DNA of 53,206 nucleotides from NCBI GenBank assembly GCA_027315365.1, contig DAHUYF010000136.1:1-53206 (forward strand), written 5' to 3'. The DNA is from Rhodospirillales bacterium. GTDB taxonomy: Bacteria; Pseudomonadota; Alphaproteobacteria; ATCC43930; CGMCC-115725. Of this stretch, positions 1-53,206 are shown piece by piece (position 1 is the stretch's first letter; every line of letters begins with the position of its first letter). Under the pieces are notes generated by a model. That model had not been told where the DNA came from. It was given only the letters and a program-made list of their open reading frames with translations, and searched no databases. Made by a program: the position numbers and the translations under genes.

Positions 1-1
1 C

Positions 2-451
2 GACACCGCCTTCGACGCGCTGCTCAAGAACCTCGCCAAGCGCGATCCGGCGCGGACGCCGCCCGACCAGACGCCGCAAAAGCAGCTTGCCGCGGCGCAG
101 CCGACGCACGCCTCCTCGCAGCCGATCGCGCCGTTGGGGCCGCAGCTCACCACCAGCGAACTCGACCTCGTCAAGCAGCAGATCGAGGCGTGTTGGAACG
201 TGCCGGCCGGCGCGCGCAACGCCAAGGATCTGACGCCCGAGTTCCGCGTTTACATGAACCCTGACGGCACCGTGCGCGCGGCGACGCAGCTCAACCCCGA
301 GCGCAACAGCGATGCCTTCTTCCAGGCGGCCGCCGACAGCGCCTCGCGCGCCCTGCGCAACCCGCGCTGTCAGCCGCTGAAGCTGCCGCCGGAGAAGTAC
401 GACCAATGGCAGACCTTCACCATTACCTTCGATCCCAAGGATATCTCATGA
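2..451 (+). CDS. tolA: TolA, C-terminal part (5' truncated by window edge)
   Basis: The frame is open from the first bases of the window, so the start lies upstream. The visible 149 residues begin in an Ala/Pro/Gln-rich stretch (the end of the periplasmic arm) and finish in the TonB/TolA C-terminal domain, with the motif [10 protein letters not shown] and the following [12 protein letters not shown] strand typical of alphaproteobacterial TolA. TolA links inner-membrane TolQR to periplasmic TolB and outer-membrane Pal, holding the envelope together during constriction. Its stop overlaps the tolB start by the four bases ATGA, so the two are translationally coupled. The identity is supported by both the domain and the tolB-pal-cpoB genes that follow. 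Confidence 0.9.
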
Positions 452-1791
452 AGCGATGCTCCCCCGCCTGCGCCCTCCTGAACGCCCTGCTGGCGCTCGT
501 TCTCCTCGTCGCGGCGAGCGCGGGCGCGCGCGCCGAACTGCATCTCGATCTCACCCGCGGCAAGATCGAGCCGATGCCGATCGCCATCCCCGACTTCGCC
601 GGCAGCGACGCGGCGGCGGAGCCGGCGCGCGAGATCACGCAGGTGATGGCGGCCGATCTCGAGCGCTCCGGCCTGTTCAAGCCGCTCGATCCGCGCTCGT
701 TCGTCGACAAGGAGGCCGCGACGCGCACGCCGCCGCGCTATGGCGACTGGCGCGTGATCAACGCCCAGGCGCTGGTCACCGGCAGCGTCGAGACCCAGCC
801 CGACGGGCGGCTCGCCGTCGAGTTCCGCCTCTGGGACGTGTTCCAGGAGCAGCAGCTCACCGGCCTGCGCTACACCACGACGCAGCAGAATTGGCGCCGC
901 ATCGCCCATATCATCGCCGACGCCATCTACAAGCGCATCACCGGCGAGGACGGCTATTTCGATACGCGCATCGTCTACATCTCCGAGACCGGGCCGCAGA
1001 ACCGGCGCATCAAGCGGCTGGCGATCATGGACCAGGACGGCGCCAACCACCGCTTCCTCACCGATGGCCGCGCGCTGGTGCTGACGCCGCGCTTCTCGCC
1101 CTCGACGCAGGAGATCACCTATCTCTCCTATGCCCGCGGCGTGCCGCGGGTCTATCTCTTCAACATCGACACCGGCCAGCAGGAGGTGGTGGGCGAGTTC
1201 CCGGGCATGACCTTCGCGCCGCGCTTCTCGCCCGACGGCAACAAGGTGATCATGAGCCTCGCCGTCGAGGGCAACAGCGACATCTACACCCTCGATCTGC
1301 GCACCCGCCAAGCGACGCGCATCACCAACAGCCCGGCGATCGACACCTCGCCCTGCTACTCGCCCGACGGCAAGCAGATCGTCTTCAATTCCGACCGCGG
1401 CGGTTCGCAGCAGCTCTACGTGATGAATGCCGACGGCAGCGACATCAAGCGCATCAGCTTCGACGGCCAGTCGCGCTACGGAACGCCGGTGTGGTCGCCG
1501 CGCGGCGATCTCATCGCTTTTACTAAAATTGCCGGCGGCCAGTTCTTCATCGGGGTGATGCGCCCCGACGGGACGGGCGAGCGGCTGCTGACCCAGGCTT
1601 TCCTGGTCGAAGGGCCGACCTGGGCGCCCAATGGCCGCGTGCTGATGTATACGCGTCAGACCCCGGCCGACACTCGGGGCAGGGGTGGCACCAGCCGTCT
1701 ATACACGATTGACTTGACGGGCTATAACGAGCGTGAGGTGATTACACCGCAAGACGCCTCTGATCCTGCGTGGTCCCCCTTGATTCCGTGA
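448..1791 (+). CDS. tolB: Tol-Pal system beta-propeller protein TolB
   Basis: A 447-residue periplasmic protein. Residues 1-29 form a Sec signal peptide (hydrophobic core [12 protein letters not shown], cleavage near ARA). An N-terminal TolB domain follows, then a six-bladed propeller with repeats such as [24 protein letters not shown] and [12 protein letters not shown]. TolB binds Pal and the TolA C-terminus and helps recruit Pal to the division site. The start at 448 was chosen over an in-frame ATG at 406 because it gives a clean signal peptide and the usual ATGA overlap with tolA. Length and order match the family. Confidence 0.97.
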
Positions 1792-1807
1792 GCAATTATA
1801 GTATAGT
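1780..1807 (+). promoter_or_regulatory. Candidate sigma-70-type promoter for pal
   Basis: TTGATT (1780-1785) and TATAGT (1802-1807) are separated by 16 bases in a locally AT-rich patch at the tolB stop, about 130 bp before pal. It would give pal a promoter separate from tolAB. The match is visual only. Confidence 0.35.
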
Positions 1808-1937
1808 CGCGCCGCTTCGCCGACCGGGGCTGCGCGTGCGCCTGCGAACGTCAGCCTGATCCGAGTGGGGCCCTCAGGGCTACGCCGTCCTAAGCATCAC
1901 GATCAATTCAATCCCAGGCTTTTCGAGGGAGTAAAAA

Positions 1938-2426
1938 ATGAATCTTCGGTCCTTGACCCTGCTTGCGGCCGTGCTGCTCGTGGCCGCCTGCTCTGAAGAC
2001 CAGACGAACAAGGCTGCCACGACCGGCACCGGCGGGGCTGCCGCGCCGGCCGCGGCGAGCACTGTCCAGCCGGGCAGCGAGCAGGATCTCGCGCAGAATG
2101 TCGGCGATCGCGTCTTCTTCGACTTCGACAAGAGCGACATCAAGCCGGAGGGCCGCGCCGTGCTGCAGCGTCAGGCCGACTGGCTGAAGAAGTATCCGAA
2201 CGTGACCGTGACGGTCGAAGGCCATTGCGACGACCGCGGCACGCGCGAATACAACCTGGCGCTGGGTAACCGCCGCGCCACCGCGGTCAAGAAGATGCTG
2301 GTGGCCCTGGGCGTTCCCGCCAACCGCGTGTCGACCATCAGCTACGGCAAGGAGCGGCCGGCGGTGGTGGGCGACAACGAGCAGGCCTGGGCGCAGAACC
2401 GCCGCGGCGTGACGGTTGTCAACTGA
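1938..2426 (+). CDS. pal: Peptidoglycan-associated lipoprotein Pal
   Basis: A 162-residue outer-membrane lipoprotein. The N-terminus has a lipobox ending VLLVAAC-S (lipidated Cys near residue 18), followed by an Ala/Gly/Thr linker. The OmpA-like peptidoglycan-binding domain spans about residues 50-162, with the hallmark stretches FFDFDKSDIKPEG and EGHCDDRGTREYNLALGNRRA split across the domain. It binds diaminopimelate in peptidoglycan and interacts with TolB. The ribosome site GAGGGAG lies just before the ATG. A strong terminator hairpin follows the gene, and a promoter-like sequence precedes it. Confidence 0.97.
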   Translation: MNLRSLTLLAAVLLVAACSEDQTNKAATTGTGGAAAPAAASTVQPGSEQDLAQNVGDRVFFDFDKSDIKPEGRAVLQRQADWLKKYPNVTVTVEGHCDDRGTREYNLALGNRRATAVKKMLVALGVPANRVSTISYGKERPAVVGDNEQAWAQNRRGVTVVN

Positions 2427-2456
2427 CCGACGCGGTCACTTTCGAGGGTTAGAGGC

Positions 2457-2513
2457 GCGCCTGCCTTTTTCCGCGACGCTCGCGCCGCGGAAGGGGGCAG
2501 GCGCCCTTTTTTT
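2457..2513 (+). terminator. Rho-independent terminator after pal
   Basis: GCGCCTGCC (2457-2465) pairs with GGCAGGCGC (2496-2504). Inner pairs CCGCG/CGCGG and G-T wobbles extend the stem, and a run of seven T (2507-2513) follows. It lies between pal and cpoB. Confidence 0.8.
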
Positions 2514-2600
2514 GCCTAAATGGTTTCGTAGCTTAGCGAGGACTCGCCGCGCCGCCGGCTGCGGCCGTCGCCCGGTTTCCGGCACGAGGATCTGACGACG

Positions 2601-3554
2601 ATGCGACCAACCGCCTTCGCCGTCGCCTGCTGCGGGCTGCTCTGCCTGATGGCGGGCGGCGCTCTGGCGCAGCAGAGCGAGGATCTGCGCCCCCTGCTCG
2701 ACCGGCTCGACCGGCTGGAGCGCGACATGAACATGCTGCAGCGACAGGTCTATCGCGGCGGAGGCGGCGGTGGCGGCGCGCCGACGGCGCCGAGCCCGGA
2801 TGGGCCAAGCACGGTCAATTACGAAGTCCGCATCAGCCAGCTCGAGGACCAAGTCCGGAGCATCACCGGCCAGATCGAAGAGCTCAACTACAATGTCGAC
2901 CAGATGAAGCGCCGCCTCGATACGCTGGCCAGCGACATCGATCAGCGGCTGGGCGCGCTCGAACATCCCGGCGGCGCGGCCGGGGTGCCACCGGCGGGGC
3001 AGGGCCAGGGGCCGCGGCCGCTGGCCGGCGGACCGTCCAAGGGCGCCGGCGCCAATCCCGCCGAGCCTGCGAGCCAGTCGGGCGTGCTGGGCCAGCTGCC
3101 GGCGGCAGGCGGCGCCGTGGCGGCGGCGCCGGCCGTCGCGGGCACTGCCGGGGCCGGGACGTTGCCCGCCGGCACGGCGCAGGAGCAGTACAATTACGCC
3201 TTCGGCCTGCTGCGTCAGGCGAACTATCCCGCCGCCGAGCAGGCGCTGCGCTCCTTCATCCAGCGCTACCCCAAGGACCCGCTGGCCGGCAACGCGCAGT
3301 ATTGGCTGGGCGAGACCTACTACGTCCGCGGCGACTACAACAATGCGGCGGCGGTCTTCGCCGAGGGCTACCAGAAATATCCCAAGGGGGGCAAGGCGGC
3401 GGACAATCTGCTGAAGCTCGGCATGTCGCTCGGCCAGCTCGGCCAGAAAGCCAATGCCTGCCGCGCCTTCGCGCGACTCGATCGCGACTTCCCGACCGCG
3501 CCGGCGACCGTCAAGGACCGCGCCGGCGACGAAAAGAAGCGCCTCGGCTGCTGA
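2601..3554 (+). CDS. cpoB: Cell division coordinator CpoB (YbgF)
   Basis: A 317-residue periplasmic protein that closes the tol-pal cluster. Residues 1-24 are a signal peptide (cleavage near ALA-QQ). Residues 25-120 form a trimerising coiled coil (for example LLDRLDRLERDMNMLQRQV), followed by a low-complexity Gly/Pro/Ala linker. Residues 190-317 carry TPR repeats (EQYNYAFGLLRQANYPAAEQAL and two similar units), as in YbgF. CpoB couples peptidoglycan synthesis to outer-membrane constriction. The linker is longer than in E. coli, which is common in high-GC species. A terminator separates it from pal, so it may be expressed on its own. Confidence 0.92.
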   Translation: MRPTAFAVACCGLLCLMAGGALAQQSEDLRPLLDRLDRLERDMNMLQRQVYRGGGGGGGAPTAPSPDGPSTVNYEVRISQLEDQVRSITGQIEELNYNVDQMKRRLDTLASDIDQRLGALEHPGGAAGVPPAGQGQGPRPLAGGPSKGAGANPAEPASQSGVLGQLPAAGGAVAAAPAVAGTAGAGTLPAGTAQEQYNYAFGLLRQANYPAAEQALRSFIQRYPKDPLAGNAQYWLGETYYVRGDYNNAAAVFAEGYQKYPKGGKAADNLLKLGMSLGQLGQKANACRAFARLDRDFPTAPATVKDRAGDEKKRLGC

Positions 3555-3561
3555 CCCTGCC

Positions 3562-4875
3562 ATGACCGCCCCGGTCGCGCCCCCGCCGGCTCTCGGCGCG
3601 GCGGAATTCGCGGCCCTGATGGCGCGGCTCGGGCCGTTCGAGCACCGGCCGCGTCTCGCCGTCGCGGTCTCCGGCGGCGCCGACAGTATGGCGCTCACCG
3701 TGCTGGCGACGGAATGGGCGGCGGCGGTGGGGGGCACGCTCACCGCGCTCACCGTCGATCACCGGCTGCGGCCGGCGGCGGCGGAAGAGGCGGCGCAGGT
3801 CGCGGCCTGGCTCGGCGCCCGCGGCATCGCGCACGCGATCCTGCGGCGCGAAGGGCCGCCTCCGGCCAGGAGCCTGCAGGCGGCGGCGCGCGGCGCGCGC
3901 TATCGCCTGCTCGAGGCATGGTGCGCCGGCGCCGGCGTGTTGCATCTGCTGGTCGCCCACAATCGCGAGGACCAGGCCGAGACGCTGCTGCTGCGCCTGG
4001 CGCGCGGCAGCGGCCTCGACGGGCTCGCCGGCATGGCGCCGGTGGCCGAGCATGCGGGCTGCCGACTGCTGCGGCCGCTGCTCGACGTGCCGCGCGCGCG
4101 GCTTACGGCGACGCTTCGCGCCGCGGGGCAGGGCTGGATCGAGGATCCCAGCAATCTCGATCCGGCCTACCTGCGGGTACGGCTGCGCCAGGCGCAGGCG
4201 CTGCTGGCCGATGCCGGCCTGCGCAGCCAGCGGCTGGCCGCCACGGCGGCGCGGCTGGGGCGGGCGCGGGCGGCGCTCGAGGCGGGGGTGGCCGCGCTGC
4301 TGGCGCAGGCGGCGCTGATCCATCCCGCGGGCTTCGTCCGCCTCGATCCGGTGCTGCTCAGGGCCGCGCCGGAGGAGATCGGGCTGCGCGCGCTGGCGGC
4401 GGTGCTGGCGCTGGTCGGCGGCGCCGCCTATCCGCCGCGGCTGGAGCGGCTGGAACGGCTCTACCGCGAGTTGCCGGCAGCGACCGGCGGCGGGCGGACG
4501 CTGGGCGGCTGCCGCATTCTGCCGCAGGGCGGCGGCCTGCTGGTCTGCCGCGAGCCGGCCGCGGTGGCGCCGCCGGTGCCGGCGCTCCGCGGCGGCGAGA
4601 TTCACTGGGACGGAAGATTTTCGCTCTATACTCCTCCCTCGGCGCCCGATGGGCTCAGCCTGGGTGCGCTGGGGACGGCGCGGCTCGACGCGGCGCCGCT
4701 CCTGCCGGCGGCGGTACGCGCGGGCCTCGCGGCGCTGAGCGACGATCGGTCGGTGGCGGCGGTGCCGGCGCTGGGCTATGTCCGGGAGGGGTTCGACGGA
4801 CGCTGGCTCGCCGCGGCGCGCCTATCCTTCCGGCCATCTCGACCACTGAGCGGCCCGGGGTTTACAGTTGTTTAA
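3562..4875 (+). CDS. tilS: tRNA(Ile)-lysidine synthase TilS
   Basis: A 437-residue N-type ATP pyrophosphatase. The PP-loop SGGADS is at residues 37-42, followed by the conserved VDHRLRP and HNREDQAETLLLRLARGSGLDGLAGM stretches. TilS attaches lysine to C34 of the CAU-anticodon isoleucine tRNA, changing both its charging and decoding. The ATG at 3562, seven bases after the cpoB stop, was chosen over an upstream in-frame ATG inside cpoB because homologues begin a few dozen residues before the PP-loop. The C-terminal half is less conserved, as usual. The tilS-ftsH order is standard in alphaproteobacteria. Confidence 0.93.
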   Translation: MTAPVAPPPALGAAEFAALMARLGPFEHRPRLAVAVSGGADSMALTVLATEWAAAVGGTLTALTVDHRLRPAAAEEAAQVAAWLGARGIAHAILRREGPPPARSLQAAARGARYRLLEAWCAGAGVLHLLVAHNREDQAETLLLRLARGSGLDGLAGMAPVAEHAGCRLLRPLLDVPRARLTATLRAAGQGWIEDPSNLDPAYLRVRLRQAQALLADAGLRSQRLAATAARLGRARAALEAGVAALLAQAALIHPAGFVRLDPVLLRAAPEEIGLRALAAVLALVGGAAYPPRLERLERLYRELPAATGGGRTLGGCRILPQGGGLLVCREPAAVAPPVPALRGGEIHWDGRFSLYTPPSAPDGLSLGALGTARLDAAPLLPAAVRAGLAALSDDRSVAAVPALGYVREGFDGRWLAAARLSFRPSRPLSGPGFTVV

Positions 4876-4895
4876 GCAAAAGTGCATCTTACATT
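4868..4895 (+). promoter_or_regulatory. Candidate promoter upstream of ftsH
   Basis: TTGTTT (4868-4873) and TACATT (4890-4895), 16 bases apart, lie in the only AT-rich patch of the 126-bp tilS-ftsH gap, about 107 bp before ftsH. ftsH is often heat-shock controlled; no clear sigma-32 element was seen. Confidence 0.3.
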
Positions 4896-5001
4896 GTAGG
4901 CACAGAGCAGTGACGCGGCGGTCAGGCCAGGGCGATGGTCCCGGCAGCTTCCCGTCCCCTTCGGGGACCTCGTCGGGGCTCGGCATGGAAAGGCCAGGAT
5001 T

Positions 5002-6939
<1,938 letters not shown>

Positions 6940-6968
6940 TGCCGGCGCCGTCCGATCCGATGCCGAAA

Positions 6969-7003
6969 GCGAAGCCCCGCCCCCGGCGGGGCTTCGCCGC
7001 TTT
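6969..7003 (+). terminator. Probable terminator after ftsH
   Basis: GCGAAGCCCCGCC (6969-6981) pairs perfectly with 6985-6997 around a CCC loop, followed after three bases by only TTT. The stem is strong but the T tract is short. Confidence 0.55.
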
Positions 7004-7107
7004 CGCGGCCGGCGCGGATCGCCTGGCAATGGCGTGTGTTTGTCCGCTGCTTTGCCGTCAACCTGCGCTATAACCGGTCATCACGGGCGATCGTTTCGAG
7101 GAGATCG

Positions 7108-8468
<1,361 letters not shown>

Positions 8469-8472
<4 letters not shown>

Positions 8473-9260
8473 AGGGCCGCGTGCTCACCGTCGCGGGTTC
8501 CGACAGCAGCGGCGGCGCCGGCATCCAGGCCGACATCAAGACGGTGACGGCGCTCGGCGGCTACGCCGCCACGGCCGTCACCGCGCTCACCGCGCAGAAT
8601 ACGCTGGGGGTTGCCGGCGTCGTCCCGGTGGCGCCCGATTTCGTGCGCCGGCAGATGGAGGCGGTGCTCGGCGATATCGGCGCCGATTGCGTCAAGACCG
8701 GCATGCTGCACGATGCCGGGATCATCGCCGCGGTCGCCGATTGTCTTGCCGCGATGGCGCCGGCGGTGCCGCTGGTGGTCGATCCCGTGATGGTGGCGAC
8801 CGGCGGCACGCGGCTGCTCGACGCCGCGGCGGTCGGGACGCTCAAGGGTCGCCTCATCGCCCTCGCGCGCGTGCTCACTCCCAACATCCCCGAGGCCGAG
8901 GCGCTGCTCGGCCGCCGCATCGCCGGGACCGAGGCGATGGTCGAGGCGGCCGAGGCGCTGCGCGGCCTGGGCGCCGCGGTGGTGGTGCTGAAGGGCGGGC
9001 ATCTCGCCGGCGGCACGGTGCGCGACGTGGTGGTCGAGGCGGCGGCGCGCTACGTGCTGGAGAGCCCGCGGATCGAGACCCGCCATACCCACGGCACCGG
9101 CTGCACGCTCGCCGCCGCGATCGCCACCGGCCTGGCGCAGGGCATGGCGATGCGCGCCGCCATCGAGCGCGCCCATGATTTCGTGCAGCGCGCGATCCGC
9201 GCGGCGCCGGGCTACGGCAAGGGTCACGGGCCGCTGAACCACGGGCATGGGATAAGGTAG
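8469..9260 (+). CDS. thiD: Hydroxymethylpyrimidine/phosphomethylpyrimidine kinase ThiD
   Basis: A 263-residue ribokinase-fold enzyme that phosphorylates HMP and HMP-P in thiamine synthesis or salvage. It has the N-terminal [13 protein letters not shown] substrate site, the central DPVMVATGG strand and the C-terminal anion hole [16 protein letters not shown] with its catalytic Cys. The start overlaps glmM by four bases. The glmM-thiD pairing is a positional coupling; no other thiamine gene is in the window. Confidence 0.95.
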
Positions 9261-9319
9261 CTGTCTGCTGTCAGCGATCAGCCGTCCCGGGTGTCGGAAC
9301 CGAGAAGAGAGCCACGCGC

Positions 9320-9363
9320 TTGCCGCTCTATCAGATCGACGCTTTCGCCGGCCGCCGCTTCGT
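9320..9363 (+). pseudogene. 5' remnant of a PhzF-family gene
   Basis: A TTG-initiated frame encodes PLYQIDAFAGRRF, closely resembling the first residues of PhzF-family isomerases (M-P-x-Y-x-V-D-A-F-x-x-x-P-F). A GAGAAGAGAG purine run precedes it. The expected GNPAAV continuation is missing in all frames and the sequence becomes hairpin-rich, so only about 14 codons survive. This is an inference from a short match. Confidence 0.35.
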
Positions 9364-9393
9364 CTCGCGGTTGCCTGCGCAACCGCTGTCGCC

Positions 9394-9426
9394 GCCGGCG
9401 ACGAGCGCTATCGCGCTCGCGCCGGC
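9394..9426. repeat. Long inverted repeat (hairpin) before the dehydrogenase gene
   Basis: GCCGGCG (9394-9400) plus CGAGCGC (9402-9408) pair with 9413-9426 around a TATC loop, giving a 14-bp stem with one bulged A. A smaller hairpin, GGTTGC-CTGC-GCAACC, precedes it at 9369-9384. There is no T tract, so it is not a typical terminator. Confidence 0.6.
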
Positions 9427-9464
9427 TTCGCTATCGTTGCCCGGCTTCTCAGAGGAGGATTCCG

Positions 9465-10529
9465 GTGGCGAGGACATACGAGATCGCGGTGATCGCCGGC
9501 GACGGCATCGGCAAGGAAGTGGTGCCGGAGGGCATGCGCGTGCTCGAGGCCGCGGCGCGGCGCTTCGGCTTCTCGCTCATCTGGCGCGATTTCGACTGGA
9601 GCTGCGAGCGCTACGCCAAGACGGGCTCGATGATGCCGGCGGACGGGCTGGAGCAGATCAAGGGGATGCGCGGCATCTTCCTCGGCGCGGTGGGCTATCC
9701 CGGCGTGCCCGACCACGTCTCGCTGTGGGGGCTGCTGATCCCGATCCGCCGCGGCTTCTCGCAATACGTCAATCTGCGCCCGGTGCGGCTGCTCGCCGGC
9801 GTCGATTCGCCGCTCAAGAACCGCCAGCCCGGCGAGATCGACTTCTATGTCGTGCGCGAGAACAACGAGGGCGAGTATTCCGAGATCGGCGGCCGGCTCT
9901 ACAACGGCACGGCGATGGAAATGGCGATGCAGCAGACGGTGTTCACCCGCCAGGGCTGCGACCGCATCATGCGCTTCGCCTTCGATCTCGCGATGAAGCG
10001 CAGGCGGCACGTGACCTCGGCAACCAAGTCGAACGGCATCATCCACACCATGCCGTTCTGGGACGAGCGCTTCGCCGCGGTCGCCAGGGACTATCCGGCG
10101 GTCCGCACGGACCAGTACCACATCGACATCCTCACCGCGCATTTCGTGCGCAACCCGCATTGGTTCGACGTGGTGGTGGGCTCGAACCTGTTCGGCGACA
10201 TCCTCAGCGATCTCGGCCCGGCGGTGGTGGGGTCGATCGGCATCGCGCCCTCGGCCAACATCAACCCCGAGGGCGACTACCCTTCGATGTTCGAGCCGGT
10301 GCACGGCTCGGCGCCGGACATCTACGGCAAGGGCATCGCCAATCCGATCGGCCAGATCTGGTCGGGGGCGATGATGCTGGCGCATCTCGGCGAGCAGCAG
10401 GCGGCCGACGCGATCGAACGGGCGATCGCCGCGGCGCTGGCCGATGCCGCGGCGCCCAAGACGCCCGATCTCGGCGGCAAGGCCAGCACCAAGGAGCTGG
10501 GCGCCGCGATCGCTGCGGCGCTGGGCTGA
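9465..10529 (+). CDS. Tartrate / D-malate dehydrogenase (isopropylmalate dehydrogenase family)
   Basis: A 354-residue NAD-dependent beta-hydroxyacid oxidative decarboxylase. The N-terminal EIAVIAGDGIGKEVVPEG, the substrate/metal loop NLFGDILSDLGP and the NAD-binding FEPVHGSAPDIYGKGIANP are those of the family. RGFSQYVNLRPVRL and WDERF fit the TtuC/DmlA branch rather than LeuB. Likely substrates are D-malate, tartrate or a close relative. It starts at GTG 9465, preceded by GAGGAGG; an upstream in-frame start at 9291 would add unrelated residues. It sits ten bases before the MaoC gene. Substrate specificity cannot be decided from sequence. Confidence 0.85.
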   Translation: MARTYEIAVIAGDGIGKEVVPEGMRVLEAAARRFGFSLIWRDFDWSCERYAKTGSMMPADGLEQIKGMRGIFLGAVGYPGVPDHVSLWGLLIPIRRGFSQYVNLRPVRLLAGVDSPLKNRQPGEIDFYVVRENNEGEYSEIGGRLYNGTAMEMAMQQTVFTRQGCDRIMRFAFDLAMKRRRHVTSATKSNGIIHTMPFWDERFAAVARDYPAVRTDQYHIDILTAHFVRNPHWFDVVVGSNLFGDILSDLGPAVVGSIGIAPSANINPEGDYPSMFEPVHGSAPDIYGKGIANPIGQIWSGAMMLAHLGEQQAADAIERAIAAALADAAAPKTPDLGGKASTKELGAAIAAALG

Positions 10530-10539
10530 GCGGCCGGCG

Positions 10540-10989
10540 ATGAGCGAGCGCTATCTCGACGATTTCGCGGTCGGCGAACGCTTCGTCACGCGCGGCGTGA
10601 CGCTGACCGAGAGCATGATCGTCGGCTTCGCCCTGACCTACGACCCGCAGCCCTTCCATATCGACGCCGAGGCGGCGCGGCAGAGCACCTATGGCGGCCT
10701 CATCGCCAGCGGCTTCCAGACACTGGCGCTGGGCTTTCGCATGGTGCTGGAGACCGGCATCTTCCGCGCCGCGAGCATGGGCTCGCCGGGCTTCGACGAG
10801 CTGCGCTGGCTCAGGCCGGTGCGGCCCGGCGACACGCTCCGCACCGAGGCGGAGGTCAGGGAGAACACGCCCTCGCGCTCGAAGCCCGACCGCGGCGTCC
10901 TGCGCGTCGCCTATCGCATCAAGAACCAGCGGGACGAGGAGGTGCTGAGCTTCCTGTCGATGCACCTGCTGAAGCGGCGGCTGCCATGA
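10540..10989 (+). CDS. MaoC-family (R)-specific enoyl-CoA hydratase-like protein
   Basis: A 149-residue single hot-dog domain. The segment LTYDPQPFHIDAEAARQS followed by YGGLIASGFQT matches the hydratase-2 motif with its catalytic Asp/His pair (D and H in PFHID). Such proteins hydrate trans-2-enoyl-CoA or related acyl-CoAs. ATG 10540 was chosen because residues just before the domain (SERYLDDFAVGERF) match family N-termini. It lies ten bases after the dehydrogenase gene and is probably co-transcribed; the shared pathway is unknown. Confidence 0.82.
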   Translation: MSERYLDDFAVGERFVTRGVTLTESMIVGFALTYDPQPFHIDAEAARQSTYGGLIASGFQTLALGFRMVLETGIFRAASMGSPGFDELRWLRPVRPGDTLRTEAEVRENTPSRSKPDRGVLRVAYRIKNQRDEEVLSFLSMHLLKRRLP

Positions 10990-11022
10990 GGGAGCGTCGT
11001 CGGCGACGAGAACCGGCGGCCC

Positions 11023-11223
11023 TCATCCGGCCTTAGACCAGGGCTCGGCCCGCCACACCTGTTCGACGGCGTCGGCAATCCAAAGCCAGGCTTCCATGGT
11101 GCGCCGCTCGTCGCGATGAGCGGCTTTCAGCGATTGATGCTTGGCGTGGCTCGCCGCGCGCTCGCCATAGCGCGCGATCAGCAGACTGGCGAGTTCGTGA
11201 ATCAGGCTGTCGTGCTCGAACAA
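11023..11223 (-). CDS. Small hypothetical protein
   Basis: About 66 residues, starting at a TTG (11223) or a little further upstream. The sequence has a regular amphipathic pattern: HELASLLIARYGERAASHA, then WLWIADAVEQVW. That layout (LI-x-x-YG-x-x-A, later W-x-x-I-x-x-AV) resembles a family of tiny alphaproteobacterial proteins of unknown function that I cannot name. It is convergent with the MaoC gene. Upstream frames in the same direction have shadow-like composition, so the exact start is uncertain. Confidence 0.45.
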   Translation of the reverse strand: MFEHDSLIHELASLLIARYGERAASHAKHQSLKAAHRDERRTMEAWLWIADAVEQVWRAEPWSKAG

Positions 11224-11474
11224 GGCTGTCTCGGCTCCTCGCGCCGGCCGCGGCAAAGCGGCGCGCGGCGTGACCACATGGCTCCGGCAAAGGCGATGGC
11301 GCGACCACCCTCGGCCGCGGTCGGGCGCCGGCGGTGCTCTCCCGCGCATTGCGCCAACCGCGGCGTGCAAAGTGTCGGCAATTTTCAGCGTTTTCGGTGA
11401 GGCAAAATTCGGACTCGCCCGCCGGTCCCGGCGTGTGGCGGCGAGCCGGCCAGGGAGCCGTCGCGCGCCCGCGC

Positions 11475-11663
11475 TCACGCCACCTGTTTTGCCGGAAACC
11501 CGATCGCGGCATCACGCCGCAACCGCCTGGCCATGCGGCGGGCAAGCTCGGGATTGATCTTCTTCAGCCGCCGCAGATCTTCGGCAAGGGCGCTGCGTGC
11601 CGCCGCCAGCGTGGGAGACCGTTTCAGTTCCGTGCCGAGCGGGCCGCGAAGAATGTCCTTCAT
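11475..11663 (-). CDS. Small basic hypothetical protein
   Basis: A 62-residue Arg/Lys-rich protein with no membrane segment. The central KKINPELARRMARRLRRDA suggests a basic helix. A good ribosome site (AAGGA, seven bases before the ATG) supports expression. It is divergent from the gene that starts at 11711 or 11849. I recognise no family. Confidence 0.5.
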   Translation of the reverse strand: MKDILRGPLGTELKRSPTLAAARSALAEDLRRLKKINPELARRMARRLRRDAAIGFPAKQVA

Positions 11664-11848
11664 CGACGTTCCTTCTCGAGGGTCGCTTCGATCTACACGG
11701 CGAGCGAAGCATGGCGAAGCGGAAAATCAGTCCGACCCCGCTTCGTTCCGTGGCAAAAAAGGCGCGCAGAACTCGCAAAAATCCCACACCGCCGATCGCT
11801 TGCGATCTGGACAGTCGACTCTGCGAGGGAATTTCGGAGAACATTGCG

Positions 11849-12202
11849 ATGGTCGAGAATGCCGGCCAGCCGGAAGCGGCTGATGACCTTTCGACGCTGA
11901 GCTTCGAGCAACAGCGGGCGCGCATCGGGCTGCGGCCGCTGGCGGCTGAGGGCCGGCGCGCGCTCGAAGGGGCGATCGCGCAAAAGACGCCGCCGGCCTT
12001 GCGGCTGGAAGAGGTGCTGAAGCTGGGCGTGCAACTGGGGGCTGACGTCCTTTCCTCGGAAGAACTGGACGCCTGGGCGCGCGCGCTTGCCCGGATGGAT
12101 GCCATCACCTACTGCGTGCGCCTGATCGAGGCGCAGATCCTGGCCGGAAATGCCGGCGCCGGAATGATGCTGCCGGACGCCGCTCTCGAGATCGATCTCT
12201 GA
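11849..12202 (+). CDS. Hypothetical protein
   Basis: A 117-residue soluble, Leu/Ala-rich acidic protein. The body runs from LSFEQQRARIGLRPL through LRLEEVLKLGVQLGADVLSSEELDAWARAL to a C-terminal ILAGNAGAGMMLPDAALEIDL, with helices predicted by eye. GGAGA eight bases before ATG 11849 supports this start. An in-frame ATG at 11711 would add 46 basic, lower-GC residues without a clear ribosome site. No recognised domain; function unknown. Confidence 0.5.
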   Translation: MVENAGQPEAADDLSTLSFEQQRARIGLRPLAAEGRRALEGAIAQKTPPALRLEEVLKLGVQLGADVLSSEELDAWARALARMDAITYCVRLIEAQILAGNAGAGMMLPDAALEIDL

Positions 12203-12240
12203 CGCGCGGCGCGCGTCCTCGGGCTGTCGGCGACGGCGAG

Positions 12241-12282
12241 GAAAAGGAGCGCACCGACGAAGGATTTCCGTCGATGCGCTCC
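12241..12282 (-). terminator. Terminator of the MHS transporter gene
   Basis: GGAGCGCA (12246-12253) pairs with 12275-12282, with a further CGACG/CGTCG stem inside one mismatch. Read on the minus strand, the hairpin is followed by TTTTC (12245-12241). It lies in the gap between convergent genes. Confidence 0.6.
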
Positions 12283-12307
12283 GCCGGTGTGAAGGCCCGA
12301 GCGCCGG

Positions 12308-13639
12308 TCAGGCGCCTTCGTCGTATTCCTCGCCGATGTCCTTGCCGGTGTAGTCCGGCATGAAGCCGGCCGAGACCAGGCTCACCACCGCGCAGGCGGC
12401 GATATAGATCGCGATGGCATAGCCCGTGTGGTAGGCGTGGAAGAGCGTCGCCGCGATCAGCGGCGCCGGGCCGCCGGCAATGATCGAGGCGAGCTGGTAG
12501 CCCAGCGACGAGCCGCTGTAGCGCAGGCGCGGCGTGAAGGACTCGGCGATCAGCGCCGCCTGCGGGCCGTACTGCATGTCGTGCGGGATCAGGGAGAGCA
12601 CGATGGCGAGGAACACCGCCGAGGGCAGCGCCGTGTCCAGCATGCCGAAATAGAGGAAGCCGAACAGGCCGGTGGTGGCCGCGCCGATCAGGTACATCTT
12701 GCGCCGGCCGATGCGGTCGGAGATGTGGCCCGACAGCGGGATGGTGACGAACGAGACCAGCGAGGCGACGAGCACCGCGCTGAGCACCAGGTCGCGCGAC
12801 AGCTTCAGCGTGCCGGTGGCATAGGCGAAGACGAAGGCGGTGAAGATGTAGAAGGGCGCCTGCTCCGACATGCGCAGCAGCGCCGAGAGCATGATCTCGC
12901 GCGGCTGCCGGGTGATCACTTCGAGGATTGGCGCCTTCTCGATCTTGCGCTCCGCCACCAGCTTCTGGAACACCGGCGTCTCGAGGATGCCGAGCCGCAC
13001 CCAGAGCCCGATGCCCACCAGCACGACGCTGAGCACGAAGGGGATGCGCCAGCCCCAGGTCATGAACTGGTCGCCCGACCAGGCGCTGAAGGCGCTGATC
13101 GCCAGGGTCGAGATGAACAGGCCGGCCGGCACGCCGAATTGCGGCCAGGAGGCGACGAGCCCGCGGCTGCCATGCGAGCGCGCCCATTCCATCGAAATCA
13201 GCACCGAGCCGCCCCATTCGCCGCCGACGCCGATGCCCTGGACGACCCGCAGCACCGTCAGGATGACCGCGCCCCAGATGCCGATCGAGGCGTAGGAGGG
13301 CACGAAGGCGATGAGGAAGGTGGCGATGCCCATGCACATCAGGGTCGCGATCAGCGTCGCCTTGCGGCCGATGCGGTCGCCGTAATGGCCGAAGATCGCC
13401 GCGCCGATGGGCCGGCCGACGAAGCCGACGAAATAGGTGGCGAACGCCGCCAGCGTCGCGGTGAAGGGGTCCTCGTGCGGGAAGTAGAGCTTGCCGAAGA
13501 CCAGGCCCGCCGCGGTGCCGTAAAGGAAGAAATCATACCATTCGATCGTCGTGCCGACGGTGGCGGCGATGACGGCGCGGCGGAGCTGGCGGCTGTGTTC
13601 GGACTCCGACAGGGTTCCGGTGACCGTAGTGCTGACCAT
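12308..13639 (-). CDS. MFS transporter, metabolite:H+ symporter (MHS) family
   Basis: A 443-residue inner-membrane protein with 12 predicted TM helices. Diagnostic MHS features are the N-terminal GTTIEWYDFFLYGTAAGLVF, FVGRPIGAAIFGHYGDRIGRKATL in the loop after TM2, and GEWGGSVLISMEWA in the TM4-TM5 region. Relatives such as ProP, KgtP and ShiA import osmolytes, dicarboxylates or shikimate; which substrate applies here is not clear. The ribosome site GAGGAA lies before ATG 13639. It is divergent from serC across a 235-bp gap with an AT-rich patch near 13680-13720 that probably holds its promoter. Confidence 0.9.
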   Translation of the reverse strand: MVSTTVTGTLSESEHSRQLRRAVIAATVGTTIEWYDFFLYGTAAGLVFGKLYFPHEDPFTATLAAFATYFVGFVGRPIGAAIFGHYGDRIGRKATLIATLMCMGIATFLIAFVPSYASIGIWGAVILTVLRVVQGIGVGGEWGGSVLISMEWARSHGSRGLVASWPQFGVPAGLFISTLAISAFSAWSGDQFMTWGWRIPFVLSVVLVGIGLWVRLGILETPVFQKLVAERKIEKAPILEVITRQPREIMLSALLRMSEQAPFYIFTAFVFAYATGTLKLSRDLVLSAVLVASLVSFVTIPLSGHISDRIGRRKMYLIGAATTGLFGFLYFGMLDTALPSAVFLAIVLSLIPHDMQYGPQAALIAESFTPRLRYSGSSLGYQLASIIAGGPAPLIAATLFHAYHTGYAIAIYIAACAVVSLVSAGFMPDYTGKDIGEEYDEGA

Positions 13640-13874
13640 GAAGCGTTCCTCCCCGGGGACTCGGCGGTTTCTGTTGACCTGATATAAATAACCGATCTTT
13701 CAGCCCTTTTCGATACTCTCCTGTGGCGTCTCCGGGCGCGCGCGGCGGCAACTGCGGCGCGATGCCGCGCCGAGCCGGGCGGCCGGCGATTGACGCGCCG
13801 GGTCCGCCTCTTTAAGGTCCGCGGCGGGACACGGCCCCCCAACGGGTCGCATCTATTCTGCAAGGAATAGCACC

Positions 13875-15032
13875 ATGAAGCCGCTCGTCCGGCCGCAGAA
13901 TCCTCGTTTTTCGTCAGGCCCTTGCGCCAAACGCCCCGGCTGGACGCTGGCGGCGCTGGAAGGCGCCCTGCTGGGCCGCTCGCACCGCGCCAAGCCCGGC
14001 CGCGCCAAGATCGACGAGGTGGTCGAGCGCTCGCGCGCCCTCCTCGGCATCCCCCGGGACTACCGCGTCGCCATCGTGCCGGGATCGGATACCGGCGCCA
14101 TCGAGATGGCGATGTGGTCGCTGCTCGGCCAGCGCGGGGTCGACGTGCTGGCCTGGGAGAGCTTCGGCGAAGGCTGGGCCACCGACCTCGCCAAGCAGCT
14201 CAAGCTGTCTGACCTCCGGCTGATGCGCGCCGAGTACGGCAGCCTTCCCGACCTCGCCAAGGTCGACACCGACCGCGACGTGGTCTTCACCTGGAACGGC
14301 ACCACCTCCGGCGTCTGCGTCCCCAACGGCGACTGGATCAAGCCCGACCGCCAGGGGCTGACGCTGTGCGACGCCACCTCGGCCGCCTTCGCCATGGACC
14401 TGCCCTGGGACAAGCTCGACGTCGCCACCTGGTCGTGGCAGAAGGCGCTGGGCGGCGAGGCGGCGCACGGCATGCTGGTGCTGAGCCCGCGCGCCGTGGC
14501 GCGGCTGGAGAGCTACACGCCGCCCTGGCCGCTGCCGAAGGTCTTCCGCCTGACCTCCAAGGGCAAATTCGCCGAAGGCATCTTCAAGGGCGAGACCATC
14601 AACACCCCCTCGCTGCTCGCCATCGAGGACGCGATCGACGGCCTCAAATGGGCGGAGGGGGTCGGCGGCCGGCCGGCGCTCGTCGCCCGCGCCAAGTCCA
14701 ACCTGGCGGCGATCGCCGAATGGGTCGAACGCACCCCCTGGATCGACTTCCTGGCGCAGGACCCGGCGATCCGCTCCTGGACCTCGGTCTGCCTCAAGCT
14801 GGTCGACGACTGGTTCCAGCGCCTCGCCCCGGATGCGCAGCGCGCCGCGGTGAAGCGGCTAGAGGCGCTGGTCGAGGCGGAAGGCGCCGGCTTCGACATC
14901 GCCGGTCACCGCGATGCGCCGCCGGGCCTGCGCCTGTGGTGCGGCTCGACCGTCGAGCGTGGCGATGTCGAGGCGCTGTTGCCATGGCTCGACTGGGCCT
15001 ATGGCGACGTGCGCCGCGCCGCCGCCGCCTGA
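13875..15032 (+). CDS. serC: Phosphoserine aminotransferase SerC
   Basis: A 385-residue class-V PLP enzyme of the alphaproteobacterial SerC type (N-terminal [21 protein letters not shown] split over the first 25 residues). It converts 3-phosphohydroxypyruvate and glutamate to phosphoserine. The PLP lysine is in the [15 protein letters not shown] segment, and the Asp-containing strand [17 protein letters not shown] precedes it. AAGGAA stands eight bases before the ATG. serA follows 41 bases later, forming a serine-synthesis operon. The 5' gap could hold a leader RNA element, but I could not model one. Confidence 0.95.
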
Positions 15033-15073
15033 CCGACCATCCCCGTCCTCAATTCCAGCAGCAGGATCTCGCC

Positions 15074-16648
15074 ATGCCGAGGGTCTTGATTTCCGACGAT
15101 CTGTCGCCGCGCGCGGTCGAGATCTTCGCCGAGCGCGGCGTCGACACCGACGTCATGACCGGGCTCTCGCCCGACGAGCTGAAGAAGATCATCGGCAAGT
15201 ATGACGGGCTTGCGGTGCGCTCCGCCACCAAGGTGACCAAGGCGGTGCTCGAGCAGGCCAAGAACCTGAAGGTGATCGGCCGCGCCGGCATCGGCGTCGA
15301 CAACATCGACGTGCCGACGGCGACCCAGCGCGGCGTGGTGGTGATGAACACGCCCTTCGGCAACTCCATCACCACCGCCGAGCATGCCATCGCCCTGATG
15401 TTCGCGCTGGCGCGCCAGATCCCGGCGGCCGACCGCTCGACCCAGGCGGGCAAATGGGAGAAGTCGCGCTTCATGGGGGTCGAGCTGACCGGCAAGGTGC
15501 TCGGCGTCATCGGCTGCGGCAATATCGGCTCGATCGTCGCCGACCGCGCCATCGGCCTCAAGATGAAGGTGGTGGCCTATGATCCTTTCCTCTCGGCCGA
15601 ACGCGCGGTGGCACTGGGGGTCGAGAAGGTCGAGCTGGGCGATCTCCTGGCGCGCGCCGATTTCATCACGCTGCACACGCCGTTGACCGACGCCACCCGC
15701 AACGTCATCGACGCCAAGGCGCTCGCGCGGACCAAGAAGGGCGTGCGCATCATCAATTGCGCGCGCGGCGGCCTGCTCGTCGAGGAGGATGTGAAGGCGG
15801 CGCTCGACAGCGGCCATGTCGCCGGCGTCGCAATCGACGTGTTTCCGGTCGAGCCGGCGCGCGACAGCCCGTTCTTCGGCCGCGACGACGTGGTGGCGAC
15901 GCCGCATCTCGGCGCCGCCACCAGCGAGGCGCAGGAGAACGTCGCGCTGCAGGTTGCCGAGCAGATGTCCGACTATCTCACCACCGGCGCGGTGGTGAAC
16001 GCGCTCAACATGCCCTCGCTCTCGGCCGAGGAGGCGGTACGGCTCAAGCCCTATGTCACGCTCGCCGAGCTGCTCGGCAACTTCGCCGGCCAGCTCACCA
16101 CCTACGAGCTGAAGGCGATCGAGATCACCTATGAGGGCCAGGCGGCGGAGCTCAACACCAAGCCGCTCACCGCCGTCATCCTCGCCGCCATCCTGGCGCC
16201 GCAGCTTGACACCGTGAACATGATCAACGCGCCGGTGATCTGCCGCGAGCGCGATATCCGGGTGAGCGAGACGCGCGTGCCGACGCTGCCCAACTACCAG
16301 ACGCTGATCCGCGTCAGCGTCTCGACTGAGCGCCACAAGCGCAGCGTCGCCGGCACGCTCTTCGGCGGCCGGCCGCGCGTGGTCGAGGTCGAGGGCATCG
16401 TCATGGAGGCCGAGCTTGGCGCCCACATGCTGTTCGTGCGCAACAAGGACAAGCCGGGCTTCATCGGCAATCTCGGCCGCACGCTGAGCGAGGCCAAGAT
16501 CAACATCGCCACCCTCCATCTCGGCCGCGCCGCGCCCGGCGAGGACGCGATCTGCCTGATCCAGGTCGATCAGGAGCTGTCCGACGACGTGCTCGAATGC
16601 GTCCGCGCGCTGCCCAACGTGGTGCAGGCGAGGGCGCTCAAGTTCTAG
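15074..16648 (+). CDS. serA: D-3-phosphoglycerate dehydrogenase SerA
   Basis: A 524-residue long-form enzyme for the first step of serine synthesis. The order is substrate domain, NAD-binding Rossmann domain (GVIGCGNIGSIVADRAIG), an intervening domain, and a C-terminal ACT domain (MLFVRNKDKPGFIGNLGRTL) that usually gives serine feedback. The catalytic Arg, Glu and His lie in NCARGG, FPVEPA and TPHLGAAT. It starts at ATG 15074, just after serC. Length and domain order are normal for the three-domain type. Confidence 0.97.
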   Translation: MPRVLISDDLSPRAVEIFAERGVDTDVMTGLSPDELKKIIGKYDGLAVRSATKVTKAVLEQAKNLKVIGRAGIGVDNIDVPTATQRGVVVMNTPFGNSITTAEHAIALMFALARQIPAADRSTQAGKWEKSRFMGVELTGKVLGVIGCGNIGSIVADRAIGLKMKVVAYDPFLSAERAVALGVEKVELGDLLARADFITLHTPLTDATRNVIDAKALARTKKGVRIINCARGGLLVEEDVKAALDSGHVAGVAIDVFPVEPARDSPFFGRDDVVATPHLGAATSEAQENVALQVAEQMSDYLTTGAVVNALNMPSLSAEEAVRLKPYVTLAELLGNFAGQLTTYELKAIEITYEGQAAELNTKPLTAVILAAILAPQLDTVNMINAPVICRERDIRVSETRVPTLPNYQTLIRVSVSTERHKRSVAGTLFGGRPRVVEVEGIVMEAELGAHMLFVRNKDKPGFIGNLGRTLSEAKINIATLHLGRAAPGEDAICLIQVDQELSDDVLECVRALPNVVQARALKF

Positions 16649-16675
16649 GGGGCAGGGCAGTTCCTTGCCCCTTTT
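16649..16675 (+). terminator. Possible terminator after serA
   Basis: GGGGCA (16649-16654) pairs with TGCCCC (16666-16671), followed directly by TTTT. The stem is short, and a second small GC hairpin follows. Confidence 0.45.
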
Positions 16676-16747
16676 CTGCCCTGAAGGGCGGAAAAGGATT
16701 TTGCCTTTCCGTTTGCCGCCCACCGCTAAAACCGCTATTTCCGCGCC

Positions 16748-17893
16748 ATGAACGAGCCGCTCCATCCGGCGCTGCTGCCGCAAGGCCTGCGCGACCTGCT
16801 GCCGCCCGACGCCGCGATCGAGGCGGGGGTGGTGGCACGCCAGATGGCGGTGCTGGCAAGCCATGGCTATCAGCGGGTGAAGCCGCCGCTGGTCGAGTTC
16901 GAGGAGAACTTGCTGGCCGGGGCCGGTGCCGCCATGGCGCCGGAGACCTTCCGGCTGATGGACCCGATCTCGCAGCGCATGATCGGGCTGCGCGCCGACA
17001 TGACGCCGCAGGTGGCGCGCATCGCCATGACCCGGCTCGGCAAGGCGCCGCGGCCGCTGCGGCTCTGCTACGCCGGCCAGGTGCTGCGCGTGCGCGGCGG
17101 CGAGACCCGTCCGGAGCGGCAGGTGGGACAGGTGGGCGCCGAGCTGATCGGCACCGATGCCATCACCGCCGATGTCGAGGTGGTGACGCTGGCGGCGGCG
17201 GCGCTGGCGGCGAGCGGGGTCGCCGGGCTGTCGGTCGACCTCACCCTGCCGACGCTGGTGCCGGCGGTCTGCGCCGCGCTCGGGCTTGGCGCAGCCGCCG
17301 TCGACGCGCTGCGCGCCGCGCTCGACCACAAGGATGCGGCTGCGGTCGCCGCGGTGGGCGGGCGGGCGGCGCTGCTGCTCGGTAAGCTGCTCGCCGCCGC
17401 CGGGGCGGCAACGAAGGCCCTGGCGAGCCTCGACGCGCTCGACCTGCCGCCGGCGGCGGCGGCAGAGCGCGCCCGGCTCGCGGCGGTGGTCGCGGCGGTG
17501 CAGCGCGCCGCACCCGATCTGGCGATCACCGTCGACCCGGTCGAGAATCGCGGCTTCGAGTACCATACCGGGGTGAGCTTCACCCTGTTCGCCCGCGGCG
17601 TGCGCGGCGAGCTCGGCCGCGGCGGGCGCTACCGCACCGGCAACGGCGACGGCGAGGCTGCGACCGGGTTCACCCTCTATACCGACACGGTGCTGCGCGC
17701 GCTGCCGGCGCCGGCGCCGGTGCCGCGGCTCTACGTGCCGCTGGGTGCCGATCCCGATGCCGCGGCGCGGCGGCGCGGCGAGGGCTGGGCGACGGTGGCG
17801 GGGCTGGCGCCGGTGGCCGACGCCGCCGCCGAGGCGAAGCGGCTCGACTGCGGCCATTGGCTCGATGGCGACCAGATCCTCGCGCTGGAATAA
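16748..17893 (+). CDS. hisZ: ATP phosphoribosyltransferase regulatory subunit HisZ
   Basis: A 381-residue class-II aminoacyl-tRNA-synthetase-like protein resembling the HisRS catalytic core (LPQGLRDLLPPDAA, RLMDPISQRMIGLRADMTPQVARIA, FEYHTGVSFTLFARG) but without the anticodon-binding domain, as in HisZ. HisZ pairs with short HisG to catalyse and regulate the first step of histidine synthesis. No hisG is adjacent. It is followed by purA after 27 bases, an arrangement seen in other alphaproteobacteria. A true HisRS is unlikely given the missing C-terminal domain. Confidence 0.93.
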   Translation: MNEPLHPALLPQGLRDLLPPDAAIEAGVVARQMAVLASHGYQRVKPPLVEFEENLLAGAGAAMAPETFRLMDPISQRMIGLRADMTPQVARIAMTRLGKAPRPLRLCYAGQVLRVRGGETRPERQVGQVGAELIGTDAITADVEVVTLAAAALAASGVAGLSVDLTLPTLVPAVCAALGLGAAAVDALRAALDHKDAAAVAAVGGRAALLLGKLLAAAGAATKALASLDALDLPPAAAAERARLAAVVAAVQRAAPDLAITVDPVENRGFEYHTGVSFTLFARGVRGELGRGGRYRTGNGDGEAATGFTLYTDTVLRALPAPAPVPRLYVPLGADPDAAARRRGEGWATVAGLAPVADAAAEAKRLDCGHWLDGDQILALE

Positions 17894-17920
17894 TCGCGAC
17901 CGGCTCTTCCGGGAGATGGC

Positions 17921-19213
17921 ATGGCAAATGTCGCAGTGATCGGCGCCCAATGGGGCGACGAAGGCAAAGGCAAGATCGTCGACTGGCTGTCGCAGCGCGC
18001 CGACGTCGTGGTGCGCTTCCAGGGCGGCCACAATGCCGGCCACACGCTGGTCATCGGCGACGTCGAATATCGCCTGAGCCTGCTGCCCTCGGGGGTGGTG
18101 CGGCCGGACAAGCTGTCGATCATCGGCAACGGCGTCGTCATCGATCCCTGGGCGCTGCTGCGCGAGATCGAGGCGATCGGCCGCCAGGGCGTCGCCGTCA
18201 CCCCCGACAATCTCAAGATCGCCGAGAACGCGGCGCTGATCCTGCCGTCGCACGCGGCGATCGACCGCGCGCGCGAGGAGGCGCGCGGCGACAAGAAGAT
18301 CGGCACCACCGGCCGCGGCATCGGCCCGGCCTATGAGGACAAGGTCGGCAGGCGAGCCATCAGGCTGTGCGATCTCGCCGATCCCGCCAGCCTCGCCGAC
18401 AAGCTCGACCAGCTGCTGCTGCATCACAACGCGCTGCTGCGCGGACTGAACGCACCCGAGCTCGACCGCACCGCTCTGTTCCAGGCGCTGCTACAGATCG
18501 CGCCCCAGGTGCTGCCCTTCGCCGACACGGTATGGCAGCGCCTCGACGAGGCGCGCCGCGCCGGCAAGCGCATCCTGTTCGAGGGCGCCCAGGGCGTGAT
18601 GCTCGATGTCGACCACGGCACCTATCCCTATGTGACCTCGTCCAACACCCACCCGGCCACGGCGGCCTCGGGCGCGGGCGTCGGTCCCGGCGCGGTGGGC
18701 TATGTGCTCGGCATCACCAAGGCCTACACGACCCGCGTCGGCAGCGGCCCGTTCCCGACCGAGCTCACCGACGCCACCGGCGAGCTGCTCGGCGCGCGCG
18801 GCAAGGAGTTCGGCGTCGTCACCGGGCGCAAGCGCCGTTGCGGCTGGTTCGATGCGGTGATGGTGCGCCAGGCGGTGAAGGTGGCGGGCATCGCCGGCAT
18901 CGCGCTCACCAAGCTCGATGTGCTCGACGGCTTTCCCGAGCTCAGGGTGTGCACCGCCTATCGCTGGCGCGGCGAGACGCTGCATCACCTGCCGGCGAGC
19001 GCCGCGGTGCAGGCCGAGCTCGAGCCGGTCTACGAGACCATCGAAGGCTGGCAGGAAAGCACCCGCGGCGCGCGCTCCTGGGCGCAGCTCAACGCCTTCG
19101 CGGTCAAATACATCCGCCGCATCGAGGAGCTGATCGAGGCGCCGGTGGCGCTGTTCTCCACCAGCCCGGAGCGCGACGACACCGTGCTGGTCCGCGATCC
19201 CTTCGCGGATTGA
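17921..19213 (+). CDS. purA: Adenylosuccinate synthetase PurA
   Basis: A 430-residue GTP-dependent enzyme that joins IMP and aspartate to make adenylosuccinate, the first committed step to AMP. The signature [16 protein letters not shown] contains the catalytic Asp, and GGHNAGHT holds the catalytic His. [20 protein letters not shown] and [12 protein letters not shown] are also intact. Full length. It is the last gene of the serC-serA-hisZ-purA run. Confidence 0.97.
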
Positions 19214-19224
19214 CGGCGCGGCTG

Positions 19225-19256
19225 CCCCCCACCCCGACCCTCAAGGGGGTAGGGGG
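19225..19256. repeat. Inverted repeat between convergent purA and hydrolase genes
   Basis: A C-run arm (19225-19235, CCCCCCACCCC) faces a G-run arm (19245-19256, GGGGGTAGGGGG), pairing with one mismatch. No T tract flanks it. It may limit read-through or be a dispersed intergenic hairpin; a second copy was not seen in the window. Confidence 0.45.
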
Positions 19257-19259
19257 AGA

Positions 19260-19925
19260 TCATCGCGCCGCAGCGGCCGCGCTGCGGGGGCGCCGGTTGC
19301 CGGCGAGGTAGCCGTCGACGATGGCGCCGAGCTCCTCGAGCTGGCCGGCGAAGAAGTGATCGGCGCCGCCGATGACGCGGTGCTCGATCTGGATGTCGCG
19401 CTGATGCATCAGCTTGTTGACGAGCTTCTGCACCGGCTCGATCGGCACCAGCTGATCGCGATCGCCCATGACGATCAGCCCCGAAGCCGGGCAGGGGGCG
19501 AGGAAGCTGAAATCGAACATGTTGGCCGGCGGCGCCACCGAGATGAAGCCGTCGATCTCCGGCCGGCGCATCAGCAGCTGCATGCCGATCCAGGCGCCGA
19601 AGGAGAAGCCGCCGATCCAGCAGGCGCCGGCATTGGGGTTGTAGGTCTGCAGCCAGTCCAGCGCCGCGGCGGCGTCCGACAGCTCGCCCTCGCCGCGGTC
19701 AAAGGTGCCCTGGCTGCGGCCGACGCCGCGGAAATTGAAGCGCAGCGCCGAGAAGCCGCGGCGGACGAAGGCGTGATAGAGCGTATAGACCACCTTGTTG
19801 TTCATCGTCCCGCCATGCTGCGGATGCGGATGAAGCAGGAGAGCAATCGGCGCATTGCTCTCCTTGGAGTGGTGATAGCGGCCTTCGAGCCGGCCCTCCG
19901 GCCCGTTGATGATGACGTCAGGCAT
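19260..19925 (-). CDS. Alpha/beta hydrolase
   Basis: A 221-residue soluble alpha/beta hydrolase of the COG2945 type. LLHPHPQHGGTMNNKVVYTL is the conserved N-terminal segment, the nucleophile elbow is GGFSFGAW (Ser in FSF), and the C-terminal catalytic Asp and His are in GDRDQLVP and GADHFF. Natural substrate unknown; such proteins are annotated as esterases or dienelactone-hydrolase-like. It is convergent with purA and divergent from the cysE operon. Confidence 0.88.
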   Translation of the reverse strand: MPDVIINGPEGRLEGRYHHSKESNAPIALLLHPHPQHGGTMNNKVVYTLYHAFVRRGFSALRFNFRGVGRSQGTFDRGEGELSDAAAALDWLQTYNPNAGACWIGGFSFGAWIGMQLLMRRPEIDGFISVAPPANMFDFSFLAPCPASGLIVMGDRDQLVPIEPVQKLVNKLMHQRDIQIEHRVIGGADHFFAGQLEELGAIVDGYLAGNRRPRSAAAAAR

Positions 19926-20002
19926 CGATGGGAATCCGCAAAGAGGGGAAATCCGAGTAAATCAGCAAACTATGCATAGCCGATGCCGGCGCTACCCGCT
20001 GG

Positions 20003-20037
20003 TTAATCTTGACTAAATTACTCGGTCAACATATATC
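20003..20037 (+). promoter_or_regulatory. IscR-type operator and promoter of the cysE-isc operon
   Basis: TTGACT (20009-20014) and TATATC (20032-20037), 17 bases apart, form a sigma-70-like promoter. The spacer with its flanks, TTGACTAAATTACTCGGTCAA (20009-20029), has the imperfect symmetry and the TTACTCGG core of type-1 IscR sites. iscR is the second gene of the operon, so autoregulation by [2Fe-2S]-IscR is likely. The transcript would include about 85 bases of leader before cysE. Confidence 0.65.
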
Positions 20038-20129
20038 GCAGGGATCGTCGGACGACTGCCGGGACACACTCCCGCCAGGGCGAGGACCACCGGCTCCGTG
20101 AGCGAGCCATATATAGCACAGCGGCACCC

Positions 20130-20876
20130 ATGGTTTTGAAAAACCTGCGCGAAGAGATCGACACCATCCTCGAGCACGACCCCGCCGCGCGGTCCGCGCT
20201 GGAAGTGGTGCTGTGCTATCCGGGATTCCATGCGCTGCTGCTCTACCGTTTGGCGCATGCGCTGTGGGAGCGGCGCTGGCTGGTGCTGGCGCGGTTCATC
20301 TCGTCGCTCGGCCGGATGCTGACCGGCATCGAGATCCATCCCGGCGCCAGGATCGGCCGCCGGCTGTTCATCGATCACGGTATGGGGGTGGTGATCGGCG
20401 AGACCACGGAAATCGGCGACGATGTCACCCTCTATCAGGGCGTGACGCTGGGCGGCACCAAGCTGCATCGCGGCAAGCGCCATCCGACCATCGAGGACGG
20501 AGTCATCGTCAGCGCCGGCGCCAAAGTGCTTGGCGGCTTTACCGTCGGCAAGGGGGCGCGCATCGGCCCCAACGCGATCGTGCGCACGGCCGTGCCGCCC
20601 GGCGCGCGGGTGGTGGCGCCGCGCTCGACCGTGATCACCGGCGAGCCGCGCGACGCCAAGCAGGAGGCGCAGCGCCAGGAATTCGTCCCCTACGGCACCC
20701 CCGGCGATGAGATTCCGGATCCGGTGGCTCGCGCGCTCAATGGCCTTCTCGACGAGGTACAGGCGCTGCGCGCGCGGGTGGGCGAGCTCGAAGGCGAGGT
20801 CGCGGAGAGCCGCCCCGAGCCACTGCTGAAGACCGGCACCGGCGGCGCCCCCTGGGCGCATGGCGAGAAGGAATAA
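20130..20876 (+). CDS. cysE: Serine O-acetyltransferase CysE (EpsC type)
   Basis: A 248-residue left-handed beta-helix acetyltransferase that makes O-acetylserine for cysteine synthesis. The catalytic region [22 protein letters not shown] and the [18 protein letters not shown] loop are intact, followed by hexapeptide repeats. The C-terminal 50 residues add a coiled-coil-like [19 protein letters not shown] stretch. It is the first gene after the IscR-type promoter, and iscR begins three bases after its stop, tying cysteine supply to iron-sulfur status. Confidence 0.95.
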
Positions 20877-20879
20877 TCC

Positions 20880-21350
20880 ATGCGGCTCAGCACCAAAGGG
20901 CGCTATGCGGTGATGGCGCTGGTCGATCTCGCCAAGCACAGCCGGGGCGAGCCGATCGCGCTTGCCGAGATCGCCGAGCGGCAGGAGATCTCGCTCTCCT
21001 ATCTCGAGCAGCTCTTTGCCAAGCTGCGCGTCGCCGGGCTGGTCAAGAGCGTGCGCGGTCCCGGCGGCGGCTATCTGCTCGGCCACGCCGCGCAGGACAC
21101 GCGCATCGCCGACATCATCCTCGCGGTCGACGAGCCGATCCGCGCCACGCGCTGCTCGCCCGGCGCGCCGACCGGCTGCAGCGGCAGCAAGAGCCGATGC
21201 CTCACCCACGATCTCTGGGAGGAGCTCGGCAATCAGATCCATCTCTATCTCAGCTCGGTGTCGCTCGCCGACGTGGTGGAGCAGCGCGTGCTGGGCCGCA
21301 GCGGCGCGCTTCATTGCGAGCAGCGCGCCGCGGCGATCGCGGCGCAATAG
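20880..21350 (+). CDS. iscR: Iron-sulfur cluster regulator IscR (Rrf2 family)
   Basis: A 156-residue Rrf2 winged-helix regulator. MRLSTKGRYAVMALVDLA, SLSYLEQLFAKLRVAGLVKSVRGPGGGYLLG and CLTHDLW are near-identical in style to IscR. Three cysteines and the LTH histidine that ligate the [2Fe-2S] cluster are present, but spaced C-x7-C-x6-C, wider than the C-x5-C-x5-C of E. coli. It probably represses its own operon through the site at 20003-20037 when clusters are plentiful. Confidence 0.92.
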   Translation: MRLSTKGRYAVMALVDLAKHSRGEPIALAEIAERQEISLSYLEQLFAKLRVAGLVKSVRGPGGGYLLGHAAQDTRIADIILAVDEPIRATRCSPGAPTGCSGSKSRCLTHDLWEELGNQIHLYLSSVSLADVVEQRVLGRSGALHCEQRAAAIAAQ

Positions 21351-21365
21351 CCGGCGTCCCGCGCG

Positions 21366-22478
21366 ATGCCCGGTCTGGCCTATCTCGACTGGAACGCGAC
21401 CGCGCCGCTGCGCCCCGAGGCGGCGGCGGCGATGGCGGAGGCGCTGGCGCGCTGCGGCAATCCCTCGTCGGTGCATCGCTGGGGCCGCGAGGCGCGGCGC
21501 GCGCTCGAGGCGGCGCGCGCGCAGGTCGCGGCGCTGGTCGGTGCGGCGCCGGCGGAGGTCGTCTTCACCAGCGGCGGCAGCGAGGCGAACCAGCTGGCGC
21601 TGCGCGGCGTTACCGGGCGGCGCGTGCTGGTCTCGGCGCTGGAACATGATTCCGTGCGCCAGGCGCTTGCCGGCGCGGCGGTGATCCCGGCGACGCCCAT
21701 GGGCGTCGTCGATCTCGCGGCGCTGGAGCGGATGCTCGCGGCCAACGCGCGGCCGGCGCTGGTGTCGCTGATGCTCGCCAACAACGAGACCGGCGCGATC
21801 CAGCCGGTGGCCGAGGCGGCGCGGCTGGCGCATGCGAAGGGCGCGCTGCTGCATTGCGATGCGGTGCAGGCGGCGGGCAAGGTCGCGGTCGATCGCGCCG
21901 CGCTGGGCGCCGACCTGCTGAGCCTCTCGGCGCACAAGCTGGGCGGCCCGCAAGGCGTCGGCGCGCTGGTGGTGAGCGATGCGGTGCCGCTTGCGGCGCT
22001 GCAGACCGGCGGCGGCCAGGAGCGCGGCCGGCGCGCCGGCACGGAGAACCTGCCGGGCATCGCGGGGTTTGGCGTCGCGGCCGCGCTCGCGGGCGAACGG
22101 CTCGGCGACTACGCGGCGCTCGCGCGGTTGCGCGATGCGGCGCAGCGGCGGCTCACCGCGATCGCGCCCGAGGCGCCGGTCCACGCCGCGGCGGTGCCGC
22201 GGCTCGCCAACACGCTGTGCATCGGCATGCCGGGCGTGCCGGCGGCGACGCAGGTCATGGCGCTCGACCTCGAGGGCGTGATGGTGAGTGCGGGATCCGC
22301 CTGCTCCTCGGGCAAGCTGCGCCGCAGCCCGGTGCTGGAGGCGATGGGGGTGGGATCCGACGCGGCCGACAGCGCCATCCGCGTTAGCCTGGGCTGGAGC
22401 AGCGGCGCGGCCGATATCGACCGGCTGATCGAGGCCTGGGGCGCGCTCTACGCGCGCAGCCGGGCGAACGCCGCATGA
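21366..22478 (+). CDS. Cysteine desulfurase, NifS-like (first of two)
   Basis: A 370-residue class-V PLP enzyme that takes sulfur from cysteine as a persulfide. YLDWNATAPLRPEA starts the fold, ALEHDSV holds the PLP-stacking His, SAHKLGGPQG holds the PLP Lys, and SAGSACSSGKLRRSP is the mobile loop with the catalytic Cys (group I). It differs clearly from its neighbour iscS, so it is not a recent duplicate. Its stop overlaps the iscS start by four bases. Paired desulfurases in ISC operons are known in related bacteria; a separate sulfur acceptor is possible. Confidence 0.92.
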   Translation: MPGLAYLDWNATAPLRPEAAAAMAEALARCGNPSSVHRWGREARRALEAARAQVAALVGAAPAEVVFTSGGSEANQLALRGVTGRRVLVSALEHDSVRQALAGAAVIPATPMGVVDLAALERMLAANARPALVSLMLANNETGAIQPVAEAARLAHAKGALLHCDAVQAAGKVAVDRAALGADLLSLSAHKLGGPQGVGALVVSDAVPLAALQTGGGQERGRRAGTENLPGIAGFGVAAALAGERLGDYAALARLRDAAQRRLTAIAPEAPVHAAAVPRLANTLCIGMPGVPAATQVMALDLEGVMVSAGSACSSGKLRRSPVLEAMGVGSDAADSAIRVSLGWSSGAADIDRLIEAWGALYARSRANAA

Positions 22479-23695
22479 CCGCCGCTTTCGCCCGCCTGCC
22501 GCGCCGGCCCAACGCGGCGCCGGTCTATCTCGACTATCAGGCGACGACGCCGCTGGACCGGCGCGTGCTCGACGAGATGCTGCCCTGGTTCACCGAGAAA
22601 TTCGGCAACCCGCATTCGGCGAGCCACGCCTATGGCCGCGAGGCGGAAGCGGCGGTGGAGCGGGCGCGAGCGGACGTGGCGGCGCTGATCGGCGCCGAGC
22701 CGCGCGAAATCGTCTTCACCTCGGGCGCCACCGAGGCCAACAACCTCGCGATCAAGGGGGCGGCGCGCTTCCGCCGCGCGCAGGGGCGCGATCACATCGT
22801 CGCGCTCGCGACCGAGCACAAATGCGTGCTGGAAAGCGCCCGCGCAATGGCGCACGAGGGCTGCCGCGTCAGCCTGCTGCCGGTGGGATCCGACGGCCTC
22901 GTCGATCTCGACACGCTCGCTGCCGCGATCGACGAGCGGACGGCGATCGTCTCGGTGATGGCGGCCCATAACGAGATCGGCGTGCTGCAGCCGCTGGCCG
23001 AGATCGGCGCGCTCTGCCGCGAGCGCGGCGTGCTCTTCCACAGCGATGCGGCGCAGGCGGCGGGCAAGGTGGCGATCGACGTCGAGGCGATGAAGCTCGA
23101 CCTGCTGTCGATCTCGGCGCACAAGCTCTACGGGCCCAAGGGCATCGGCGCGCTCTATCTGCGCCGGCGGCCGCGGGCGCGGATCGAGCCGCTGCTCGAC
23201 GGCGGCGGACAGGAGCGGGGGATGCGCTCGGGCACGCTGCCGACCCCGCTCTGCGTCGGGTTCGGCGCCGCGGCGCGGATCGCCGAGGCCGAGATGGCAA
23301 GCGAGGCGCCGCGGCTGCTGGGGCTGCGCCGGCGCCTGCTGGCCGGGCTCAGGGCGCAGCTGCCCGAGGTGCGGCTCAACGGCGACGAAGCGCGGCGGCT
23401 CCCCGGCAACCTCAATCTCGGCTTTCCCGGCGTGCCGGCGCTGGCGCTGATCGAGGCCTGTCCGGGCCTGGCGCTGTCGACCGGCTCGGCCTGCACCGCG
23501 GCCGAGGTCGAGCCGTCCTACGTGCTGCGCGCGCTGGGCCTGCCCGAGGCCCTGGCGGGGGCCAGCCTGCGGCTCGGGATCGGTCGCTATACTACTGAAT
23601 CTGAAGTGGATTTTGCCGTCGAGGCGCTGGTCGCCGGGGCCCGGGCTCTGGCCCGGAGCGAGAGGGTGACAGCGGCGGCGGGCCGCCCCACATAA
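22475..23695 (+). CDS. iscS: Cysteine desulfurase IscS-like, without the IscU-docking tail
   Basis: A 406-residue group-I desulfurase. VYLDYQATTPLDRRV, ATEHKCVLES (His), SAHKLYGPKGIGALY (PLP Lys) and STGSACTAAEVEPSYVLRALG (catalytic Cys loop) match IscS closely. The C-terminus ends ARSERVTAAAGRPT. It lacks the SPLWEM...GVDL...EW...H tail that ISC-type IscS normally carries and uses to bind IscU. No iscU follows. It probably still delivers sulfur to other acceptors, such as MnmA encoded downstream, but its role as the ISC core is doubtful. Confidence 0.92.
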   Translation: MTAAFARLPRRPNAAPVYLDYQATTPLDRRVLDEMLPWFTEKFGNPHSASHAYGREAEAAVERARADVAALIGAEPREIVFTSGATEANNLAIKGAARFRRAQGRDHIVALATEHKCVLESARAMAHEGCRVSLLPVGSDGLVDLDTLAAAIDERTAIVSVMAAHNEIGVLQPLAEIGALCRERGVLFHSDAAQAAGKVAIDVEAMKLDLLSISAHKLYGPKGIGALYLRRRPRARIEPLLDGGGQERGMRSGTLPTPLCVGFGAAARIAEAEMASEAPRLLGLRRRLLAGLRAQLPEVRLNGDEARRLPGNLNLGFPGVPALALIEACPGLALSTGSACTAAEVEPSYVLRALGLPEALAGASLRLGIGRYTTESEVDFAVEALVAGARALARSERVTAAAGRPT

Positions 23696-23762
23696 GGGGC
23701 GGCGGAGTTGCCCGGCACGGCCCGGGCGGTGTATCTAGCGGTTGGATCGCGGGAGCAGGGCG

Positions 23763-24101
23763 ATGGCGTCGAGACAGGCGATGACGGTAACCGAGGCGGC
23801 GGCCGGGCGGATCCAGGCGCTGCTGCAGCGCCGCGGCAAGCCCTCGGTCGGCATCCGGATCGGGGTGCGCAGCCGCGGCTGCTCGGGACTTACCTACACG
23901 GTCGAGTATGCGGACGAGAAGGGCAGGTTCGACGAGGTGGTGCAGGACAGGGGCGTCACCATCCTGATCGATCCCAAGGCGACGATGTTCATCATCGGCA
24001 CCGAGATGGATTACGTCGAGGACAAGCTGCAATCGGGCTTCACCTTCCGCAATCCCAACGAGAAGGGCCGCTGCGGCTGCGGCGAATCCTTCCACGTCTG
24101 A
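23763..24101 (+). CDS. iscA: A-type iron-sulfur carrier IscA
   Basis: A 112-residue HesB/IscA protein. The three ligand cysteines are present in SRGCSGLTYTVEY and GRCGCGESFHV, and ILIDPKATMFIIGTEMDYVED is the family core. It carries iron or [4Fe-4S] clusters to target proteins. ATG 23763 with GGGAGCAGGGCG before it was preferred to a TTG seven codons upstream. It lies where iscU-iscA would be in a complete ISC operon, but iscU is absent. Confidence 0.93.
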   Translation: MASRQAMTVTEAAAGRIQALLQRRGKPSVGIRIGVRSRGCSGLTYTVEYADEKGRFDEVVQDRGVTILIDPKATMFIIGTEMDYVEDKLQSGFTFRNPNEKGRCGCGESFHV

Positions 24102-24108
24102 TGCCGCG

Positions 24109-24570
24109 ATGAAGCTGTTCCAGATCGAGGAGCCCGACGGCTCGCCGCTGACCGGCGACGGTCCCGGCACTGCCGTGGGCATCGAGCTGTCGGCCGCGGC
24201 CGGCGCCGCGGTGGCGGTGGCGGTCGGCGGCAATGCCGAGCTGCTGCCCGGCGCCGATGGCACGGCGCGGCTGCCGGTGCCGGGGCTCGAGGATGAGGGC
24301 GCGGTTGCGGCGCTGCTGCTGCGGCTGCGCGAGCGCGCCGAGAAGGCGCTGGCGCGGCCGGTGACGCATGCGGTGGTGGCGCTGGCGGCGCCGGGCGCGC
24401 GCTCGCGCGCGGCGGCGGCGGCGGCGGCACCGGCGGCGGGGCTGATGCTGCTCGCCGTGGTGGAGTCGAGCGCGGCGGTGTTGCGCGCGCCTGGGGCGCG
24501 GCCGTCGGACGCGGCGGTGCTGGGCGCCGCGATCCAGGCCGAGGAAGATGCCGCGCCGCCGGCGCGCTGA
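24109..24570 (+). CDS. Shrunken HscA-like protein (Hsp70 ATPase-domain remnant)
   Basis: A 153-residue acidic, Ala-rich protein lying between iscA and fdx, where hscA normally sits. I see three patches that line up with HscA in order: the N-terminus ([13 protein letters not shown] against HscA MALLQISEPG; then [12 protein letters not shown] where HscA has AGIDLGTTNS); the centre ([18 protein letters not shown]...[17 protein letters not shown] against the AVITVPAYFDDAQRQ...AGL-VLRLLNEPTAAA core); and the end ([11 protein letters not shown] against VVAIGAAIQAD). Both phosphate loops, the catalytic residues and the whole substrate-binding domain are missing, so ATPase or chaperone activity is not expected. 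The frame is intact and tightly packed. Origin from hscA is my inference. Confidence 0.65.
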
Positions 24571-24581
24571 AGGGGATTGGC

Positions 24582-24914
24582 ATGGCGAAAATGGTATTCA
24601 TCGAGCGCGACGGAACGCGCCGCGCGGTCGACGCTCCGGTCGGGCTCTCGGTGCTGGAGATCGCGCACAAGCACGGCATCGACATCGAAGGCGCCTGCGA
24701 AGGCTCGCTCGCCTGCTCGACCTGCCACATCATCATCGATGCCGAATGGTACGAGATGCTGAAGGAGGCGACCGAGGACGAGGAGGACATGCTCGATCTC
24801 GCCTTCGGCCTGACCCAGACCTCGCGGCTCGGCTGCCAGATCATCATGACCGAGGAGCTGGACGGTCTCACCGTCCGCCTGCCGCAGGCGACGCGCAACC
24901 TGATGAACGGCTGA
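24582..24914 (+). CDS. fdx: ISC-type [2Fe-2S] ferredoxin
   Basis: A 110-residue adrenodoxin-like ferredoxin. The cluster cysteines are in [16 protein letters not shown] and LGCQIIM, the spacing of ISC Fdx. It passes electrons to IscS/IscU-type assembly reactions. A GGGGATTGGC run precedes the ATG. The stop overlaps the mnmA start (TGATG). All ligands are intact, although iscU and hscB are missing from the operon. Confidence 0.95.
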
Positions 24915-26020
24915 TGAACTCGCTCGGCCTGCCGAAGCCGGCGCGCGACTGCCGCGTCGTCGTCGCCATGTCCGGCGGCGTCGACAGCGCGGTGACGGCG
25001 GCGCTGCTGGTCGAGGAAGGCTTCGATGTCGTCGGCATCACCCTCCAACTCTACGACCACGGCCAGGCTGCCGGGCGCAAGGGCGCCTGCTGCGCCGGGC
25101 AGGACATCCACGACGCCGCGCGCGTGGCGGAGCGGCTCGGCATTCCGCACTACGTGCTCGATTATGAACGCCGCTTCCGCGACAGCGTGATCGCGGATTT
25201 CGCCGACGCCTATGCCCGCGGCGAGACGCCGATCCCCTGCGTGCGCTGCAACGAGCGGGTGAAGTTCCGCGATCTCCTGGCGACGGCGCGCGACCTCGGC
25301 GCCGACGCGCTCGCCACCGGCCATTACGCGCGCCGGGTCGAGGGACCAGGCGGCCCCGAGCTGCATCGGGCATCCGATCCCGGACGCGACCAGAGCTATT
25401 TCCTCTTCGCCACCACCGCGGCCCAGCTCGATTTTCTGCGCTTTCCGCTGGGCGCGCTGGAGAAGGCCGAGACCCGCGCGCTGGCGCGCCGCTTCGAGCT
25501 GGGGGTGGCGGCAAAGCCCGACAGCCAGGACATCTGCTTCGTGCCCGACGGCAATTATGCGGGGATCGTCGAGAAGCTGCGGCCGGGCGCGGCCGAGCCC
25601 GGCGAGGTGGTGGACGAGGCGGGACGCGTGCTGGGATCGCATCCCGGCGTCATTCATTTCACCGTCGGCCAGCGCAAGGGGCTCGGCATCGGCGGCGGCG
25701 AGCCGCTCTATGTGCTGCGGCTCGAGCCCGAGACGCGCCGCGTGGTGGTGGGCCCGCGCGCGGCGCTGGGCCGGCGCCGCGTGCCGATCGCGGGCGTCAA
25801 CTGGCTCGGCCCCGCGCCGGCATCCGGCGGCATCGAAATCGACGTAAAGCTGCGCTCGGCGCAGCCGCCGCTGCCGGCGCGCCTCGTGCTCGACGGCCAG
25901 GGCGGCGGCGAGGCAGTGCTGGCGGAGCCGGCTTTCGGCGTCGCGGCGGGCCAGGCCTGCGTCGTCTATGACGGCACGCGCCTGCTGGGCGGCGGCTGGA
26001 TCACCCGCGCCGCGACATAG
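24914..26020 (+). CDS. mnmA: tRNA 2-thiouridylase MnmA
   Basis: A 368-residue PP-loop enzyme that puts sulfur on U34 of Lys, Glu and Gln tRNAs. [14 protein letters not shown] is the ATP loop. [11 protein letters not shown] and [11 protein letters not shown] carry the two catalytic cysteines, and [17 protein letters not shown] is the C-terminal family block. An extra CCAGQD near residue 57 is typical of the family. The start at 24914 overlaps the fdx stop. Last gene of the isc operon and the likely receiver of its persulfide sulfur, directly or through relay proteins not seen here. Confidence 0.95.
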
Positions 26021-26025
26021 GCGGC

Positions 26026-26433
26026 TTACGCGGGCATGCCGGTCGCCAGCCGGTAGAGCAGCCCGGCGATGCCGCCCAGCAGCAGCACCAGGGTGGCCAG
26101 GAAGCCGATGGTGAAGCCGGGGCCGCGCGCCGCCGGGTCGCGGGCGTAGCTCCGGGCGTAGAGCGCGCGCCCGGCGACGAAGACGAGGCCGAGGATTCCG
26201 GCCCACAGCGGCGAGACGGCGAGGCCGAAGATCCACAGGCTCGGCAGGAACAGGACGAGCTGCTCGAGGGTGTTCTGCTGGATGCGGAAATAGCGCTCGA
26301 ACTCGGGATCGCCGACGACCGCCGGCGCCTCGAGTCCGGTGCGGCCGCGGGCGCGCATGCAGCCGATGACGGTGGCGAGATAGACCAGCAGCGCGAGGCA
26401 GGTGGCGAGGGCGGGATAGAGGGGCAGGGGCAT
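26026..26433 (-). CDS. MAPEG-family membrane protein
   Basis: A 135-residue integral membrane protein with four predicted TM helices. The MAPEG pattern is clear: a central FERYFRIQQNTLEQLVLFLPSLW followed by GRALYARSYARDPAARGPGF. Bacterial members have glutathione-linked or unknown activity. It is convergent with mnmA, with only five bases between stops and no terminator in between. Confidence 0.85.
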   Translation of the reverse strand: MPLPLYPALATCLALLVYLATVIGCMRARGRTGLEAPAVVGDPEFERYFRIQQNTLEQLVLFLPSLWIFGLAVSPLWAGILGLVFVAGRALYARSYARDPAARGPGFTIGFLATLVLLLGGIAGLLYRLATGMPA

Positions 26434-26512
26434 GGCGTGTTTTCCGCTCCTTGGGTAGCCGGTGCTCGCTTGACGCGGCGCGGCGGTTTTCTTATACCCC
26501 GAACCGTCCCGC

Positions 26513-26589
26513 GGCGGGGTAGCTCAGCTGGTTAGAGCAGGGGAATCATAATCCCAAGGTCGGGGGTTCGAGTCCCTCCCCCGCTACCA
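26513..26589 (+). tRNA. tRNA-Met (anticodon CAT), probably elongator
   Basis: A 77-nt cloverleaf: acceptor GGCGGGG pairs with CCCCGCT (one G-T), the D arm is GCTC/GAGC, the anticodon CAT is at 26547-26549, and the T arm is GGGGG-TTCGAGT-CCCTC with an encoded CCA. The base of the anticodon stem is a G-A mismatch. The 1-72 pair is G-T rather than the unpaired C-A of initiator tRNA, and the sequence resembles alphaproteobacterial elongator tRNA-Met. A lysidine-modified tRNA-Ile(CAT) cannot be fully excluded. Confidence 0.93.
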
Positions 26590-26643
26590 CCTAAATCAAG
26601 ATCAGGCATAGTGTAGCGGGGCGAACGCTCGGCACCCGCCGGG

Positions 26644-26736
26644 CTGGGTGAGCGCTTCTTCGCCAAGCTCAAACACCTTCGACACACCGCGGCGCGCGAG
26701 TGGCGCGCCCGCCATTCCCCGGCGCGCTCTGTCTGA
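26644..26736 (+). pseudogene. IS5-like transposase C-terminal scrap
   Basis: The frame reads LGERFFAKLKHLRHTAARE and then runs to a stop at 26734-26736. The block ERFF-x-KLK-x-x-R-x-x-A-R is the conserved region near the C-terminus of IS5-family DDE transposases. No start, catalytic core or terminal repeats were found. The fragment begins 55 bases after tRNA-Met. Confidence 0.5.
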
Positions 26737-26843
26737 ATATCCGGCGGCACTTAGTCCGGCAACGCGCGTTCCTGCCGCGACGCCACCATTGCCCGCGAGT
26801 CTACATGCTGGTGTGAGCCAGGCCGTTCGGTGCCGCAGGCCGT

Positions 26844-26871
26844 CAAGGGAGCCGGCCGACCGGCTCCCTTG
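26844..26871 (-). terminator. Hairpin after the DUF1097 gene
   Basis: CAAGGGAGCCGG (26844-26855) pairs perfectly with 26860-26871 around CCGA, 26 bases past the stop of the minus-strand gene. There is no T tract on either side, so it is only terminator-like. Confidence 0.5.
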
Positions 26872-26896
26872 AACCGTGCCGTTCGGACGAAGCGGT

Positions 26897-27421
26897 CTAT
26901 GCCTTCGTCGCCACCGACTTGGTCAGGGCGCTGGCCATCTGCCCCGAGACATATCCAAAGACGGCGCCGACCACCAGAGAGACGATGAGCAGGATCAGCG
27001 GGTTGGTGAAATTGGCGACGCCGAGTTGTTGCAACGCCGAGGGCTGGTGAAGCGAGTAGCCGACAATCGCAGCGTAGCCGTAGACATTGGCGGGCACCGT
27101 CGACAAAGGCTCGATGGAGGCCACGATCACCAGGCAGAATACCGTCGCCCCGACGACGATGGCTGGCCAGACCGCACCGGCGGCCGCTATCGGGACATGG
27201 ACGATGATCAGCAGCGCAATCCAACCGACGACCGCGCCGTAAACCGTACCGGCGATGGTCTTGACCAGCGCATTGTTGTCGCCGCCGGTATGGAAATAGC
27301 AGCCCCAGGCGATGAAGCCTGCCCACACCAGCACGAAGCCGGTAAGTGGGCCGAGCGCGAGAAACGCCCAGATGGCGCCCAGGACGGCAATACTGAGGGA
27401 CAAAGCTACCAACTGTGGCAT
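26897..27421 (-). CDS. DUF1097-type membrane protein
   Basis: A 174-residue protein with about five hydrophobic helices. WAFLALGPLTGFVLVWAGFIAWGCYFHTGGD, followed by a Gly-rich GTVYGAVVGW, is the layout of the DUF1097/YcdZ family of inner-membrane proteins with unknown function. GGGAGGTTCGCC precedes the ATG. It is a stand-alone gene near a region with gene scraps, and its GC content is slightly lower than that of its neighbours. Confidence 0.75.
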   Translation of the reverse strand: MPQLVALSLSIAVLGAIWAFLALGPLTGFVLVWAGFIAWGCYFHTGGDNNALVKTIAGTVYGAVVGWIALLIIVHVPIAAAGAVWPAIVVGATVFCLVIVASIEPLSTVPANVYGYAAIVGYSLHQPSALQQLGVANFTNPLILLIVSLVVGAVFGYVSGQMASALTKSVATKA

Positions 27422-27929
27422 GGCGAACCTCCCTTTGATTTATTTGCATGTGGCTAGAACTGCCTTGGATATTGCCAAAACATCTAGCGTCAATGATCTC
27501 GCCAGTCTCGACGTTGGTTGTCAATGCCGGAAACTCTCGACGTCTGGTGTCGGGATCTCGCACCGTGAGCTCGCACACCAGGAGAAAGCCCCGCTTGTGA
27601 AGGGAACGGCCGCGCGGGATCTCGCGCGGATTCGGAACCAGGATGTCGACGCTGCGTTCTGCTAACGCAGCCACTCGGATACCGGTGCGATGACATGCCT
27701 GTTCTCAGGTCCCCCGATGATCTGCTCGCCGTCGAGCTCAAGGAGATTGACAGTGCCGAGCGTCGGCCCTCGCGCGCCATTCCGAGGCTCTCCAAGAATC
27801 TTCGGACCGCCTGCGGCAGAGGTGAAGCCGCGCATGATCGCGCATGATGGAGAACCGGGGCTCCGCCGCCGGTTCGCCCGCGGCGCCGGTTCGGACCGGC
27901 CGCCATGCGCGGCGGCGCCCTGGCGGCCG
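27422..27929. other. Gene-poor gap of about 500 bp
   Basis: It contains lower-GC sequence (27430-27540) upstream of the DUF1097 gene and a possible 57-residue minus-strand frame (27662-27835). No complete gene is recognisable. Confidence 0.5.
27662..27835 (-). pseudogene. Possible small ORF or gene remnant
   Basis: A 57-codon ATG-to-TAG frame whose product looks protein-like (TLGTVNLLELDGEQIIGGP and HVIAPVSEWLR) but has no ribosome site. I do not recognise it. It could be the decayed end of a larger gene or a chance frame. Confidence 0.25.
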
Positions 27930-28205
27930 ATGATGGGTCAGTGCCGGATCGCGATGATTCTGGCACTGGTGAGCCTTGGGGTGGCGGCGTGCACCTCGCC
28001 GGAGGAGCAGCACCAGGCCGATATCAGTGCCTGTCAGGGTTACGGCTTCACCGCCGGGACCACCGAGTTCGCCAGCTGCATGCAGCGCCAGCAGCTCGCC
28101 AGAAGCCAGAGCAGCGGCTTCTTCCCATCGATCGGCTTGGGCGTGGGCGGCGGCAGCTTCGGCGGCGGCGGGTTCGGCGGCGGCGGTCTCGGCCTCGGCT
28201 TCTGA
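27930..28205 (+). CDS. Small lipoprotein with YGF-GT motif and Gly-rich tail
   Basis: A 91-residue protein. A hydrophobic N-terminus ends in the lipobox LGVAAC, so it is probably anchored in a membrane. The pattern CQGYGFTAGTTEFASCMQRQ recurs in small alphaproteobacterial lipoproteins of unknown function; its two cysteines could form a disulfide. The tail is a GGG/F/L repeat. Several nearby ATGs (27930, 27933, 27954) could start it; all keep the lipobox. It is convergent with the binding-protein gene that follows. Confidence 0.7.
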   Translation: MMGQCRIAMILALVSLGVAACTSPEEQHQADISACQGYGFTAGTTEFASCMQRQQLARSQSSGFFPSIGLGVGGGSFGGGGFGGGGLGLGF

Positions 28206-28214
28206 GGCTTTGCC

Positions 28215-29435
28215 TTACGGCGCCGGCTGTGCCGCCTGCGTCGGCCGCAGCGTTTTCTGGTCGCGTACCACGCGTCCGGACCTCACGACCCCGAAGACGA
28301 TGTCGGCCGGGCGAACGGCATCATGGCTCGCGGCGTCGAAGGGGTGGTCGTAGGTCTTGAGGACGCCGGCGACGGGATGGTGCAGGTGCTCCAGGGCGGC
28401 GCGGATCCGCGAACCGTCGGTCGAGCCGGCCTGCTCGATCGCCGCGGCGAGGACGCGCAGCGAATCGTAGCCCTGCGCGGCGGACATGGGCGAGCCGATG
28501 CGACGCCCGAACCGCGCCTTGAACGCCTCCAGGAAAGCCGCCTGAGCAGGGTTCGCGGCATCGTCGATGAAGGTCTCCGGCATCGTCGCGCCGTCGCCGC
28601 TCTGTCCGGCGCCGTCGACAAAGCTCGACATCGACAACGTCCAACTGCCGATCAGCGGCACCTCCCAGCCCAGCGCCGCGCGGTCGCGGGCGATTACGGC
28701 CAGTTCGGGGCCGATGCCGTAGGTCATCAGCACGTCGGCGCCGGCCGCGCGGGCGCGGCGGAGCTGCGCCGTCATGTCGGTATCGCCGATATTGAATTTC
28801 TCCAGCGACGCGGGCACGAGCCCGTGCCGAGCGAGTGCGGCGACCAGATCGTGGCGGCCGACCTGGCCGTAGGTCGTCGAATCCGTCAGGATGGCGGCGC
28901 GGCGACAATCCCGGCGGATGGCCGCGTCGACGATCGCCGGCGCCTCGATCGCGGTGCTCATGGAGATGCGGAAGACATAATTCTCGTCGTATTCCGGCGG
29001 GGCGAACTCCTGCGCGATGGCGGCGCCGGTTGCGACGCTGACGATCAGGGGGATCTGCGCCTCCTCGAAATAGGGCGCCGCGGCCAGTGCGACGCCGGTG
29101 TTGACGAGACCGATGCCGGCGGCGACGGGACGGGCCCGGGTCAGCTCGCGGGCGACGCGTGCGCCGCGCTCGTCGTGGGACGCATCGTCGCGCTCGACCA
29201 GCGCGATCGACCGTCCCAGCACGCCGCCGGCACGATTGATCTCGTCGCGCGCCAGCTCGGCGCCTTCGCGCATGCTGATGCCCATATCGGCCGAGCCGCC
29301 GGTATAGGGTCCGATGACGGCGACCTCTATGGGCGCCGATGTCCCGGCCGCCACCGCCAGGCTCGGCATGGCGGCGAGCGCCAGCCAGGCGCCCGCGAGC
29401 CGCCTCGCGGCCGCCATCCCCGGCCGCCGGGTCAC
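28215..29435 (-). CDS. Periplasmic ligand-binding protein (branched-chain amino-acid type)
   Basis: A 406-residue Peripla_BP_6 (LivJ/LivK-like) protein. After a signal peptide (core LAGAWLALAAMPSLAVAA), IEVAVIGPYTGGSADMGISM opens the first lobe; residues to about 380 complete a two-lobed fold. The GTG start at 29435 overlaps the kinase stop by four bases (GTGA); an ATG six codons later is an alternative. No permease or ATPase gene is nearby, and it is translationally coupled to a sensor kinase, so it may present a ligand to that kinase rather than to a transporter. The ligand is unknown. Confidence 0.85.
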   Translation of the reverse strand: MTRRPGMAAARRLAGAWLALAAMPSLAVAAGTSAPIEVAVIGPYTGGSADMGISMREGAELARDEINRAGGVLGRSIALVERDDASHDERGARVARELTRARPVAAGIGLVNTGVALAAAPYFEEAQIPLIVSVATGAAIAQEFAPPEYDENYVFRISMSTAIEAPAIVDAAIRRDCRRAAILTDSTTYGQVGRHDLVAALARHGLVPASLEKFNIGDTDMTAQLRRARAAGADVLMTYGIGPELAVIARDRAALGWEVPLIGSWTLSMSSFVDGAGQSGDGATMPETFIDDAANPAQAAFLEAFKARFGRRIGSPMSAAQGYDSLRVLAAAIEQAGSTDGSRIRAALEHLHHPVAGVLKTYDHPFDAASHDAVRPADIVFGVVRSGRVVRDQKTLRPTQAAQPAP

Positions 29436-31498
29436 GCGACGCTCCTGTTCGGCACGGGTGCGTCGGCCGGCGGCGCCATCTCGCTCGCCAAGGGGAAGGT
29501 GATGCGCACCGCGGTTCCCCGTCCGGGCTCGCTGGCGATGGCGAAGCTGCCGCCGTGCAGCTCGACGAGGTTTTTCGCCAACGGAAGGCCCAGCCCGGTG
29601 CCCTCGTGGGTGCGCGTCATCGCATTCTCCACCTGCCCGAAGGGCTCGAGCGCCTTCGGGATGTCTTCCGCCGACATGCCGATGCCGGTATCCGCGACCT
29701 CGATGTCGACGCCGGACGGAGCGCGCCAGGCGCGCACCAGGACCTCGCCTCCGGCGGGCGTGAATTTGACGGCGTTCGAGATCAGATTGATCAGCACCTG
29801 GTGCAGGCGGGTGCTGTCCGCGGCGATCGCGGGCAGTCCGGTTTCCGGCTCGCAGCGGAGCAGGACGCCTTTCTCCGCCGCTTTGTCGGCCAGCAGATCG
29901 GTCGCCTCGTGGAGGCTGGCGGCCGGGTCGAGGCGCTCGATCAGCAGCTCGGTCTTTCCCGAGTGCAGCTTGGCGAGATCGAGGATGTCGTTGATGATCT
30001 TGAGCAGATGGCGCCCGCTCCTGACGATGAGGGCGCCGTACTCCCGGTAGCGCGGCAGCACCGATCCGAAGGCCTCCTGGGCGATCAGCTCGGCAAAGCC
30101 GATCACGGCATTCAGCGGCGTGCGCAGCTCGTGGCTCATCGTGGCCAGGAAGGCGCTCTTGGCCCGGTCCGCCTCTTCGGCCCGCTCCCTGGCGACCCGT
30201 TCGGCCTCGCCGGCCGCGCGCAGCGCCTCCTCCTGCTGCTTCACCTGCGTGATGTCGCTGTGAAAATAGACCATGCCGCCGGCGTTCGTCCGCCGCCAGC
30301 GCGTCAGCACCCAGCGGCCGCCGGCGAGCTTCTGCACCGTCTCGCCGCTCGGCGTGCGATGCTGGGCGAGACGGCGCTCGACGTCCGCCGGCGATCCGTA
30401 GATGCCGTGCCGCAGCGACAGCCCGAGCGCGTCCTCGAAGGAGAGGTTCGGTGCGACCGCATCGTCGGGAATCGAGAACAGCTCTCGATAGCTGCTGTTG
30501 CACATCAGCAGACGGTCGTCCGCGTCGAACAACGCGAACCCGGCCGGCACATTGTTGATGGCGTCGCGCAGGCGAAGCTCGGCATGCTCGCGTGCGCCGG
30601 CCTCCCTGACCAGCTTCGCGGTGCCCAGCGCGACGAGCAGCGTGAGCATCGCCATGAACACCGCGTCCGCCGCGGCGTAGGCGCGAAAGGACGGCTCCAG
30701 CCACACCGGCGGCGTAGTGACGATGATCTTCAGCGGCAATCCCGAAACCGGCTGCACCAGCGATGTGAAGCGCGGGTTGAGATGGAAGAAGCTGCGCACA
30801 TCCATGCCGATGAGCGCGCGGCTGTTCTGCGGCGCCACGACCGCGGCCAGCAGCGCACCGTCTTCCCGCGCGAGCGCTGCCATGCCGGCATCGGCGTTGC
30901 CGCCCCGCCCGTAGAAGCTCATGAAATAGGACGGATCGACCAGCGCGGCGACGACGCCGCGGAGATCGCCGCCGCTGTCGAGGATGGGTCTGGTCACCGC
31001 GAAATAGGGTTTGCCGTCGACTTTCGACAGCGACGGCGCCTCAATGTAGAGGCCAACGCCGCGCCATTTCTTCTGTTCGGCAAAGCCTGGCAAGTCCGCG
31101 TAGGAAAACCGCTGTGCCGGATAATGGCGCGAATCCTGGATCAGCACGCCATTGGCGTCGAGGATCGTCAGTGCCCTGACCTGCGGCAGACTCGCCGCGG
31201 TCCGATGCAGCAGCATGTGCAGTGCCACCGATCGCCGCCCGAGAGCCGGCTCGGCGGCGGCTTTGGAGGCGACGTCCTCGAGGGCGAGGTCGACGCCGCC
31301 GATCGCGCGGCTGGCATGTTCGGCCAGCAGGGTCGCGCGTGCGGCCATGGCGTCCGCCGCCGTGGTTTGCGCGGACTGCACCAGCTTGGCAATGAAGATC
31401 GCGTTCGCCCCGTGCAGCAGGACGAGGATCAGCAGGCTGGAGACGGTCAGCCTGCGCGAGAACGGCATCTGCAGAAGCTGTGCGACGGCGTAGCGCAT
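29432..31498 (-). CDS. Membrane sensor histidine kinase with Cache-like and PAS domains
   Basis: A 688-residue protein. TM1 (about 15-37) and TM2 (about 283-302) flank a large periplasmic domain of dCache type (ALTILDANGVLIQDSRHYPAQ). A PAS domain (AINNVPAGFALFDADDRLLMCN) and a linker helix follow, then HisKA with phospho-His in SHELRTPLNAVIGFAEL. The ATPase domain has N-box NLISNAVKFTPAGG, DTGIGM and GTGLGLPLAKNLVELHGG. There is no receiver domain and no adjacent response regulator. It is coupled to the downstream binding-protein gene. Confidence 0.92.
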   Translation of the reverse strand: MRYAVAQLLQMPFSRRLTVSSLLILVLLHGANAIFIAKLVQSAQTTAADAMAARATLLAEHASRAIGGVDLALEDVASKAAAEPALGRRSVALHMLLHRTAASLPQVRALTILDANGVLIQDSRHYPAQRFSYADLPGFAEQKKWRGVGLYIEAPSLSKVDGKPYFAVTRPILDSGGDLRGVVAALVDPSYFMSFYGRGGNADAGMAALAREDGALLAAVVAPQNSRALIGMDVRSFFHLNPRFTSLVQPVSGLPLKIIVTTPPVWLEPSFRAYAAADAVFMAMLTLLVALGTAKLVREAGAREHAELRLRDAINNVPAGFALFDADDRLLMCNSSYRELFSIPDDAVAPNLSFEDALGLSLRHGIYGSPADVERRLAQHRTPSGETVQKLAGGRWVLTRWRRTNAGGMVYFHSDITQVKQQEEALRAAGEAERVARERAEEADRAKSAFLATMSHELRTPLNAVIGFAELIAQEAFGSVLPRYREYGALIVRSGRHLLKIINDILDLAKLHSGKTELLIERLDPAASLHEATDLLADKAAEKGVLLRCEPETGLPAIAADSTRLHQVLINLISNAVKFTPAGGEVLVRAWRAPSGVDIEVADTGIGMSAEDIPKALEPFGQVENAMTRTHEGTGLGLPLAKNLVELHGGSFAIASEPGRGTAVRITFPLASEMAPPADAPVPNRSVA

Positions 31499-31786
31499 GC
31501 CTGTGACGTCTGCCCGGTCGAGGCGCCGAAACCCGACAGCCTCTCGGTCCCGGAGCCGAACATCGAATTTTTCAGGCTATGCCGCAGAAGCTAAGAATAG
31601 GTTGTCGACCCGTCGCGCCGCCGATCCGGCCCGAATTGGCGAGGATCGTTTCGCTGCCGCAACGGCATCGGCGCTCGCGGTCGGTCGGCGCCGTCGATGA
31701 GTGCCCTTGCCGCCTTCAGATCGAGCTGCTGCGCGCGATGGTCGGCTCTGCCGCGCGGCGCCGGCGGGCTTGCCGCCGCCTGGACG

Positions 31787-33079
31787 TCAGATCGAGAACG
31801 GCAGGGCGTCGAGCAGCAACATCAGGTTGAGCGCCAGGATGACCGCCGCCGCGGCGAGCGCGGCCAGCGAGATCGCCGGCCGGTTGGCCATGGCGCCCAT
31901 GACGCTGCGGCGCGACGTGAAGGCGATGAGCGCAAGCATCGGTACCGGCAGGACCAGGCTCAGCACCGCTTGGCTGAGGACGAGCATGCGCGTGGCGTCG
32001 ACGCCCAGGGCCACGACCACGAGGGACGGCGCCATGGTCACGAGGCGGCGGACCCAAAGCGGGATCCGCCAGCCGACGAAGCCCTGCATGATCACTTGGC
32101 CGGCGAGCGTGCCGACCACGGAACTCGACGCTCCCGACGCCAGGAGCGAGACCAGGAATGCCACGGCCGCGGCCTTGCCGAGCAAGGGGCCGAGCAGGCG
32201 ATAGGCGGTTTCGATGTCGGCGACGCCGTTATGGGCGCCGTCGTGGAATGCCGAGGCGGCCAGGTACATCATCGCCAGGTTGACGAGGCCGGCGATCCCG
32301 AGCGCGATGACGACGTTGCGATCGGAGGCGCGGATCAGGCCGGCGGCGCCGCCGCGAGCACCGCCCCGATCCTGGGTCAGGCCCGAATGCAGGTAGATGG
32401 CATGCGGCATCACCGTGGCGCCAACGATGCCGGCAGCCATCAGCACGCTGTCCGAGCCGCCGAGCCAGGGGACGGCCGCGTGGTAGGCGACCGCGCCCCA
32501 ATCGGGCGCCGCAAGGATCGTCTCGACCAGGTAGCCGGCACAGACCACGCCGACCAGCGCCGCCACGGCGGCTTCGATGATGCGCAACCCCCAACGCTGC
32601 AGCAGCAGCGTCGCATAGGTGGCGACGCCGGCGACTATCGTTCCCGCCAGCAGCGGAATATGGAACAGGAGCTGCACGCCGATACCGGCGCCCAGCAGCT
32701 CCGCCAGATCGGTCGCCATGGCGGCGAACTCGCTTGCCACCCACATCGCCGCGACCAGGCCGCGCGGCAGCCGCGCGCGACTTATCTCCGCGAGATTCAT
32801 CCCGGTGACGATGCCGAGCCTCGCCGACAAGGCCTGAAACAGCATCGCCACCAGGTTGGCGAGCACGACGACCCAGAGCAGCTTGTAGCCGAAGGCGGCC
32901 CCGCTCTGGATGTTGGTCGCGACATTGCCGGGATCCATATAGGCGACCGAGGCGACGAAGGCGGGCAGCATCAGCGATGCGCCTGCGCCGCGCGCCGCCG
33001 GCAGCCGGATCGACCGGAGCGCCTCCGGCCGCGGATCGAGCGCCTCCGCGCCGTACCATGCCCGAACCAGCGCTACCAT
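31787..33079 (-). CDS. mntH: Nramp-family divalent metal transporter
   Basis: A 430-residue inner-membrane protein with 11 predicted TM helices that imports Mn2+ or Fe2+ with protons. The metal-binding DPGN motif is in SVAYMDPGNVATNIQSGA, and the second conserved site, MPHAIYLHSGLTQDR, is intact. GGAGGG before ATG 33079 supports the start; an in-frame ATG at 33154 would add an unconserved 25 residues. It is a single gene, and no MntR or Fur box was recognised upstream. Mn against Fe preference is not decidable here. Confidence 0.9.
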   Translation of the reverse strand: MVALVRAWYGAEALDPRPEALRSIRLPAARGAGASLMLPAFVASVAYMDPGNVATNIQSGAAFGYKLLWVVVLANLVAMLFQALSARLGIVTGMNLAEISRARLPRGLVAAMWVASEFAAMATDLAELLGAGIGVQLLFHIPLLAGTIVAGVATYATLLLQRWGLRIIEAAVAALVGVVCAGYLVETILAAPDWGAVAYHAAVPWLGGSDSVLMAAGIVGATVMPHAIYLHSGLTQDRGGARGGAAGLIRASDRNVVIALGIAGLVNLAMMYLAASAFHDGAHNGVADIETAYRLLGPLLGKAAAVAFLVSLLASGASSSVVGTLAGQVIMQGFVGWRIPLWVRRLVTMAPSLVVVALGVDATRMLVLSQAVLSLVLPVPMLALIAFTSRRSVMGAMANRPAISLAALAAAAVILALNLMLLLDALPFSI

Positions 33080-33625
33080 CGCACCCTCCGCCGCCGACCG
33101 CCGACCATCGCGACGCCCGATCGGGACGATGCCGGCGCATAACCAGATGGGCATGCAGGGGCGACGAAGAAAGTCGATCTATTCGATTGCCGCCATCGGA
33201 AATTACGATCCATGAGCGAAGTGCCGGCGATCACCTGCGGCGCAGATGCACGCCGATTGCCTCAGCCCGGACGTCCCGCGGTCGCCGCGATGCGGTCTCG
33301 CATCGCCCTGCCGTCGGCGCAGCCATACGGCGTATCATCAAAGCCAACGCCGTTTCCGGAGCGCGGTTCCGATACGCGGAGCGGACAACGGACGACACGA
33401 CGCAGGCTCTCGATGACGCCATGCGCCGCCGGTAGCGGCGGCTCAGTGCTTGCTGGCGCGAGCCGCGATCGCTCTACCGCGTCGTCGGCCCTGGTGCTCG
33501 CTTTTTCGCAAGAATTGCCGGACATTCTACATGATTGTCGCCGGCCTCCGCGGCAGCTTTAACCGGTGCTTTGCCTTCTGGCGGCAGGATTGCTGCCGAT
33601 ACTCGGTTTTGGGAGCACAGCGGCC
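33080..33625. other. Intergenic region without recognised gene
   Basis: About 545 bp upstream of the Nramp gene. Several frames up to about 116 codons exist on the plus strand, but their composition is shadow-like and Arg/Ser/Pro-rich. I see no clear operator or RNA element. Confidence 0.4.
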
Positions 33626-33886
33626 ATGCGGATTCGGTGCATAAAATTGCAGGAGCAGGGAATCGAGTTCTTCGTTGCGCTGGTCAAGGAGGACGTCGTC
33701 GGCGCCGAAGAGCATGCGACACGCACCGTGGCCAATTACGAGAGCATCCTCAATCGGCCGGTCGTGCTCTGCGGCGATCTCTCGGGGAAGTATTTCGGCC
33801 GCTATGATCTGGCGCATCATCTGGCGCGGACCATCGATCCCAGCCGCATCCGCTGGGGCACCTACGAATTCGAGTATCCGGGCTGA
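33626..33886 (+). CDS. Hypothetical protein, 86 residues
   Basis: MRIRCIKLQEQGIEFFVALVKED starts a small mixed alpha/beta protein ending RWGTYEFEYPG. GGGAG ten bases before the ATG and a natural amino-acid composition suggest a real gene. I recognise no family. It borders the FNR-box gene set but has no such box itself. It is convergent with the next gene. Confidence 0.55.
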   Translation: MRIRCIKLQEQGIEFFVALVKEDVVGAEEHATRTVANYESILNRPVVLCGDLSGKYFGRYDLAHHLARTIDPSRIRWGTYEFEYPG

Positions 33887-33896
33887 GGCGCCGCCG

Positions 33897-34139
33897 TCAC
33901 GCCACCCGCACTCCCTGACCGGGCGCCGCGTCGGCGCCTTGACGCCAGAGGCGGAGGTCGACGACCTTCTTGCCGGCCTGCGTCTGCCGCACTGCCCGCA
34001 GCGCCGCTAGGCAGCGCCGCCGCTTCAGCAACCAGCGAAGATCGTCAAGGTCTTCGTCGTCGACGCCGCAAGGCGCGGTCAGCATGGCCAGCAGCCGGTC
34101 GATGTCGCGCAGATCGCGGGCGAGTTCCTCGGAGGTCAT
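33897..34139 (-). CDS. Small hypothetical protein under an FNR-type box
   Basis: An 80-residue charged helical protein: MTSEELARDLRDIDRLLAML followed by DDEDLDDLRWLLKRRRCLAALRAV. No membrane segment. The ATG at 34139 has only a weak ribosome site (AAAGG, 10 bases away); a GTG at 34175 is possible. Its strongest support is the TTGAG-N4-ATCAA box centred 69.5 bp upstream, a mirror of the box before the divergent phasin gene. Function unknown. Confidence 0.55.
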   Translation of the reverse strand: MTSEELARDLRDIDRLLAMLTAPCGVDDEDLDDLRWLLKRRRCLAALRAVRQTQAGKKVVDLRLWRQGADAAPGQGVRVA

Positions 34140-34201
34140 CGCGCACCAGCCTTTCCTGCCTTCGCCTCGCTGCACTCCAGACCAACGGCCGCGGGCGCGC
34201 C

Positions 34202-34215
34202 TTGAGGCAGATCAA
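34202..34215 (-). promoter_or_regulatory. FNR/FixK-type box A
   Basis: TTGAG-GCAG-ATCAA, one mismatch from TTGAT-N4-ATCAA. Its centre is 69.5 bp before the ATG of the minus-strand gene at 34139. Activation at -41.5 would place the transcript start near 34167. Confidence 0.65.
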
Positions 34216-34276
34216 GCGTCCCGACAATCGGCGGCGTGGGCGCCGTTCGCCGCCTGTCCCGCCGCGGCCGAGCGTC

Positions 34277-34290
34277 TTGAGATAGATCAA
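34277..34290 (+). promoter_or_regulatory. FNR/FixK-type box B
   Basis: TTGAG-ATAG-ATCAA centred 63.5 bp before the phasin ATG. Activation at -41.5 would start RNA near 34325, with TGACAT (34313-34318) as a plausible -10. A weaker TTGAT-CTTC-TTCAA follows at 34318-34331, over the predicted start, where binding could repress. Confidence 0.7.
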
Positions 34291-34346
34291 TGTGCCGCCT
34301 GCCCGGCGGTGGTGACATTGATCTTCTTCAAGCCGGAGGATCAGCC

Positions 34347-34712
34347 ATGCCAGACGACGCCAAGGCCGCGCGGCCGCAGCCGATGACGAAACACCCGCCG
34401 GAGAGCCCGGTGCCGAATTACGCCGCCTTCTTCGGCGGCGGCCAGCAAACTTTCTCGCGCTGGATGCAAGGCATGTTCACGCTTTCCCAGGAGATCACGC
34501 GCTTCACCCAGGGCCGGGTGCAGGAAGACATGGCGGCATGGTGGGCGCTTGCCTCCTGCCGCACTCCCGAGGAGGCCGCGAACTGCCAGCAGCGCTTTGC
34601 CGCCAAGGCGGTCGAGGAATATTCCGAAGAGATCACCAAGCTGTCGCAGATGATGATGACGGTGGCGACGGAGGGTCTCTCCGCGGCGCGACGGCCTGTG
34701 GCGGACGGCTGA
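34347..34712 (+). CDS. Phasin-family protein
   Basis: A 121-residue, mostly helical protein. FSRWMQGMFTLSQEITRFTQ, then VQEDMAAWWALASCRTPEEAANCQQRFAAKAVEEYSEE split over two helices, matches the phasin pattern (QEDM-x-x-W-x-x-L-x-x-C-x-[ST]-P-E-E). Phasins coat polyhydroxyalkanoate granules. GGAGG lies before the ATG. The upstream FNR-type box suggests induction when oxygen falls, when polyester storage is common. No PHA synthase is in the window. Confidence 0.8.
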   Translation: MPDDAKAARPQPMTKHPPESPVPNYAAFFGGGQQTFSRWMQGMFTLSQEITRFTQGRVQEDMAAWWALASCRTPEEAANCQQRFAAKAVEEYSEEITKLSQMMMTVATEGLSAARRPVADG

Positions 34713-34731
34713 CCGGAGGCCTCTTGGCGGT

Positions 34732-34745
34732 TTGATGCAGGTCAA
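34732..34745 (+). promoter_or_regulatory. FNR/FixK-type box C
   Basis: TTGAT-GCAG-GTCAA centred 107.5 bp before the lipoprotein ATG at 34846. Activation at -41.5 would start RNA near 34780, with TAGCCT (34768-34773) as a weak -10. Confidence 0.7.
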
Positions 34746-34845
34746 TGAATCCGGCGTTTCGGACGCATAGCCTGTTGATGTCAAAGGAGTTGCCCGTCTA
34801 CGGCGTGCCGCTGCCGCGGCGCGCCGTCCCTGCAAGGAGAAAAAC

Positions 34846-35112
34846 ATGCAATTTATCAAGCGTAGTCTCGTCGCCCTGGTGCCGGTGATCGCTCTCGGGG
34901 CCTGCACGCAGCTGAGCGATCAGGATCGGGCGCTGCTGACCGCGGCGAGCCAGAACGCCGAGCAGGCCAAGGTCCTGGCACAGCAGGCGCTCGACGCGTC
35001 TCGCGCTGCTCAGGCGAGCGCCAGCCAGGCGGCCGCCGATGCCAAGTCGGCGAATGAAAAGGCCGACCGTATGTTCCAGCGCTCGCTGCGCAAGGTGGCG
35101 CCGTCGCAGTAG
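34846..35112 (+). CDS. Lpp-like alanine-zipper lipoprotein
   Basis: An 88-residue protein. A signal peptide ends in lipobox IALGAC (Cys near residue 20). The mature part is a heptad-like Ala-rich coiled coil (ASQNAEQAKVLAQQALDASR and AADAKSANEKADRMF), as in Lpp/OprI lipoproteins that brace the outer membrane. It lacks the C-terminal Lys used for peptidoglycan linkage in Lpp, ending KVAPSQ. AAGGAG precedes the ATG. Box C upstream suggests oxygen-dependent control. Confidence 0.8.
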   Translation: MQFIKRSLVALVPVIALGACTQLSDQDRALLTAASQNAEQAKVLAQQALDASRAAQASASQAAADAKSANEKADRMFQRSLRKVAPSQ

Positions 35113-35125
35113 CCGGCGATGGCGT

Positions 35126-35157
35126 GCGGCGAGGATGGCGAACAACCTCCTCGCCGC
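35126..35157. terminator. Hairpin between convergent lipoprotein and hibernation-factor genes
   Basis: GCGGCGAGGA (35126-35135) pairs perfectly with TCCTCGCCGC (35148-35157). No T tract; it may act in both directions. Confidence 0.45.
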
Positions 35158-35188
35158 GACCGGATCGTCCGAACGGTCCCGTCGTGCA

Positions 35189-35761
35189 TCACGGCGCCAG
35201 ATGATGTTTTCCGACAGCGACTACGGTGCTCGCCTGCGGGCCCTTTTCTCCTTCACCCTCATGGACGACGTAGCGGACTTCGTCGCCCTCCGAGAGCGCG
35301 TCGAAACCGTCGCCGGTGACGGCGTTGCGGTGCATGTAGACCTCGTCGCCCTCGCTCGATTGGATGAAGCCGTAGCCCTCGGCCTTGAAGAGCCGGGCGA
35401 TATGGCCATGGCTCTGCGCCTCATGGGCCTTGATATCGCCGCGCGCGTGTCGCGCATGATCCTCGATCTGGCGGCGCGTCGCATCGAAGGCGTCGCGCAC
35501 CGCGACCAGTATGTCCTCGTGCGCGTGATGCTCGGGGGGATCGCGGTTGACGACGATCTCGCGCCCGGGAACGGTGAGATCGACGCGCACATGATAGAGC
35601 CTGCCCCTGTGCTGATGGCGGCCGCTCGCCTCGACCACCACGTGGCAGGCCATGATTCTTCCGAAGAACCGGTCGAGGGCGTCGACCCGCTCGCGGATAT
35701 GCGCTTCCACGGCCGGCGATGGGTCCATGTTGCGGAAGGTGATCTGTACCGGGAGCTGCAT
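35189..35761 (-). CDS. HPF/RaiA ribosome-hibernation domain fused to a cold-shock domain
   Basis: A 190-residue two-domain protein. Residues 1-105 are the HPF/RaiA (sigma-54 modulation) fold, MQLPVQITFRNMDPSPAVEA to DILVAVRDAFDATRRQI, which sits in the ribosomal decoding centre. Residues 117-185 are a cold-shock (OB-fold) domain with RNP1-like GYGFIQ and RNP2-like VYMHRNAV. GGAG six bases before ATG 35761 fixes the start; upstream in-frame sequence is unconserved. A perfect FNR-type box lies 79.5 bp upstream. Such fusions exist in other proteobacteria; a role in silencing ribosomes at low oxygen is inferred. Confidence 0.85.
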   Translation of the reverse strand: MQLPVQITFRNMDPSPAVEAHIRERVDALDRFFGRIMACHVVVEASGRHQHRGRLYHVRVDLTVPGREIVVNRDPPEHHAHEDILVAVRDAFDATRRQIEDHARHARGDIKAHEAQSHGHIARLFKAEGYGFIQSSEGDEVYMHRNAVTGDGFDALSEGDEVRYVVHEGEGEKGPQASTVVAVGKHHLAP

Positions 35762-35833
35762 TGACGTCTCCGAAGCCGAAGAGCCTGCGGACGGCTCACG
35801 TTCCCATATGAGCCGATTCCGCCGCCGAGCCCC

Positions 35834-35847
35834 TTGATGCAGATCAA
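35834..35847 (-). promoter_or_regulatory. FNR/FixK-type box D (perfect)
   Basis: TTGAT-GCAG-ATCAA, an exact match to TTGAT-N4-ATCAA. Its centre is 79.5 bp before the ATG of the hibernation-factor gene, giving a predicted RNA start near 35799. Confidence 0.75.
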
Positions 35848-35881
35848 GCGGGCCTCGGGCGCGGGCTGGCGGGCGGCGCGA

Positions 35882-35895
35882 TTGACCTGCATCAA
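35882..35895 (+). promoter_or_regulatory. FNR/FixK-type box E
   Basis: TTGAC-CTGC-ATCAA; on the other strand it reads TTGAT-GCAG-GTCAA, identical to box C. Its centre is 59.5 bp before the DUF3775 gene, giving a predicted RNA start near 35930. Boxes D and E are 48 bp apart and face divergent genes. Confidence 0.7.
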
Positions 35896-35947
35896 GGTGC
35901 GAGACGGCGATCACCGCTTCACTGTCCGGGATCGGAAGGAGCGGCAG

Positions 35948-36382
35948 ATGGCCGAGAACGAGAAGGACACCGCACCGGAGCTGAACGTCAGCGCGGAAAA
36001 GCTCTGCTACATCATTGTCAAGGCGCGCGAATTCGACGCCAAGGTGGACCCGGTCGAGCCCGACCCCGGCTCGAACCCGACCGATGACGATGCGCGCGAG
36101 GTGCTGGAGGATTACGCCGATGATCCGACATTGGCGGAGCTGCGTGCCGCCATCGACGGCCTAAACGAGGACGAGATCGTCGACGTCATCGCCCTGGCGT
36201 GGCTCGGGCGGGCCGATTTCGCGAAGGAGGAATGGGTGGAGGCGAGGGCGCTCGCCCGGGAGCGGCACCGGCACCACTCCGCGAGCTATCTCGTCGGCAT
36301 GCCGGCGCTCGGCGACTATCTCGAGGAAGGAATGGCGGCGCTGGGATATTCCTGCGAGGATTACGAGGCCGGCCGGCTCTGA
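35948..36382 (+). CDS. DUF3775-family protein
   Basis: A 144-residue acidic soluble protein. LNVSAEKLCYIIVKAREFDAK, an acidic Asp/Glu-rich loop, then INGLNEDE-like AIDGLNEDEIVDVIALAWLGR and SYLVGMPALGDYLEEGMAALG fit DUF3775, a proteobacterial family of unknown function. AAGGAG stands seven bases before the ATG. It is divergent from the hibernation-factor gene, each with its own FNR-type box, so it probably belongs to the same low-oxygen response. Confidence 0.8.
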   Translation: MAENEKDTAPELNVSAEKLCYIIVKAREFDAKVDPVEPDPGSNPTDDDAREVLEDYADDPTLAELRAAIDGLNEDEIVDVIALAWLGRADFAKEEWVEARALARERHRHHSASYLVGMPALGDYLEEGMAALGYSCEDYEAGRL

Positions 36383-36479
36383 CGCTGGCGGCATTCACCC
36401 GCGCCGGCGGAATATCGCCGCGGCGCCGGGGCGTTGCGGATGTGGCATGCTGCTCTCCGGCTTACCGAGGAGCGCCGCC

Positions 36480-37775
36480 ATGAGCCTTGATCTGATCGTC
36501 CGCAACGCCGCGCTGGCCGACGGCCGCGCCGGCATCGACCTTGCCGTCGAGGGCGGCCGTTTCGTCGCCATCGCGCCGGCCGTCGCCGCCGCTGCGCGCC
36601 GCGAGATCGACGCGGCCGGGCGGCTGGTGACGCCGCCCTTCGTCGACGCCCATTTCCATCTCGACGCGACGCTTACTCTCGGCCTCGGCGGCAAGGTCAA
36701 CGAATCCGGGACGCTGGCGGAAGGCATCCGCCTCTGGTCGGAACTGCAGCCGCACCTTACCGCCGAGGCGCTGCGCGAGCGCGCGTTGGCCTATTGCGAT
36801 CTCGCGGCAAGCCAGGGGCTGCTCGCCATCCGCAGCCATGTCGATGTCAGCGACGACGCGCTGACCGGCGCCGAGGTGCTGGTCGAGGTGAAGCGCCAGG
36901 TGGCGCCCTATCTCGACCTGCAGCTCGTCGCGTTCCCGCAGATGGGCTACTTCTCCAAGCCGTCGGTGGCGGAGAACATCCGGCGGGCGCTGGCGCTGGG
37001 GGTCGATGCGGTGGGCGGCATCCCGCACCTGGAGCCCACGGCCGAACTCGGCCGCGACTCCATTGCAGCGCTATGCGGCATCGCCGCCGAGCGCGGCCTG
37101 CTCGTCGACATGCATTGCGACGAGACCGACGATCCGGCCTCGCGGCAGGTGGAGACGCTGGCCTACGAGACGCGGCGGCTCGGGCTTTCGGGCCGCGTCA
37201 CCGGCTCGCATCTCTGCTCGTTGCATTCCATGGACAATTTCTACGCGGCGCGCCTTATCGGCCAGATCGCGGCGGCCGGCCTCGCGGCGGTGGCGAATCC
37301 GCTGGCCAACATGGTGCTGCAGGGCCGCTTCGACAGCTATCCCAAGCGCCGCGGCATGACGCGGGTGCCGGAGCTGATGGCGGCCGGCTGCGCCGTGGCG
37401 CTCGGCCATGACAGCGTGCTCGATCCCTGGTATCCGCTCGGACGCGCCGACATGCTCGACGTGGCGCATATGGCCGTGCATGCCGGGCACATGACCAGCC
37501 AGGCCGGCATGCGCGCCTGCTTCGCCGCGGTGACGGAAACTCCGGCGCGCATCCTGGGACTCGAGCGCTACGGCATCGCCGTTGGCTGCCACGCCGATTT
37601 CGTGATCCTGCAGGCGCGCGATCCCGTGGAGGCGATCCGCCTCAGGCCCGCGCGGCTCGTCGTGGTGCGGCGCGGCCGGGTCGTCGCCGAGACCGCGCCG
37701 GCGGTCAGTCGCTTGAGTCTGGCGGGCCGGCCGGACAGCGTCGATCCTGCCACGATAGGGGCGATCGGACTCTAG
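36480..37775 (+). CDS. Cytosine-deaminase-like amidohydrolase
   Basis: A 431-residue metal-dependent amidohydrolase of the CodA group. PPFVDAHFHLDATLTLG has the metal HxH, LVAFPQMGYFS the substrate Gln, HCDETDD the third His and catalytic Glu, TGSHLCSLHSM the fourth His, and GHDSVLDPWYPLG the metal Asp. It probably deaminates cytosine or a related ring compound. ATG 36480 with GAGGAG upstream is preferred to one 11 codons earlier. No permease gene is linked. Confidence 0.85.
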   Translation: MSLDLIVRNAALADGRAGIDLAVEGGRFVAIAPAVAAAARREIDAAGRLVTPPFVDAHFHLDATLTLGLGGKVNESGTLAEGIRLWSELQPHLTAEALRERALAYCDLAASQGLLAIRSHVDVSDDALTGAEVLVEVKRQVAPYLDLQLVAFPQMGYFSKPSVAENIRRALALGVDAVGGIPHLEPTAELGRDSIAALCGIAAERGLLVDMHCDETDDPASRQVETLAYETRRLGLSGRVTGSHLCSLHSMDNFYAARLIGQIAAAGLAAVANPLANMVLQGRFDSYPKRRGMTRVPELMAAGCAVALGHDSVLDPWYPLGRADMLDVAHMAVHAGHMTSQAGMRACFAAVTETPARILGLERYGIAVGCHADFVILQARDPVEAIRLRPARLVVVRRGRVVAETAPAVSRLSLAGRPDSVDPATIGAIGL

Positions 37776-37847
37776 GAACGCCGGGGCTCGGACGCTGCTT
37801 CGATGCCGGGGGACGCCGCGACAGAAGCTTGGCCGTCGATCCCGCCG

Positions 37848-38156
37848 CTATTGCGCCTGCGACGGCACCGTCCGGGAGGCCGGGCTGTCGAGGAACCAGT
37901 TGTTCCTGGCCCCGCCATAGCTCATACCCGGCCCGTTGGTGACGCCGAAATGCACCGTCGCGCCGCCGATATGCATGGTCGACCCGCCGTCCCCCGACCG
38001 CTGACCGGTCAGGTTCTGCGCGTTGTTGTCGGGATCGGACAGGTTGGCGCCGTCGGAAGGATTGCGGTTGGTCTGGATGGTGAGGGCCGACGCCATCGGC
38101 GCAGCAGCGAGCAGGGCCACGGCAAGGCCAGCGCCAAAGGTTAAGGGTGCTCTCAT
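37848..38156 (-). CDS. Small secreted protein of unknown function
   Basis: A 102-residue protein. Residues 1-25 form a Sec signal peptide (core FGAGLAVALLAAAPM, cleavage near ASA-L). The mature part is Asn/Gly/Ser-rich (NRNPSDGANLSDPDNNAQNL, then GGSTMHIGGATVHFGV), with no cysteines, suggesting a periplasmic or surface protein. GAGG eight bases before ATG 38156 supports this start. I recognise no family. It lies downstream of the AraC gene on the same strand. Confidence 0.65.
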   Translation of the reverse strand: MRAPLTFGAGLAVALLAAAPMASALTIQTNRNPSDGANLSDPDNNAQNLTGQRSGDGGSTMHIGGATVHFGVTNGPGMSYGGARNNWFLDSPASRTVPSQAQ

Positions 38157-38258
38157 GACGAGCCTCGCGGGTGATCCGGTTGGCGCAGCATACCCTCCCC
38201 GGCGCGCCCGTGCAAAGCCCGGGCTTGCCGCCTGTCGCTTCGGCCGTCGCACCGCCGG

Positions 38259-39149
38259 TCACAGCAGCGCGCGGCGGTAGGCGCTTGGCGTGCGGCCGGT
38301 GAGCCGGCGGAAGGCGGCAGTGAAGGAACTGGTCTCGCCGAACCCCACCGCGAGCGCAATCTCGGTGACGGAAAGCGCGTCGCCGGCGAGCAGGGTCTTG
38401 GCGCGCTCGATGCGCCGCTGGGTGTGATAGCGGTGCGGCGGCGTGCCGAGCGTCTGCTTGAATGCGCGGGCGAAATGGAACGGGCTCAGCCGCACCAGCC
38501 CGGCCAGCGTCGCGAGCGAGAGCTCTTCCGCCAGATGCTCCTCGATGAAGTCGGTGACGCGCTTGTGCCGCCAGGGGGCGAGGCCGCCATGCACCGCTGG
38601 CGCGCTCGGGACGGCGCCGGCATCGAGCCGCATCAGCTCGTGCAGCAGCACCACGCTCAGCGCCTCGGCGTAAAGCGCATCGCGCGCGCCGGTCGCGTCG
38701 ATCTGCGCCTTGAGCTTGGCGGCGGTCGCCCAGAGGGCGGCGTCCTCGAAGAACAGCCGCGGCTTCGGCGCGCGCTCGGCGAAGCGCAGCGCCGGATCGA
38801 GCAGCGGGGCCGCCGGGTCGATGTAGAAATAGCTGACGCTGTTGAGAAGCCGCGGGCTTTGCCACCCGGCAAAGCGCAGGCCAGCCGGGACGAAGCTCAG
38901 CTTGCGGCTGAAGACGCGGAGCGTCGAGCGCGGCAGGCCCTCCACCAACGTCTCGCCCTCATGCCGTTCCGCCCGCTCGCTGGCGATGAGCAGGTGGCGG
39001 GAGGATCGGAGGCCATATTCGAAGGGGTCGCTGCGGATGACATCGACGGACTCCGCGGCGAGCCCGCGCCACTCGGCGTGGCGCCGGCGCACGATCTCGG
39101 GTGGGCTGAAGGCGACGGAACCGCTGCTGATGCGGGCGTCATCCATCAT
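38259..39149 (-). CDS. AraC-family transcriptional regulator
   Basis: A 296-residue regulator. The C-terminal double helix-turn-helix is clear: HLAEELSLATLAGLVRLSPFHFARAFKQ and LSVTEIALAVGFGETSSFTAAFRRLTGRTPSAYR, each spanning one HTH. The N-terminal 180 residues are a sensing domain without a known signature. The start is uncertain: ATG 39149 or 39185 lack good ribosome sites, and the frame stays open far upstream. Its targets may include the small secreted protein next to it; this is a guess from position. Confidence 0.85.
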   Translation of the reverse strand: MMDDARISSGSVAFSPPEIVRRRHAEWRGLAAESVDVIRSDPFEYGLRSSRHLLIASERAERHEGETLVEGLPRSTLRVFSRKLSFVPAGLRFAGWQSPRLLNSVSYFYIDPAAPLLDPALRFAERAPKPRLFFEDAALWATAAKLKAQIDATGARDALYAEALSVVLLHELMRLDAGAVPSAPAVHGGLAPWRHKRVTDFIEEHLAEELSLATLAGLVRLSPFHFARAFKQTLGTPPHRYHTQRRIERAKTLLAGDALSVTEIALAVGFGETSSFTAAFRRLTGRTPSAYRRALL

Positions 39150-39208
39150 CGGCCCCGCGCGGCTTTGCCCCGGCATGTTATGCATCGCAGCATTGCGATC
39201 GGAGCGGG

Positions 39209-39445
39209 CTACGGCATCGCCGAGGGGGGAGCGCGGAAGGCCAGCCGGTGGTCGACCGGCGGCTGGCCCTGGGGGGCGGCTACCCAGGGATTGGCGCCGG
39301 TGAGGTAGACGTCGGCATCGCCGCCGCGGGCGCTTTGCGCGGCGACCATGGCGAAAGTCCCGTAGGACAGGGCCAATGCAACCAGCAAGACCGCGAAAAG
39401 AAATTCCGGCAGCCTCCGGCGCAGGAGCGAGAAATATTTCATCAT
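39209..39445 (-). CDS. Small single-pass membrane protein
   Basis: About 78 residues. A basic start (MMKYFSLLRRRL) is followed by one TM helix (FLFAVLLVALALSYGTFAMVA), then a 40-residue Ala/Pro-rich tail. An in-frame ATG at 39469 is an alternative start. Ribosome sites are weak. Unknown function. Confidence 0.5.
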   Translation of the reverse strand: MMKYFSLLRRRLPEFLFAVLLVALALSYGTFAMVAAQSARGGDADVYLTGANPWVAAPQGQPPVDHRLAFRAPPSAMP

Positions 39446-39575
39446 GATGACACCCGAGAAAATCGCCAAGCGGGGTTGGCGGGCGATAAATTGGCCGCGG
39501 CGGCGGACAAGACAATCACCGCCGGCGGCAATACACTATTTCGCGATTGCGAATAGTTGGCCGAGTTGGCGTGGC

Positions 39576-40835
39576 TCAGCCGGGCCGCTGCGGCCGCGTT
39601 TCGGGCATCGCGAGCCAGAGCAGCAGCGTCGCCGCCATGCCGGTCGCGGCGAGGCCGATGAAGGCGGCGGGGTCGCTGAAGCGGTCGGCGATCCAGCCGG
39701 CGAGCGTTGTGCTGACGGTGGCGCCGATGCCGATGGCGAAGCCGATGAAGCCGAGCGACAGGTTGAAATGGCCGGACCGGCCGGCGATGTCGCTGGCCAC
39801 CAGCGGCACCAGCACCCCGAACGACGCCGCGGCGATGCCGTCGAAGGCCTGGATCAGCACGATCAGCAGCGGGTCGCTCACCAGCGCGAACAGCACGCCG
39901 CGCAGCGGCAGCATGACGAAGCCGAGCAGCAGCACCAGCCGCCGGCCGCGCGCCTCGGCGAGCAGGCCGAGACGCGGCGACAGCAGCGCCACGATGACCT
40001 GCGGCAGCACGATGCAGGCGGCGATGAGCAGGCTGGCGCCGGCGCCCGCGCGGCGGGTCAGCGCCGTGCTCGCCAGCGGCAGCATGGCGGCGTTGGCGAG
40101 GGTGAAGAGCATGGTGCAGGCGGCGAAGATGAGCAGGCGACGATCCGATAGCACGCGGATGACGCTGCGCTCGCTTCGGCGTTCGCTCTTGCGTTCGCCG
40201 CGGCGTCGCGGCCGGTGCCGCGCCTCGCGGCGGATCGGCACGTCGAGACTCGCCAGCGGCAGCAGCGCGCCGAGCGCCGGCAGCGTCAACGCCGCGGTCA
40301 GGAAGAACACCGCCCGGTTCGAGACATAGTAGCCGCACAGCCCCATCAGCGCCGCACCGAGCCCGTTGCCGATCGAGGCGTAGCGGGCGTTGCGGCCGAG
40401 GCGCAGGCCGAACATCGCCTGGCCGGCGACGGCGAGGCTCATGGCCGCGATGGCGGGGCCGAGCGTGCAGCTCGAGAAGCCGTGCAGGATCTCGGCGAGA
40501 TAGACGAAGAGCGGCGAGGGCTGCACCGCGAACAGTACCGCGCTCGCGGTGAAGGCGAGGATACTGACCGCGGCGGCGAGGCTCTTGCGCCGCGCCGCGT
40601 CGACCAGCGCGCCGGCCGGCACCTGGCTCGCCATGGCGGTCGCCGTGCCGAGGCTGAGAGCGAAGCCGATCGCCGCCTGGGTCCAGCCCTGCGTCGTCAG
40701 GTAGACGGCGATGAACGGGCCGAAGCCGGTCTGGATGTTGGCGACGAAGAGATTGAGCCAGTCGAGGCCGCGCTCGGCGGAGCGAGGCACCGCCGGCACC
40801 AGGCTGGCTTCGCTGGCCTGCTGTGCGATGCCCAT
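39576..40835 (-). CDS. MFS transporter
   Basis: A 419-residue protein with 12 predicted TM helices in two halves joined by a very basic loop (RREARHRPRRRGERKSERR). The motif-A-like GALVDAARRKSL sits after TM2, and the N-terminal LNLFVANIQTGFGPFIAVYLT is typical of a drug-efflux-like MFS subgroup. Substrate unknown. It is the last gene of the minus-strand run that starts with the glycosyltransferase; its start is seven bases from the PRC-barrel stop. Confidence 0.85.
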   Translation of the reverse strand: MGIAQQASEASLVPAVPRSAERGLDWLNLFVANIQTGFGPFIAVYLTTQGWTQAAIGFALSLGTATAMASQVPAGALVDAARRKSLAAAVSILAFTASAVLFAVQPSPLFVYLAEILHGFSSCTLGPAIAAMSLAVAGQAMFGLRLGRNARYASIGNGLGAALMGLCGYYVSNRAVFFLTAALTLPALGALLPLASLDVPIRREARHRPRRRGERKSERRSERSVIRVLSDRRLLIFAACTMLFTLANAAMLPLASTALTRRAGAGASLLIAACIVLPQVIVALLSPRLGLLAEARGRRLVLLLGFVMLPLRGVLFALVSDPLLIVLIQAFDGIAAASFGVLVPLVASDIAGRSGHFNLSLGFIGFAIGIGATVSTTLAGWIADRFSDPAAFIGLAATGMAATLLLWLAMPETRPQRPG

Positions 40836-40842
40836 AGTCCGG

Positions 40843-41457
40843 TCATTTGCTGCTATCGGGAGAAACCGAGCCGCCTTCAGCCGGCGGCGGCCCGACCATC
40901 TGGATCGGCTGGACCGACGGCTTGTACTCGGGCGCGGCCTGCACCTCGGCGCGGTTGAGCGACAGCAGGATCGGCGCGTCGTGGTTGTCGGGGTTGAATT
41001 GCAGCAATTGCCAGTCGATGGCGATCTTGCGGCTGCCGACGCCGAGGAAGCCGCCGAAATCGATCACCGCGCCGAGCGGCATGCCGCTACGGTCCACCAG
41101 CACGTCGACCACCAGGCCCATATCCGCACCGGAGGCGTCGCGCACCTTCTTGCCGAGCACGGCGACCACGTCGCTCGGCTTGAGGGCTTCCAGGTTCTTC
41201 GGCAGTGCCGGGGTCGGCGGTGGCTTGGCCTCCGCCGCGGGCTTGGGCTCGGCGGCAGGCGCCGCCGGCTTGGCTTCCGCTGCCGGCGGCGCCGGCGGAG
41301 CTTCCGTCGCGGACGGTGCCGGTGTTGCCGGCGGCGCCGGATTGGCTGCTGCCGGCGGTGCGGCGGGTGGCGGCGCCGGCGCGCCGGCGGGAGCATCCGC
41401 GCCGGCGAGGCAGAACGCGAGAGCGGCTCCCAGCAGCGCGCGGCGAGCGGCGCTCAT
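40843..41457 (-). CDS. Exported PRC-barrel domain protein
   Basis: A 204-residue protein. Residues 1-24 look like a signal peptide; residues 25-90 are a low-complexity Pro/Ala linker (PAPPPAAPPAAANPAPPAT). Residues 95-170 form a PRC-barrel (LGKKVRDASGADMGLVVDVLVD, GAVIDFGGFLGVGSRKIAI). PRC barrels occur in photosynthetic reaction centres, RimM and many small alphaproteobacterial envelope proteins. Its start overlaps the ABC gene stop by four bases. Function unknown. Confidence 0.8.
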   Translation of the reverse strand: MSAARRALLGAALAFCLAGADAPAGAPAPPPAAPPAAANPAPPATPAPSATEAPPAPPAAEAKPAAPAAEPKPAAEAKPPPTPALPKNLEALKPSDVVAVLGKKVRDASGADMGLVVDVLVDRSGMPLGAVIDFGGFLGVGSRKIAIDWQLLQFNPDNHDAPILLSLNRAEVQAAPEYKPSVQPIQMVGPPPAEGGSVSPDSSK

Positions 41458-43250
41458 GCGTGTTTCGGCGCGGTGAGCTGGCGCAGATACATGCGGCTGT
41501 AGATGCCCTTGCGCCGCAGCAGCTCGGCCGACGGGCCGTCCTCGACGATGCGGCCGCGCTCGAGCACCAGGATGCGGTCGAAGGAATCCAGCGTCGATAG
41601 CCGGTGCGCGATGGCGATCACGGTGCGGCCCTTGACCAGCCGCACCAGCGCTTCCTGGATGGCTTGCTCGGATTCGGTGTCGAGCGCGGAGGTCGCCTCG
41701 TCGAGCAGGATGATCGGGGCATTGCGCAGAAACGCGCGGCCGATGGCGAGCCGCTGTCGCTCGCCGCCGGAGAGCTTCAGCCCGCGCTCGCCGATGACGG
41801 TGTCGAAGCCCTTCGGCAGCCGCGCGATGAACTCGGTGCAGCCTGCCGCCTCGGCGGCCCGATAGACGTCCTCGTCGCTGGCCTCCGGCCGTCCGTAGCG
41901 CAGGTTCTCGCGCACCGAGCGATGGAACAGCGAGATGTCCTGCTGCACCACCGCGATCGACTGGCGCAGGCTCTGCTGCGTCACCTGCGCGATGTCCTGC
42001 TCGTCGATCAGCACCTGGCCGCTATCGGGATCATAGAGCCGCTGCAGCAGCGCCAGGATCGTCGATTTGCCGGCGCCGGAGCGTCCCACCAGGCCGACTT
42101 TCTGACCGGACGGGATGTTGAGCGTGAAATCCTGCAGCACGCGCTCGCCGTCGGGATAGCTGAAGCAGACGCCGCGGAACGCCACGGAGCCGCCGAGATC
42201 GATCAGCGGCTCGGCATCGGGCACGTCCGTCATCTCGTGCGGCAGTCCCAGCACCTGCACCGCCTCGCCGAGCTTGGCGAAATGCTGCGTCAGATCGACC
42301 ATCGCCATGGCGAAATCGCGCGACGCGTGCAGGACGGTGTTGCCGAGCGTGGTGGTGAGAACGACGTCGCCGGTGCTGATCGCGCCGGCGCGCCACAGGC
42401 TCACCGACCAGACCAGCACGCCCGCGGTCACCGCGAAGACCGAGACCGCGTGCAACAGCCGCAGTCGCTCCAGCGCGCGCAGGCTCTCGCGCTGCGCCGA
42501 CATCTCGTGCTCGATGTCGCGCGACAGCCGTTCCTGCTCGCGCTCCGCCGTGCCGAAGGCGCGGACCAGTCCGATATTGGCGACGACGTCGGCGAGGCTG
42601 CCGGTGACCGCCGCGGCGCGGCCGGCGTAGCGCTGATGCAGGTGGCGGCCGCGCGCGGCAAGCCGCGCGATCACCAGACCCAGCGCCGAGACGATGAGGA
42701 ACAGCACCAGCGTCACCTGCCGGTCGACCACGCTCAGCACGGCGATGCTGCTGATCACGGCGGCGCCCGGCGGAATGGCGTTCCAGACGAGCGAGCTCTC
42801 GATGCTCCAGGCCGAGTTGGCGGCGGTGGTGACGCGCGCGGCGAGCGCGCCGGGGAAGCGGTCGGCGAAATAGCGCGTGCCATGGCCGGACAGGTGGCCG
42901 AAGAGATCGAGACGGATATCGCCGCCGACGGCGACGAAGGCATAGGTCGCAACCCAGCCGGCTAGCCGCCACAGCAGATTGTCGCCGGCGACGAGGCCGA
43001 GCAGCATGGCGACGGTGCCCCACAGCTCGCCGTCGGTCGGCGTGCCCATGCCCAGCACGTCGACCAGCGTCTTGACCGCGTATTGCGAAGCGATCGCGCA
43101 GCCCACCGCGGACAGCATCGACAGCAGGACGACGAGGTGGCTCCAGGGGCGACGCCAGATGTAGTGCAGCAGGAACCGCGCCGGGCCGCGCGAGGCGTAA
43201 CGCGGCAGCTCCGCCGCTCCAGCGTCGGGTCCGCTCGGATAGTTGCCCAC
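41454..43250 (-). CDS. ABC exporter, fused permease and ATPase (MsbA-like)
   Basis: A half-size exporter of about 598 residues that should act as a homodimer. The N-terminal 320 residues have six TM helices. The ATPase domain has Walker A GLVGRSGAGKST, Q-loop VVQQDISLFH, signature LSGGERQRLAIGRA, Walker B IILLDEATSALD and H-loop IAHRLS, all intact. No ATG opens the frame. GTG 43250, preceded by an AGG run, is my choice; TTG at 43277 or 43268 is possible. Substrate may be lipid-linked or a drug; nothing decides it. It lies 61 bases after the glucosidase gene. Confidence 0.88.
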   Translation of the reverse strand: MGNYPSGPDAGAAELPRYASRGPARFLLHYIWRRPWSHLVVLLSMLSAVGCAIASQYAVKTLVDVLGMGTPTDGELWGTVAMLLGLVAGDNLLWRLAGWVATYAFVAVGGDIRLDLFGHLSGHGTRYFADRFPGALAARVTTAANSAWSIESSLVWNAIPPGAAVISSIAVLSVVDRQVTLVLFLIVSALGLVIARLAARGRHLHQRYAGRAAAVTGSLADVVANIGLVRAFGTAEREQERLSRDIEHEMSAQRESLRALERLRLLHAVSVFAVTAGVLVWSVSLWRAGAISTGDVVLTTTLGNTVLHASRDFAMAMVDLTQHFAKLGEAVQVLGLPHEMTDVPDAEPLIDLGGSVAFRGVCFSYPDGERVLQDFTLNIPSGQKVGLVGRSGAGKSTILALLQRLYDPDSGQVLIDEQDIAQVTQQSLRQSIAVVQQDISLFHRSVRENLRYGRPEASDEDVYRAAEAAGCTEFIARLPKGFDTVIGERGLKLSGGERQRLAIGRAFLRNAPIILLDEATSALDTESEQAIQEALVRLVKGRTVIAIAHRLSTLDSFDRILVLERGRIVEDGPSAELLRRKGIYSRMYLRQLTAPKHA

Positions 43251-43311
43251 TGATACCTGCCTGCTCAATGCTATCAAGGAACGTCCCCGCGCCGCGTCCT
43301 ATTCCGTCCCA

Positions 43312-45495
43312 TCACGTGGTTATTTCGATCTCGATCTCGCCCTCGCGGTGCGGGACGTGCAGCGCCACGTCCTCCCCGCGCCGCTCCAGCAGCAGGTCGA
43401 CCGAGGCCGCGCCGAGCCGCAGGTTCGACAGCCGGAGCGTGTCGAGCCAGGGCGGTAGCGTCGGCCGCAAGAACGAGATGCGCCGCCGCGGCGGATCGAA
43501 GGAGATGCCGAGGAGCGCGCCGAGCATCGCGTAGACCGTGGCCGAGGACCAGGCCTGCGGCAGGCAGGCGACGGGATAGGCGGTGGGCCCGGTGCCGGGG
43601 CGCCGCGCGAAACCGCAGAACAGCTCCGGAAGGCGCTTCAGCTCGATGAACAGCGCCGCGTCGAACATGCCGGTGAGCAGCTGGACCAGCGGCTGGCGCA
43701 GCCCGTAGCGGGCGAATCCGAGCGCGATCAGCGCGTTGTCGTGCGGCCAGACCGAGCCGTTGTGGTAGGACATGGGGTTGTAGCGCGCCTCGCCCTCGGC
43801 GACCGTGCGCACGCCCCAACCGGAGAAACCCTGCGGCGTCATCAGCGCCGCCGCGACCCGCGCCGCCCGCTCCGGCGCGGCGATGCCGCTGAGCAGAACC
43901 TGCCCGGCATTGGAGGCGCGCACGCTGCACGGCCGCTTGTCGCGATCGAGCGCGAGCGCGTAGGTGCCGATCTCGTCGCACCAGAACGCGGTCTCGAAGC
44001 GCTGGCGCAACCGCTCGCCGGCCACGGCGAGCTCCGCCGAGCGCGGCACGTCGCCAAGCGCCTGCGCCAGGCGGGAGGCGCCGAGATAGGCGGCATAGGC
44101 GTAGGCCTGTACCTCGGCGAGCGCGATCGGCGCGTCGGCCAGCCGCCCGTCGGCATGGAAGACGGCGTCGTTGCTGTCCTTCCAGCCCTGGTTCACCAGG
44201 CCGTTCACCGATTTCCGGTCGTATTCGAGGAAGCCGTCGCCGTCGATGTCGCCGTACTCGGCCATCCAGCCCAATGCCGCCTCGATGCTCGGCCAGAGCG
44301 AGCGCACCAGGTCGAGATCGCCGGTCCGCGCGTAATGGGCGGCCGCCAGCATGACGAAGAGCGGCGTCGCATCGACGCTGCCGTAATAGCGGCGGAACGG
44401 CACCTCGCCCAGCATCGCCATCTCCCCGCGGCGCATCTCGTGCAGGATCTTGCCGGGCTCGGCGTCGCTGGCGGGGTCGCGCGCCGTCGCCTGGCGCGCC
44501 GCGAGGAAGCGCAGCGTGCCGGCGGCCAGCGCCGGGTCGAGCCACAGGCACTCCAGCGCGGTGATCAACCCGTCGCGGCCGAAGGCGGTGGAGAACCACG
44601 GGATGCCGGCATAGGCATAGAGTCCCTGCGGCGTCTCGGAGATCAGCATGTCGAGATCGGCGCGCGAGCGGTTGAGTAGATCGTTGAAGGTCTCGTGGCT
44701 GCTGTAGAGGTGGGTGGCGCGCGTCCGCCGCTCGGCGCCGCGCCGCGCCACCGTGGCAAGGCAATCTTCGCGCGCGAGCGGGCGCGGCCGGCGCTCGCCG
44801 CGCTGGCAGCGCGCCGTCACCCGGATGATCCGCCTGCCGGCCGGCGGCAGCTCGATCTGCCAGCGCGCGCGCCGCGCCTCGACGCTCTCAGGCGGCGGAT
44901 CGAAGGCGAATTGCGTCCGGCGCGTCTGCCCGTCTAGGCCGAGATAGGCGAGCGTCACGCCGTCGGGCGTGCGCTCGTCGGCGAGTATCTGGCCGTGCCG
45001 GCGCCGCACCGAGCCGCGCAGCTCGAACAGGTCGAGGAAATCGGCGTCGAAATGCAGCGCCAGCGAGAAGCCGGCGGCCTCCCGGCCGAAATTGCGCAGC
45101 TCGATCTGCGCGAACAGCGCCGCCTCACCGAGCACGATGCTGCTCAGGAGGTGCACGCTGGCGCGCTCCAGGCGCAGTCGCCCGTCGACCATCAGATCGG
45201 GATTGGCGAGATCGGCGGCGAGGACGGCATTGTCTTCGCTCACGGTGGAGGAGAGCAGCAGTGGCCGGACACCATCGATGGTCAGCACCAGCTGCGAGAC
45301 GTAGCGCGTATCCTCGTAGAACAGCCCTTCCGCCGACGGCACCGTCGCCTGGACGTTCCCGAAGGGATCGAGCACGGCGAAGCAATCGTCCTGCTTCAGC
45401 ACATGCGGACGATATGCCGCGAGCGCTTCGGTCGCCGGAATATAGAAGGGCGAGACCGAGGCGCCCGCGTCGGCCTTGCCGGCCTGGGCTGGCAT
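43312..45495 (-). CDS. Amylo-alpha-1,6-glucosidase-type glycogen-debranching-like enzyme
   Basis: A 727-residue protein. Residues 25-220 are the beta-rich GDE_N_bis domain (HVLKQDDCFAVLDPFGNVQA, GLFYEDTRYVSQLVL). Residues 270-700 form the (alpha/alpha)6 toroid of GH63/GH133-like enzymes, with GIPWFSTAFGRDGLITALE, GWKDSNDAVFHADG and YHNGSVWPHDNALIALGF around the active site. The substrate may be glycogen branch points or another alpha-glucan. ATG 45495 is used; a GTG at 45504 would overlap the glycosyltransferase stop by four bases. Frames further upstream are antisense artefacts inside the neighbouring gene. Confidence 0.88.
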   Translation of the reverse strand: MPAQAGKADAGASVSPFYIPATEALAAYRPHVLKQDDCFAVLDPFGNVQATVPSAEGLFYEDTRYVSQLVLTIDGVRPLLLSSTVSEDNAVLAADLANPDLMVDGRLRLERASVHLLSSIVLGEAALFAQIELRNFGREAAGFSLALHFDADFLDLFELRGSVRRRHGQILADERTPDGVTLAYLGLDGQTRRTQFAFDPPPESVEARRARWQIELPPAGRRIIRVTARCQRGERRPRPLAREDCLATVARRGAERRTRATHLYSSHETFNDLLNRSRADLDMLISETPQGLYAYAGIPWFSTAFGRDGLITALECLWLDPALAAGTLRFLAARQATARDPASDAEPGKILHEMRRGEMAMLGEVPFRRYYGSVDATPLFVMLAAAHYARTGDLDLVRSLWPSIEAALGWMAEYGDIDGDGFLEYDRKSVNGLVNQGWKDSNDAVFHADGRLADAPIALAEVQAYAYAAYLGASRLAQALGDVPRSAELAVAGERLRQRFETAFWCDEIGTYALALDRDKRPCSVRASNAGQVLLSGIAAPERAARVAAALMTPQGFSGWGVRTVAEGEARYNPMSYHNGSVWPHDNALIALGFARYGLRQPLVQLLTGMFDAALFIELKRLPELFCGFARRPGTGPTAYPVACLPQAWSSATVYAMLGALLGISFDPPRRRISFLRPTLPPWLDTLRLSNLRLGAASVDLLLERRGEDVALHVPHREGEIEIEITT

Positions 45496-45500
45496 CGCGG

Positions 45501-46550
45501 TCACACCACCGCTTTCAGCGGACGTTCGCGCGCGATCAGGCGACGATAGACCGCGACGTAATCCTCGGCCATGCGCCGCGCGGTGAAGCGCTGCTCGAAG
45601 GCGTGGCGCACGCGCGCGCGATCGAGGCGGTGCAGCCGGCGGACCGCGGCGGCGGCCTGCTCCTCGTCGTCGACGATGAATCCGGTCACGTCCTCCTCGA
45701 CCACCTCCGGCACCGAGCCGTTGCGGAACGCCACGACCGGCGTGCCGCAGGCCATTGCCTCGATCATCGCCAGGCCGAACGGCTCGGGCCAGGCGATGGG
45801 GAAGAGCAGCCCGGCGGCATTGCCGAGGAACTCGCCTTTCGCGCTGTCGCCGATCTCGCCGATGTAGTCGACATGCGGCTGCGCCAGCAGCGGCTCGATC
45901 CGGCTGGCGAAGTAGTCGCGGTCGACCTTGTCCACCTTGGCGGCGATCTTGAGCCGCTTGCCGGCCTTGGCGGCGATGCGGATCGCCGCGTCCGGCGCCT
46001 TCTCCGGCGAGATGCGGCCGATAAAGGCAAGATATCCGCCGGCGCCGGAACCGCACGCAAGATGGCGCTCGGGCAGCCCGTGATAGACCGTGGAAACGTA
46101 GTTCGCCTGCGGCAGCGGCTCGCGCTGCGAGTCCGAGATCGAGACCACCGGGACATCGCCGAAGAGATCGTAGATCCGTTGCAGCTCCGGCAGGTCGAGC
46201 CTGCCATGCAGCGTCGCCAGGAACGGCACGCCGATGCGCTTCAGGACGGAATAGCCGATGTAATCGACGTGCAGGTGAATGATGTCGAATTCCTTGGCGC
46301 GTTGCGCCACCGTCTCGATCAGCGCCATATGGGGGGCGATGTAGTCGCGAATGCGCTCATCGAGGCGTAGCGCCTGCGGCCATGCCGGCGCGAGCGTCGC
46401 GGTCGTGGTGCTGTCGCCGCTGGCGAAGAGCGTGACGTCGTGGCCGAGCGACACCAGCTCATCGGTGAGATAGGCGACGATCCGCTCGGTGCCGCCGTAG
46501 AGTTTCGGCGGCACGGCTTCGGTCAGCGGCGCCACCTGTGCGATCTTCAT
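45501..46550 (-). CDS. Glycosyltransferase family 4
   Basis: A 349-residue GT-B enzyme. APLTEAVPPKLYGGTERIV and LGHDVTLFAS begin the acceptor lobe; YLAFIGRISPEKAPDAAI and PEPFGLAMIEAMACGTPVVAF form the nucleotide-sugar lobe with the E-x7-E pair. It transfers a sugar, probably from a nucleotide or phosphate donor. GGAAAG before ATG 46550 supports the start. It is paired with the glucosidase gene, an association seen in other bacteria and suggesting alpha-glucan or trehalose-related metabolism. First gene of the run. Confidence 0.9.
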   Translation of the reverse strand: MKIAQVAPLTEAVPPKLYGGTERIVAYLTDELVSLGHDVTLFASGDSTTTATLAPAWPQALRLDERIRDYIAPHMALIETVAQRAKEFDIIHLHVDYIGYSVLKRIGVPFLATLHGRLDLPELQRIYDLFGDVPVVSISDSQREPLPQANYVSTVYHGLPERHLACGSGAGGYLAFIGRISPEKAPDAAIRIAAKAGKRLKIAAKVDKVDRDYFASRIEPLLAQPHVDYIGEIGDSAKGEFLGNAAGLLFPIAWPEPFGLAMIEAMACGTPVVAFRNGSVPEVVEEDVTGFIVDDEEQAAAAVRRLHRLDRARVRHAFEQRFTARRMAEDYVAVYRRLIARERPLKAVV

Positions 46551-46966
46551 CTGCTTTCCATCCGTTTCGCCGCGACGGCTCACCCTCCCGATGGAGAGGG
46601 TTCCCCCGCGCTATGGACGTTCGAAGGCTAATCGGCGTTCCGCCGAATCGTCAACGAAACATGGCGCCGCGGCCGCATGCCGCGCCATCCTTCAACCGTG
46701 GCGCGAGCCGTCGCCGCGCCGCGCGTGGCGATGGTTGCGGCGCGGTGCCGAGCGCGGCGGTCCTCGGCATCGTCCATTGTGGTCATGTCTGTGTGGTCAT
46801 GTATGGTGCCGCTCCCGGCGTGAGGGCCTATACTCGCGATCCGACACGGTTTGAAAAGGCATCGGCGTCGCATGATCCAAATTTGCCCTGGCTGCGCGGT
46901 CGCCGGCGCCGGACGGGATGCGTCGACGCCGGTCCTGTCGCCGTTTCGTGCCGCGGGAGAGCGGAG
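46551..46966. other. Divergent promoter region between glycosyltransferase and pirin genes
   Basis: A 416-bp gap. It contains a direct repeat (46778-46802) and the sequence TATACT near 46829 that may serve as a -10 for pirin. No gene seen; open frames here have shadow composition. Confidence 0.4.
46778..46802. repeat. Tandem 11-bp direct repeat
   Basis: TGTGGTCATGT occurs at 46778-46788 and 46792-46802, 14 bases apart start to start, about 165 bp before the pirin gene. It could be a regulator site with two half-sites on nearby faces of the DNA. Confidence 0.5.
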
Positions 46967-47659
46967 ATGATTGTTTTCCGCGACCGCATGACGCGGGGCG
47001 CGACGCGCACCGGCTGGCTCGACAGCCGGCACAGCTTCTCCTTCGCCGATTATGACGACCCCCGACAGCGCGGGTTTCGTAACTTGCGCGTCATCAACGA
47101 GGATCGCGTGATCCCGGGAGCGGGGTTTCCGCCGCACGGCCATCGCGACATGGAGATCATCTCCTACGTCCTCGAGGGCGCGCTGGAGCACAAGGACAGC
47201 CTGGGCAACGGCTCGATCATCCGTCCCGGCGAGGTGCAGCGCATGAGCGCGGGAACCGGCATCAGGCACAGCGAATACAATGCGTCGCGCGAAGCGCCGG
47301 TCCACTTCCTGCAGATATGGATATTCCCCGACCGGACCGGCATAGCGCCCGGCTACGAGCAGCGGATGGTGGCGCCGCGCCGCAACGCGTTCGAGCTGGT
47401 CGCAGCGCCGGCGGGCGAGGGCGCGCCGGTGACCCTCAATGGCGATGCCCGGCTCTACCTCGCCAAGCTCGATGGCGGCGTCCGCCTGTCGCACGACGTG
47501 CCCGCCGGGCGCGGCCTCTGGCTGCAGCTGGCGCGCGGCGTCATCGCCCTCGACGGCACGGAGATGAAGGAAGGCGACGGCGCCGCGATCGAGCGGCAAG
47601 CGGAGATCTCGATTGAGGCGCTGAGCGAAGCCGAGCTGCTGCTGTTCGATCTCGCGTGA
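46967..47659 (+). CDS. Pirin-family protein
   Basis: A 230-residue bicupin. The metal-binding residues are visible in FPPHGHRDMEIISYVLEG (two His) and GTGIRHSEYN (His and Glu). RHSFSFADYDDPRQRGFRNLRVINED is the standard N-terminal block. Bacterial relatives such as YhhW cleave quercetin; others bind regulators. GGGAGAGCGGAG stands before ATG 46967; the frame is open far upstream, but without conservation. Convergent with the barrel-protein gene. Confidence 0.9.
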   Translation: MIVFRDRMTRGATRTGWLDSRHSFSFADYDDPRQRGFRNLRVINEDRVIPGAGFPPHGHRDMEIISYVLEGALEHKDSLGNGSIIRPGEVQRMSAGTGIRHSEYNASREAPVHFLQIWIFPDRTGIAPGYEQRMVAPRRNAFELVAAPAGEGAPVTLNGDARLYLAKLDGGVRLSHDVPAGRGLWLQLARGVIALDGTEMKEGDGAAIERQAEISIEALSEAELLLFDLA

Positions 47660-47678
47660 GCGGCGCGCGATTCCGTCG

Positions 47679-48461
47679 TCAGAAGCGGAACGCGAGCACG
47701 GCGCCGTATTGCGCGGCGATGCCGTTGGCGCCGTGGCTTTCCAGGTGGCCGGCGAAATCGAACAGTCCCACCTCGGGTACTACCGACACCGTGCTCGTCA
47801 GCGCGATCCGCATGCCGAAATCGACGCCCGTGGCATTCAGATAATTCGCGTTCGTGCCGCCCGCGGCGGTGGGAATGGTGGTGTAGACGTAGCGCAATTC
47901 GGAGATGGCGGCGTAGCGCGGCGTGATGGCGCGGCTCACGATAAGGTCGGCGCCGGGGCTCCACGCGCTTCTCGACTGGTCGGAGATGTCGAGATAGGAG
48001 TAGGCGACGCCGAGGACGACCGCCGCCTGCCAGGGACTGTCCGGCGCCGTGAGCCGGTGCTTCAGGTCGATCTCGCCGCCGAGCGAGGGGCCGACGCTGG
48101 AGAACGGCAGGGCGACTTGCGTCAGCCGATATCCGACGTCCCAGCCATCGGCGATGCCGACGCGCAAGCCGGCATGCGGGAGGAAGGGCGTGAAGCTGGT
48201 TTGATGGGGATCGCCGACCGACGAGTATTGGCCGCCGGTGCCGGCGATCGCGGAAAAGGCGCCGGCGGGAAGGGTGTCGGCCGTCGAAAAGCCAAGCAGC
48301 CAGAACGCCGCCGCAGGGTGCGGCCCGATCAGGCCGTAAGCCGTCAGCGTCAGTGCCGCCAGGCGGGACGCGCGCATCCTCGCCGCCCGGGCGAAGCGCC
48401 GGCCGGGCGCGAGGCGGGGAAGGACGTCCTTGGTCTCCCGCAGCGGCACCGTACCTCTCAT
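47679..48461 (-). CDS. Outer-membrane beta-barrel protein
   Basis: A 260-residue exported protein. AGGAGG eight bases before ATG 48461 fixes the start, giving an unusually long basic N-region before the hydrophobic core (LAALTLTAYGLIG) and cleavage near AAA-F. The mature part alternates polar and apolar residues as amphipathic strands (GLRVGIADGWDVGYRLTQVA, WQAAVVLGVAYSYLDIS) and ends in Phe (YGAVLAFRF), the outer-membrane insertion signal. No closer family recognised. A second ATG 28 codons in is an alternative. Confidence 0.7.
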   Translation of the reverse strand: MRGTVPLRETKDVLPRLAPGRRFARAARMRASRLAALTLTAYGLIGPHPAAAFWLLGFSTADTLPAGAFSAIAGTGGQYSSVGDPHQTSFTPFLPHAGLRVGIADGWDVGYRLTQVALPFSSVGPSLGGEIDLKHRLTAPDSPWQAAVVLGVAYSYLDISDQSRSAWSPGADLIVSRAITPRYAAISELRYVYTTIPTAAGGTNANYLNATGVDFGMRIALTSTVSVVPEVGLFDFAGHLESHGANGIAAQYGAVLAFRF

Positions 48462-48538
48462 CTCTCTCGCCTCCTGTTCGTTTTACGCCGCGTTCGGCGG
48501 TTTCACGAGCGCCGCGGAATGCGTCGCCGACAAGAAAT

Positions 48539-48588
48539 ATGATATAGAAGTATTATTTTAATGATCTACTATGATATAAATATATCAT
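48539..48588 (+). promoter_or_regulatory. AT-rich operator/promoter overlapping the chrB start
   Basis: ATGATATA (48571-48578) and TATATCAT (48581-48588) form a perfect 8-bp inverted repeat with a 2-bp centre that covers the chrB start codon. A third ATGATATA copy lies at 48539-48546, 32 bp upstream. TATGAT (48570-48575) or TATAAA (48575-48580) could be the -10, implying almost no leader. Confidence 0.55.
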
Positions 48589-49597
48589 GAGTCGTTCGAG
48601 GCGCAAAGCCCCGAATTTGGCCGCGGCAGGCCGCTGGCTGTTGCTCGCGCATCAGCTTCCGCCGAAGCCGGCGTATCTGCGCGTCAAGATCTGGCGCCGA
48701 CTGCAGGGATTGGGCGCGATCTCGCTCAAGAACTCGGTTTATGTCCTGCCGGCGGGCGAGCAAGGGCTCGAAGATCTGCAATGGCTGCTGCGTGAAGTCG
48801 AGCAGGGCGGCGGCGGCGGCATGATCTGGCAGGCCGATCTGGTAGACGGTCTGAGCGATCGGGATCTGCGTGGCCTGTTCGATGCGGCGCGCGATGCCGA
48901 CTATGCCGAGATCGTGACGGCGCTGCGGGGTCTGGCGGCCGAACTCGACGGTACCGGCGGTGCCCGATCGGACGGGAAGCCGGAGACCAAGGCCCGGCTC
49001 GCGCGATTGCGGCGGCGCTATTCCGACGTAAGCGGCGTCGATTTCTTCGGGGCCACGGGGAGAATGACGGTCGAAGGCCTCCTGAGCGACCTGGAGGCGC
49101 GATTGGCCGATACGACCGCAGCGCCGCAGACCGCAACCGCCGCGGCGACGGGAGCGATGGACGAGCTGCGAGGCAAGACATGGGTTACGCGTCACGGCGT
49201 CCATGTCGACCGCATCGCCTGCGCCTGGCTGATCCGCCGTTTCGTGGATCCCGAGGCTCGATTCAAATTCGTCGCGGCGCGCGACTACGCCGCACGCGCC
49301 GGCGACGTGCGGTTCGACATGTTCAAGGCCGAATTTACCCACCAGGGCGACAAGTGCTCCTTCGAGGTGCTTCTCGATCGGCTCGGTCTTGACGACGCCG
49401 CGCTCCGCGCGATCGCCGAGATCGTGCACGACATCGATCTCAAGGACGGGAAGTTCGGGCGCGAGCAGACGGCGGGCATCGCCCATGTCGTCGCCGGCAT
49501 CTGCATGTCGCACAACGACGATCTGGCGCGGATCGAGCGCGGCGCGGCGCTCTTCGACGATACCTATGAGTATTTTCGCGCCAAGCGCGGCCGATGA
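48587..49597 (+). CDS. chrB: Chromate-resistance regulator-type protein ChrB
   Basis: A 336-residue protein with both ChrB parts. The N-terminal half (WLLLAHQLPPKPAYLRVKIWRRLQGLGAISLKNSVYVLP) is the DNA/metal-responsive domain. The C-terminal half (GKTWVTRHGVHVDRIACAWLIRRFVDPEARF, then GICMSHNDD) is the ChrB C-terminal domain. ChrB usually senses chromate and controls chrA, but no chrA follows here. There is no ribosome site before the ATG; the mRNA may be leaderless, with the start codon inside a palindrome. It may regulate itself. Confidence 0.88.
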   Translation: MSRSRRKAPNLAAAGRWLLLAHQLPPKPAYLRVKIWRRLQGLGAISLKNSVYVLPAGEQGLEDLQWLLREVEQGGGGGMIWQADLVDGLSDRDLRGLFDAARDADYAEIVTALRGLAAELDGTGGARSDGKPETKARLARLRRRYSDVSGVDFFGATGRMTVEGLLSDLEARLADTTAAPQTATAAATGAMDELRGKTWVTRHGVHVDRIACAWLIRRFVDPEARFKFVAARDYAARAGDVRFDMFKAEFTHQGDKCSFEVLLDRLGLDDAALRAIAEIVHDIDLKDGKFGREQTAGIAHVVAGICMSHNDDLARIERGAALFDDTYEYFRAKRGR

Positions 49598-49628
49598 CCG
49601 CGGGCGCCGGCCGCGGTTCGCAAAAGCG

Positions 49629-51302
49629 CTATCCGAGCGCGCGGTCGAGCGCCGCCGCCGGCTGCTCCGTCACCGCCGCGACCAGCGCGGCGAGCTTTTC
49701 CAGGCGATAGGGCTTGTCGATCCGCGGCAGGTCGAGATCGCGGCCGGCGGGAACGTCGGCATAGCCGGTGGCAAGGATGACCGGCAGGGCCGGGCGCATC
49801 TCGCGCAGCCGCTCGGCCAGCTCGATGCCGGTCATCCCGGGCATGGCATGGTCGGTGATGACGAGATCGATCGTCGGCTCGAGGCGGATCACGTCGAGCG
49901 CCAGCGCGCCCGACGGCGCCACCAGCACGCGATGGCCGAGCTGCTCCAGCATTGCCGCGGTGGATGCCGCCACCATGGGATCGTCGTCGACGAGCAGCAC
50001 CCGGCGCGGCGGGGTCGGGCCGATCGGCATCGGCGGCGCGGTGCGGACGGTGCGCGCCTCGCCGATATCCGCCACCGGCAACCACAGTTCGACCGTCGTG
50101 CCGGCGCCGAGGCGGCTTGCGAGCCGCGCCGCGCCGCCGGACTGCGCCGCAAGCCCGAAGACCATGGAGAGGCCGAGCCCGGTGCCCTTGCCGACGCCCT
50201 TGGTGGTATAGAACGGCTCCGGCGCGCGCTTCAGCGTGGCCTCGTCCATTCCCGCCCCGCCGTCGGCGACGACGATCGCGACGTACTCGCCTGGCGCCAG
50301 GTTCGGCACCTGACCGGCGGCGAGGCTGGCGCGCCGCGCCGCGATGGTAAGGCGGCCGCCCATCGGCATCGCATCGCGCGCATTGAGCGCGAGGTTGAGG
50401 ATGGCGAGCTCGAGCTGGTTGGGATCGACGCGGATGAGCGGCAGGGTCGCCTCGAACTCGACGCCGATCTCGATCGTCGGCCCGAGCGAGCGGCGCAGCA
50501 TATCAACCATGTTGTTGACGTGGCGGGCGACATCCACCGCCTCGGGCCGCAGCTCCTGGCGCCGGGCGAAAGCGAGCATGCGCCGCGTCAGCGTGGCGCC
50601 GCGCTCCGCCGCCTGGATGGCGCCGTCGACGAGGCGCCGCACCGTGGCGTCGCCGCCGAGAGTGTGGGCGATCAGGTCGAGATTGCCGAGAATGGCCATC
50701 AGCACGTTGTTGAAGTCGTGCGCCACGCCGCCGGTGAGCTGGCCGAGGCTCTCCATCTTCTGCATCTCGTGCACCTGGGCGAGCGCCATTTCGCGCTCGT
50801 GCGTGCGCTCCTCGACCCGGCGCTCGAGATCGGCGTTGGCCTGCGCCAGCTCGGACGTGCGCTGCTGGACGCGGTGTTCGAGTTCGGCATTGAGCAGTTC
50901 GAGCTGCCGCGTCTTGCGGTAGAGCTCGGCGAAGACCTTGACCTTGGCGCGCAGCAACTCCGGGACCACCGGCACGGGGACGTAGTCGACGGCGCCGTAC
51001 TCGTAGCCCTTGACTCGGTCGAGGTCGGTCATCGCCACCGCCGAGACGAAGATGATCGCCGTCGTCTGGAAGCGCGGATGGCTGCGGATCAACGCCGCCA
51101 GCTCGAAGCCGTCGAGATCCGGCATGATGACGTCGATGAGGACGATCGCGATGTTCTTCTTGAGCAGGTGCTCGAGCGCTTCGCGCCCGGACCCCGCCAC
51201 GATCAAGGTCTCGCCGAGTTCGCGCAGGATCGCCTCGTATGTCAACAGCTTCGCCGGCTGGTCGTCGACCAGCAGGATGTTGACCGGTTGGTCGGTGCCC
51301 AT
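49629..51302 (-). CDS. Hybrid histidine kinase, REC-HisKA-HATPase-REC
   Basis: A 557-residue cytoplasmic protein. The N-terminal receiver (about 8-125) has phospho-Asp in IVLIDVIMPDLDGFE. A coiled coil (about 130-190, LELLNAELEHRVQQRTSELAQ) follows. The kinase core has phospho-His in GGVAHDFNNVLMAILGNLDL, N-box LNLALNARDAMP and GTGLGLSMVFGL. A C-terminal receiver (about 435-550) has VITDHAMPGMTGIE. It starts 12 bases after the next gene's stop; the two kinases are probably co-transcribed and may pass phosphate between them. Confidence 0.9.
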   Translation of the reverse strand: MGTDQPVNILLVDDQPAKLLTYEAILRELGETLIVAGSGREALEHLLKKNIAIVLIDVIMPDLDGFELAALIRSHPRFQTTAIIFVSAVAMTDLDRVKGYEYGAVDYVPVPVVPELLRAKVKVFAELYRKTRQLELLNAELEHRVQQRTSELAQANADLERRVEERTHEREMALAQVHEMQKMESLGQLTGGVAHDFNNVLMAILGNLDLIAHTLGGDATVRRLVDGAIQAAERGATLTRRMLAFARRQELRPEAVDVARHVNNMVDMLRRSLGPTIEIGVEFEATLPLIRVDPNQLELAILNLALNARDAMPMGGRLTIAARRASLAAGQVPNLAPGEYVAIVVADGGAGMDEATLKRAPEPFYTTKGVGKGTGLGLSMVFGLAAQSGGAARLASRLGAGTTVELWLPVADIGEARTVRTAPPMPIGPTPPRRVLLVDDDPMVAASTAAMLEQLGHRVLVAPSGALALDVIRLEPTIDLVITDHAMPGMTGIELAERLREMRPALPVILATGYADVPAGRDLDLPRIDKPYRLEKLAALVAAVTEQPAAALDRALG

Positions 51303-51314
51303 GCCCCGGTCCCG

Positions 51315-53206
51315 TCAGCGATGCAGCCACATGCGCAGCGCCGACAACAGCTGCTCGGTATTGACCGGCTTGGCGAGATAGTCCGAGGCGCCGGCCTCGA
51401 GGCATTTCTCGCGGTCGCCCTTCATCGCCTTCGCGGTCAGCGCGATGATCGGCAGGCGGCGGAAGGCGGGGTTGGCACGGATCGCCTGCGTCGTCTGATA
51501 GCCGTCCATCTCCGGCATCATGATGTCCATCAGTACGATCGCGACGTTCGCCGTCGTCTCGAGCAGCTCGATCGCCTCGTTGCCGGTCGTCGCGGTCAGC
51601 ACCTGCATGCCGCGCCGTTCGAGCACGCTGGAGAGGGCGAAGATGTTGCGCGCGTCGTCGTCCACCAGCAGCACGGTCTTGCCGACGAGATCCTCGTCGG
51701 AGCTGTGCAGCTTTTCCAGCATGATCTGCTTTTCCGCCGGCAGGTCCGACACCACCCGGTGGAGGAACAGCGCGGTCTCGTCGAGCAGCCGTTCCGGCGA
51801 TTCGACGCCCTTGACCACGACGCTGCGCGCCATCGTGTGAAGCTGCGCGTCCTCCTCGGGCGAGAGCTCGCGCCCGGTGAAGACCACGACCGGCAGATCT
51901 GCCAGTCCGTCGTCGCGGCTGACGAACTCGAGCAGCTCGAAGCCCGACATGTCGGGCAGTCGCAGATCGAGCACGACGCAATCGACCGTTTCTTCCCGCA
52001 GCAGCGCCAACGCTTCGCGCCCGGTCCCGATCGGGATGATGTCGATGTCGTCATGGCCGAGCAGCTCGCTGATGCTCATGCGCTCGGCGGCGTTGTCTTC
52101 GACCACCAGCAGGCGCCTGCGCCGCGGCCGCGTATACTCCTTGATCCGCGCCAGCGCGTTTTCCAGGCCCTCGGTGGTGGTGGGCTTGGTGATGAAGGAG
52201 AAGGCGCCGCGGGCGAGTCCGTGCTGGCGATCCTCGTCGAGCGTCAGTATCTGCACCGGAATGTGCCGGGTCGCCGGATTCTGCTTGAGCTGGCTCAGCA
52301 CCGTCCAGCCCAGCATGTCCGGCAGGAAGATGTCGAGCGACACCGCGCTGGGCTGGAATTCCCGCGCCAGCGCCAGCGCGTCGATGCCGCGCGCCGCGAC
52401 CAGCACCTTGAGGCCGGAATCATGGGCGAGATCGGCGACGATTCGTGCATAATGCGGGTCGTCCTCGACCACCAGCAGCACGGGATCGCCGGGCTCGATC
52501 TCGGCGCGGTCGTCGGCGACCTGCTCGACCGGAAGCTCGGCCAGCCGCGCGCCGATCAGCGCGTCGGGTTGGATCAGCGGCGCGCTCGGCAGGCCGCCGA
52601 CGCGCTGTCCCCCGGCCGGGCCGGCATACTTCAGCGGCAGATAGAGCGTGAAGGTGCTGCCGCTGCCGGGCGTGCTGCGCAGATGTATCTCGCCGCCCAG
52701 CAGGTTGGCGAGCTCGCGGCTGATGGCGAGGCCGAGGCCCGTGCCGCCGTATTTGCGGCTGGTGCTGGCATCGGCCTGCTGGAACGCCTCGAAGATGATC
52801 TTCTGCTTCTCCGGCGGGATGCCGATGCCGCTATCCGACACTTCGAAGGCGACCACCGAGGGGGCGTGGCGCAGCATCGGGTGATCCGGACTCCAGCCGC
52901 CGGCGGCACCCGCGATCGACAGCCGCACGCCGCCCTGCTCGGTGAATTTGAAGGCGTTCGACAGCAGGTTGAACAGGATTTTTTCCCACATGTCCCGATC
53001 GAGATAGACCGGCGCCGGCAGGGGATCCGTCGTGATCCGCAGGCGCAGCCCGGCACGCTCCGCCGCCGCGCGGAAACTCGACGCGATCTCCGCGCTGAAC
53101 TGGCCGAGATCGGTCGGCACGAAGCGGGCCTGGGTGCGGCCGGCCTCGATGCGGGAGAAATCGAGCAGGTTGTTGACCAGGCGAAGCAGCCGCATGCCGT
53201 TCCGGT
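51315..53206 (-). CDS. Hybrid histidine kinase with three receivers (5' cut by window edge)
   Basis: At least 630 residues are visible; the frame stays open to the window end, so the ATG at 53195 is probably internal. The visible part starts at the end of HisKA (LLRLVNNLLDFSRIEAGR). It continues through the ATPase domain (N-box NLLSNAFKFTEQGG, GTGLGLAISRELANLLGG) and three receivers with phospho-Asp in SLDIFLPDMLGW, VVLDLRLPDMSGFE and VLMDIMMPEMDGYQ. The third resembles receivers in global stress hybrids. Input domains lie outside the window. Confidence 0.9.
   Translation of the reverse strand, partial: RNGMRLLRLVNNLLDFSRIEAGRTQARFVPTDLGQFSAEIASSFRAAAERAGLRLRITTDPLPAPVYLDRDMWEKILFNLLSNAFKFTEQGGVRLSIAGAAGGWSPDHPMLRHAPSVVAFEVSDSGIGIPPEKQKIIFEAFQQADASTSRKYGGTGLGLAISRELANLLGGEIHLRSTPGSGSTFTLYLPLKYAGPAGGQRVGGLPSAPLIQPDALIGARLAELPVEQVADDRAEIEPGDPVLLVVEDDPHYARIVADLAHDSGLKVLVAARGIDALALAREFQPSAVSLDIFLPDMLGWTVLSQLKQNPATRHIPVQILTLDEDRQHGLARGAFSFITKPTTTEGLENALARIKEYTRPRRRRLLVVEDNAAERMSISELLGHDDIDIIPIGTGREALALLREETVDCVVLDLRLPDMSGFELLEFVSRDDGLADLPVVVFTGRELSPEEDAQLHTMARSVVVKGVESPERLLDETALFLHRVVSDLPAEKQIMLEKLHSSDEDLVGKTVLLVDDDARNIFALSSVLERRGMQVLTATTGNEAIELLETTANVAIVLMDIMMPEMDGYQTTQAIRANPAFRRLPIIALTAKAMKGDREKCLEAGASDYLAKPVNTEQLLSALRMWLHR

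Follow-up and report, generated by a model that had tools for sequence, protein, structure and literature searches.

A dense patch of FixK/FNR-type boxes before five small genes, one of them an HPF-cold-shock fusion, in a Rhodospirillales genome

FixK/FNR regulons are known mostly for their part in respiration, denitrification and symbiosis. The published FixK/FnrL regulons of Alphaproteobacteria (Dufour 2010, PMC2908626; Tsoy 2016, PMC4999443; PMC6515984) use, in the portions available, the same box and the same kind of regulator as the regulon described here, and cbb3 oxidase, Fix genes, FixL, Usp, CBS, Hsp20 and HlyD/ABC genes are common to both. In the study of microoxia in B. diazoefficiens (PMC6515984), phasin, CBS, Usp and host-attachment proteins appear in the differential-expression tables. 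No hibernation factor is named in the available portions of these three papers; the word "phasin" is absent from the main text of PMC2908626 and PMC4999443, and "hibernation" from that of PMC6515984. Among the open-licence PMC papers listed, we found none that joined FixK or FNR with HPFcold. The class II FixK promoter of R. palustris pioABC, in the available part of PMC3050613, has TTGA(N6)TCAA near the -35 region and only its -10 is sigma-70-like. This is the same layout as here, but the pioABC box is centred at -44.5, whereas we place the boxes of our locus at about -41.5.

HPFcold of Coxiella burnetii (CBU_0020; PDB 9t0z; PMC13392368, 2026) occupies 70S ribosomes and covers the anti-Shine-Dalgarno. 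It has the same two fused domains as one of the proteins described here, but the available part of that paper gives no control circuit and does not mention oxygen control, whereas our gene has a FixK-type box. In mycobacteria, hypoxia induces the hibernation factor RafH, which preserves 70S monosomes and belongs to a hypoxia regulon, that of DosR, and its C-terminal domain meets the anti-Shine-Dalgarno (PMC10799931, in the part available). That domain is of the long-HPF type and not a cold-shock domain, and both regulator and phylum differ from ours, so the likeness of the RafH/DosR regulon to the one described here is an analogy.

We analysed a stretch of 53,206 nucleotides, which we call the window, together with the genome it comes from and genomes of its relatives. 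Five small genes in the window each have a FixK/FNR-type box upstream:

33897..34139, minus strand: 80-aa protein, start ATG at 34139, orthologue in the same-genus genome G003
34347..34712, plus strand: phasin, 121 aa (PF09361 Phasin_2, E 3.9e-12, above the curated cut-off)
34846..35112, plus strand: alanine-zipper (Lpp-like) lipoprotein, 88 aa (PF11839, E 1.7e-07, above cut-off)
35189..35761, minus strand: HPFcold, HPF/S30AE plus cold-shock domain, 190 aa (PF02482 E 1.4e-16, PF00313 E 2.6e-14)
35948..36382, plus strand: DUF3775 protein, 144 aa (PF12616, E 1.1e-26)

In HPFcold, the S30AE and cold-shock domains both score above cut-off in one protein. The fusion matches chain 9 of PDB 9t0z over residues 1-182 of 190 (E 3.2e-43), and an alignment of 10 sequences, including that of the window, shows its cold-shock domain to be conserved. 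The phasin scored 46.7 bits for Phasin_2 against a cut-off of 24.9, with TIGR01841 under its own cut-off. For the lipoprotein, the alanine-zipper score was 31.9 bits against a Pfam cut-off of 23.1, and LGAC in its sequence is presumably the lipobox. We call it only Lpp-like because it scored 29.9 bits with the NCBIfam Lpp/OprI model NF040598, below the cut-off of 43. No stop interrupts the DUF3775 frame as far back as 35837, and 35948 is the likelier start, being where same-genus orthologues (L145-L147) begin. A helical model of this protein built from 3 sequences had a pLDDT of 80.8; it had no Foldseek match at E <= 0.001 and no VIA-align Z above 3.4, which speaks against no particular function, and a single paper, on an insect, was listed for DUF3775 in open-access PMC. 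The 80-aa protein had no match in Pfam, NCBIfam or PHROGs, and its single-sequence model (mean pLDDT 72) consists of three helices, two of them long and one short. PHROGs gave only the cold-shock match among the proteins of the patch, and Rfam gave none at gathering scores in 33500-36800.

The boxes are all perfect matches to TTGAN6TCAA, and there are six of them:

34202..34215, minus strand: FixK/FNR box TTGATCTGCCTCAA of the 80-aa gene, centre-to-start 69.5 bp
34277..34290, plus strand: FixK/FNR box TTGAGATAGATCAA of the phasin gene, centre-to-start 63.5 bp
34318..34331, plus strand: sixth match TTGATCTTCTTCAA, probably non-functional, 22.5 bp between its centre and the start of the phasin gene
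34732..34745, plus strand: FixK/FNR box TTGATGCAGGTCAA of the lipoprotein gene, centre-to-start 107.5 bp
35834..35847, minus strand: FixK/FNR box TTGATCTGCATCAA of the HPFcold gene, centre-to-start 79.5 bp
35882..35895, plus strand: FixK/FNR box TTGACCTGCATCAA of the DUF3775 gene, centre-to-start 59.5 bp (start 35948)

The initial annotation had listed five of these (34202, 34277, 34732, 35834 and 35882), and all are present where it put them. The two divergent gene pairs that it described as facing boxes both exist, and its distance of 60-108 bp to a start codon agrees with the measured 59.5-107.5 bp. It was also right that there are none outside the patch in the 53 kb, but it overlooked the match at 34318. 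This one is probably chance because its core ranks 5th worst of 84 sites and it overlaps the predicted phasin start point at 34325; its -10-like scores at +23 are 0/3 and 1/3 in its two directions. With so poor a core score, we judged it unlikely to be a functional site. A GCAG core facing the gene in four of the five boxes had also been claimed, which fails when the boxes are assigned by their -10-like elements. Read towards the gene, the core is CTGC for the 80-aa, HPFcold and DUF3775 genes, ATAG for the phasin gene and GCAG for the lipoprotein gene only, so we rejected GCAG as a meaningful signature; the asymmetry has little meaning in any case because the site is a palindrome. The core of the HPFcold box scores best among the six sites.

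Six matches in the window compare with a shuffle mean of 0.07, and none of 100 shuffles reached six. At the average density of the genome, about 0.03 boxes would be expected per 1.7 kb, and among the 84 sites examined the maximum per 1.7 kb outside the patch is 3. The whole genome (4.97 Mb) has 89 TTGAN6TCAA sites, against 4 for a reversed-pattern control. Placement was scored for 84 of the 89 sites: 73 lie <350 bp upstream of a start (30% for random positions) and 59 lie 35-135 bp upstream (9.2%), although the five sites left out include two with unusual cores (C52, C59), which may flatter these figures slightly, and the random positions were drawn from stretches picked around boxes and regulators. 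In the genome scan that had been proposed as a check on density, the boxes were far above background and their placement upstream of starts was well above that of random positions. We put the low-oxygen regulon at roughly 75 sites genome-wide. Across the genome the sites share a consensus with Y5, R10 and G at +2, identical to that of FixK/FnrN, which was published as TTGANCNNGATCAANG and fits the boxes of the patch (PMC4999443, in the part available). On contig C61 there are 18 boxes along with cbb3/Fix genes and FixLJ, and a PHA synthase gene on this contig also has an upstream box. Boxes occur at many other places in the genome, and the patch is a dense part of a regulon of a familiar type and not a conserved module.

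Gene starts came from a home-made caller. The hexamers and start points below were set by the rule that a class II site is centred at -41.5, and all are predictions:

34174..34179, minus strand: -10-like hexamer TGGAGT, 80-aa gene, predicted start point 34167
34313..34318, plus strand: -10-like hexamer TGACAT, phasin gene, predicted start point 34325
34768..34773, plus strand: -10-like hexamer TAGCCT, lipoprotein gene, predicted start point 34780
35806..35811, minus strand: -10-like hexamer TCATAT, HPFcold gene, predicted start point 35799
35918..35923, plus strand: -10-like hexamer TTCACT, DUF3775 gene, predicted start point 35930

How well the -10 elements align is a measure of how far the DNA sequence alone supports the promoter class. 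For gene-facing sites across the genome, a TANNNT-like signal peaks exactly 23 bases on, which is the class II FNR/FixK spacing. The mean score at +23 is 1.31 out of 3, versus 0.48 (sd 0.11) at other offsets, with a full TANNNT in 12/95; for 66 directions without a facing gene, the mean at +23 is 0.62. In all five assigned gene-box pairs the hexamer begins and ends with T, as do 2.9% of hexamers at other offsets. Of the 7 remaining directions at the six sites in the window, six score 0, among them TTGATCTGCCTCAA facing away from the 80-aa gene (0/3), and one scores 1. The hexamers in the window are weak, with a full TANNNT in one of the five, and a consensus scan of 33500-36800 found no sigma-70 promoter with a -35. 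The lipoprotein hexamer TAGCCT is identical at the same place in one G003 orthologue (L119) and reads TAGGCT in G001. The signal is weaker in relatives, where 28 hand-picked boxes had a mean of 1.07 at +23 and 0.93 at +31, and several same-genus boxes score 0 at +23, including all four before the main DUF3775 gene.

The genome also has regulators of the right kind. An FNR-type regulator on C3 has a CX2CX7C cluster (CESCGARALSIC), with cysteines that lie before the start chosen by our gene caller, and its best PDB match is FixK2 4i2o (E 4.5e-36). There is a FixK-type regulator on C130, and the FixL on C61 matches the haem-PAS FixL chains 1d06 and 1dp6 and adjoins a FixJ-like response regulator. 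The locus has the TTGAN6TCAA palindrome in five sites (plus the doubtful sixth), a site near -41.5 of each predicted start point with a -10-like signal at a fixed distance, and these cognate regulators in the same genome. Consensus fit, class II spacing and the FixL/FixJ, FNR-type and FixK-type genes bear out the assignment of the boxes to the FNR/FixK type. We consider it very probable that each of the five small genes has a class II FNR/FixK promoter to itself within a genome-wide low-oxygen regulon.

Many of the gene-box pairs are kept in close relatives. Same-genus orthologues have a box before the 80-aa gene in 1/1, the main DUF3775 gene in 3/3, HPFcold in 2/2 (one at 233.5 bp), the phasin gene in 3/4 (the fourth is one mismatch off at the same distance) and the lipoprotein gene in 3/6 tested. 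In Reyranella massiliensis 521, a cultured relative, the HPFcold gene is preceded by a box at 59.5 bp. Among the matches counted, those without a box within 300 bp were 18/25 for HPF, 5/6 for the 80-aa protein, 12/15 for the lipoprotein and 16/29 for DUF3775. The HPF count covers 25 of 29 non-self loci (L081, L084, L087 and L088, with the HPF part only and no box, were dropped; cold-shock-only matches had no locus), and the lipoprotein count 15 of 22 non-self matches (of the 7 dropped, only L134 holds a perfect match). The phasin count covers 8 of 20 non-self matches, the 12 weaker ones dropped having no box, and 29 of the 38 non-self DUF3775 matches had a locus. In our own genome, one of the three DUF3775 genes (the C19 copy, L166) has no box.

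The initial annotation had proposed a possible low-oxygen stasis module, to be checked by asking whether genes and boxes persist together in relatives. The pairs do persist in close relatives; the gene order does not. A stasis module kept as a unit would suit the fact that no other 1.7 kb span holds as many of the 84 sites examined, and HPFcold does have DUF3775 as a neighbour, though arranged differently, in L016, L017 and L062, and a phasin in L023. However, none of the relatives' loci that we viewed (most spanning 1.5 kb each way) showed the order of the five genes, and the 80-aa gene was found in just 7 of 45 genomes, our own included. In G003, a fragmented genome of the same genus (760 contigs), the orthologues are scattered over four contigs (C459, C689, C114 and C196) with other neighbours. 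There the 80-aa orthologue (54% identity, E 4.6e-19) has a box 67.5 bp upstream, and 8 kb separates HPFcold from a phasin gene, both with a box of their own. What is conserved is therefore membership of the regulon. We rejected the conserved unit on account of this scattering, and we think it unlikely that the five genes work as such a module.

The boxes could instead be bound mainly by an NO-responsive relative of the NnrR/DNR type, in which case the genes would answer NO or denitrification and not low oxygen. On C21, an NnrR-like regulator has as neighbours an NnrS-like gene, a NorB-like gene and a nor-like operon with a box (names given from sequence). Regulators of the Crp/FNR superfamily have similar half-sites, and this one might bind the same sites. 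We nevertheless find this reading quite improbable, as the genome-wide consensus is that of FixK/FnrN, the boxes have their main cluster in the cbb3/Fix-FixLJ island, and two other regulators carry what we take to be the E-SR type recognition helix. Chance or the composition of a GC-rich genome may account for the match at 34318 and, by the reversed pattern, for about 4 sites per genome, but as an explanation of the other five together it is refuted by the shuffles, the reversed-pattern control, the siting of boxes ahead of gene starts, the -10 signal at a preset position and the retention of boxes in close relatives, and we regard it as hardly credible.

For the regulon of separate FixK/FNR promoters, we infer that oxygen is the signal. 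Control would lie with FixLJ and a FixK-type regulator, the cysteine-bearing FNR-type regulator, or both. When oxygen drops, the regulator would occupy each box, centred at about -41.5 with a -10-like element 23 bases later and no -35 found, and the genes would be activated separately. The suggestion that ribosomes are prepared for arrest is reasonable for the HPFcold gene because its protein is in a ribosome-hibernation family. Among the five products it is the one whose biochemical role is known: it would keep 70S ribosomes parked and the anti-Shine-Dalgarno end of the 16S rRNA covered. PHA granules may be where the phasin acts, as a box also precedes the PHA synthase gene of C61. The switch is a familiar one. 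Its set of genes looks new, with HPFcold, DUF3775, the Lpp-like lipoprotein and the 80-aa protein as apparent additions to the regulon.

In E. coli, the RNA ligase RtcB, with archease, is reported to rejoin this anti-Shine-Dalgarno end of 16S rRNA. In some relatives, RtcB and archease have a FixK-type box or adjoin HPFcold. It is a tentative idea, and one we hold with some doubt, that this alphaproteobacterial group has a hypoxia stasis programme that evolved separately from mycobacterial DosR-RafH and uses the same trick of a hypoxia-induced hibernation factor with a second domain over the anti-Shine-Dalgarno. HPFcold would be under FixK/FNR with a second HPF outside, and in those relatives the 16S 3' end would be both capped and mended.

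The second HPF in the same genome has no box, unlike HPFcold with its oxygen-type box, and it is a built-in control. The box before HPFcold, with its class II spacing, predicts that a defined ribosome-parking protein is turned on through oxygen sensing, and ribosome hibernation in this alphaproteobacterial group would thereby be coupled to the oxygen signal.

The cluster of FNR/FixK-type boxes in the window is genuine, and it forms a dense patch of a regulon whose kind is already known. A scan for the pattern TTGAN6TCAA found six boxes in the 53,206 bases, while 100 shuffles of the window gave a mean of 0.07 boxes and never six. The initial annotation had placed five boxes within 33897-36382, upstream of genes for an 80-aa protein, a phasin, an Lpp-like lipoprotein, an HPF-CSD fusion (HPFcold, 35189..35761 on the minus strand) and a DUF3775 protein. 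All five are present, along with a sixth perfect match, at 34318, that it missed. The organism is taken to be alphaproteobacterial, as its closest named contigs are. The whole genome (4,966,495 bases in 215 contigs) has 89 boxes versus 4 for the reversed pattern, and our placement analyses cover the stretches around 84 of the 89. Among these 84 sites, the window patch is the densest 1.7 kb, with at most three sites per such span elsewhere.

With gene starts called by a simple script, 73 of the 84 are less than 350 bp upstream of a start, compared with 30% of random positions in the larger stretches, and 59 are at 35–135 bp from a start, compared with 9.2% of random positions. Site 34318 is probably a chance match: only four of the 84 sites have a lower core score, and it is as close as 22.5 bp to the start of the phasin gene downstream. 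Elsewhere, a perfect box at G000:C188:3055 (L203) is 43.5 bp before a gene that resembles a transposase by eye.

In class II FNR-type promoters the site is centred around -41.5, so the -10 hexamer should follow the box at a distance of 23 bases. We derived this position by reasoning ahead of the alignment. Aligning 95 gene-facing directions showed G at +2; the next strong positions were T at +23, A at +24 and T at +28. The score for a -10-like TANNNT (0 to 3) had its maximum at +23, at 1.31 versus 0.48 (sd 0.11) at other offsets, and the 66 directions facing no gene averaged 0.62 at +23. Full TANNNT occurred in 12 of the 95 at +23, in 6 at +22 and in 3 at +24, and no other offset had more than 2. 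For 28 hand-picked boxes of relatives the score was also highest at +23 (1.07), but it was 0.93 at +31.

Within the window, the +23 hexamers of the five nearest-gene directions (TGGAGT, TGACAT, TAGCCT, TCATAT and TTCACT) all have T at both ends, a feature shared by 86 of 3008 hexamers (2.9%) at other offsets. The six sites have seven further directions, of which six score 0 and one scores 1 out of 3, so each box can be assigned to one gene. A caveat is that the five hexamers are weak, with full TANNNT in one of them, and that T at both ends is also seen at +23 in 17 of 86 directions outside the window. A consensus scan of 33500-36800 for sigma-70 promoters yielded none that has a -35 element. 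The genome-wide box consensus, including the G at +2, agrees with the published FixK/FnrN consensus TTGANCNNGATCAANG (PMC4999443).

The same genome has a large FixK-type island at G000:C61:14232-73013 (L042-L045), on a contig with 18 boxes in all. Its genes, many of them boxed, include a CcoNOQP/FixGHIS-like operon, a FixL and FixJ pair, Usp, CBS and Hsp20 proteins, a host-attachment family protein, PHA synthase, a second DUF3775 protein and an ATP-synthase-like operon (Pfam was run on ten of the proteins; names for the oxidase, Fix, Usp and ATP-synthase genes were assigned by sequence inspection). The FixL protein has matches to two haem-PAS FixL chains, 1d06 (E 1.5e-41) and 1dp6 (E 3.7e-41). 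The island resembles the FixK set of Dufour 2010 (Table 1), which names FixL, Hsp20, CBS, HlyD and ABC genes. The Crp/FNR helix-turn-helix family has 11 matching places in the genome, 8 of them above the cut-off. One regulator, on contig C3, has the cysteine cluster CESCGARALSIC close to where its open frame begins, upstream of the start chosen by the caller, and matches FixK2 4i2o (E 4.5e-36) and FNR-type regulators (E 3e-30). Another, on C130, has no such cluster when read from its likely start onward, and a third, on C21, is near NnrS-like and NorB-like genes.

Among relatives (14 to 140 boxes per genome in the family, 18 to 33 in four other genomes of the order), a box was found less than 300 bp upstream for 7 of 25 HPF, 1 of 6 80-aa, 6 of 8 phasin, 3 of 15 lipoprotein and 13 of 29 DUF3775 hits, where boxes per genome predict about 0.1–0.9% by chance. 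Retention is higher in the three same-genus genomes (G001-G003), where boxes precede both HPFcold genes (one at 233.5 bp), the single 80-aa gene, all three main DUF3775 genes and three of four phasin genes, the fourth being one mismatch off at an unchanged distance. Further DUF3775 paralogues were boxed in two of three cases, with two more left out of the count. Lipoprotein hits were boxed in three of six, with two still weaker hits left out; the unboxed ones are two weak paralogues and a G002 hit with only 75 bp of upstream sequence. Boxes are often absent in more distant relatives. Gene order is not conserved where this could be seen: G003, an assembly of 760 contigs, has the 80-aa gene on C459, a phasin gene separated by 8 kb from HPFcold on C689, and the lipoprotein (C114) and DUF3775 (C196) genes near contig ends.

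Residues 1 to 182 of the HPF-CSD protein match PDB 9t0z chain 9 (E 3.2e-43), which is HPFcold; it is described as occupying the 70S decoding centre, where its cold-shock domain lies on the anti-Shine-Dalgarno (PMC13392368). The genome's second S30AE protein (C202:29623-29901, L226), of the long type by length, is encoded between rpoN-like and ptsN-like genes (named by sequence reading) and has no box in 3.3 kb, even allowing one mismatch; only HPFcold is boxed. Its closest parallel is RafH of mycobacteria, which is raised in hypoxia via DosR and places its C-terminal domain on the anti-Shine-Dalgarno (PMC10799931). HPFcold adjoins a DUF3775 gene in the window (35189-36382) and at L016, L017 (paired by alignment only) and L062, in same-strand, convergent and divergent arrangements, hinting at a shared role. 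At L023:5423-6573, another pairing of these gene kinds, HPFcold is divergent from a phasin gene, and the gap between them has two boxes, each one mismatch off, inside it or at its edge.

A further lead concerns the RNA ligase RtcB, which according to a review (PMC12186496) rejoins the MazF-cut 16S 3' end in E. coli. Archease was called directly upstream in 9 of 15 RtcB loci, and its identity was confirmed with Pfam in all four loci tested. In five of the nine (L212, L213, L215, L216 and L225) a box lies less than 150 bp from where archease was called to start; in a sixth locus the box precedes an Hsp20 gene immediately upstream. None of four RtcB loci without archease has a box; of two loci of uncertain class, L211 has no box and L220 has two. 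The pair adjoins HPFcold in G001, where it has no box of its own, and in the family members G011 and G027. RtcB had no match in the genome that the window comes from, so this lead is limited to relatives.

The oxygen response of these genes and its physiology are inferred. The patch seems to bring new members into this kind of regulon, and HPFcold is the most important of them.
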